In this document: piece by piece, positions 1-34,948 of the stretch
How the letters are laid out: every line of letters starts with the position of its first letter
Position numbering within the stretch: the first letter of the stretch is position 1
DNA from: Geovibrio ferrireducens
Lineage (GTDB): Bacteria; Chrysiogenota; Deferribacteres; Deferribacterales; Geovibrionaceae
NCBI RefSeq assembly: GCF_026226615.1
Contig: NZ_JAJAPB010000018.1
Location: forward strand, 1 to 34,948
DNA: 34,948 nt
Reading direction: 5' to 3'
The notes under the pieces: model-generated
Told to the model about the DNA's origin: nothing
Databases searched by the model: none
What the model saw: only the letters and a program-made list of their open reading frames with translations
Translations under genes and position numbers: made by a program

Positions 1-10
1 TGTTTATCAC

Positions 11-160
11 GGCGCGAGCGTGTACAGAAAAGGGACAGGACGTGCCCTTTTCTGCAGCAAGACAGATGCCCGAGGAACGCAAGCGCAACCAGAGCAGCAA
101 GCGGTTTTACCGCGCAGGCTGCGAGTGAGTAGAAACTGCATGGACGCAGGTTTCTGCGAA
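11..160 (+). repeat. Structured GGA-loop repeat, copy 1
   Basis: Intergenic multi-hairpin element ending about 20 bases before pncA. Spacer GCGAGCG (14-20) is followed by a perfect 10-bp stem (CAGAAAAGGG 25-34 with 45-54) capped by loop ACAGGACGTG. A 5-bp hairpin with loop TTT follows (101-113). A third hairpin at 131-155 has a 9-bp stem with one bulged G and loop ATGGAC. Copies at 23.9, 24.1 and 30.9 kb share loops and spacers but have different stem sequences that still pair. The 5' side may continue left of the window. It lies in the likely pncA leader. Confidence 0.8.
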
Positions 161-179
161 CTATGGCAAAAGGTGAAAT

Positions 180-809
180 ATGACATACGGAAAAAATACC
201 GCATTAATAGTAGTGGACGTTCAAAATGATTTCTGCCCCGGCGGAGCGCTGGCGGTCAAAAACGGAAGCAGGGTCGTTCCTGCTATCAACTCTCTCATGG
301 ACAGCTTTGAGGTTATTGTCGGCACGCAGGACTGGCATCCTGTTAATCACAGCTCATTTGCATCAAACAATGACGCAGAGCCGTTCAGTGTGAAGACACT
401 GAACGGAGTGAATCAGGTGATGTGGCCGGAACACTGTATTCAGGGGAGCAACGGGGCTGATTTTCACCCTGATCTCCATGCTGACGCCTTCAATATCATT
501 ATCAGGAAAGGAACAAACCCTGACATAGATTCGTATTCCGCATTCACCGAGAATGACGGTGTGACAGTAACCGGACTCAGGGGCTGGCTCAGCGAACTGG
601 ATATTAAAAAGGTTTATATAACCGGTCTCGCCACGGACTTCTGCGTTCTGTACACAGCTCTGGATGCTGTGAAAGCCGGTTTTGAAACCTATGTGATTGA
701 AGATGCCTGCAAGGGTGTTGACTTCCCGGAGGGGAATGTTGTGAAGGCTGTTTCCGCCATGAAGGAGGCGGGTATAAGGGTGGTTCAGGCCGCGGATGTA
801 AGGTTATGA
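180..809 (+). CDS. pncA: Nicotinamidase
   Basis: Hydrolyses nicotinamide to nicotinate and ammonia in the cytoplasm, the first step of the Preiss-Handler salvage route to NAD. The 209-residue cysteine-hydrolase (isochorismatase-fold) protein shows the family triad: Asp13 in VVDVQNDF, Lys110 in IIRKGTNPD and Cys155 in GLATDFC. The metal site is D51-W-H53-P-V-N-H57. The ATG has an AAGGTG Shine-Dalgarno six bases upstream. The stop overlaps the pncB start by four bases (ATGA), so the two are translationally coupled, and pncB uses the nicotinate that this enzyme makes. The leader holds structured repeat copy 1, which may influence expression. Length is normal for the family. Confidence 0.95.
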   Translation: MTYGKNTALIVVDVQNDFCPGGALAVKNGSRVVPAINSLMDSFEVIVGTQDWHPVNHSSFASNNDAEPFSVKTLNGVNQVMWPEHCIQGSNGADFHPDLHADAFNIIIRKGTNPDIDSYSAFTENDGVTVTGLRGWLSELDIKKVYITGLATDFCVLYTALDAVKAGFETYVIEDACKGVDFPEGNVVKAVSAMKEAGIRVVQAADVRL

Positions 810-2257
810 AATGCTCATACTCCGCCCTTATGACGGACTTCTACGAGCTCACCATGATGCAGGGATTTCTGGAAAAAGATCCGGACAGACAGGCGGTTTT
901 CGATATGTTTTACCGCAGACAGCCGTTCGGTGGCGGTTATGCGGTTTTTGCAGGGCTTGACCCCCTGCTGGCTGCTTTGGAGAATTTCAGTTTTTCCGAC
1001 AGTGATATAGACTATATAAGAAGCCTGAACTATTTTTCAGATTCCTTCATCGGCTATCTGAAAGATTTCCGTTTCAGGGGCGAGATCCACTCGGTGAAGG
1101 AAGGTACGGTAGTGTTCCCCAATGAACCGCTTATGCGTGTTAAGGGAACCCTCCTTGAAACCCAGATCATAGAGCCCCTTCTTTTAAACTTCATAAATTT
1201 TCAGACACTTATCGCAACAAAATCCGCAAGGGTATGCAGTGTGGCGGGTGATGCCGCTGTTATGGAGTTCGGTCTTCGGCGGGCTCAGGGCACAGACGGA
1301 GCTCTTTCCGCCGCAAGAGCCTCTTTCATCGGCGGGGTGAATGCCACCTCAAACGTTCTGGCCGGAAAGGAATACGGAATCCCCGTTAAGGGGACAATGG
1401 CTCACAGCTGGGTAATGAGCTTTGAGAGCGAGCTTGCGGCGTTTGAGGCATTTGCCGCCATGTATCCGGATGACTGCATTCTCCTTGCCGATACATACGA
1501 CACACTGGCGTCCGGGGTTCCCAACGCCTTGAAGGTCTTTGCCGGGCTTAAAGCCGCAGGGCATAAAAACTACGGCATAAGGCTGGACAGCGGGGACTTG
1601 AGCTTCCTCAGCCGTGAAGCGCGCAGGATTTTTGACAGTGAGGGCTTTACGGATGCAAGAATTGTTGCCTCCAATGACCTTGATGAGTGGATCATAGAGC
1701 AGCTAAGCCGCGAAGGTGCGAGCATAGATGCCTACGGTGTGGGCACAAGGCTGGTTACTGCGGATAAAGACCCTTCCCTGACCGGGGTTTACAAACTGGC
1801 TGCAAAAGAGGATGACGGGGGCTTTGTCTCCGCAATGAAGATAACCAACAACCCGGAAAAGATGTCCAACCCCGGCATAAAGAATGTGTACAGATTTTAC
1901 GGGGAGGACGGAATGATGCTTTCCGACCTCATTCTCCTTGAGGAGAGCATGGACGAGGTTGATGAACTCATAGCTGAGAAAAAACCGATCCGGCTCAACC
2001 ATCCCTCCATCGAATATTCGTTCAAAACCCTCGAAAATTATGCAGAGGCGAGGCTTCTTCTCGGCAAAGTTATGGAAAACGGCAGAAGAACGGAGCCCGG
2101 AGCCGACCTTAAAAGCATTCAGGCGCACGCAAAGGCGGAGCTCTCTGCCCTGCACGGCACATACAAAAGATTTCTCAATCCTCACATATATAAGGTGAGC
2201 CTGTCCAACAACCTCAAAAAGCTTAAGATGTCCATAATAAAGGAACACATGGGCTGA
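806..2257 (+). CDS. pncB: Nicotinate phosphoribosyltransferase
   Basis: Converts nicotinate and PRPP to nicotinate mononucleotide, with ATP hydrolysis coupled in this family; it is the second enzyme of NAD salvage. The 483-residue protein begins with the conserved LMTDFYELTMMQGF, has FGLRRAQG near residue 155 and GTMAHSW near residue 200 containing the histidine that is phosphorylated in related enzymes, and IRLDSGDL near residue 260. It overlaps pncA by four bases. No convincing hairpin terminator follows, only a T-run near 2273. Length and motifs are normal, so it should be active. Confidence 0.95.
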   Translation: MKCSYSALMTDFYELTMMQGFLEKDPDRQAVFDMFYRRQPFGGGYAVFAGLDPLLAALENFSFSDSDIDYIRSLNYFSDSFIGYLKDFRFRGEIHSVKEGTVVFPNEPLMRVKGTLLETQIIEPLLLNFINFQTLIATKSARVCSVAGDAAVMEFGLRRAQGTDGALSAARASFIGGVNATSNVLAGKEYGIPVKGTMAHSWVMSFESELAAFEAFAAMYPDDCILLADTYDTLASGVPNALKVFAGLKAAGHKNYGIRLDSGDLSFLSREARRIFDSEGFTDARIVASNDLDEWIIEQLSREGASIDAYGVGTRLVTADKDPSLTGVYKLAAKEDDGGFVSAMKITNNPEKMSNPGIKNVYRFYGEDGMMLSDLILLEESMDEVDELIAEKKPIRLNHPSIEYSFKTLENYAEARLLLGKVMENGRRTEPGADLKSIQAHAKAELSALHGTYKRFLNPHIYKVSLSNNLKKLKMSIIKEHMG

Positions 2258-2354
2258 AAAAGGCTTCATAATATTTTTTTTCGTTGAATTGGCGGCGGAA
2301 GAATGTTAAAGGCATTAGTTAAAAAATGATAACTTAAAGCGGGAGAAGAGTAAG

Positions 2355-3593
2355 ATGGCAGAAAAGAAAGTCCCTTTTACCAAGCAGCAGATCGAAGAAC
2401 TGATCAAAAAATACCCTACGCCTTTTCACATATACGACAAAAAAGCGATTCTCGAAAACGCAAAGAGGCTCCAGAAGGCTTTTTCATGGGCTCCTGAGTT
2501 CAAGGAATATTTCGCTGTCAAGGCTCTGCCCAACCCTTCTGTGATGAAGGCTCTCAAATCGATCGGCATAGGTGCGGACTGCAGTTCACATGCCGAGCTT
2601 CTTCTCTGCGATATGGCGGGCATCAGCGGTGAGGACATAATGTTCACCTCCAACGAAACCCCCGCAAGTGAATACCGGAAGGCAAAAGAACAGGGTGCGG
2701 TAATCAACCTTGATGACATAACTCATATAGACTTCCTCGAAGAGGTCGCTGGTCTGCCGGAACTGATCTGCTTCCGCTACAACCCTGGCCCCCTGAAAGG
2801 CGGCAACGCGATAATCGGCAACCCTGAGGACGCTAAATACGGGCTCACCCGCGAGCAGATGTTTGAAGCCTACAGCAAATGCAAGGCAAAAGGCGTAAAG
2901 CGCTTCGGAATGCATACGATGGTGGCCTCAAACGAGCTTAATGTTGACTATTTCGTGGAAACGGCGGTCATCCTCTTTGAGATGGCTGCTGAAATAGCTG
3001 AAAAAGTCGGCATAGAGCTTGAGTTCATCAACCTCGGCGGCGGAATCGGCATCCCCTACAGACCTGAGCAGGAAGCTGTGAACCTTGAAGTTCTCGGCGC
3101 CAAGATTAAGGAAAAATACGAAGGCATACTCTCAGCAAAAGGGCTTAACCCCAAAATATACCTTGAGTGCGGAAGAGTGATCACAGGTCCTTACGGCTAT
3201 CTCGTGACTCAGGCTCTGCATGAAAAGAAGATATACAAAAACTATATAGGCGTTGACGCATGCATGGCAAACCTTATGCGCCCCGGCATGTACGGCGCTT
3301 ATCACCATATAACGGTTCTCGGCAAAGAGAATGCACCCGCTGACACGGTTTATGATGTGGTGGGCTCACTCTGCGAAAACAATGACAAGTTCGCGGTGGA
3401 CAGAACACTTCCCGTCATCGAAAAAGGTGACATAATCGCAATCCATGACACAGGCGCCCACGGCCACGCCATGGGCTTCAATTACAACGGAAAGCTCCGC
3501 TCCGCAGAGTTTTTCCTCAATGAGGACGGCTCTTTTGAAATGATCAGAAGGGCTGAAACCCCTGAGGACTATTTCGCCACTCTCAGGTTCTGA
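2355..3593 (+). CDS. lysA: Diaminopimelate decarboxylase
   Basis: PLP enzyme that decarboxylates meso-diaminopimelate to L-lysine, the last lysine-biosynthesis step. The 412-residue fold-III protein has the PLP lysine at Lys56 (YFAVKALPN), a phosphate-binding loop INLGGGIGIPY, ECGRVITGPYG where many family members read EPGR, and the second-subunit cysteine motif GSLCENNDKF. HTMVASNE replaces the more common HxHIGSQ; this variant is typical of Bacteroides/Clostridia-type enzymes. GGGAGAAG serves as Shine-Dalgarno. It stands alone, is not coupled to dapF or lysC here, and ends in a strong terminator. Confidence 0.92.
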   Translation: MAEKKVPFTKQQIEELIKKYPTPFHIYDKKAILENAKRLQKAFSWAPEFKEYFAVKALPNPSVMKALKSIGIGADCSSHAELLLCDMAGISGEDIMFTSNETPASEYRKAKEQGAVINLDDITHIDFLEEVAGLPELICFRYNPGPLKGGNAIIGNPEDAKYGLTREQMFEAYSKCKAKGVKRFGMHTMVASNELNVDYFVETAVILFEMAAEIAEKVGIELEFINLGGGIGIPYRPEQEAVNLEVLGAKIKEKYEGILSAKGLNPKIYLECGRVITGPYGYLVTQALHEKKIYKNYIGVDACMANLMRPGMYGAYHHITVLGKENAPADTVYDVVGSLCENNDKFAVDRTLPVIEKGDIIAIHDTGAHGHAMGFNYNGKLRSAEFFLNEDGSFEMIRRAETPEDYFATLRF

Positions 3594-3603
3594 GACAATC
3601 AGC

Positions 3604-3636
3604 GCCGCCTCTTCAAAAAGGGGCGGCTTTTTTTTT
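3604..3636 (+). terminator. Rho-independent terminator of lysA
   Basis: GCCGCCTC (3604-3611) pairs with GGGGCGGC (3620-3627), with one T.G wobble, and is followed by nine T. It lies 10 bases after the lysA stop. Confidence 0.9.
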
Positions 3637-3645
3637 CAATCTCCC

Positions 3646-3674
3646 TTGCGGATGTTCATTACTCTGCTTATAAT
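3646..3674 (+). promoter_or_regulatory. Sigma-70 promoter of the small gene at 3752
   Basis: TTGCGG, 17-base spacer, perfect TATAAT (3669-3674). It lies between the lysA terminator and the small gene and would give a leader of about 70 bases. Confidence 0.7.
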
Positions 3675-3751
3675 ATAAGTATCTCCTTACGGCGACCCGT
3701 CACGTTGAACTTAACCTTGTATCCCGCTTTATTCTTTTGCGGAGGTGCACA

Positions 3752-4003
3752 ATGGGAAGCAGACATCACCACAACAGCCCCGAATACCTTAAGAACATGT
3801 GCGATACCGCGGGTCTTTATGCTATGGCTCAGGAGGGTGATCCCGCCGTGGGCATGGAAATGACCGAAATGCTCATGGAAAAAGGCTTTGAAAGCGGGCT
3901 CTACTACCGCAACCTGTATCAGAACATAGCCTACGGCCTTCAGGGGCATGAAACGGAAAATTCGAGATACTGGAGAAGTGTTTACGAAACCGAACTGAGA
4001 TAG
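3752..4003 (+). CDS. Small protein of unknown function (83 aa)
   Basis: I do not recognise this family. The start is ATG 3752 because GGAGGT sits five bases upstream; an in-frame TTG at 3737 would overlap that site. The product begins MGSRHHHNSPEYLKNM. It contains short, probably helical segments with Met- and Tyr-rich stretches (MEMTEMLMEK, SGLYYRNLYQNIAYG) and no signal peptide, membrane segment or cysteine pair. The histidine triplet near the N-terminus may bind metal, but this is speculation. It has its own promoter and Shine-Dalgarno and matches neighbouring base composition, so it is probably a real, independently expressed gene. The helical composition is loosely TPR/Sel1-like. Confidence 0.6.
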   Translation: MGSRHHHNSPEYLKNMCDTAGLYAMAQEGDPAVGMEMTEMLMEKGFESGLYYRNLYQNIAYGLQGHETENSRYWRSVYETELR

Positions 4004-4036
4004 TTTTACCCTTCGGGCGGTTTTCAGCTTAACTCT

Positions 4037-4065
4037 TTGACAGCCGATGTTTAAGGCAGTATCAT
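4037..4065 (+). promoter_or_regulatory. Sigma-70 promoter of rsmE, predicted leaderless
   Basis: Perfect TTGACA (4037-4042), 17-base spacer, TATCAT (4060-4065). The rsmE ATG is at 4073, just where transcription should begin, and no Shine-Dalgarno precedes it. The mRNA is therefore predicted to be leaderless. Confidence 0.75.
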
Positions 4066-4072
4066 CCCTAGC

Positions 4073-4768
4073 ATGAACATAATCATTCTCAAAGAAAGTG
4101 AGTTGAAAGAAGGCAGAGCGGAAGTTTCGGGAAGGCGGCTTAAGCACCTGAAAGAAACGCTCAAAAAAAACGATGGAGATGAACTTAAAGCAGGGGTTCT
4201 GGGCGGAAAACTCGGGACGGCACAGGTGGAACAAGTCGGCGAAGAAAAAGCCGTTCTGATGTTCACACCGGATAATGACCCACCCGCTCCCCTGAATGTA
4301 CGCCTCGCACTCGCTCTGCCCCGCCCGAAGGTTTTAAGACGCGTCCTTTACACCCTGACCTGTCTCGGCGTGAAGGATATTCATATATTCAACTCCTGGC
4401 GGGTTGAGAAAAGCTACTGGTCAAGCCCTCTCCTTGAAGGGATTGACGATTTTCTCATACCCGCCCTTGAACAGGCAAAAGACACCATCCTCCCGACAGT
4501 TACCTTCCACAGATTTTTTACCCCGTTCATCCGTGAAACTCTGCCCCAAATCAGTAAAGATACCCTGCGTCTGGCCGCTCATCCTGTCGGCTGCCCTCTC
4601 AAATCAAGGCCGCAGGAGGCTGTGACCCTTGTTATAGGCGCTGAAGGCGGCTTTATTCAGAAGGAGCTGGACACTCTGGAGGAAACAGGTTTTTCCTTCT
4701 TCTCCTTCGGCGAAAGGGTGCTGAATGTGGAAAGCGCAGTGCCTTACATTCTGGGGAGGCTTCTCTGA
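4073..4768 (+). CDS. rsmE: 16S rRNA m3U1498 methyltransferase (RsmE family)
   Basis: SPOUT-class enzyme that methylates N3 of U1498 in 16S rRNA using S-adenosylmethionine. The 231-residue protein has an N-terminal PUA-like part (about 1-70) and a C-terminal trefoil-knot domain with VIGAEGGFIQKEL (usually IGPEGGF) and FGERVLNVESAVPYILGRL, which form the cofactor site. Length is slightly shorter than the usual 240-250. No ribosome binding site precedes the ATG; the promoter geometry implies a leaderless message. The stop overlaps the next gene's predicted CTG start by four bases, suggesting coupling to the WYL regulator. Confidence 0.88.
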   Translation: MNIIILKESELKEGRAEVSGRRLKHLKETLKKNDGDELKAGVLGGKLGTAQVEQVGEEKAVLMFTPDNDPPAPLNVRLALALPRPKVLRRVLYTLTCLGVKDIHIFNSWRVEKSYWSSPLLEGIDDFLIPALEQAKDTILPTVTFHRFFTPFIRETLPQISKDTLRLAAHPVGCPLKSRPQEAVTLVIGAEGGFIQKELDTLEETGFSFFSFGERVLNVESAVPYILGRLL

Positions 4769-5670
4769 AAATTTTCCGCCTGCTTGAGATAATCATAATC
4801 CTGCTGAATAAGAAGACAATAACCGCAGGTGAACTGGCGGAGAGATTCGGTGTTTCCAGACGGACAATCCATAGGGATATGGACATACTTTCTTCCGCCG
4901 GTGTTCCGGTATTCGCCGAGAAGGGGAGCGGTGGCGGATTCTCCATAATGGAGGAATACACCCTCAGCCGGGCAGTGTTTTCACAGACGGAAAGGGACGG
5001 ACTTCTTAATGCTCTCAGCGCTCTCAAGGCTGCGCAGTATCCGGAAACAGAAAGACTTATTGAAAAACTCGGCGCGGTTTTCCGGCAGACAGTCACAAAC
5101 GATAGGATAGAGATCGACTTCTCCCCTTGGGGCAGCGCTGAAAACAAGGGTAAGCAGCGTCTGGAGGTGATCAAAAACGCCCTCAGACTCAGAAAAGTCA
5201 TAAGCTTTGAATATGTTAACGCCGAAGGCGGGCGATCTGTGCGTGAAGCGGAACCGGACAGGCTGATTTTCAGGGACTACACCTGGTATCTTTACGCCTT
5301 TTGCAGAAAGAGGGATGAATACAGAACATTCCGCATATCCAGAATGAAGGATGTCATCGTGAGTGATGAAACATGTCCGGAAAGATCGGTAATGTTCGCC
5401 GTTCAGAATAATGCTGAGGAGCTGGCGGTTAAAATTGTGCTGAGATTTAATGAAAAGATACTCAGCCGGATATGGGATTTTTTTGATGATTCACTGATAA
5501 GCCGCACACCTGACGGTGACTGTCTTTTGGAAACGGAACTTCCTGACAGTGAGTGGGTTTATTCCTTTTTCCTCTCACTGGGGAGCAATGCTGAGGTTAT
5601 TGAACCGCCCCACATAAGGAAAGAGGTTGCGCGGAGGCTCAGAGAAGCCCTGATTTATTATACGGATTAA
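4765..5670 (+). CDS. YafY-type WYL-domain transcriptional regulator (CTG start)
   Basis: DNA-binding regulator of 301 residues: N-terminal HTH_11 (about 5-55, ending GVSRRTIHRDMDIL), a WYL domain (about 146-200, with WYL at 174-176) and a C-terminal WCX-like extension. The first ATG (4879) would delete most of the HTH. Reading upstream gives KIFRLLEIIIILLNKK, the normal family N-terminus, directly after CTG 4765. GGAGG lies five bases upstream of that CTG, and CTGA overlaps the rsmE stop. No ATG, GTG or TTG fits, so a CTG start is inferred. WYL domains usually sense ligands. The likely target is the SnoaL-like gene downstream, whose promoter carries an inverted repeat. Confidence 0.85.
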   Translation: MKIFRLLEIIIILLNKKTITAGELAERFGVSRRTIHRDMDILSSAGVPVFAEKGSGGGFSIMEEYTLSRAVFSQTERDGLLNALSALKAAQYPETERLIEKLGAVFRQTVTNDRIEIDFSPWGSAENKGKQRLEVIKNALRLRKVISFEYVNAEGGRSVREAEPDRLIFRDYTWYLYAFCRKRDEYRTFRISRMKDVIVSDETCPERSVMFAVQNNAEELAVKIVLRFNEKILSRIWDFFDDSLISRTPDGDCLLETELPDSEWVYSFFLSLGSNAEVIEPPHIRKEVARRLREALIYYTD

Positions 5671-5678
5671 TTTCAACT

Positions 5679-5696
5679 ATGACAGACTGATGTCAT
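5679..5696. promoter_or_regulatory. Inverted repeat, candidate operator
   Basis: ATGACA-N6-TGTCAT, a perfect 6-bp dyad. It sits over the -35 area of a TATACT -10 hexamer (5708-5713) upstream of the SnoaL-like gene and directly after the WYL regulator. A related ATGAC-N8-GTCAT dyad lies at 9611-9628. Confidence 0.5.
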
Positions 5697-5740
5697 ATTC
5701 ATGCCTTTATACTCCTGAAAAATCTAAAGGAGGCTCTCAT

Positions 5741-6079
5741 ATGAGCGGTAATCTTCCGGTACTTATGGCGGAATTTGTAACAGCAAAAAACAGGCATGAC
5801 GGAGCGGCGGTAACAGCATGCTTCACCGAAGACGCGACGGTTTATGACGAAGGCGGATGCATTCAGGGGCACACTGAAATCAGAAAATGGATAGATGCCG
5901 CAAGTGCGGAATACAAGGTATCATATGATTTTCTGGACTACTCCGAAGAGGGTGAGAACGCACTGCTTACCCTTATGGTTTCGGGGGAATTTGAGGGCAG
6001 CCCCATTCCTCTGGATTATCAGATAAAGGTGAATAACGGAAAAATAGCCGAGCTGAGAATTGTCCTCTCCCAAAAATAA
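5741..6079 (+). CDS. SnoaL-like (NTF2-fold) protein
   Basis: A 112-residue protein of the NTF2-like superfamily. The start is ATG 5741 after a strong AAGGAGG. Family features are an N-terminal helix with TAKNRHDGAAVTACFTEDATVYDEG, GHTEIRKWIDAA and a following curved sheet ending PIPLDYQIKVNNGKIAELRI. Members include small-molecule isomerases, cyclases and hydrolases as well as non-catalytic ligand-binding proteins, so the substrate cannot be assigned. No signal peptide, so it is cytoplasmic. It lies immediately downstream of a WYL regulator with an operator-like dyad in between, an arrangement often seen for small stress or detoxification proteins. Confidence 0.8.
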   Translation: MSGNLPVLMAEFVTAKNRHDGAAVTACFTEDATVYDEGGCIQGHTEIRKWIDAASAEYKVSYDFLDYSEEGENALLTLMVSGEFEGSPIPLDYQIKVNNGKIAELRIVLSQK

Positions 6080-6137
6080 CAACAGGGCGGAGGCGGCTCA
6101 GGGCAATTTTTTTCAATCATTTTCAGCTTTTTGAGAG

Positions 6138-6143
6138 TATAAT
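6138..6143 (+). promoter_or_regulatory. -10 element of the AraC-type gene, predicted leaderless
   Basis: Perfect TATAAT six bases before the ATG at 6150, with no Shine-Dalgarno. Transcription would start at or next to the A of the start codon. No good -35 is visible, so an activator may be required. Confidence 0.55.
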
Positions 6144-6149
6144 TCACCC

Positions 6150-6992
6150 ATGAAAGCGGGAGTGAATGTAACCTACTGGCACAAAGATTTTCTGGAAGGG
6201 CTTGAATCGTGCCGTGTCACTGACAGCAAGCATGCCTTCCCGAAGCATGTGCATGATGATATGTACTCCATCGGTCTGATGCACGGCGGCGGCTGCTACT
6301 GCGTGAGCAATGCTGATTCAGACACGATAGTTCTGCCTGATGAAACAGTTTTCATAAACCCTTCTCAGGTTCACTCAGGGATCCCTCTCGGAAAAGGGCG
6401 CGCCACGTACACAATGCTTTACTTCAAAAATGAGCTTATGGCAAAACTGGCGGGGGATATTCTTGAGCGCCAGCCGTTTCAGCCTGAATTTTCCGATATG
6501 GTGGTTTCATCGCCTGCGGTGCACGGCTCATTTCTTAGCCTCTATAACGCCCTTCTGCATTCCGAGGAGAGCATGGAGCTTGAGGCCGCGCTCACCGAGA
6601 GCTTTTCACAGGTTATCCACGGCTGCGGAACATCCGGCAAATCCGGCGACAGAAAGCTGGTACGCAGGGCAAAGGAGTTTCTCAGCGGCGATCTCTCCTG
6701 CAAGGTCACCTTGGAGGATATGGCGGGCGAACTGGGCGTGAGCAGGTATTACCTTCTGCGCACCTTCCGGAAAGAGGTTGGCGTTCCGCCCCATGTTTAC
6801 CGCACAGGCAAGCGCATTGAGCTTGCAAAAAGGCTTCTGCGTCAGGGTATGCCTTTTGCCGAGGCCGCGCTTGAGACCGGATTTGCGGATCAGAGCCATT
6901 TCTCCAATAAATTCAGACAGTTCACAGGCTCAACCCCTGCGCAGTACGCTGATTCCTGCTCAGGGGCAATTTTCTGCAATACTCACGGATGA
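6150..6992 (+). CDS. AraC-family transcriptional regulator
   Basis: A 280-residue regulator. The N-terminal cupin-type AraC ligand-binding domain (about 1-150) has FPKHVHDDMYSIGLMHGG and the FINPSQVHSG turn. A double HTH_18 DNA-binding domain occupies about 175-275, with VTLEDMAGELGVSRYYLLRTFRKEVGVPPHVY and the family signature ALETGFADQSHFSNKFRQFTGSTPAQY. It lies just upstream of, and co-directional with, an EamA exporter, the usual pairing of an AraC sensor with the efflux gene it controls. The start has TATAAT six bases upstream and no ribosome binding site, suggesting a leaderless message. The effector is unknown. Confidence 0.88.
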   Translation: MKAGVNVTYWHKDFLEGLESCRVTDSKHAFPKHVHDDMYSIGLMHGGGCYCVSNADSDTIVLPDETVFINPSQVHSGIPLGKGRATYTMLYFKNELMAKLAGDILERQPFQPEFSDMVVSSPAVHGSFLSLYNALLHSEESMELEAALTESFSQVIHGCGTSGKSGDRKLVRRAKEFLSGDLSCKVTLEDMAGELGVSRYYLLRTFRKEVGVPPHVYRTGKRIELAKRLLRQGMPFAEAALETGFADQSHFSNKFRQFTGSTPAQYADSCSGAIFCNTHG

Positions 6993-7008
6993 AAAAGGGC
7001 TATCCTTG

Positions 7009-7027
7009 CCTCCTCACATTGAGGAGG
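7009..7027 (+). promoter_or_regulatory. Hairpin enclosing the Shine-Dalgarno of the EamA gene
   Basis: CCTCCTCA (7009-7016), loop CAT, TGAGGAGG (7020-7027): a perfect 8-bp stem. Its 3' arm is the AGGAGG ribosome binding site eight bases before ATG 7036. Folding would hide the site. Confidence 0.75.
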
Positions 7028-7035
7028 ACTGATTT

Positions 7036-7908
7036 ATGACCGAAAGACAATCCGCTCTGATGCCTTTTGCCGCCGTCTTTGCTGCGGTTATTTTCTGGGC
7101 GGGCTCATTCACCGCCACGCGCATAGCGCTCACCGAACTGCCCCCTTCAACCATTGTATGGATAAGGATGGCATCGGGCTTTATCCTGCTTTTTCCCTTC
7201 TGCTTAAGGCTTTTTCCCAAAAAAATCACAATGGGGGAGATAAGGCTCCTTGTGCTTATGGCGCTTTTTCAGCCATGTCTGTATTTTCTCCTTGAGGCGA
7301 ATGCGCTCAGATTCACCACCGCTTCTCAGGCCGGGGTAATATCCTCCACAGTGCCTATGTTTGTTGCTGTGCTTTCCGCTGTGTTTCTCGGTGAGAAAAC
7401 AGGGAAAACAGCCATGGCAGGCCTTGCGGTTTCCGTTCTGGGTGTGGCTTGGCTCACTTTCGGCAGCGGTGCGGACGCAAAAGCGGCAAATCCCGCTCTG
7501 GGCAATATAATGGAGCTTGGCGCAATGGTCTGCGCCGCAGGCTACATGGTGCTCACCCGCAGGCTGTCTGCGAATTTTAATCCGTGGGTGCTTACGCTTA
7601 TTCAGGTGGCCTCCGGCGTTCTGTTTTTTTCCGGCGGTGCGGTTGATGCCTTTCATGCGGAGTGGAGCGGACGGGTGATTACTGCCGTGGTTTATCTGGG
7701 CGTGTTTGTCACAGTCGGTGCTTTCGGGCTGTACAACTGGGGGATAAGCAAGATACCCGCCACCAGAGCGGCGGTTTTCATAAACCTTGTTCCGGTCTTT
7801 GCGGTCTTTATGGGGTGGGGCATACTGGGCGAGTCACTGGGAGTTTCACAGCTTGCGGGCTCCGCTGTTATCGCCGCAGGTGTTTTTCTGGCGCAGAAGA
7901 AAAATTGA
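7036..7908 (+). CDS. EamA-family (DMT superfamily) transporter
   Basis: Inner-membrane drug/metabolite transporter of 290 residues made of two EamA repeats, about ten membrane helices. The first repeat begins FAAVFAAVIFWAGSFTATRIAL with PSTIVWIRMASGFILL; the second begins GNIMELGAMVCAAGYMVLTRRL and ends in VPVFAVFMGWGILGESLGVSQLAGSAVIAAGVFLAQKKN. Such proteins export amino acids, drugs or other small metabolites; the substrate here is unknown. It follows an AraC regulator by 43 bases. Its Shine-Dalgarno is buried in a perfect hairpin, so translation may depend on an RNA switch or on coupling. Confidence 0.88.
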   Translation: MTERQSALMPFAAVFAAVIFWAGSFTATRIALTELPPSTIVWIRMASGFILLFPFCLRLFPKKITMGEIRLLVLMALFQPCLYFLLEANALRFTTASQAGVISSTVPMFVAVLSAVFLGEKTGKTAMAGLAVSVLGVAWLTFGSGADAKAANPALGNIMELGAMVCAAGYMVLTRRLSANFNPWVLTLIQVASGVLFFSGGAVDAFHAEWSGRVITAVVYLGVFVTVGAFGLYNWGISKIPATRAAVFINLVPVFAVFMGWGILGESLGVSQLAGSAVIAAGVFLAQKKN

Positions 7909-7940
7909 ATGAGTTTGGTTTATAAAAACTTAAAACTGAA

Positions 7941-7972
7941 AAAACCTTTCTTTAATGGCAAAGAAAGGTTTT
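7941..7972 (+). repeat. Long-hairpin repeat family 2, copy A; terminator-like
   Basis: Perfect 13-bp stem AAAACCTTTCTTT/AAAGAAAGGTTTT with loop AATGGC between convergent genes, so it may terminate both. The CCTTTCTTT core and the following CTCA..CTCT.TCC..AAGAAAC..AATC segment recur at 30778-30850, so this is a dispersed repeat rather than a one-off terminator. Confidence 0.65.
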
Positions 7973-8030
7973 CTCAGGCTCTTTCCAAAGAAACCAAATC
8001 CCGCTTTCTTCTTTTTCCGATGACAGGCTT

Positions 8031-9437
8031 CTACATCATATCCGCAAAGCTTATATCCACAGCCAGAACTCCGGCGAAGCTGCCCCCCGCATCCTTCACA
8101 GGCACTGCCACGGTGAAGCAGAAGTTGTCAGTGGCCACAGACCTGTAAATATCTGTTACGTAGACATCTCCTGTCTCTTTAGGTTTTCTGAACCAGTCTC
8201 TCGTGCCCCAGTCAGAGCCGACGGAAAGGCTGTCATTGGAGTCGCGCACATTTCTGTTCCATATATTGGGCGTTACCTGTCTGCCTCTGGCATCTGTTAT
8301 GTATGCAAGCTCTATATAGCTGTTGCGTTTGATGAACTGGTTCATATAGCCTTCTATGGAGGAGGCGTTCATGGAGGTGACTTCTCTGCTTTTTGCAGCC
8401 TCCAGCGCAGCTTTTGCCGCCTTCTCGTGTGAGCCTGTGCGGAAAACACCGACTGAAACAAGGAGGTCATCGCACCCGCCGTTTATCTTATCAACTATGC
8501 CGTTAAGCTGGGTTGCCAGTGCTGACTGCTCCTCTGCGGCTGCGGCTATGCCGTCTATCTCGCCGACAACGGACTTCACGGTAACATCCTGCTCCTGCCC
8601 TGCTGCGGCTATGGTGTTCAGGTGTCTGTCAAGCTCGTCCATGTGGGTTGCCACATCTTCCAGAAGCTCCACCGCCTCCTCGCTTATTTCCGCCGATTTC
8701 TCGACAGATGAAAGCACCTTTCCCACGGAGCCCATTGAGGTTTCTATGCTGCTTTTGATGCTGTAGAGAATCCCCTCCACCCCGTTTGTGGCTTCCATGG
8801 ACTGCTCCGCCAGCTTGCGTACTTCCGTTGCTACAACGGCAAAACCCCGTCCGGCCTCGCCCGCTCTTGCCGCCTCGATGGATGCGTTGAGGGAGAGCAG
8901 GTTTGTCTGGTCAGCTATCTTTTTTATCATCTCCATTATGGAGCCTATCTTGCCGGACTGCTCAGAGAGTGCTTCCATCTGGTTTTTCAGTCCTGTCACC
9001 ATCTCTTTGACCTCCAGCATGGATTTCTCGGAGAGGCGGCTTTTTTCCATCGCTATGCCTGCTGACTTGGTTATCTGCGAGGAAAACTGAGTGGCTTCCA
9101 GTGTGCTGTCCGACACATGCTCCACGGAAACAGCCATCTGTTTTCCGGCTGCGGCTATCTGTATGGCTTTTTCAGCCTGAATTTTTGACTGCTCTCCGAG
9201 GGATTTCGCTGCCTGATCAAGCTCAGGGGCAATCTGAGAGAGTGTAACGGATGATCTTGATATGGATTCCACTGTTTTTCTGAGTGAGTCGAATACCCTG
9301 TTTAAAACATTGCCTGTTTTTTCGGCGAATCCCCCCCTGAGAGATTCGAACCTGCTGTTTAAGTCCCACCTGCCGGAGGCCATTCTCTCCAGCGGTTTCA
9401 GCAGTTTATCATTAAGCCCTGACGTAAAATTAAACAT
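8031..9437 (-). CDS. Cytoplasmic methyl-accepting chemotaxis protein with C-terminal Cache-like sensor
   Basis: Chemoreceptor of 468 residues that should control CheA through CheW. There is no membrane segment or signal peptide. Long coiled coils surround the conserved signalling tip ([20 protein letters not shown] and the following [21 protein letters not shown]). The last about 110 residues look like a Cache/PDC sensor ([53 protein letters not shown]), a fold usually found outside the membrane and N-terminal. Start ATG 9437 is preferred because GAGGTG precedes it; the upstream GTG 9443 lies inside that site. A sigma-54 promoter is at 9460-9476. Signal unknown. Confidence 0.88.
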
Positions 9438-9459
9438 AATCACCTCTTTTCAAATCTGT

Positions 9460-9476
9460 ACGCAAGATGCGTACCA
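9460..9476 (-). promoter_or_regulatory. Sigma-54 (-24/-12) promoter of the chemoreceptor
   Basis: Minus strand TGGTACGCATCTTGCGT matches TGGYACG-N4-TTGC, with ten bases between the -24 GG and -12 GC. Predicted start near 9450, about 13 bases before the ATG. The core also forms a 7-bp palindrome (GTACGCA-TCT-TGCGTAC). Confidence 0.75.
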
Positions 9477-9610
9477 GTTTGAAAAATATTACGCAGAAGC
9501 CCGGCGGGCGGCAAAAAGCCGTATTTTTGCAGGAATAGTTACAAGGAAGTAACTGTTTGTGGTTAAAAATGAATCTTTTGCTGTTTAAATTATGGGCAGG
9601 CTGAATGTTG

Positions 9611-9639
9611 ATGACTGTGAACTGTCATTAAACTATAAT
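9611..9639 (+). promoter_or_regulatory. Promoter of the DUF169 gene with overlapping dyad
   Basis: TATAAT at 9634-9639 with a weak -35 (ATGACT) 17 bases upstream. The dyad ATGAC-N8-GTCAT (9611-9628) covers the -35 and spacer, a repressor-like position. It resembles the dyad at 5679-5696. Confidence 0.55.
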
Positions 9640-9660
9640 TCATAAAATAAGGAGGCGGAT

Positions 9661-10473
9661 ATGAAGAGCAGACTGGCGGAACTCACTAAACTTGGCTTTG
9701 AACCTGTGGCGACCCTGTGGACTGACGAAGCGCCTGAGGGCGCAACAGCTTTCGGCGAAGGCAAAATGGGCTGTGTTATCTCCCTTATGGCTTCTGCGGC
9801 GAAGGGGAGGGTGAGCGTTATGGATTCAAAACGCTTCGGCTGTCCCGGTGCGGGTGTGGGTCTCGGTTACGGAGACTGTTATTCGAATGTTTTTCCCGGC
9901 GGACGTGACTGTTTCTGTCATTTTCTTTCCTCAGGCAATGAGGGCTTTCCCAAAGGCGAGGCCGTAATCAGCGGCATGAAGGGGAACGCGCCGGAACACT
10001 TTGTACACCATTTCTCCCACGGGGAGCGCTATATAAAAAATCCTGAGCTCACTGATGATTTTGTGAGCACCGTGGGTTTTATGAATCTGGATAAAATGAC
10101 AGTCTTCAAGCCGCTTTCCATGGTTGAGCCTGAGAAGGAAACCCCGGTGAGCGTAACTTTTGTCTGTAAGCCTGCACAGCTTTCGGCCATGGTGATAATG
10201 TGCAACTATTTCAGGAAAGGGATAGAAAATGTTAAGGCTCCCTTCGGAGCGGGATGCCACTCCATAGGCATTCTCACCTACAAAGAGGCAGAAAGCGAAA
10301 ACCCCAGAGGGGTGATCGGCATGTTTGACATAACCGCTCGTAAAACAATCAAAAAAAGCCTCGGCGAGGATGTGCTCACATTCAGCATGCCTTATTCGCT
10401 GTTTCTGGAAATGGAAGCCAATGCGGAAGGCAGCTTCCTTGAGGAGGATCAGTGGCGGGAGCTGATCGGCTGA
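9661..10473 (+). CDS. DUF169 family protein
   Basis: A 270-residue cytoplasmic protein matching the DUF169 family. Recognisable parts are the N-terminal LTKLGFEPVATLWTD, a Cys/Gly-rich centre (RFGCPGAGVGLGYGDC), and SVTFVCKPAQLSAMVIMCNYFRKG followed by FGAGCHSIGILTYKEAE and the C-terminal TFSMPYSLFLEM. The conserved cysteines could bind a metal or cofactor, but no activity is established for the family to my knowledge. AAGGAGG precedes the ATG. It has its own promoter with an overlapping dyad and its own terminator, so it is a single-gene unit. Confidence 0.75.
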   Translation: MKSRLAELTKLGFEPVATLWTDEAPEGATAFGEGKMGCVISLMASAAKGRVSVMDSKRFGCPGAGVGLGYGDCYSNVFPGGRDCFCHFLSSGNEGFPKGEAVISGMKGNAPEHFVHHFSHGERYIKNPELTDDFVSTVGFMNLDKMTVFKPLSMVEPEKETPVSVTFVCKPAQLSAMVIMCNYFRKGIENVKAPFGAGCHSIGILTYKEAESENPRGVIGMFDITARKTIKKSLGEDVLTFSMPYSLFLEMEANAEGSFLEEDQWRELIG

Positions 10474-10481
10474 ATATTTGC

Positions 10482-10504
10482 GGCGGCTCAGGCCGCCTTT
10501 TCTT
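10482..10504 (+). terminator. Terminator after the DUF169 gene
   Basis: GGCGGC-TCAG-GCCGCC stem-loop followed by TTTTCTT, starting eight bases after the stop. Confidence 0.75.
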
Positions 10505-10543
10505 AAAAAACAGCTTAAACCGGTTTTGTCAACATTATCTCTG

Positions 10544-11755
10544 CTATGGGTTTGCCGATCGGACATTGCGGAGCGAACCGTATTCCGGCTGTCTTTCCGC
10601 TTCATCCAGAACATCTTTGATAATGCTCATCTGCCAGTCGAAATACGGATTATATGTAAGACGGGCGTGCACTTTGCCGTCTTCTCTGTAACCCCAGTCG
10701 GAAAACCAGACTTCACCTCCTGAGTTACAGATTGCCGTTTCTTCTTCTGTCTGACCGTTTCTGCAAATCCGTATCGAACCGTTTTTCCCGTATAATCTGT
10801 TTTGGGGAGAAAAAAGTATTCCCATGTGTGAAAACTGGCTTATTCTTTCCTGCGGGAGATAATCTGTGCGTGTTAACACACGTGAGGATGTGCCTTTTGA
10901 CGGTTCACTTCTGCCGTACCATATCAGCCTGCTTGCCGCGTTTGAAAAATTATGGTTAAAAACCTTTTTGATGTAACCAACGTCAAGTACTGAGTCGTGT
11001 TCTGTGAGGATAAGTACTGATGGACGGTTATATTTACGGTTTTTTATGGCTTTTCTGACAGCGGCACTGCTTCTGTAAAACTGTGCGAAGCCGTTGGTCG
11101 GAACATTATGATAACGGAAGGGGGACTGGACAGAGGTTTCATCGGGTTTTCTGAGCCATGTTCTGAAGTGTGCCAGCCAGGGGGTTACCCAGTCCAGATA
11201 TTCGTTTGAGCGAAAAGCAGGAGAAAAAAGCAAAAGCCCCTGTATCTCAGGGTCATTCACAGCATATTCCAGTGCAAGGTTTGCTCCGGTGGAAAACCCC
11301 CCGATATAAACCTCTGAAAAATCGTTGTGCAGTATCTGCACCTGTTCACGAACTATCCCCTGCCAGTCTTCAAGGGATACGCCGACCAGGTCTTCTGGTT
11401 TTGTTCCGTGTCCGGATAGAAGAACTGTACGCACCGCATAGCCGTTTCTGACCAGTTCTTTTGATATATCAGTGAATGACCACGGAGAGTCACCAAGACC
11501 GTGTATCAGTAAAAATGCTTTGTTTGTGGGTGTTGACGGGCGAAGTTCGTAAGGACTGTTCCACTTCAGTTCACTGCTTGTGTTATCAGTCTGAAAGTTC
11601 CGGTTCCTTTTCACCCAGTCCTGCGATGCCTGTGCATATGTTTGAAATCCTGTGTACCCTGTTGAAGGGGCAGATGAGTTTTGCTGTGCGGCACATCCAA
11701 AATTAAATAAAGACAGTGCAGTAAGTAATACAGAGGTTTTCAGTATAGACAGCAT
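10544..11755 (-). CDS. Putative lipoprotein alpha/beta hydrolase
   Basis: A 403-residue alpha/beta-hydrolase. The N-terminus is a short hydrophobic signal ending LFNFGC (Cys21), a plausible but imperfect lipobox, so the enzyme is probably membrane-anchored outside the cytoplasm. The fold starts at AFLLIHGLGDSPWSF (oxyanion region). The nucleophile elbow is GGFSTG, the likely acid is in LTEHDSVLD and the likely histidine in FSHMG. It resembles monoglyceride-lipase/carboxylesterase-type enzymes; the substrate is unknown. AAGGA precedes the ATG. Base composition is somewhat more A+T-rich than in its neighbours, hinting at transfer. It stands alone on the minus strand. Confidence 0.75.
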   Translation of the reverse strand: MLSILKTSVLLTALSLFNFGCAAQQNSSAPSTGYTGFQTYAQASQDWVKRNRNFQTDNTSSELKWNSPYELRPSTPTNKAFLLIHGLGDSPWSFTDISKELVRNGYAVRTVLLSGHGTKPEDLVGVSLEDWQGIVREQVQILHNDFSEVYIGGFSTGANLALEYAVNDPEIQGLLLFSPAFRSNEYLDWVTPWLAHFRTWLRKPDETSVQSPFRYHNVPTNGFAQFYRSSAAVRKAIKNRKYNRPSVLILTEHDSVLDVGYIKKVFNHNFSNAASRLIWYGRSEPSKGTSSRVLTRTDYLPQERISQFSHMGILFSPQNRLYGKNGSIRICRNGQTEEETAICNSGGEVWFSDWGYREDGKVHARLTYNPYFDWQMSIIKDVLDEAERQPEYGSLRNVRSANP

Positions 11756-11990
11756 GTGTGTTCCTTTGATACTTTATTTATATTATATGATTAGTAACGT
11801 TCGCAAAAGTTTTCCAGAATCTTCCACAGGAATAATTTTACAGGATTCTACAATTTTTAGTCAGAGTTGTTCTTCTGTACAGGTTAAGAAACAATCAATT
11901 TATCAATATCAAATGGAAAGATGAACAATAATTTTTATTAACGGTCTTCTGCATAGTGTCCGCTTACTAAATAATCAGAGGTTTGAAATT
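11756..11990. other. A+T-rich divergent intergenic region
   Basis: 235 bases between the divergent hydrolase and phosphoesterase genes. I see no RNA gene or convincing promoter pair. There is a 6-bp dyad (AGAATC ... GATTCT) around 11817-11850 of uncertain meaning. Confidence 0.4.
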
Positions 11991-13127
11991 TTGACGCAGT
12001 TTTCGATTTTAACGGGTCTTGTGCTCTTCTCATATGTATATTTCAGTTTTGTTTCTTCAATCTCATGCAGCATCATAGTAAGATGGATGTCTGCGGCGGT
12101 TCTGCTCGTTGTCAGTATGAAATTCTTTATCTACAGGGAAATAGGCGGCTCCCTCAGCGCCCCGGCTTTCCCTCAGCCTGTTATGTTCATGATGGAAATA
12201 CTCTTTTCCTCCGTGGTGGTTTTGTTCCTGCTCCTGATGATTAAAGATGCGGCCTCTGCTGCCCTGTGGGCGGGAAACCGTCTGGGGCTTGGCATAACAA
12301 TGCCTTTTTCCCGCTTCGGCGTGAACATGGCTGTCTTGGCTGTATCTGTTGTGATAGGAGTTTACGGCAAATGGCAGGCTGTAAAAGTGCCGGAAGTGAA
12401 CACGGTAAATATCAGCATCACAGGCCTGCCCGACGGTCTGGACGGCTTTTCCATTGTTCAGCTTTCGGATATTCATATAGGCGCATTCCTCAAAAAAAGC
12501 TGGCTTGAGAAGGTTGTGGAGAAGACCAACGCAGCCAAGCCCGACATCATAGCCGTTACCGGAGACATGATTGACGGCACACCGGAAGACCTCCGTGAGG
12601 ATATTGCCCCTTTGGCGGGGCTTAGGGCGGGATACGGCGTTTACGGAGTCACAGGCAACCACGAATATTACTTTCAGGCGGAAAAGTGGGTTCCCGTTTT
12701 CAGCGGATTGGGCATACGCATGCTCAGCAATGAGCATGTTGTTCTAGATGTCAATGGTGCAGGCATTGTAATTGCAGGCGTTCCCGACAAAACCGAAAAA
12801 CGTTTCGGTGGATTGGGGGCAGATATTGATAAAACGCTGACCGGAGCGCCGGAAACCTTCCGCCTTCTTCTTGCCCATCAGCCCACGGAAAACACGGGCA
12901 AGGCTGATATAAGCCTCCAGCTTTCAGGTCATACCCACGGCGGCCATATGCCTCTTGTCAGCTATCTTACCGCACGTTCCAACGGCGGCATGCTGAAAGG
13001 CCTTTACGAAAGGGATGGCAAGCTGATTTATGTCAGTCCGGGAACAGGCATCTGGCCGGGCTTCTCATTCAGGTTAGGGGTTCCCTCCGAGATAACCAGA
13101 ATTGTGCTGAAACAGCAAAAGGACTGA
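11991..13127 (+). CDS. Membrane-anchored metallophosphoesterase (YaeI-like)
   Basis: A 378-residue protein with about four N-terminal membrane helices (residues 1-125) followed by a calcineurin-like phosphoesterase domain. Metal-ligand motifs appear in order: LSDIHIG, VTGDMIDG, GNHEYY, LLLAHQPT and LSGHTHGGH, all intact. Related proteins are phosphodiesterases acting on lipid or nucleotide substrates. The start is TTG at 11991 with AGAGGT eight bases upstream; the first ATG would fall inside the membrane segment. It converges with the LysR gene, with only five bases between the stops. Confidence 0.82.
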   Translation: MTQFSILTGLVLFSYVYFSFVSSISCSIIVRWMSAAVLLVVSMKFFIYREIGGSLSAPAFPQPVMFMMEILFSSVVVLFLLLMIKDAASAALWAGNRLGLGITMPFSRFGVNMAVLAVSVVIGVYGKWQAVKVPEVNTVNISITGLPDGLDGFSIVQLSDIHIGAFLKKSWLEKVVEKTNAAKPDIIAVTGDMIDGTPEDLREDIAPLAGLRAGYGVYGVTGNHEYYFQAEKWVPVFSGLGIRMLSNEHVVLDVNGAGIVIAGVPDKTEKRFGGLGADIDKTLTGAPETFRLLLAHQPTENTGKADISLQLSGHTHGGHMPLVSYLTARSNGGMLKGLYERDGKLIYVSPGTGIWPGFSFRLGVPSEITRIVLKQQKD

Positions 13128-13132
13128 TCCGG

Positions 13133-14047
13133 TTACTTTTCTAAGCCTCTCTCCGGCAGGGTCATGAACATCTTTTTGTTCTCCGCCATGCTGTCCGCAA
13201 TATAATCTATTGTCGCACGGACACGGGCAAGCTGTCTGGAATCGGGGTTCACCTGAAGCCAGAAGGAACGCTCCGTATAAAGCTCCGGCAAAACTGGAAC
13301 AAGCTCCGGCTTGGTATGTGCCATGAAATAGGGAAGTGCGGCCACACCGGTTCCCGAAACAGCGGCATACATCTGCCCCACAATGGTGGAACTCTTGAAC
13401 CTGCTTTTGTGTTCAGGGGAAAAATCTTTCATAAAATTGAGGTTTTCATCATAAAGCAGATCTCTGATGTAGTCCGTCACGTCATGGGACAGGAGATCAT
13501 CCACGCTTCTGATTTCATCATGGGATGCTATATAATCTGCGGATGCGAAAAGGCCTATGCGATAGCTGCTCAGCTTGCGGGCTACGATATTTCCTGATTT
13601 CGGCTTGGTCAGTGAGATAAGGATGTCGATTTCCCGCTTGGAAAGGCTGTAGTACATCGGAACGGGGAGCAGCTCAATATCAAGGTTGGGGTGAGTTTTC
13701 AGAAAACCGCCGAGCTGAACCGCCAGAAAACAGTTGCCCAGACCGTCCGGCGCGCTTATGCGCACTGTGCCGTAAAGCTGGCTGTTTTTCCCCTGAACAT
13801 TTATTTCAAGGCTCATTATAGTAGCTTCCAGTTTTTCGGCGAAAGGGAGGAGAGTTTCACCCGCAGGGGTGAGACGGCAGCCTTTCTCCGTGCGGAGGAA
13901 CAGGGTGGTGTCCAGAGTTTCCTCAAGGGCGGAAATCCTTCTTGCCACTGTGCTGTGCGTCACCTGAAGGCGGGAAGCAGCCCCTGCGAAGGAGCTTGTT
14001 CTGCTCACTGCCAGAAAATATCTTAAATCATCCCAATTTTGATACAT
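13133..14047 (-). CDS. LysR-family transcriptional regulator
   Basis: A 304-residue regulator starting MYQNWDDLRYFLAV. ATG 14047 is chosen because GAGGG lies just upstream and the family N-terminus begins here. The winged HTH (about 4-63) reads SSFAGAASRLQVTHSTVARRISALEETL, followed by LFLRTEKGCRLTPAGETLL. The C-terminal periplasmic-binding-like effector domain spans about 90-295. It is divergent from a 65-residue gene; LysR proteins commonly control the divergent gene and themselves. The effector is unknown. Confidence 0.9.
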   Translation of the reverse strand: MYQNWDDLRYFLAVSRTSSFAGAASRLQVTHSTVARRISALEETLDTTLFLRTEKGCRLTPAGETLLPFAEKLEATIMSLEINVQGKNSQLYGTVRISAPDGLGNCFLAVQLGGFLKTHPNLDIELLPVPMYYSLSKREIDILISLTKPKSGNIVARKLSSYRIGLFASADYIASHDEIRSVDDLLSHDVTDYIRDLLYDENLNFMKDFSPEHKSRFKSSTIVGQMYAAVSGTGVAALPYFMAHTKPELVPVLPELYTERSFWLQVNPDSRQLARVRATIDYIADSMAENKKMFMTLPERGLEK

Positions 14048-14111
14048 AATCCCTCTTTGTTTTGCTGAGGATGCCTGCTGATTATTTTTGCATAGCAGGT
14101 GTCGAATATTA

Positions 14112-14138
14112 GCTATTTGCTGTTTATAATTATATAGC
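14112..14138. promoter_or_regulatory. Possible LysR-type operator
   Basis: GCTAT-N17-ATAGC dyad in the A+T-rich region between the LysR gene and the divergent small gene. Position is right for a LysR site, but the dyad is short. Confidence 0.25.
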
Positions 14139-14192
14139 ATATTTAAACATGAGTTGAAACAGTAATTGAATCGTAAAATTCGGAGGAAATAT

Positions 14193-14390
14193 ATGAAAAC
14201 TGTCAGCGGACTTTATGCATCACAGATGTCGCACGAAGAGATCTTCGAACTTGAAAGACTGGGCAGAGAAATGCGCAGCGAAGCATTCCATAAAATGCTC
14301 GGCTTGCTCTCTGCAAAAGCAGGTCAGCTTTTCAGAAAAGCCCTGCACATAGATACGCACGGCAAACTCCACCACAACGCCCGCGCATGA
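14193..14390 (+). CDS. Small protein of unknown function (65 aa), divergent from LysR
   Basis: Starts at ATG 14193 after a strong CGGAGGAAA. The product begins MKTVSGLYASQMSHEEIFEL and is predicted mostly helical, with an amphipathic stretch (HEEIFELERLGREMRSEAFHKMLG) and a basic, histidine-rich tail (HGKLHHNARA). No membrane segment. Small basic helical proteins divergent from LysR genes are common in proteobacteria, but I cannot name this family. A strong bidirectional terminator follows. The Shine-Dalgarno and placement argue that it is real. Confidence 0.65.
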   Translation: MKTVSGLYASQMSHEEIFELERLGREMRSEAFHKMLGLLSAKAGQLFRKALHIDTHGKLHHNARA

Positions 14391-14431
14391 AACAAAAAAT
14401 AAAATAAACATACTCCCGACTGAGTATACAC

Positions 14432-14467
14432 AAAAAAGAGCGCCTCGTTTGAGGTGCTCTTTTTTTT
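14432..14467. terminator. Bidirectional terminator
   Basis: AAAAAAGAGCGCCTC (14432-14446), loop GTTT, GAGGTGCTCTTTTTT (14451-14465), one G.T wobble, then more T. The A-run on the other side lets it also end the minus-strand gene at 14512. Confidence 0.9.
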
Positions 14468-14511
14468 AATCATTTTCATTTAGCCCTATGTATTTTATCA
14501 AGATTCATAAT

Positions 14512-16215
14512 TCAAAGATAATCATAAAGAGAAGCAATAATTTTGTTCTTTTTACTATCCAGTTTATGTATCTGTCGATCCAGTTCAATTATTTTTTCTA
14601 GTTTATCAAATGCATACTGACAATCTTTCTCTGAGAAAGCAGGAATAGGCATACTTTCAAAAGCCTTAACATTAAGTATATTAACGTTTCCTATCATTGT
14701 AATATTAGCAATATACTCACAAGCTGCTGGAGATTTTAAAAACATATATAATGCTACAGCCTTTTTATAATCGAGCTTTTGTCGTATTCTTAAAATCAGT
14801 ATTGCCTGATCTGGGTAAACTTCCGATCTCGCAACATCCTCTCCGACTATACCCACTTCCCCTATCTTGCCCTTATAGCTAAACAGAATGTCATACGGCT
14901 TCAGCATATGAAGTTTATTGGGTTTTTTGGACTGTATATCCTCATAGGTAAAAGCATTTGAAAAATCACTGATGAAACCGTAGTCAGTCAATTGTTCAGT
15001 TTTTACTATATAGAACTTATTACCGCCGATATACTCCCAAGAATTCTCACTGGTAGTCAACTGTTTGGCTTTTGAATATTGTTCACGAACATTCCAGCGT
15101 ATAGAATTTTGGCGTCCTTCAATATTATTTTCCGGATATCTCCTGGTGTTATTCGACTGCTTAAAAGAAATAGGCTGCACTCTGATAATATTTACGAAAT
15201 CTTTTAATTTAGCTGAAAAATTTTCTGAAAGGTTTCTGGGGGCTTCATAGATTTTCAGATTCAATACATAGTGATTTTCGATGATCTCATCTTTTGTTAT
15301 ATAGTCAGAATTATTTTTAAGGTGTAAGTCCGGTGCTTCGATCTCTGAGCTTACTTTCGCAAGCTTATCAATAAAAATTTCCCTGTTATAGAAACATATT
15401 GTTGTTACGTTATACTCAAATATTTTTTCTTTAATGCTTTTCAGAAACCCAACAGTTTTATTCTCAAGTATTTCGTCAGCGTAATATATAACTGTGAAGT
15501 CAACATTCTCAATGATATTAAAAACATTCTCGGCAAAATGAGACTGCTCGGCCTTATCCAGACCCGCTATATCCGACAAACTGATGCATGCACTATCGAA
15601 TATTTGTGAATTGCCTAAAAATTCTGAAATGTTAGTAATGTACAGAAATTTATCGAAACGATGAAATTTTAAATCTAAATTCTGCATAAAGTTTGCTATC
15701 TTTGCAGCTGTAACGAAGCGAATGTTCTCTTGACTGTAGCATGCAGCGAATTTAAGGCTTTTGGGCAAATAAAAGTAATCCTGTATATATACGCTGTCAA
15801 ATCCTTCTAATAGCTCATCTTTATAACCAATAACCGTGTAATCATTGTTATCTATCAGACCGTATTCTTCATAAGCCTGAAACTCAAAATCGGTTAAATC
15901 ATCCAGATTCGTATTTAAAGATTGAGCGGCACTATGTACAATTTCTAGATCGTGGAACTCCATATTACCTAGGTGAAACACCTGTAGTTCAAAAGGAAGT
16001 GCTGCATTAAGACGCTGGAAATAATCGTGTAGTTTTTTATTATTAAGTTCAGAAATTTTAACGCATTTATAGAAATTTAGAGGATCCTCAAGTTTATTTT
16101 GATCTGAAAGAATTCTCCAGAACGTAAGAAGGATTTTCAGGTCAAGCCCTGAGAAAGGCAAGCCGAGACTGTTATCATCAGCTATTTTATGATTTTGCTG
16201 TGTTAGTGAAAACAT
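14512..16215 (-). CDS. Methylase-like/type I specificity-subunit fusion without methylase motifs
   Basis: A 567-residue protein. The C-terminal about 190 residues are a type I HsdS-like target-recognition domain: WEYIGG, LKPYDILFSYKGKIGEVGIVG (about 437-458), SEVYPDQAILILR, LYMFLKSPAACEYI and NVNILNVKAFESMPIPAF, then a coiled-coil conserved-region tail (CQYAFDKLEKIIELDRQI). The N-terminal part is laid out like a degenerate N6-adenine methylase: RFVTAAKIANFMQNL (167-180) sits where FFTPxEVAxLM occurs, and HFAENVFNIIENVDFTVIYYA resembles the late strands. I find no SAM motif I and no NPPY/NPPF, so it should not methylate. It is divergent from two nuclease-like genes and is A+T-rich. The frame is intact. 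AAGGTG precedes the ATG. Confidence 0.72.
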   Translation of the reverse strand: MFSLTQQNHKIADDNSLGLPFSGLDLKILLTFWRILSDQNKLEDPLNFYKCVKISELNNKKLHDYFQRLNAALPFELQVFHLGNMEFHDLEIVHSAAQSLNTNLDDLTDFEFQAYEEYGLIDNNDYTVIGYKDELLEGFDSVYIQDYFYLPKSLKFAACYSQENIRFVTAAKIANFMQNLDLKFHRFDKFLYITNISEFLGNSQIFDSACISLSDIAGLDKAEQSHFAENVFNIIENVDFTVIYYADEILENKTVGFLKSIKEKIFEYNVTTICFYNREIFIDKLAKVSSEIEAPDLHLKNNSDYITKDEIIENHYVLNLKIYEAPRNLSENFSAKLKDFVNIIRVQPISFKQSNNTRRYPENNIEGRQNSIRWNVREQYSKAKQLTTSENSWEYIGGNKFYIVKTEQLTDYGFISDFSNAFTYEDIQSKKPNKLHMLKPYDILFSYKGKIGEVGIVGEDVARSEVYPDQAILILRIRQKLDYKKAVALYMFLKSPAACEYIANITMIGNVNILNVKAFESMPIPAFSEKDCQYAFDKLEKIIELDRQIHKLDSKKNKIIASLYDYL

Positions 16216-16246
16216 AATAACACCTTATATTGCTATTTATTTTTTG

Positions 16247-16275
16247 ACTCTAACTTCTTATTTTTTATATGTCAA
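16247..16275 (-). promoter_or_regulatory. Promoter of the methylase-like/specificity gene
   Basis: Minus strand: perfect TTGACA (16270-16275), 17-base spacer, TAGAGT (16247-16252), about 31 bases before the ATG. Confidence 0.6.
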
Positions 16276-16277
16276 TC

Positions 16278-16306
16278 AAAAAATCAGCAACTGATTTTTT
16301 AATCAG
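16278..16306. promoter_or_regulatory. Palindromic operator-like site between divergent promoters
   Basis: AAAAAATCAG-CAA-CTGATTTTTT is a perfect 10-bp dyad (16278-16300) that overlaps a second dyad, CTGATT-TTTT-AATCAG (16291-16306). This gives three AATCAG half-sites in alternating orientation. It sits between the -35 boxes of the two divergent promoters. Confidence 0.6.
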
Positions 16307-16320
16307 TCTAAATATATTTA

Positions 16321-16349
16321 TTGACATTTGGATTATGATTAATTAGATT
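16321..16349 (+). promoter_or_regulatory. Promoter of the PD-(D/E)XK/DUF2130 operon
   Basis: Perfect TTGACA (16321-16326), 17-base spacer, TAGATT (16344-16349). Leader of about 35 bases to the start codon. Confidence 0.65.
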
Positions 16350-16390
16350 CAGAATAAATAGAGAACAAGAAATTAGAAAAGGAGAATATG

Positions 16391-17167
16391 ATGAAAAAAA
16401 ATGACTACCTTTACAATGTATGTAGAGACTTCCTCTTTGAAAAAATTTCTCAAAGAGTTCGAAAAAGCCTCAATGAGTCAGTAAAATCCACAGCAGTGGG
16501 TCTGGAGACTGAAGAATCTTTAAGGCGTGCTCTGCAGGAAATAACAAAACTCTCAATTATGCCTGAAAGAATTGGTACACCGTGTGTAATCTCACACTCT
16601 GATTTCGTATCTGCCGGTATGCCGGATCGGAAGTCTTATGCGGCAGCCGGAAGAGCGTGGGGGCAATGCGACCTTGTGTTCAGAAGAAACCGTGAGATAT
16701 TATTTTATGGTGAAATAAAAACAACAACTAGTGCTCTGACTAATACGCTACATCTCATAAATGTTGCGGTAACATCTTTAAGGGTGTTTAATAAACCACT
16801 GCTAAATATCATACTTTATCCTGACAAACATCCTTTAAAACTTAGAGAAGATTATTGCAAATATTCTGATTGTCTTATTGAAAAAAGAATAATATCTGAA
16901 TCAGAATATAAACTGTTGAAATCGAATTTGTATATATTAACTAATCAAACATTTGATACAAATGGAGGGGTAAAGCATAAACTGAAAGACTTGAACCTCA
17001 AAGATATAGTGAACAATAAATACTCATCTTATGATGACATTATAAAGCAACATAAGCTCTTGAATGATAAAGATTTAAATTTCTCAGAATGGGAACGCCT
17101 ACTGTCATGTCTGAACACTTTATCGTATCAAAAGATGGAGGCACACAATGAAAAACAATACAGTTAA
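16391..17167 (+). CDS. Putative PD-(D/E)XK nuclease
   Basis: A 258-residue protein with a restriction-endonuclease-like core, here numbered from an ATG three bases upstream (16388): an early Glu in GLETEESLRRAL (about 39-50), Asp95 in WGQCDLVF, and the E109-I-K111 pair in ILFYGEIKTTTS after a hydrophobic strand. This spacing is the PD-(D/E)XK active-site pattern. A long, Lys/Asn-rich C-terminal half (about 160-258) matches no fold I know. ATG 16391 is preferred because AGGAG is six bases upstream; from 16388 the gap would be only three. It overlaps the DUF2130 gene by 20 bases. It is A+T-rich like the fusion gene opposite, with which it shares a divergent promoter. The family name is not known to me. 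Confidence 0.65.
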   Translation: MKKNDYLYNVCRDFLFEKISQRVRKSLNESVKSTAVGLETEESLRRALQEITKLSIMPERIGTPCVISHSDFVSAGMPDRKSYAAAGRAWGQCDLVFRRNREILFYGEIKTTTSALTNTLHLINVAVTSLRVFNKPLLNIILYPDKHPLKLREDYCKYSDCLIEKRIISESEYKLLKSNLYILTNQTFDTNGGVKHKLKDLNLKDIVNNKYSSYDDIIKQHKLLNDKDLNFSEWERLLSCLNTLSYQKMEAHNEKQYS

Positions 17168-18392
17168 ATGTCCGAACTGCGGGAAAGAGCTTAATGTCAA
17201 TGAGGTAATATTCTCACAAATTAGCCAAGAGCTTGAGAAAAATTTTGCTGTTGAACAAGCTAAAGAAAAACAAATTCTTGAGAAAGAGCGTGAAGAGTTA
17301 AAGAAAAGAACTGTTGCTCTTGAGCAAGCTAAGGAGCAAATGGAAGTAAGAGTTCAGGAAGAAGCTGCTAAAAACTTGGCTATCGAAAAGAAAAAACTCG
17401 AATCTAAACTGAAAGCAAAAATAATTGAAGAAAACGCCGAATCTTTAAAGATTTTGGAAGATGAACTCTCCGAAAAATCAGCTCAGTTGAAAGACTTTAA
17501 TAAGACAAAAGCAGAAATTGAACGTCTTAAAAGAGAAAAAAGCGAGATGGAGGAACATCTGAAAGCTTCTTTCGAAAAACAGTTTAACGAAAAACTTGAG
17601 TCAGAGAGAATTAAGCTGAAGTCTGCTGAAGACGAACATAACCGCATGAAGATACTTGAAAAAGAGGAAGTTATTAACCAACTTAAAAAACAACTCCAGT
17701 ATGCGCAGCGAAAAGCTGAGCAAGGTTCAATGCAGTTGCAGGGCGAAGTTCAGGAGCTCGCATTGGAAGATATACTAAAGCGTGAATTTATTTCTGATGA
17801 GATACTTGAAGTAGCTAAAGGCAAAAATGGCGCAGATGTTATACAGGTAGTGCGAAATTACCGAATGTTTCATTGCGGGAAAATTATTTATGAAAGTAAA
17901 AGGACAAAAGCGTTTAACAAGGAGTGGATCACAAAACTCAAGCGTGACCAGCTTGAAGAAAAAGCTGATTTAGCAGTGCTTATAACAGAAACACTGCCGG
18001 AAGGGATTGATAAAATCGGCCTATATGAAGGGGTGTGGATATGCAGTTTTGACAACATCAAGGGACTGGTTATGGCACTCAGGGAGAATCTTATCAGAGT
18101 TGCTGAAGTTTTGAAGAACCAACAAAATAAAGGTGATAAAGTAAATCTCTTGTACTCTTATCTGACTAGCAATGAATTTAAAATGCAGATGGAAGCCATA
18201 ATCGAAGGTTTTCTGTCAATGAAAAACTCTTTGGAAAAAGAGAGAAAGGGGATGGAGAAACTTTGGAAAGAAAGAGAAAAGCAGATAGAAAGAGTATTGA
18301 TAAATGCGACAGGATTTTTCGGCTCTGTTAAAGGGATAGCAGGAAACGAACTCCCTGATTTGGATATATTGGAACTTGGGTTTGAGGAATAA
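17148..18392 (+). CDS. DUF2130 family protein (Zn-ribbon, coiled coil, PD-(D/E)XK)
   Basis: A 414-residue protein. CPNCGKEL (Cys8, Cys11) is half of a zinc-ribbon-like motif. A long charged coiled coil spans about 25-195. The DUF2130 domain then shows QLQGEVQELALEDIL (Glu200), GADVIQVV (Asp230), and IIYESKRTKAFNKEWITKLK (E249-S-K251), a nuclease-like active site, followed by KADLAVLITETLPEGI and GVWICSFDN. A second coil ends the protein. The fold places it among RmuC-like or restriction-like nucleases; biochemical function is not established. GGAGG precedes the ATG, which lies inside the previous gene, so the two are one operon. A+T-rich. Confidence 0.82.
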   Translation: MKNNTVKCPNCGKELNVNEVIFSQISQELEKNFAVEQAKEKQILEKEREELKKRTVALEQAKEQMEVRVQEEAAKNLAIEKKKLESKLKAKIIEENAESLKILEDELSEKSAQLKDFNKTKAEIERLKREKSEMEEHLKASFEKQFNEKLESERIKLKSAEDEHNRMKILEKEEVINQLKKQLQYAQRKAEQGSMQLQGEVQELALEDILKREFISDEILEVAKGKNGADVIQVVRNYRMFHCGKIIYESKRTKAFNKEWITKLKRDQLEEKADLAVLITETLPEGIDKIGLYEGVWICSFDNIKGLVMALRENLIRVAEVLKNQQNKGDKVNLLYSYLTSNEFKMQMEAIIEGFLSMKNSLEKERKGMEKLWKEREKQIERVLINATGFFGSVKGIAGNELPDLDILELGFEE

Positions 18393-18450
18393 GTCGGTTA
18401 ATAAAACATGAATGTATGCAAACGCATTGGAGAACCTGTGCTAGTTAAGA

Positions 18451-18528
18451 ATGAAAACAGCCAGATGTAACAACTTTTATCAGCGTGGTAAGATTTATGG
18501 ACACTCAAGCAAGAAACGAGCTAAATAA
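18451..18528 (+). other. 25-codon mini-ORF, possible gene remnant
   Basis: ATG to TAA reading MKTARCNNFYQRGKIYGHSS and ending in KKRAK, between the DUF2130 gene and tRNA-Ala. It lacks a Shine-Dalgarno. The basic tail could be the end of a lost gene, but nothing proves translation. Confidence 0.2.
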
Positions 18529-18557
18529 AAAAGACTTCCCAAAATATTCAGGAAGCC
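18527..18557 (-). terminator. Terminator of tRNA-Ala
   Basis: Read on the minus strand, GGCTTCC (18557-18551) pairs with GGAAGTC (18539-18533), one G.T wobble, followed by six T. It lies 20 bases after the tRNA. Confidence 0.75.
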
Positions 18558-18577
18558 TTTCAATTCTCATCGTTTAA

Positions 18578-18650
18578 TGGAGGTAATCGGGATCGAACCG
18601 ATGACCTCGACACTGCCAGCGTCGCGCTCTCCCAGCTGAGCTATACCCCC
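18578..18650 (-). tRNA. tRNA-Ala (anticodon GGC)
   Basis: A 73-base cloverleaf. The acceptor stem GGGGGTA/TACCTCC carries the G3.U70 pair that identifies alanine tRNAs. D-arm GCTC..GAGC, anticodon loop CTGGCAG with GGC at 34-36 (decodes GCC/GCU), and T-arm ATCGG-TTCGATC-CCGAT are all intact. Discriminator A73; CCA is not encoded. It sits between the A+T-rich cassette on its 3' side and the ABC ATPase gene on its 5' side, and has its own promoter and terminator. Confidence 0.97.
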
Positions 18651-18664
18651 GTTCAGAGATTGGG

Positions 18665-18692
18665 ATTATATAAAATTCTCATGGATTTGCAA
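18665..18692 (-). promoter_or_regulatory. Promoter of tRNA-Ala
   Basis: Minus strand TTGCAA (18687-18692), 16-base spacer, perfect TATAAT (18665-18670), 15 bases before the tRNA. Confidence 0.75.
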
Positions 18693-18716
18693 CAGGAAAT
18701 TTGCCGCAGGCTCAAT

Positions 18717-19382
18717 TTAGCCTATCATTCCGTCCAGAACCCTTATCTCCCGCTTTGCGTAGGCCGATGTCGCGGGATCGTGCGTGACGACAATTATGTT
18801 CTTTCCGCTCCGGTTAAGCTCGGTTATCAGCTCCATTATCGAGGCTGATGTCTCGCTGTCAAGCTGGCCAGTGGGTTCATCGGCAAGGATAATCTGCGGA
18901 TCCGCAATAAGGGCGCGGGCTATTGCCACTCTCTGCTGCTGGCCGCCTGAAAGCTGATTCGGGCGGTTTTTCCGTTTGTCTGCAAGCCCGATTCTGTCGA
19001 GGAGCTCAAGGGCTCTCTTTTCCATTATCTTCATACTCTCCCCGCCGTAGTAAGCGGGTAAAAGCACATTTTCAAGCACGTTCGCATGGGGGATGAGGTG
19101 AAAGCTCTGGAACACGAAGCCCACCGTGCGGTTGCGTATATGCGAAAGCTCATCGTCATTCAGGCCTGAGACATCCTCCCCGTTGAGGAAATACTGCCCT
19201 GATGTGGGGGAATCAAGCAGACCGAGGATGTTCATAAGAGTGGTTTTGCCCGAACCAGAGGGGCCTGTGACCGCAATGAACTCACCCTTCTCAATCTCAA
19301 GGGAGATCCCTTTGAGAACCTCAAGCTCAAGCCCTTCCAGCATGTATTTTTTCCGTATATCAACAAGCTTCGCCAGAACCAT
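18717..19382 (-). CDS. ABC transporter ATP-binding protein (MacB/LolD type)
   Basis: A 221-residue ATPase of the MacB/LolD subfamily. Walker A is GPSGSGKTT, the Q-loop lies in [19 protein letters not shown], the signature is [16 protein letters not shown], Walker B is [12 protein letters not shown], and the switch is VVTHD. It overlaps the membrane-fusion protein gene by one base (TAATG), so they form an operon. No permease (MacB-type FtsX domain) lies between this gene and the tRNA 66 bases further on, although ATPases of this subfamily need one. It must therefore pair with a permease encoded elsewhere or be left without a partner. Confidence 0.9.
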
Positions 19383-20617
19383 TAATTAAACCCCTGCCTT
19401 TTCTCCGGCAGAATTATTTTTAAGGCAACCTCGTCACCCTCGTTCAGACCTTCTGTGATTTCTGTGTTGTTCTCGTCCTTCACTCCGGTTTTAACGCTGA
19501 TCCGCTCTGCGGGGTTTTTCTTGTCGCCGGTTATTTTATAGACAACGCTTTCCGCTCCGTCCCATTTGACCGCGCCGTTTTTAACGGAGAGAACATTCTC
19601 CTTAACCTCCCTGATGATGCGCACGTGGGTTGTCATATCGGTTTTGAGAAGGAGCGCGTCTTCGGATGTCATGGTTATTACCGCTGTGTAGTAGACTATC
19701 CCTTCCTTGGTTTCCGGCTCCAGATAAATCCGGCTTATTTTTCCTTCGAATTTCCTTTTCGGGTATGTGTCAACAGTGTAGACAACCTTCATGCCCTCTT
19801 TTATTTTGCCTATGTCTGTCTCATCCACATAGATCCACATCTCAAGCCTTTCCGGCTGGAGGATTGTTATCAGGTTTGCCACCTGCAAGCCTGCCACTAT
19901 AGTTTCCCCCTCATCCGCTGCAACCTGAGTCACAACGCCTGAGATGGGGGCGTGTATATCGTAATATGATCTCTGAACCAGAAGCTCCTGCAAACGGCTT
20001 TCGGTTTCCTTTATCTGGTTTTCAAGCACCTGAACATCGTTTGTATGGGAGGTGCGGATACGGATCAGCTCGGTCTTTGCGCTGTCAAGCTCCGCCTGAG
20101 CAAGTTTAAGCTCATGGAGAGACTGATCAAGCTTTTCATCAGTGGAGGCGTTCTGGTCGTGGAGCATTTTCTGTCTGCCGTAGTTACGCTCCGCCAGACG
20201 GAGATCCGCCTCGCGCTTCTCTATGTTTTTATGCTGCAGGTCTGTGTTCACCGGAAAAAGGCTTTTCTCTTTTTCGAGGTTTGTCTTCATTATTCTGAGG
20301 CTCACGCGCATGGTTTCGATATTGCGCTCAATCTCGCGGCTGTCTATCTTTGCGATGAGCTGTCCGCCCTCAACCCTGTCGCCGACCTTAACGGGAAGGG
20401 AGCTTATGAGCCCCGTTGCTCTGGCACCTATCTCAATTTTTGCACCCACAACAGGCTTTACTATGCCTGTGGCAAGAAGCTGATCCTCTATGGTGGCTTT
20501 TTCCGCTTTAACTGTTTCCAATATCTGTATTTTGCTTCCGCCGCGCTTGGAAAGAAAGGCAAAAACCCCCGCTCCAAGCAGTGTACAGGCGAGAAGAACG
20601 GCAAAAACTTTTTTCAT
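19382..20617 (-). CDS. Periplasmic adaptor (HlyD/MacA-like membrane-fusion protein)
   Basis: A 411-residue RND/MacA-type adaptor. An N-terminal membrane anchor (about 4-24, FAVLLACTLLGAGVFAFL) precedes a barrel-sandwich/lipoyl part (GARATGLISSLPVKVGDRVEGGQLIAKID). A long alpha-hairpin spans about 95-220. The second lipoyl half is YYDIHAPISGVVTQVAADEGETI, followed by a beta-barrel domain and a membrane-proximal domain. It would bridge an inner-membrane ABC pump to an outer-membrane channel. The start has GAGG upstream. The operon continues to the ATPase with a one-base overlap, and the expected third gene (permease) is missing. Confidence 0.88.
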   Translation of the reverse strand: MKKVFAVLLACTLLGAGVFAFLSKRGGSKIQILETVKAEKATIEDQLLATGIVKPVVGAKIEIGARATGLISSLPVKVGDRVEGGQLIAKIDSREIERNIETMRVSLRIMKTNLEKEKSLFPVNTDLQHKNIEKREADLRLAERNYGRQKMLHDQNASTDEKLDQSLHELKLAQAELDSAKTELIRIRTSHTNDVQVLENQIKETESRLQELLVQRSYYDIHAPISGVVTQVAADEGETIVAGLQVANLITILQPERLEMWIYVDETDIGKIKEGMKVVYTVDTYPKRKFEGKISRIYLEPETKEGIVYYTAVITMTSEDALLLKTDMTTHVRIIREVKENVLSVKNGAVKWDGAESVVYKITGDKKNPAERISVKTGVKDENNTEITEGLNEGDEVALKIILPEKRQGFN

Positions 20618-20730
20618 CCCTTCAACCTCGGTATGTGTGAACCATAAATATACAATTCTCCCGACAGTTCATAAACACAAAAGTTTGTTTTCATTAATAA
20701 TAATCTTTTGCCCATATTACAGAGGCGCTA

Positions 20731-20759
20731 TTGACAACCGCTCATTCTCGTCATAATCT
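20731..20759 (+). promoter_or_regulatory. Sigma-70 promoter of thrS
   Basis: Perfect TTGACA (20731-20736), 17-base spacer, TAATCT (20754-20759), about 33 bases of leader before thrS. Confidence 0.8.
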
Positions 20760-20798
20760 TAAAGTTTATATTCCATAGGCGCAAAACAGGAGACATAT

Positions 20799-22718
20799 AT
20801 GAATATTGTTCTTGCAGACGGCAGTCAGAGGGTGCTTGACGAAGGCAGCAGCGTTCTGGACGCTGCAAAAAACATAAGCCTCGGACTGGCCAAAAAAGCA
20901 GTTGCAGGCGAAGTTAACGGCAAAGCGGTCGATCTCGGATACATTTTGAATGAAGGCGATAAGGTTAAAATAATAACGGAAACTGACACGGAAGGGCTGG
21001 AAATTCTCCGCCACTCCACAGCCCACCTTATGGCGCAGGCAGTGCAGAGGCTTTACCCCAAGGTGAAGGTCACAATAGGGCCTGTTATCAAGGACGGTTT
21101 CTTCTATGACTTTGACACAGGCGACATGAAGTTCACTCCGGAAGATCTGGAAAAGATCGAAAAGGAGATGGCGAAGATAGCCGCCGAAAAAATAGAGGTG
21201 CACAGAAAAGTGCTCTCGAAGGATGAGGCGAAAAAGGTCTTCACTGATATGGGCGAAAATTACAAAATTGAGCTCATAGACGCAATAGAGGACCCCACAG
21301 TGTCCCTTTACGAGCAGGGAGACTTCATGGATCTCTGCCGCGGGCCGCATATTGACAACACATCGAAAATCAAGCATTACAAGCTTCTTTCCGTTGCGGG
21401 CGCATACTGGCGCGGGGATGAGAAAAACCCCCAGCTCCAGCGCATTTACGGTACAAGCTGGTTCAAGAAGGACGAGCTTGATTCCTACCTCCACATGCTT
21501 GAGGAGGCGAAAAAACGTGATCACCGCAAAATAGGCAAGGAGCTCAAACTCTTCATGGTTGAGGATGACATAGGCGCAGGCTTCCCCATTTATCTGCCCA
21601 AGGGCGGGAAACTCCGCGCAATTCTGGAAGAGTATGAAAGGCAGGAGCATTTCAAAAGAGGCTACGAAGTGGTCTACGGCCCGGCTATCCTCAAGTCCGA
21701 TATGTGGAAGCGCTCCGGTCACTACGACAACTACGGCGAAAATATGTACTTCACAAAGATTGACGATGTTGAATTCGGCATCAAGCCCATGAACTGCGTC
21801 AACCACATAATGGTATACAAGTCAGACCTGAGAAGCTACCGTGACCTGCCTTTGAAGCTTTTTGAACTCGGAACTGTTCACAGGCACGAGAAATCCGGCG
21901 TTCTTCACGGACTTATGCGTGTGCGCGCCTTCACTCAGGATGATGCCCACGTTTTCTGTACACCGGAACAGCTTAACGATGAAATTGTCAAAATAATAGA
22001 CTTCGTGACGGATGTAATGAGCGTTTTCGGCTTCGAGTTTGAGATTGAGGTTTCAACCAAGCCGGAAAAATACATAGGCAGCGATGACAACTGGGAAAAA
22101 GCCACGGCTGCGCTTTTTGAAGCCCTGAAAATCAAGGGTCTTCCCTATCAGATTAACGAAGGGGACGGCGCTTTTTACGGCCCCAAAATAGACATCAAGC
22201 TGAAAGACGCCATCGGCCGCTTCTGGCAGTGTGCGACAATTCAGGCGGATTTCAACCTGCCCGAACGTTTTGACCTCTCCTACATCGGCGAGGACGGACA
22301 GAAGCACAGGCCGATCATGCTTCACAGAGTTATTCTCGGTTCCGTGGACAGATTTATCGGTGTTCTCACCGAGCATTTCGCGGGCAGCTTCCCTCTGTGG
22401 ATAGCACCTGTTCAGGTTAGGGTTATGAACATCACCGATGATTCCCTTGAAATGTGCAAAAAAGTGGAAGCCGCTCTCAGGGCAGAAGGTTTCCGTGTGG
22501 AAGGGGATTACAGGAACGAGAAAATCAACCTGAAAATCCGTGAAGCACAGCTTGAGAAAATCCCCCACATGATTATTCTCGGCAAAAACGAAGTGGAAAA
22601 CGGCACTCTCACTGTAAGGTTAAGAGACGGGGAAAATAAAAATAACCTTGATCTTTCCGCTTATATTAGTGTATTAAGAGGGCTTGACATAAATAAGTCA
22701 CTTGAATTATGGAGGTGA
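20799..22718 (+). CDS. thrS: Threonyl-tRNA synthetase
   Basis: Charges tRNA-Thr. Class II synthetase of 639 residues: N-terminal TGS domain (1-62), editing/SAD domain with [11 protein letters not shown] and the [12 protein letters not shown] region, catalytic core with MNCVNHI (zinc ligand Cys), [30 protein letters not shown] (motif 2) and [20 protein letters not shown] (motif 3), and the anticodon domain [14 protein letters not shown] to the end. GGAGA precedes the ATG. It heads the conserved cluster thrS-infC-rpmI-rplT. Its stop codon lies within the ribosome binding site of infC, so the genes are tightly linked. Length is standard. Confidence 0.97.
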
Positions 22719-22721
22719 GTC

Positions 22722-23261
22722 ATACGCGGCAGGCAACAGCAATCGCTCGACAGAGAAAGGATCAATGAGGAAATAACTTCTGCGGAAGTAAGGCTTATTC
22801 TTGATGACGGCAGTCAAAGAGGAGTGGTATCGATAAAGGAGGCTCTGGCATTAGCCGCCGAAGCCGGACTTGATCTCGTCGAGGTATCAGCAAGCGCGAC
22901 ACCTCCCGTTTGCCGTGTTATGGACTTCAGCAAATATAAGTTCGAGAAGAATAAGAAGGATCGTGAGGCGCGCAAAAAACAGCGCCAGAACCAGATCGAA
23001 ACCAAGGAGATAAAGTTCCGTCCTAAGATCGAAGATCATGACTACCAGACGAAGCTGAGACACATCAGACGTTTCCTCGAAGAAGGGGATAAGGTCAAGC
23101 TTGTGATCCGCTTCCGCGGCAGGGAAATGATGTTTCAGGACAGCGGCACGGAGCTTTTGAATAGAGTGACGCAGGACGTCACAGGCTTAGGAGTCGTGGA
23201 AAAGACACCTGAGATGCAGGGTCGTCAGCAGGTGATGATCATTTCGCCTGTTAACAACTAA
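22722..23261 (+). CDS. infC: Translation initiation factor IF-3 (ATA start)
   Basis: Binds the 30S subunit, polices the start codon and the initiator tRNA. Product of 179 residues: RGRQQQSLDRERINEEI, the N-domain (VRLILDDGSQRGVVSIKEAL), linker, and C-domain (KEIKFRPKIEDHDYQTKLRHIRRFL, GDKVKLVIRFRGREM). No ATG, GTG or TTG exists between the upstream in-frame stop and GTG 22824, which would lose the first 34 residues. GGAGG (22711-22715) is spaced six bases from ATA 22722, which gives the standard length. IF-3 rejects non-canonical starts, so an AUA start implies the autoregulation known for E. coli infC (AUU). Confidence 0.93.
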   Translation: MRGRQQQSLDRERINEEITSAEVRLILDDGSQRGVVSIKEALALAAEAGLDLVEVSASATPPVCRVMDFSKYKFEKNKKDREARKKQRQNQIETKEIKFRPKIEDHDYQTKLRHIRRFLEEGDKVKLVIRFRGREMMFQDSGTELLNRVTQDVTGLGVVEKTPEMQGRQQVMIISPVNN

Positions 23262-23278
23262 TTTTCGGAGGTAGGCTA

Positions 23279-23476
23279 ATGCCTAAGATGAAAACCCATA
23301 AGGGCGCTGTCAAAAGATTTAAAGTAACCGGCAGCGGAAAGGTTAAGTACAAAAAAGGCTTTTTGAGGCACATCCTCACCTCAAAAAGCAGCGGAAGAAA
23401 GCGCGCATTGCGCCACCCTGGCATCCTTGAAGGACAAGACGCAGCAAATATCAAAAAACTGCTGCCGTACGCTTAA
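23279..23476 (+). CDS. rpmI: 50S ribosomal protein L35
   Basis: A 65-residue, very basic protein with the L35 signature MPKMKTHKGAVKRFKVTGSGK and the C-terminal NIKKLLPYA. A CGGAGGT site precedes it, 17 bases after infC. It belongs to the infC-rpmI-rplT unit, where in other bacteria L20 represses translation of this gene pair; I did not identify the L20-binding leader here. Confidence 0.97.
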   Translation: MPKMKTHKGAVKRFKVTGSGKVKYKKGFLRHILTSKSSGRKRALRHPGILEGQDAANIKKLLPYA

Positions 23477-23493
23477 TGTAAGGAGGACGAACA

Positions 23494-23841
23494 GTGCCAA
23501 GAGCGAAAGGCGGGGTCAAAGCCCGCAAACGTCACAAAAAATGGCTTGAGGTCTCCAAAGGCTTTCAAGGCGCAGCGAACAATGTCTACAAAAAAAGCCG
23601 CGAGCAGGGCGAACGTGCTCTTGCTGAGGCTTACAAAGGCAGAAAACGCAGAAAACGCGACTTCAGAACTCTTTGGATCATAAGGATCGGAGCCGCCGTA
23701 AGACAATACGGCCTCAGCTACAGCACCTTCATCGGCAAGCTGAAAGAAAAAAACATCACCCTCGACAGGAAATCGCTTTCTGAAATGGCTATCAAAAGCC
23801 CCGAACAGTTTGAGCAGCTTGTTAAACAGGTAAACGCTTAG
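23494..23841 (+). CDS. rplT: 50S ribosomal protein L20
   Basis: Assembly protein of the large subunit, 115 residues, starting at GTG 23494 behind AAGGAGG. Conserved blocks: [54 protein letters not shown] and the C-terminal [12 protein letters not shown]. The last 28 bases of the gene, including the stop, occur again at 23950-23977, and the sequence between is structured repeat copy 4. The coding region itself is intact. In many bacteria pheS-pheT would follow directly; here they lie 3.5 kb away. Confidence 0.97.
23814..23841 (+). repeat. 28-bp direct repeat, left copy (3' end of rplT)
   Basis: Starts GCAGCTTGTTAAACAGG and ends at the rplT TAG. It is identical to 23950-23977, and the two copies flank structured repeat copy 4. 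Bases 23812-23831 also pair imperfectly with 23849-23867. Confidence 0.95.
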
Positions 23842-23949
23842 CGAGCAGACCTGTTTGAAAGCTGCTCAAAAGTAGCGAAGGCGGGTTGAACCCAACTGAG
23901 CGTGTCTGCAAAAAGACAGAATGTACTTTTTGTAGCGGTAAATTAAGAG
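23842..23949 (+). repeat. Structured GGA-loop repeat, copy 4 (degenerate)
   Basis: Hairpin GAGCAG/CTGCTC (23843-23867), then TAGCGAAGG, a weak GGG/CCC hairpin (23883-23893), spacer TGAGCG, and a 7-bp hairpin CAAAAAG/CTTTTTG (23909-23932) with loop ACAGAATGTA, a variant of ACAGGACGTG in which GGA has become GAA. It lies between the two 28-bp direct repeats and holds no gene. Confidence 0.75.
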
Positions 23950-23977
23950 GCAGCTTGTTAAACAGGTAAACGCTTAG
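23950..23977 (+). repeat. 28-bp direct repeat, right copy
   Basis: Exact copy of the last 28 bases of rplT, 136 bases downstream of the original and outside any gene. Confidence 0.95.
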
Positions 23978-24007
23978 TATTAAGGTTTTATCTGTAGAAG
24001 GATACGA

Positions 24008-24042
24008 AAAAGGGAAATCCTGATTAGGGTTTCCCTTTTTTT
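24008..24042 (+). terminator. rplT-unit terminator, first copy
   Basis: AAGGGAAATCC (24010-24020) pairs with GGGTTTCCCTT (24027-24037), one T.G wobble, then a T-run. Bases 24001-24021 are repeated exactly at 24164-24184. Confidence 0.85.
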
Positions 24043-24043
24043 G

Positions 24044-24163
24044 TATAAGCTGCTCAAACCAGCCGCAGGATGCGTCTGCCGCCGTGCGCAGCGAAGGTTT
24101 GCTATGCAAACCGCGAGCGTGTACAAAAATCCGACAGGACGTGCGGATTTTTGCGGCAAATCA
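24044..24163 (+). repeat. Structured GGA-loop repeat, copy 2
   Basis: Three hairpins. The first, 24060-24078, has stem CAGcCGC/GCGtCTG and loop AGGAT. The second, 24096-24112, is a perfect 7-bp stem GGTTTGC/GCAAACC with loop TAT. After spacer GCGAGCG (24113-24119) comes a perfect 10-bp stem CAAAAATCCG/CGGATTTTTG (24124-24153) with loop ACAGGACGTG, identical to copy 1 on an unrelated stem. It begins with AAGCTGCTCAAA, also present in copy 4, and is flanked by duplicated terminators. Confidence 0.85.
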
Positions 24164-24170
24164 GATACGA

Positions 24171-24204
24171 AAAAGGGAAATCCTAATCAGGATTTCCCTT
24201 TTTT
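24171..24204 (+). terminator. rplT-unit terminator, second copy
   Basis: AAAAGGGAAATCCT (24171-24184) and AGGATTTCCCTTTT (24189-24202), a perfect 14-bp stem with loop AATC. It begins with the same 21 bases as the first copy (GATACGAAAAAGGGAAATCC...), 163 bases downstream. Confidence 0.9.
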
Positions 24205-24240
24205 GTGCCGAAACACGTCATTCTGAGCCATTGCTCTCAT

Positions 24241-24269
24241 TTGCATTGCCCTTACCGGATATTTAACAT
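24241..24269 (+). promoter_or_regulatory. Promoter of the crotonase gene
   Basis: TTGCAT (24241-24246), 17-base spacer, TAACAT (24264-24269), 24 bases before the ATG at 24294. Confidence 0.5.
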
Positions 24270-24293
24270 AACATGGTTCTATATGGAGGAGCT

Positions 24294-25070
24294 ATGGGCA
24301 ATTCTGAAATAATCATCGAGAAGAACAATCACAAAGGCTATATCACCCTGAACCGCGCTGCGGAGAACAATGCATTCAGCATAGATTTTGCGGTGCTCCT
24401 TAATCAGGCGCTTAAGGATTTTGACAATGACGATGAAGTCCGTGTAATCATCATACGCAACAACGGGAAGCATTTTTCCGTGGGTATTGACCTGAAAGTT
24501 CTGGAAAGTGTTGAGGATGAAAAGCTTCCTGAGTTCATCGCTCTGATGGATATGCATAATCACACCATTGCGAATATGAAGAAGCCGGTTATCTCCTCCG
24601 TAAAAGGTTACTGTGTGGCAAACGGTGCGGGGCTGAGTTTCGCCTGCGACCTGACTGTTGCCGCGCAGTCTGCTGTGTTCGGCACGACAGCTGTCAATGT
24701 GGGGCTTATCTGCACCGGCCCCGGCATCCCGCTCACCAAGAACATAGGCAAAAAGAAGGCGATGGAAATGGTGCTTCTGGGAGAGAGGTTCACAGCGCAT
24801 ATGATGCATGATATGGGGCTTGTGAACTGGGTTGTGCCGGATGAGGAACTGGAAAAGAAGACAGATGAAATAGCCGATGCCATAGCAGCAAAAAGCCCTC
24901 TGGCGGTTTCAGCGGGAAAAAGAGGAATCAGCGGTTCATACGACATGGGTTACCATGCGGCTATAGATAACGGAACGAGAGTGTTTGCCGAACTCTGCGC
25001 CACTGAGGACGCGGCGGAAGGGATAAGGGCGTTCCTTGAAAAAAGAAAAGCGGAGTGGAAGCTGCGCTAA
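24294..25070 (+). CDS. Crotonase-superfamily protein (enoyl-CoA hydratase/isomerase-like)
   Basis: A 258-residue crotonase-fold protein acting on acyl-CoA thioesters. ATG 24294 is chosen because GGAGGAG precedes it. The oxyanion region is intact (GKHFSVGIDL and GYCVANGAGLSFACDL). The two glutamates of classic enoyl-CoA hydratase are absent: Leu/Ser replaces the first (GAGLSFACDL against GGGCELA), and FGTTAVNVGLICTGPG replaces the FGQPE segment. It resembles ECHDC3-like members (VNIGLFCSTP). It is probably not a standard hydratase; the reaction is unknown. It stands alone with its own promoter, inserted between rplT and pheS. Confidence 0.82.
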   Translation: MGNSEIIIEKNNHKGYITLNRAAENNAFSIDFAVLLNQALKDFDNDDEVRVIIIRNNGKHFSVGIDLKVLESVEDEKLPEFIALMDMHNHTIANMKKPVISSVKGYCVANGAGLSFACDLTVAAQSAVFGTTAVNVGLICTGPGIPLTKNIGKKKAMEMVLLGERFTAHMMHDMGLVNWVVPDEELEKKTDEIADAIAAKSPLAVSAGKRGISGSYDMGYHAAIDNGTRVFAELCATEDAAEGIRAFLEKRKAEWKLR

Positions 25071-25160
25071 AGCGGTGTTAAGCAGGATCATCACTAAAGT
25101 AATAAAACTGAAACTGCCGCTGTTTTCAGGGGTTAGTTCCGGGTTTGTTATGAGTCAGAA

Positions 25161-25184
25161 AGGGAAGCCGCTTCGGGCTTCCCT
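25161..25184. terminator. Bidirectional terminator-like hairpin
   Basis: AGGGAAGCC-GCTTCG-GGCTTCCCT, a perfect 9-bp stem between convergent genes (crotonase and phosphoesterase). There is no clear T-run. Confidence 0.55.
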
Positions 25185-25231
25185 ATCAAATTATTTACTG
25201 TAATACGGAAAATTGCCGGAATTGTATTAAA

Positions 25232-27142
25232 CTACATTCCTTTAACCACAGCGAAATAGCCGTTGTAGTTTATCACAGCCCAGACTGTGTTTGTTGCCGT
25301 GTCAACGCCCCAAGTGCCGAGCTTATCCCCTTCCTGCCAGGCGCGCTGAACAAATGTATTGCCTCCGCCGAAATTCTGATCAACAGCATTTATCCATGTG
25401 CCGTCATCGTCATTTGTTGCGATGCCGAATTTGCCCCCGGCAATCTCCGAGGAACTTACTTTTGATGAGTCATAGCTCATTGAGAGTGTAAATACATCTG
25501 TCTGCTCGCTCCCCATGGTATAAGTCATACCGTTCAGGAAGAAAATTTCACTCAGTGAGTCCTGCGCAGTAAGCCAGCCGGTGTTTACATGAAGATTAAA
25601 TCTGCGCCCGGAAGCTGTTTCCTGCTGGAGGTTACCGTTTTTACCGTTGATTATTTTTGCGTTGGTTCCGCCTGTGCTTGTGGAATCAACTACTGTGAGG
25701 CTGCCCCCCTGAGCGATGATATATTCTTCTCCGTTGAGGCTGTAGCCAAAGGTTTCTTTCTTGGTGAAGTTCATTGTGGGGGTGGTGGTGAAACTGTCTT
25801 CCGTATATGCGGGTGATGAGTAGAAGTCCACGGTGACAACGGGCCCGTCAACGGTGAAGATATAATAGCCTACGGAGTAAAGCTCCTGAGCTACGTTCTT
25901 CTGGCGTATGCCTCCCCAGAGGAGTGCATCGTTTGATTTGTTGACAGGTGTAAGTCCGTATGCTGCTGCGGTGCTTTCAACATCGCTTCCCGGTGTATAG
26001 AATTTTGAGCTGTTGGAAACACAGACAAGCTGCTGAACCTTTGCAGTGGAACCGTCTTTGGTGTAGACAAGGCTTCTGTCATGCATATGGTCGTGCCCGT
26101 TTATGTGGAAGCGCACTCCGTTTTGTTCAAGGCTGGTGATGTAATCATCAAGGCCGGGTGAGTCAAGGGTTGAAAAATCAGGTGCGAGTACACTGTTCAC
26201 AGTGTACCCGAACATATTGTCAGTGTGATCCTGTGTGAGCAGCCCTTTGTGAGCAAAGCAGAATGCATGTGTGCCGGAGCTTCTGCCGGCAAGCTGTGTG
26301 TCTATCCAGCTCTGCTGAAATCTGATGGGGTTTGAAGTGGTTTCAACTGCGTTTATCACGGGCGTTGTGTCGTGTGAAAGTCCGTCTTCGCCTTTGAAAT
26401 GATCAAGAAGGACAAAACGGACATTTTCGTAATCGAAAGAGTAGGAGAGTCCGGTCATGTCATCCGTTTCAGCAGCGGAAGGGCTTGAGAAGTTTCTGCC
26501 TAATGTGAATTCGCTGGTGTTTGTTCTGGCAATTTCAGGCAGCCAGTTTATGTCAGGGTTTACTGCTGAATAGGCATCAGACTGAACGGAGTAAACGTTG
26601 TGCACTCCGCCTGTTGTCTGAGGGAAAAAGCTGCGGAACTGTGCCGCTGCCGCCGCAGAGTCATCATGGTTTCCTCTCAGGGGAAAAAAGCCTATGCCTT
26701 CGTTATAAAGCCTCTGGGCGTAGCGCGCCCTTATTCCGAAACCGTCAAACGGAGTGTAATTGATAGTTGTATCTGTCGGAATATGCTTTGCCGTGAAGTT
26801 CTGTTTAGCATCATCAGTGAGGTCGCCCACTGCCACAACAAGCTTGACTTTGTGCCTTACAAATTCGTCATTAAGGCTGTTGATTATGTCCACTGCTGTT
26901 GAGGCGGGGTTTTTGCCGTCATCATCCTTTGTCCACTGGGTATCGGAAATGATGCCGAACTTCCATGCTCCGCTCGTGGGGAGAACTGCTCTGGGAGCAG
27001 CGGGAGTGTCCGGAGTATCTGAACCGGATGAACTGCCGCAGCCTACTGTCATTCCCACAGCGGCGGCGCTCATTGCCGTTGCTGAGAGCTTAAGGAACTG
27101 GCGTCTACCCAGTCCGGTTTTTTTTTCATTATCCTGTGACAT
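25232..27142 (-). CDS. Tat-exported calcineurin-like phosphoesterase, probable lipoprotein
   Basis: A 636-residue exported protein. The signal is twin-arginine type: GLGRRQFLKLSATAMSAAAV (RR at 13-14), ending TVGCGSSSGS with a lipobox-like Cys35, so it may be both Tat-exported and lipidated. The phosphoesterase domain (about 50-400) has FGIISDTQW, VAVGDLTDD, RGNHDD and FHINGHDHMHD, all metal ligands intact. A C-terminal beta-rich region (about 420-636) matches no function I know. ATG 27142 follows GGAGG; an upstream TTG would overlap that site. Likely a periplasmic or surface phosphatase or phosphodiesterase. Confidence 0.85.
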   Translation of the reverse strand: MSQDNEKKTGLGRRQFLKLSATAMSAAAVGMTVGCGSSSGSDTPDTPAAPRAVLPTSGAWKFGIISDTQWTKDDDGKNPASTAVDIINSLNDEFVRHKVKLVVAVGDLTDDAKQNFTAKHIPTDTTINYTPFDGFGIRARYAQRLYNEGIGFFPLRGNHDDSAAAAAQFRSFFPQTTGGVHNVYSVQSDAYSAVNPDINWLPEIARTNTSEFTLGRNFSSPSAAETDDMTGLSYSFDYENVRFVLLDHFKGEDGLSHDTTPVINAVETTSNPIRFQQSWIDTQLAGRSSGTHAFCFAHKGLLTQDHTDNMFGYTVNSVLAPDFSTLDSPGLDDYITSLEQNGVRFHINGHDHMHDRSLVYTKDGSTAKVQQLVCVSNSSKFYTPGSDVESTAAAYGLTPVNKSNDALLWGGIRQKNVAQELYSVGYYIFTVDGPVVTVDFYSSPAYTEDSFTTTPTMNFTKKETFGYSLNGEEYIIAQGGSLTVVDSTSTGGTNAKIINGKNGNLQQETASGRRFNLHVNTGWLTAQDSLSEIFFLNGMTYTMGSEQTDVFTLSMSYDSSKVSSSEIAGGKFGIATNDDDGTWINAVDQNFGGGNTFVQRAWQEGDKLGTWGVDTATNTVWAVINYNGYFAVVKGM

Positions 27143-27276
27143 ATATATCCTCCGCAAAATATTGCTGGGGTAATATGGAACCTCGGAATCAGAAAAATGT
27201 TGTGTATAATGATAATAAATGTCAAAAAGTGTTAGGATTTGTTAATGCCCCGCGCGGACATTTCTCAAATAATCCC

Positions 27277-27306
27277 TTGCCATTTTGCACCTGTTTTTAA
27301 TATCAT
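27277..27306 (+). promoter_or_regulatory. Promoter of pheS-pheT
   Basis: TTGCCA (27277-27282), 18-base spacer, TATCAT (27301-27306), about 42 bases before pheS. It shows the pair is now independently transcribed. Confidence 0.65.
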
Positions 27307-27348
27307 GCTTGTTCTAATGATTTTGCGAAATAAAGCGGAGAACGATAA

Positions 27349-28365
27349 ATGCAGCTCGACATAAGCGGACTCGAAAGTTACAGGACGGAGATTGCTCAGG
27401 CAGCCACTCTTGATGCCCTGTATCAGGTGAAAGTGAAATATCTCGGTAAAAACGGGCTAATAAGCAACCTTAACAGGCAGCTCAAGGACATATCCTCCCA
27501 TGAGGATAAAAAAGAGGCGGGAACAAAAATCGGTGCGCTCCGTACGGATTTCGAAGCCCTGCACGATGCCAGGGAGCTTGAGCTTAAAAGCGCCGAGAAA
27601 AACGCCAGACTCACCGGCGAATCTCTGGACATAACACTCCCCGGTCTTCCTTTTACATCGGGGAGTATACACCCTGTTACCAGAGTTTTTGACGAGATAG
27701 TGGATATTTTCAGCGCCATGGGTTTTGAAGTGGCCATAGGGCCGGAGGTCGAGCATGACTTCTACAATTTCGAGGCGCTCAACATCCCCAAAGAGCACCC
27801 CGCAAGAGACATGCAGGACACGTTTTACATAACAGATGAAATACTTATGCGTACCCACACTTCTCCCGTGCAGGTGCGTACAATGCTGAAAAACAAGCCT
27901 CCTGTGAAGATAATCGCTCCCGGAAAGGTTTACCGCTGTGACAGCGACATAACCCACACGCCCATGTTTCATCAGGTTGAGGGGCTCCTCGTGGATGAAA
28001 GAACCACTTTCGGCGACCTGAAAGGTATCCTCACCGTATTTATACAGAAGATGTTCGGCGATAACGTGCCCGTGCGCTTCCGCCCAAGCTTCTTCCCTTT
28101 CACCGAGCCCAGCGCAGAGGTGGATATGGGCTGCGTAATCTGCGGAAGCAAAGGCTGCCGTGTGTGCAAACAGACGGGCTGGCTTGAGATTCTCGGCTGC
28201 GGAATGGTTGACCCTGCCGTGTTCAAGCATGTGGACTATGATTCGGAAAAATACAGAGGCTTTGCCTTCGGTATGGGTATCGAGCGTATCGCCATGCTGA
28301 AATACGGCATAGACGATTTACGCCTCTTCTTTGAGAATCACCTTAAATTCTTGAGGCAGTTTTAG
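27349..28365 (+). CDS. pheS: Phenylalanyl-tRNA synthetase alpha subunit
   Basis: Catalytic subunit of the alpha2-beta2 enzyme that charges tRNA-Phe. The 338-residue protein has an N-terminal coiled coil (1-85) and the class II core: HPVTRVFDEIVDIFSAMGF, HPARDMQDTFYI, LMRTHTSPVQVRTM (motif 2), FHQVEGLLVDE, RFRPSFFPFTEPSAEVD and GFAFGMGIERIAMLKYGIDDLR (motif 3). CVICGSKGCRVCKQTGW is a Cys-rich insertion typical of bacterial PheS. Start ATG behind GGAGAA. pheT follows 11 bases later. Confidence 0.97.
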   Translation: MQLDISGLESYRTEIAQAATLDALYQVKVKYLGKNGLISNLNRQLKDISSHEDKKEAGTKIGALRTDFEALHDARELELKSAEKNARLTGESLDITLPGLPFTSGSIHPVTRVFDEIVDIFSAMGFEVAIGPEVEHDFYNFEALNIPKEHPARDMQDTFYITDEILMRTHTSPVQVRTMLKNKPPVKIIAPGKVYRCDSDITHTPMFHQVEGLLVDERTTFGDLKGILTVFIQKMFGDNVPVRFRPSFFPFTEPSAEVDMGCVICGSKGCRVCKQTGWLEILGCGMVDPAVFKHVDYDSEKYRGFAFGMGIERIAMLKYGIDDLRLFFENHLKFLRQF

Positions 28366-28376
28366 GAGTTAATATA

Positions 28377-30752
28377 ATGAAAGTCTGCGTAAGCTGGTTA
28401 AATGAATTTGTAGATATATCAGGCATAGAAATAAACGATCTCTGCCACAGGCTCACAATGGCGGGGCTTGAGATCGAAGGGGTACATAAATCCGAAAGGG
28501 CCGAAAACACAGTCGTTGCGAAGGTTCTCCACCGCGAAAAGCACCCTGACGCCGACAAGCTCTCCCTTTGCAGGGTTACGGACGGAACAGAGGAATATCA
28601 GGTTGTCTGCGGTGCGCCGAACGTTGCGGCGGGGCAGACCATCCCATTTGCCAAGATTGATGCCGTGCTCCCCGGAAATTTCAAAATCAAGAGAGCAAAA
28701 ATCCGCGGAATAGAATCCTGCGGCATGATCTGCTCCGAGGCGGAGCTTGGTCTGGCGGAAAAGTCTGACGGAATAATGCCCCTGCCCGAATATCTCCCTC
28801 TCGGTGCGGATATAAATGAGGTTCTCGGTCTGGGTGATACTGTGCTTGAGGTGTCCATAACTCCTAACAGGTCGGACTGTCTCAGCGTTGTGGGCATTGC
28901 CCGTGAAATAGCCGCCATATACGGCCGCCCTCTGAAAACAAAGGAATTTAAGCTTGAGGAAACGGCTGATGCCGCTTCAAACTATTCATATGTAAAAGTT
29001 AATGATGAAGAGAAGTGCCCTGTTTACCTCGGCAGAGTGATAAAAGGAGTGAAAATCGCCCCGTCCCCCCTCTGGGTGCAGAACAGGCTGCGCGCCGCAG
29101 GTGTGCGCCCCATAAACAACGTGGTGGATGTAACCAACTATGTGATGTTCGAATACGGCCAGCCGCTTCATACATTTGATCTTCGCATGATAAAAAACGG
29201 CATAATAGTCCGCAACGCCACAGAGGGCGAAAAACTTCTCACCCTTGATGAAAAGGAGAGGGTGCTGAAAGACTACATGCTTCTCATCTGCGATGAGGAA
29301 AAAGCGCTTGCCGTAGCCGGAATCATGGGCGGCGAACATTCCGGCATAAGTGACGACACTACGGATGTTTTCCTTGAGTGCGCCTACTTCAAGCCTGAGA
29401 GCACACGCCTCACCGCGAGAAGACTCGGCATGCAGACCGACTCATCCTACAGATACGAAAGGGGAATCGACCCTGTAAACACAATCCGCATGGTGGACTA
29501 CGCGGCAAGCCTGCTTGCCTCATTCGCAGGCGGCTCAGTTTGCAGAGGTGTTCTTTCCAATGACTATAAAAAAGTTACCAAACCAGAAGTTGTGTTCACT
29601 CCCGAAAAGGTGAATGCGCTCCTCGGAACTGAGATAAGCACGGATGAAATGCTGAAAATCCTCGCATCTGTCGGAATGGACGCAGAAAAGTGCTCAGAAG
29701 GCTACAAAGTCTCATCCCCCTCATGGAGGGTGGACATCGAAAGATGGCAGGATGTGGCGGAAGAGGTTGCAAGGCTTTACGGCTATGACAACATCAAGGC
29801 AACCGTGCCTCTCATCCCCGCTGACAGCGACAGGCTTATGCCTCTGCTCACTCATAAAAGGCTGCTCCAGAACAAGCTCGCCTCACTCGGCTTTTCCGAG
29901 GCGGTGAACTATTCCTTCATGAGCGACAAATTTTTAAGCATCTTTGATGATAAAGAGCGCTTTGTAATCCTCAAAAACCCCATTTCAGAGGATATGAACG
30001 CACTGCGCACTTACGTTTTCCCCGGCGTTGTATCAACCATACTCTACAATGTTAACCGCGGAGCAAAAGCGGCTAATATATTTGAAACATCATCAGTTTA
30101 CATAAAAGACGGCGAAGGCATCCCCTATCAGGAAACAAGGCTCGCCTTCGCTGTTTACGGCGGCTACTGGGGGCTCTCATGGAACACCAAGCCCGTTGAA
30201 GAAGCCTTTTACGCTCTTAAGGGTATAGTGGAGAACATACTTGCCGGTTATAACCTCGGCAAAGTAAGCTACGTCCGCTCCGAAAGACCGTTCATGCACC
30301 CCGGCAAATCCGCCGAAATAATGCTGGACGGCGAATCTCTCGGCTTCTTCGGTGAGCTCCACCCTGACACACTTGAGGCTGTGGATTCCGATCAGCCCTT
30401 ATGTGTCTGCGAAATTTTCCTTGAAAAACTCCTCGCAACAGGGCTTGAGAAGAAGAAATATTCCAAATTCTCCAAACTGCCCACAGTGTTTAAGGATTTC
30501 TCCATAGCCGTGTCAACGTCAGTCCGCTCTGCGGATATAACCGATGCGGTTTCAAAAGAGAGCAAACTCATTGAAAGCGTTACCCTCTTTGATACTTACT
30601 CCGGCAAGGGACTTGGGGAAGAGGAGATAAGCCTCGCATTCAGAATCTTCTTCTCAGATCCTGAAAAAACGCTCACAGATGAGGAAACCAACGCTGTTCT
30701 CAGAAACGCCATAGCAAAACTGGAAAAAGACTTCGGCGCAAGACTGCGCTGA
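28377..30752 (+). CDS. pheT: Phenylalanyl-tRNA synthetase beta subunit
   Basis: Partner of PheS, 791 residues. Domains in order: EMAP-like tRNA-binding domain (about 40-150, HPDADKLSLCRV), B3/B4 editing domain (about 200-390, RPINNVVDVTNYVMFEYGQPLHTFD, GIMGGEHSGI), B5 domain (about 400-470), catalytic-like core, and the C-terminal FDX-ACB domain (SKLPTVFKDFSIAVSTSVRSADI to the end) that holds tRNA-Phe. GGAG precedes the ATG. No ihfA follows, unlike E. coli; instead a 19-bp hairpin and structured repeat copy 3 come next. Length and domains are normal. Confidence 0.97.
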   Translation: MKVCVSWLNEFVDISGIEINDLCHRLTMAGLEIEGVHKSERAENTVVAKVLHREKHPDADKLSLCRVTDGTEEYQVVCGAPNVAAGQTIPFAKIDAVLPGNFKIKRAKIRGIESCGMICSEAELGLAEKSDGIMPLPEYLPLGADINEVLGLGDTVLEVSITPNRSDCLSVVGIAREIAAIYGRPLKTKEFKLEETADAASNYSYVKVNDEEKCPVYLGRVIKGVKIAPSPLWVQNRLRAAGVRPINNVVDVTNYVMFEYGQPLHTFDLRMIKNGIIVRNATEGEKLLTLDEKERVLKDYMLLICDEEKALAVAGIMGGEHSGISDDTTDVFLECAYFKPESTRLTARRLGMQTDSSYRYERGIDPVNTIRMVDYAASLLASFAGGSVCRGVLSNDYKKVTKPEVVFTPEKVNALLGTEISTDEMLKILASVGMDAEKCSEGYKVSSPSWRVDIERWQDVAEEVARLYGYDNIKATVPLIPADSDRLMPLLTHKRLLQNKLASLGFSEAVNYSFMSDKFLSIFDDKERFVILKNPISEDMNALRTYVFPGVVSTILYNVNRGAKAANIFETSSVYIKDGEGIPYQETRLAFAVYGGYWGLSWNTKPVEEAFYALKGIVENILAGYNLGKVSYVRSERPFMHPGKSAEIMLDGESLGFFGELHPDTLEAVDSDQPLCVCEIFLEKLLATGLEKKKYSKFSKLPTVFKDFSIAVSTSVRSADITDAVSKESKLIESVTLFDTYSGKGLGEEEISLAFRIFFSDPEKTLTDEETNAVLRNAIAKLEKDFGARLR

Positions 30753-30777
30753 TTTCTTTCTTATAAGGATTCTTAAA

Positions 30778-30821
30778 TTGAGAGAACCCTTTCTTTTACA
30801 GTAAAGAAAGGGTTCTCTCAA
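30778..30821 (+). repeat. Long-hairpin repeat family 2, copy B
   Basis: Perfect 19-bp stem TTGAGAGAACCCTTTCTTT with its complement, loop TACAGT, 25 bases after pheT. No T-run follows, so it is not a standard terminator. Core and downstream sequence resemble copy A at 7941. Confidence 0.8.
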
Positions 30822-30865
30822 ACTCTCTCCCTAAGAAACTGAATCTTTGTACACCGCATATGTTA

Positions 30866-30960
30866 AACAAGTCCATGGATGGACTTGCGCCGTGCGTAGC
30901 AAAGCCGCTTTTTAAGCGGCGCGAGCGGTTTCAGCCGAACCACAGGACGTTGGTTCGGCG
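30866..30960 (+). repeat. Structured GGA-loop repeat, copy 3
   Basis: Three hairpins: CAAGTCC-ATGGAT-GGACTTG (30868-30887), GCCGCTT-TTT-AAGCGGC (30904-30920), then spacer GCGAGCG (30921-30927) and GCCGAACC/GGTTCGGC (30934-30959) with loop ACAGGACGTT. All stems are perfect and differ from the other copies. It ends 21 bases before the ttuB start and so forms the leader of the ttuB-ttuA-trmI operon. Confidence 0.85.
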
Positions 30961-30981
30961 AAAGGAATTACGGAGGTAATT

Positions 30982-31173
30982 TTGGTCAAGGTCGAATTTA
31001 GCGACGGCAGGGCAGAGGAAGTCTCCCCCGCTCCGCTTAAAGATATATTAAAAAAGCTCAACCTGAAGGAGTCAACCACCCTTGTGACAAGGGACGGTGA
31101 GCTTCTTACCCATGATATTCATGTGTACAGCGGGCAGACGATCAAAATCATAAACGTTGTGAGCGGCGGCTGA
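30982..31173 (+). CDS. ttuB: Ubiquitin-like sulfur carrier (TtuB/ThiS family)
   Basis: A 63-residue beta-grasp protein ending VVSGG, whose C-terminal glycine would be activated and converted to a thiocarboxylate. In Thermus, TtuB donates sulfur to TtuA for 2-thiolation of U54 in tRNA. The start is TTG 30982 with GGAGG five bases upstream. The stop overlaps the ttuA start by one base. ThiS or MoaD would also fit the fold, but the neighbour is a TtuA homologue, not thiG or moaE, and no TPP riboswitch is visible in the leader. The activating E1-like and desulfurase enzymes are not in this window. Confidence 0.78.
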   Translation: MVKVEFSDGRAEEVSPAPLKDILKKLNLKESTTLVTRDGELLTHDIHVYSGQTIKIINVVSGG

Positions 31174-32066
31174 TGAAGTGTGTGAAATGTAAGGGCGATG
31201 CGGTGATAAACATCCGCCGCGCCAATGCCGCCTTCTGCAAAGAGCACTTCAATGAGTACTTCATTGAGCAGGCATTGAAATCCATCAAATATTACCGGAT
31301 GTTCCGCAAGACAGACAAGATCATGGTCTGTGTCTCCGGCGGGAAGGACAGCCTTGTTCTCTGGCATGTGCTCCACAAGCTCGGATGCGATGTCACCGGA
31401 ATGTATATAGATTTGGGAATAAACGGATATTCCGACCGCTCAAAGGATAAGGTAAACGCCTTTGCCGAAAAATTCGGACTGAAATCAATAATAGTTGATC
31501 TCAGGGAGAAGGGACATCCGGTTCCTTTCGCAGCGCGGCGCGCCAAAAGAGAGGACTGCGCAGTCTGCGGGACAATCAAGAGATACTATTTCAATAAAAC
31601 AGCATACGACGGCGGGTTCGATGTTGTGGCAACAGGGCATAATCTGGATGATGAATCCTCCCGCCTTCTGGCTAACATAATGCACTGGCATGATGAATAC
31701 ATGGACAACACCTACCCTGTGCTCCCTGCCGGAGGAAACACGCTGAAAAAGAAGGTGAAGCCCCTTGTGCGTCTCACCGAGAGGGAGACAGCGGCATTTG
31801 CCATCCTCAACGGAATAGACTATGTTATGGAGGAATGCCCTATGAGCAAGGGCGCAACAAGCCTTATTTTCAAGGAGGCGCTCAGCACAATCGAGGAAAA
31901 TATGCCCGGCACTGAGATTTTCTTTTACACAAAGTTTCTCGACAGGGTTAAGGATAAAGACCGCTCAAAAGCAAATCAGGAAGAAATGAAAATATGTCAG
32001 ACCTGCGGAATGGAATCCTTCATGGATAAATGCACATTCTGCCGTCTGGTGGAGAAAGTTAAATGA
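31173..32066 (+). CDS. ttuA: tRNA-5-methyluridine(54) 2-sulfurtransferase (TtuA)
   Basis: Adenylates the 2-oxygen of U54 in the tRNA T-loop and replaces it with sulfur. The 297-residue protein has an N-terminal zinc ribbon (C3, C6, C22, H25), the PP-loop SGGKDS (55-60), and cysteines C129, C132 (DCAVCG) and C222 (ECPMS), which correspond to the [4Fe-4S] ligands of TtuA. TGHNLDDE and the second zinc ribbon (CQTCGMESFMDKCTFC) complete the family layout. TtcA-type enzymes lack both ribbons. It overlaps ttuB by one base and trmI by four, an operon of three. Confidence 0.9.
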   Translation: MKCVKCKGDAVINIRRANAAFCKEHFNEYFIEQALKSIKYYRMFRKTDKIMVCVSGGKDSLVLWHVLHKLGCDVTGMYIDLGINGYSDRSKDKVNAFAEKFGLKSIIVDLREKGHPVPFAARRAKREDCAVCGTIKRYYFNKTAYDGGFDVVATGHNLDDESSRLLANIMHWHDEYMDNTYPVLPAGGNTLKKKVKPLVRLTERETAAFAILNGIDYVMEECPMSKGATSLIFKEALSTIEENMPGTEIFFYTKFLDRVKDKDRSKANQEEMKICQTCGMESFMDKCTFCRLVEKVK

Positions 32067-32917
32067 ATAAAATAGAATACGGAACCAACGTCATTCTTAT
32101 TGACGAGGAAAGAGGCAAGCGCCATATGACCAAGCTGCGTGAGGGGCTGCGGTTCACCACTCAGTACGGCTTCATAGAGCATGACGAAATAGTTAAATTG
32201 CTGGACGGCGGAATAATCACCGCTTCAAAGGGTGTCCGCTACAGAGTGCTCAAGCCCACTTACATCGACTACATAATGAACATCAAACGCCGCGCGCAGA
32301 TCATTTATCCGAAAGATACCGCAGCAATGCTCATGGAAGGGGATATATACCCCGGACTTAATGTCCTTGAGGCAGGAGTAGGGCAGGGTGCGCTTTCCAT
32401 AGCTATCCTCCGCGCGCTGGGCAGACAGGGAACGCTGACCAGCTACGAACTCCGTGAGGATTTCGCAGGGGATGCGGCAAAATTCATTGCGGAATTTTAC
32501 GGTGAAGCATCCAACCACGATATTCAGGTACGCAACATATATGAAGGCATAGACGGCGAGTATGACAGGGTTCTGCTTGATCTGCCTGAGCCGTGGCAGG
32601 TTGTGCCTCACCTTGAGACAGGGCTTCGTCAGGGCGGGCTTTTTGTGTGTTATCTGCCTACAATCCTTCAGGTTAAGTCATGCGTGGATGCACTGCGTGA
32701 GGCGGGCTGTTTCGATGAGATAAACTCTTTCGAGCTTATCAAACGCCCGTGGAAGGTGGACGGCAGGTCTGTGAGGCCTGAGATGTGGACATTCAACCAC
32801 AGCGCATTCATAATAACCTGCCGCAAGGTGGAGAAAATGATGCCAAAAGTGAAGGTGGAAAAGGCGGAAGTTTCGGAAGAGTCAGAGGAAAATTACGAAA
32901 TGCCCGAAGAGGAATAG
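32063..32917 (+). CDS. trmI: tRNA (adenine-58-N1)-methyltransferase TrmI
   Basis: Methylates N1 of A58 in the tRNA T-loop using S-adenosylmethionine, as a homotetramer in known members. The 284-residue protein has an N-terminal beta domain (1-75, RGLTH-like region weak), IIYPKDTAAMLM, SAM motif I NVLEAGVGQGALSIAIL, VLLDLPEPW (motif IV) and PEMWTFNHSAFIITCRK at the end of the fold. A very acidic tail (about 265-284) is extra. ATGA overlap with ttuA. In Thermus m1A58 promotes U54 thiolation, so the operon joins two linked modifications of one loop. Confidence 0.9.
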   Translation: MNKIEYGTNVILIDEERGKRHMTKLREGLRFTTQYGFIEHDEIVKLLDGGIITASKGVRYRVLKPTYIDYIMNIKRRAQIIYPKDTAAMLMEGDIYPGLNVLEAGVGQGALSIAILRALGRQGTLTSYELREDFAGDAAKFIAEFYGEASNHDIQVRNIYEGIDGEYDRVLLDLPEPWQVVPHLETGLRQGGLFVCYLPTILQVKSCVDALREAGCFDEINSFELIKRPWKVDGRSVRPEMWTFNHSAFIITCRKVEKMMPKVKVEKAEVSEESEENYEMPEEE

Positions 32918-32928
32918 AAACGGACAAA

Positions 32929-32954
32929 GGGGCGGTGAATCGGTTTACCGCTCC
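32929..32954. terminator. Hairpin between trmI and the membrane-protein gene
   Basis: GGGGCGGT (32929-32936) pairs with ACCGCTCC (32947-32954), one G.T wobble. It overlaps the stop of the convergent minus-strand gene. No T-run. Confidence 0.45.
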
Positions 32955-33214
32955 TGCTGCTCCCCGCTGCGGCGCAGCTTAATCCTGTATCCTATCATCT
33001 GTCCAATTATACTCATCACCAGAAACAGCGGTGCATACGCCCACGGAGTGTGCGTGCTTATCCTTATAACAGCAACGAAAACAATCGGTATATGAATACA
33101 GGCGAACCATGGAAGCGAAAACCTTCTGGTAAAACGTCTTAAGTAGCCGAACGGCAGATTCAGAATAACCGCCGCAATACATATCAGAACTATTATGCCT
33201 TGAATGTCTGTCAT
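32945..33214 (-). CDS. Small membrane protein of unknown function (89 aa)
   Basis: Three predicted membrane helices: about 5-23 (GIIVLICIAAVILNLPFGY), 35-53 (LPWFACIHIPIVFVAVIRI) and 57-75 (PWAYAPLFLVMSIIGQMIG), with Arg-rich loops (LRRFTRRF) and a basic C-terminal tail (KLRRSGEQQER). I do not recognise the family. No Shine-Dalgarno precedes the ATG; a TTTACT-N17-TATATA promoter ends six bases upstream, so the message may be leaderless. It is convergent with trmI and divergent from crcB. Confidence 0.7.
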   Translation of the reverse strand: MTDIQGIIVLICIAAVILNLPFGYLRRFTRRFSLPWFACIHIPIVFVAVIRISTHTPWAYAPLFLVMSIIGQMIGYRIKLRRSGEQQER

Positions 33215-33220
33215 GGTTAA

Positions 33221-33249
33221 TATATATGTGCATAATACGGATAAGTAAA
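33221..33249 (-). promoter_or_regulatory. Promoter of the small membrane-protein gene, predicted leaderless
   Basis: Minus strand TTTACT (33244-33249), 17-base spacer, TATATA (33221-33226), then six bases to the ATG. Confidence 0.5.
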
Positions 33250-33300
33250 CGGAAATTTTTTAAAGAAATATTGCAGCTAAACGGGCGGAGGGAAGGACTC

Positions 33301-33672
33301 ATGGTAAAAATTCTCCTCATAGGAGCGGGCGGTTTCTTCGGAGCCGTAGCGAGATACGGAGTTTCAAAGGCGTCTCTCCTTATATTGGGCGGCCGTTATC
33401 CTCTGGGAACCTTTTTTGTGAATGTCTCCGGTTCATTCCTCCTCGGCTGTGTTATTGGTTCACTTTTCTTTCGCAGCACATCGGGCGAAAACCTGCGGCT
33501 ACTTATCGGAACCGGGTTTCTCGGTGCCTTCACAACCTTTTCAACATTCAGTGTTGAGACAATCCTGCTTTTTGACGAAGGCAGGTATCTTGCCGGTTCG
33601 GCAAACGTATTCGCAAATCTCTTCTTAAGTCTGACTGCTGCGCTTGTCGGCATGTGGCTTGTGAAACAATAG
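33301..33672 (+). CDS. crcB: Fluoride ion channel CrcB/Fluc
   Basis: Inner-membrane fluoride exporter, a dual-topology dimer in known members. The 123-residue protein has four helices with GGFFGAVARYGVSK, GTFFVNVSGSFLLGCVIG and GTGFLGAFTTFSTFSVET, carrying the family Asn and the Phe/Thr/Ser track. ATG 33301 is chosen because GGAGGGAAGG precedes it. No fluoride (crcB) riboswitch is recognisable upstream. aroC follows after 11 bases, so the two are probably cotranscribed. Confidence 0.93.
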   Translation: MVKILLIGAGGFFGAVARYGVSKASLLILGGRYPLGTFFVNVSGSFLLGCVIGSLFFRSTSGENLRLLIGTGFLGAFTTFSTFSVETILLFDEGRYLAGSANVFANLFLSLTAALVGMWLVKQ

Positions 33673-33683
33673 GAGCATATATA

Positions 33684-34745
33684 ATGGGCGGAAGCATATT
33701 CGGCAGAAATTTCAGAATAGCAACTTTCGGCGAAAGCCACGGAAAGTCGGTCGGTGTCGTGCTGGACGGATGTCCCGCAGGGCTGGAACTCACAGAGGAT
33801 GATGTTCAGCTTGAGCTGAACCGCCGCCGTCCGGGGCAGAGCGATGTCAGTACTCCCAGAGATGAAAAGGACAGGGTGGAGTTCCACAGCGGAGTATTCG
33901 AGGGCAAAACCACAGGCCACCCTATAATGATGCTTGTATATAATGAGAACCAGAGATCAAAGGACTACAGCGAGGTCAAGGATCTCTTCCGCCCCGGTCA
34001 TGCGGACTTCACATATACTTCCAAATACGGTCTGCGTGACTACAGAGGCGGCGGCAGAAGCTCCGCAAGGGAAACAATAGGCAGAGTATGCGCCGGTGCT
34101 GTGGCCAGAAAGCTGCTTGCGCAGAAAGGCATAAGCATCACAGGGCATGTAAAGCAGGTGGGTGATGTCAGGGCAGCGGAGTTTGACGCAGACTTCATAG
34201 AAAAAAATCCGGTGAGATGCGCAGACAGAAACGTTGCGGAAAAAATGAGAAGTCTTATATTAAGTATTTCGGAACAAGGCGACTCCATTGGAGCGGTTGT
34301 TGAAGTTATTATAAAGGGTGTACCCGTGGGAATCGGCGAGCCCGTTTTCGATCGGATCGAAGCGGAGCTGGCAAAGGCGATCCTCTCAATACCTGCCGTT
34401 AAGGGAATAGAGTTCGGCAGAGGCTTTGAGGCGGCAACTCTCAGAGGAAGCGAAAATAACGATGAAATATCGAAATACGGCTTCCTTTCCAATAATGCGG
34501 GCGGAACCCTCGGCGGTATCACAACAGGTCAGGACATTGTTTTCCGTTTCCCTGTAAAACCTGCATCATCAATAACCGTACCCAAGAAAACAATTGATCT
34601 CTTCGGTAATGAGAGGGAGATAATCACCAGAGGGAGGCACGATGCATGTGTCGCCCCCAGAGTTGTCCCCGTCGCAGAAGCCATGTCAGCGCTTGTTCTG
34701 GCAGATATGATGATGACAGATAATGCGGGCAGGAATCTTTTTTAA
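33684..34745 (+). CDS. aroC: Chorismate synthase
   Basis: Last enzyme of the shikimate pathway: converts 5-enolpyruvylshikimate-3-phosphate to chorismate with reduced FMN. The 353-residue protein shows the signatures FRIATFGESHGKSVGVVLDGCPAG, LNRRRPGQSDVSTPRDEKD, YRGGGRSSARETIGRVCAGAVARK and the C-terminal RHDACVAPRVVPVAEAM. Start ATG 33684 with AGGAG upstream. Length is typical. It follows crcB closely. Two strong promoters lie beyond its stop, unrelated to it. Confidence 0.96.
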   Translation: MGGSIFGRNFRIATFGESHGKSVGVVLDGCPAGLELTEDDVQLELNRRRPGQSDVSTPRDEKDRVEFHSGVFEGKTTGHPIMMLVYNENQRSKDYSEVKDLFRPGHADFTYTSKYGLRDYRGGGRSSARETIGRVCAGAVARKLLAQKGISITGHVKQVGDVRAAEFDADFIEKNPVRCADRNVAEKMRSLILSISEQGDSIGAVVEVIIKGVPVGIGEPVFDRIEAELAKAILSIPAVKGIEFGRGFEAATLRGSENNDEISKYGFLSNNAGGTLGGITTGQDIVFRFPVKPASSITVPKKTIDLFGNEREIITRGRHDACVAPRVVPVAEAMSALVLADMMMTDNAGRNLF

Positions 34746-34763
34746 ATTTTCTTTAAAAAGATG

Positions 34764-34792
34764 TTGACTTAAGTCTGCCGTTTTCGTATAAC
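34764..34792 (+). promoter_or_regulatory. Strong sigma-70 promoter, upstream of a tandem pair
   Basis: TTGACT (34764-34769), 17-base spacer, TATAAC (34787-34792), preceded by an A/T-rich UP-like tract (34741-34760). CAACCTT follows the -10. Confidence 0.8.
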
Positions 34793-34913
34793 AACCTTCC
34801 GCTGAGAGCCGGACTTGAATGTCGCGGAGAGCAGCGGAAAAGTTTAAAGAGTTAAGTTGTTTCACAAGAGAATATGCCGCGAAAAAGGTCAGCAAAACTT
34901 TTAAAAAAAGTAG

Positions 34914-34942
34914 TTGACTTCCTTAGTGGAATTTCTTATAAC
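34914..34942 (+). promoter_or_regulatory. Strong sigma-70 promoter, downstream of a tandem pair
   Basis: TTGACT (34914-34919), 17-base spacer, TATAAC (34937-34942), preceded by an A/T-rich tract and followed by TACCTT, near-identical to the promoter 150 bases upstream. The transcript leaves the window; an rRNA operon is the usual owner of such pairs. Confidence 0.8.
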
Positions 34943-34948
34943 TACCTT

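What the first reader, a model, noticed from the sequence alone, without database searches (positions are those of the whole stretch)
24044..24163. Dispersed multi-hairpin repeat with conserved loops and covarying stems
Four + strand intergenic copies (11-160, 23842-23949, 24044-24163, 30866-30960) share the module: hairpin with loop TTT/TAT, spacer GCGAGCG, hairpin with loop ACAGGACGTK, and an extra hairpin with loop ATGGAY or AGGAT. Stem sequences are unrelated between copies (CAGAAAAGGG, CAAAAATCCG, GCCGAACC) yet pair perfectly, and the loop is invariant apart from degenerate copy 4. Changes on both arms with an unchanged loop point to selection on an RNA fold, not to a simple mobile repeat.
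Basis: seen in the sequence. Interest (0 to 1): 0.87.

Follow-up and report, generated by a model that had tools for sequence, protein, structure and literature searches.

The report
Dispersed CsrA-type RNA hairpin repeats
This bacterium carries well over a hundred copies of a short RNA element, usually just behind genes and in the sense direction, and each copy presents two hairpin loops with the docking motif of the global regulator CsrA, so a jumping repeat seems to have scattered binding sites for one master regulator through the genome.

Summary
The window belongs to a Deferribacterales genome with ~141-146 copies of a ~95-nt unit: hairpin H1, CGCCGTGCGNAGCGAAG, hairpin H2, CGCGAGCGTGT, hairpin H3. 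Two congeneric genomes hold 112 and 307. Stems covary strongly (21 of 24 pairs changed on both sides). The loops of H1 and H3 are A(N)GGAX, the CsrA/RsmE-binding loop in both its published sizes: A and GGA are nearly invariant, N and X vary freely (PMC4005645). The genome encodes one CsrA, beside fliW. Copies lie sense (65:8 in co-directional gaps), 10-30 nt (median) behind stop codons. The insertion enzyme is unknown; reverse transcriptase, Y1 transposase and Cas1 were not found in this genome. Divergent relatives occur in other Deferribacterales genera; no Rfam family matches. Best reading: mobile mRNA-embedded CsrA sites acting as sponge or local control. CsrA binding and function are inferred, not shown.

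The parts
1..58 (+). Copy 1, type A, cut by the contig start: H2 3' half, CGCGAGCG (13-20), H3 25-54 with loop AC[AGGAC]GT
   Evidence: window is the whole contig G000:C18
61..175 (+). Part of a second, longer element type (type B), ending in hairpin 131-155 AGAAAC-TGC[ATGGAC]GCA-g-GTTTCT and GCGAACTAT
   Evidence: full type B insertions seen in the related genome G002
23814..23841 (+). Left copy of a 28-nt duplication: last codons and stop of rplT
23842..23949 (+). Copy 2, degenerate (H3 loop AGAAT, no ANGGA loop in H1)
   Evidence: same degenerate copy in G002
23950..23977 (+). Right copy of the 28-nt duplication
24001..24041 (+). Left copy of a duplicated terminator-like hairpin (41 nt)
24060..24078 (+). 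Copy 3 H1: CAGCCGC[AGGAT]GCGTCTG
24080..24096 (+). Copy 3 conserved core 1 CGCCGTGCGCAGCGAAG
24097..24111 (+). Copy 3 H2 GTTTGCTATGCAAAC
24112..24123 (+). Copy 3 conserved core 2 CGCGAGCGTGTA
24124..24153 (+). Copy 3 H3: CAAAAATCCG-AC[AGGAC]GT-g-CGGATTTTTG
24164..24204 (+). Right copy of the duplicated terminator-like hairpin
   Evidence: four tandem units (terminator+element, 163 bp) at the same site in G002
30868..30887 (+). Copy 4 H1: CAAGTCC[ATGGAT]GGACTTG
30888..30904 (+). Copy 4 core 1 CGCCGTGCGTAGCAAAG
30905..30919 (+). Copy 4 H2 CCGCTTTTTAAGCGG (CCTTGCTTTGCAAGG at the orthologous site of G001)
30934..30959 (+). Copy 4 H3: GCCGAACC-AC[AGGAC]GT-t-GGTTCGGC, ending 12 nt before the Shine-Dalgarno-like GGAGG of the next small gene
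   Evidence: site occupied in three species

Best explanation
It is a family of short, non-coding, structured RNA elements, read out as part of mRNAs, each presenting two hairpins whose A(N)GGAX loops are binding sites for the RNA-binding regulator CsrA. Shown by sequence: fold, covariation, loop constraint, sense orientation behind stop codons, high copy number, and dispersal by insertions that duplicate 17-65 nt of target. Inferred: the genome's single CsrA binds the loops, with the dimer bridging H1 and H3 across the H2 core. Inferred: the many copies act together as an mRNA-embedded CsrA sponge, and at some sites (for example copy 4, just ahead of a ribosome-binding site) as local control of mRNA stability or translation. 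The way new copies are inserted is unknown.
For: Loop census: in 6-nt loops A1, G3, G4 and A5 are nearly invariant while positions 2 and 6 vary; 5-nt loops are AGGAX. Structural work on RsmE gives A(N)GGAX, N optional, N and X free, as the recognition element (PMC4005645). The CsrA SELEX consensus is RUACARGGAUGU and CsrB repeats are CAGGA(U/A/C)G (PMC7652899). Orthologous sites: A/GGA 179 same and 1 different; N/X 42 same and 29 different; base pairs changed on both sides and kept 24 (H1), 64 (H2), 16 (H3) against 5, 16, 5 broken by a one-sided change. Covariation 0.725 against 0.194 shuffled and at most 0.149 slid. Genome stretches hold 15 ANGGAN/AGGAN hairpins of 94, mirror motif 1, permuted 0; in G002 21, 2, 0 of 110. 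csrA present next to fliW. Sense:antisense in co-directional gaps 32:6, 16:2, 17:0 in three species; 1 of 106 own copies in a called ORF. Mobility: 42% against 6% flanking repeats; empty/filled sites.
Against: No transcript, binding or expression data. The stems of H3 (8-11 bp) are longer than those of most SELEX hairpins (4 or fewer bp, PMC7652899). H3's usual 5-nt loop is a low-micromolar class in RsmZ (PMC4005645). A mobility protein that needs the same loops could also keep them constant, and conversion between copies (H2 swaps at orthologous sites) could spread working loops without selection at each site.
Confidence: 0.72

Rival explanations
1. A selfish miniature mobile element whose hairpins serve its own (unknown) insertion machinery; the ANGGA loops are recognised by that machinery and the host gains nothing.
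For: Insertions with 17-65 nt target duplications starting mostly at GA, tandem arrays, empty/filled sites between species; H1 5' arm sometimes made of target DNA (L003, L121, L078, L100).
Against: Loop letters follow the CsrA rule to the exact free positions, in 5- and 6-nt versions (PMC4005645). Elements that stayed at the same site in several species keep A/GGA and pairing. Divergent copies in other genera keep the loops while the core changes. No RT, Y1 or Cas1 in the own genome.
Confidence: 0.15
2. A structural 3' UTR or processing element (mRNA 3' end stabiliser or transcription attenuator, like REP/BIME elements), with loops constrained for another protein.
For: Placement 10-30 nt (median) behind stop codons, sense orientation; stable folds.
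Against: No T-run after H3; the window's copy 3 sits next to a separate terminator-like hairpin. Loop constraint is specific to A(N)GGAX.
Confidence: 0.08
3. A DNA-level repeat (REP-like or integron attC-like single-strand hairpins) with covariation coming from its DNA form.
For: Covarying stems would also serve single-stranded DNA hairpins.
Against: Strong sense bias with transcription; Y1 transposase absent in all three species of the genus; REP elements conserve stem sequence and foot tetranucleotide rather than a GGA loop (own knowledge).
Confidence: 0.05

Closest known systems
CsrA-sequestering sRNAs (CsrB/CsrC, RsmX/Y/Z)
   Same: Several hairpins with A(N)GGAX or CAGGA(U/A/C)G loops; RsmZ has the same 5-nt (N missing) and 6-nt loops (PMC4005645, PMC7652899)
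   Different: Those are one or a few stand-alone sRNA genes; here over 100 copies with two hairpins each, placed in mRNA ends and intergenic gaps, spreading by insertion. No Rfam match to CsrB or the Rsm families
TwoAYGGAY RNA (RF01731) and Bacillaceae-1 (RF01690)
   Same: Two conserved hairpins with AYGGAY loops, proposed CsrA-binding RNAs (PMC4333381)
   Different: Not matched by cmscan even at E up to 5 in stretches rich in copies; reported from Clostridia and Bacilli, not as a dispersed mobile repeat
Enterobacterial RU/ERIC, REP/BIME and other MITE-like repeats
   Same: Short, dispersed, intergenic, hairpin-forming (RU: PMC2759123, abstract)
   Different: Loops rather than stems conserved; long target duplications (17-65 nt); no Y1 transposase in the genus
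CsrA-regulated mRNA leaders such as glgC
   Same: A GGA hairpin just upstream of a Shine-Dalgarno sequence (PMC7652899); copy 4 and the G007 copies have this layout
   Different: glgC is a single evolved leader, not a dispersed element

Membership tests
CsrA/RsmE-binding RNA (by recognition element) | A(N)GGAX in a hairpin loop on a C-G-closed stem | tested here: met
   (A and GGA nearly invariant, N and X free, 5- and 6-nt loops); rule from PMC4005645
CsrA/RsmE-binding RNA (by recognition element) | Two or more sites per RNA (dimeric protein) | tested here: met
   H1 and H3 both carry the loop in most copies
CsrA/RsmE-binding RNA (by recognition element) | CsrA present in the same genome | tested here: met
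   one CsrA, 88.5 bits, next to a fliW-like gene
CsrA/RsmE-binding RNA (by recognition element) | Physical binding by CsrA | not testable with these tools
   needs EMSA or CLIP
CsrB/RsmZ-type sRNA | Match to the curated family model | tested here: not met
   no CsrB, CsrC or Rsm match
CsrB/RsmZ-type sRNA | Free-standing sRNA with its own promoter and terminator | not tested
   position behind stop codons speaks against it; no RNA-seq
TwoAYGGAY (RF01731) | Match to the family covariance model | tested here: not met
   E up to 5, no match
REP elements of RAYT (Y1) transposases | Y1 transposase in the genome | tested here: not met
   none in G000, G001, G002
Mobile element with target-site duplication | Empty site with one copy and filled site with two or more copies of the target | tested here: met
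   30-nt and 35-nt duplications in G002 where the own genome is empty
Retroposon | Reverse transcriptase in the genome | tested here: not met
   none in G000 and G002, one in G001
Cas1-type integration (casposon or CRISPR-like) | Cas1 in the genome | tested here: not met
   none in the own genome, one each in G001 and G002

The most novel reading that the evidence does not exclude
A mobile RNA element that spreads a global regulator's binding sites: by inserting sense-oriented modules behind stop codons through an unknown duplicative mechanism (17-65 nt target duplication, GA-biased boundary, H1 arm sometimes built from target DNA), it has turned hundreds of mRNAs into a distributed CsrA sponge. 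Within Deferribacterales the core changes between genera while the ANGGA loops stay.
Probability: 0.42. Interest if true: 0.92.

Novelty: new variant of a known kind. Interest (0 to 1): 0.8.

Why it matters
CsrA sponges are known mainly as a few dedicated sRNAs in gammaproteobacteria. A high-copy, mobile, mRNA-embedded set of CsrA sites in another phylum would show how a transposing repeat can rewire or buffer a global post-transcriptional regulator. It also points to an unexplained insertion mechanism with long, variable target duplications in a genome where reverse transcriptase, Y1 transposase and Cas1 were not found.

Tried and rejected
Rfam search of the window (gathering) and of copy-rich stretches (E up to 5) gave no relevant family. 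The loop pattern ACAGGACGTK alone is not significant and also hits coding DNA, so the core was used instead. A plain 'stop-to-stop' ORF analysis placed 39 copies inside ORFs; these were taken as spurious ORFs, and a codon-usage-weighted call left 1. Reverse transcriptase, Y1 transposase and Cas1 were tested as the insertion enzyme and not found in the own genome. Full-text searches for CsrA with dispersed repeats or Deferribacteres found no description of this element; subscription papers are not covered. Beggiatoaceae TAACTGA repeats are a different repeat without GGA motifs. Most non-Deferribacterales hits to the 19-nt core carry one match each and were taken, without individual checks, as chance or coding matches.

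Full report
WHAT WAS CHECKED. The four sites were read directly. Copies 1, 3 and 4 hold the described hairpins; copy 2 (23842-23949) is the degenerate one, with GGA lost (ACAGAATGT). The window is contig C18 of a 2.97 Mb, 46-contig genome. A search of that genome for the conserved spacer CGCCGTGCGMAGCGAAG with up to 2 mismatches gave 146 places against 0 for the reversed pattern. Scans of other genomes gave 141 (own), 112 (G001) and 307 (G002) at 1 mismatch within the genus, a few in one other genus, and almost none elsewhere. G001 corresponds to the Deferribacterales MAG Deferri_01, LUZY01 (same array spacing and contig lengths).

ANATOMY. From 106 distinct own copies and 220 across three species, one unit is: H1 (about 7 bp), CGCCGTGCGNAGCGAAG, H2 (5-6 bp, loop of 3-5 nt), CGCGAGCGTGT, H3 (8-12 bp), then a linker such as TTATTAAATCA. 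In H3 the two pairs next to the loop are followed by one bulged base on the 3' side in 84 of 91 cases, with any base. Tandem and fused forms occur (spacing 94-163 bp). A second, longer element type (type B) shares H1 and H3 but has another core; part of one lies at 61-175 of the window.

FOLD AND LOOPS. In a 50-sequence alignment, 90.6% of cells pair against 60.7% shuffled and 33-48% slid; 21 of 24 pairs have changes on both sides, and 363 cells do against 117 shuffled. The alignment was made by MAFFT, not fitted to the structure, though the pairs of H3 were chosen on it. Loops were also defined from structure alone: in 6-nt loops A1, G3, G4 and A5 are nearly invariant, positions 2 and 6 vary; 5-nt loops are AGGAX. 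The best control against common descent is elements at the same site in different species (37 pairs): loop A/GGA letters 179 same and 1 different, N/X 42 same and 29 different, bulge 10 same and 8 different. Base pairs changed on both sides and kept number 24 in H1, 64 in H2 and 16 in H3, against 5, 16 and 5 broken by a one-sided change. Example: CGGTTCC/GGAACCG against CAATTCC/GGAATTG. H2 is often exchanged whole between species, which suggests recombination between copies as well as point compensation. In unselected stretches, 15 of 94 perfect hairpins with 5-6 nt loops have the motif, 1 its mirror, 0 a permuted version; in G002 21, 2 and 0 of 110.

WHY CsrA. RsmE/CsrA recognises A(N)GGAX in a hairpin loop: the hexaloop ANGGAX is the high-affinity form, N and X are free, and SL3 and SL4 of RsmZ are 5-nt loops lacking N (PMC4005645). 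The SELEX consensus is RUACARGGAUGU with AC-GU pairing, and CsrB repeats read CAGGA(U/A/C)G (PMC7652899). The repeat's H1 is mostly CC[ANGGAX]GG, and its H3 is AC[AGGAX]GT or CC[ANGGAX]GG. The genome has one CsrA (88.5 bits) directly beside a fliW-like gene (fliW named from its sequence and position, not scanned). This is a match of motif and degeneracy, not a binding measurement.

POSITION. With a codon-usage-weighted gene call, 1 of 106 own copies falls inside a gene. In co-directional gaps sense:antisense is 32:6 (own), 16:2 (G002), 17:0 (G001). Divergent gaps are rare (3, 0, 0). The median distance behind the upstream sense stop codon is 10-30 nt. Some loci were too short to classify (38 own). 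[quoted passage not shown]

MOBILITY. 42% of own copies have a direct repeat scoring 16 or more between the two flanks, against 6% when flanks are mixed. Comparing syntenic 15-20 kb stretches with G002: at one gene end the own genome has the plain sequence while G002 has two elements and three copies of TCAGGAACTGCCTGAAGGTATAGAAGTAGT, the element supplying a new stop codon. At the pheS end G002 has two elements and three copies of a 35-nt target (the last with a 3-nt deletion), while the own genome is empty. Behind one further gene the own genome holds type A with a 42-nt duplication and G002 holds type B with a 41-nt one, so insertion occurred twice. Other sites are occupied in all species (rplT, pheT). 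Target duplications are 17 to about 65 nt and most often begin with GA after an element end in TCA. In a few cases the 5' arm of H1 is itself target DNA (L003, L121, L078, L100); I cannot explain this, and microhomology at the junction is one possibility. No reverse transcriptase in the own genome or G002, no Y1 transposase in the genus, no Cas1 in the own genome.

WIDER FAMILY. A covariance model of the element finds divergent relatives in 11 of 24 other Deferribacterota genomes tested: 49 in G003, up to 10 in other genera of the family, and a few in another family of the order; 13 genomes had none. Most loci read keep H1 or H3 with ANGGA loops and, in several, the 3' bulge, while the core differs. 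Because the model contains the loops, this leans towards finding them, and the weakest of these matches may be chance.

JUDGEMENT. Shown: a real, high-copy, structured, loop-constrained, sense-oriented, insertion-spread family. Strongly suggested: CsrA binding. Inferred: sponge and local control. Unknown: how it moves. It works like a CsrA-sequestering RNA, but it is not a member of CsrB, RsmZ or TwoAYGGAY. I rate it a new variant that joins two known kinds, CsrA-binding RNA and small mobile repeat.

Noticed in passing
L072 1596 (G001; compare L029 922 in the own genome): The duplicated gene end differs from the in-use copy only at synonymous positions (DVNLAAFNAGYQF*, five synonymous changes, no others), although the second copy lies behind the stop codon.
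   Followed up: no
L003, L121, L078, L100: The 5' arm of H1 is target DNA, present also in the second target copy, while the complementary 3' arm is in the element; junction microhomology or copying from the target could explain it.
   Followed up: partly
flanks of L001, L024, L098, L033 and others: Another dispersed repeat, GAGATTGCTTCACCCTTTCAGGGTTCGCAATGACG and variants, often lies beside the elements and can itself be the duplicated target.
   Followed up: no
window 23842-23949: Degenerate copy with both ANGGA loops lost, yet its H3 stem still pairs and it is retained in G002 (G-U to G-C change).
   Followed up: partly
L118 352-544, L007, L104, L111, L115, L139: Fused double elements, spacing 92-96 bp, in which the second unit has a GACAAGACACTG-like linker in place of H1.
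   Followed up: no
G002 L203, L204, L171 and G001 L049, L051: Tandem arrays of three to five units (element plus gene end), each array with its own period (100-163 bp).
   Followed up: partly
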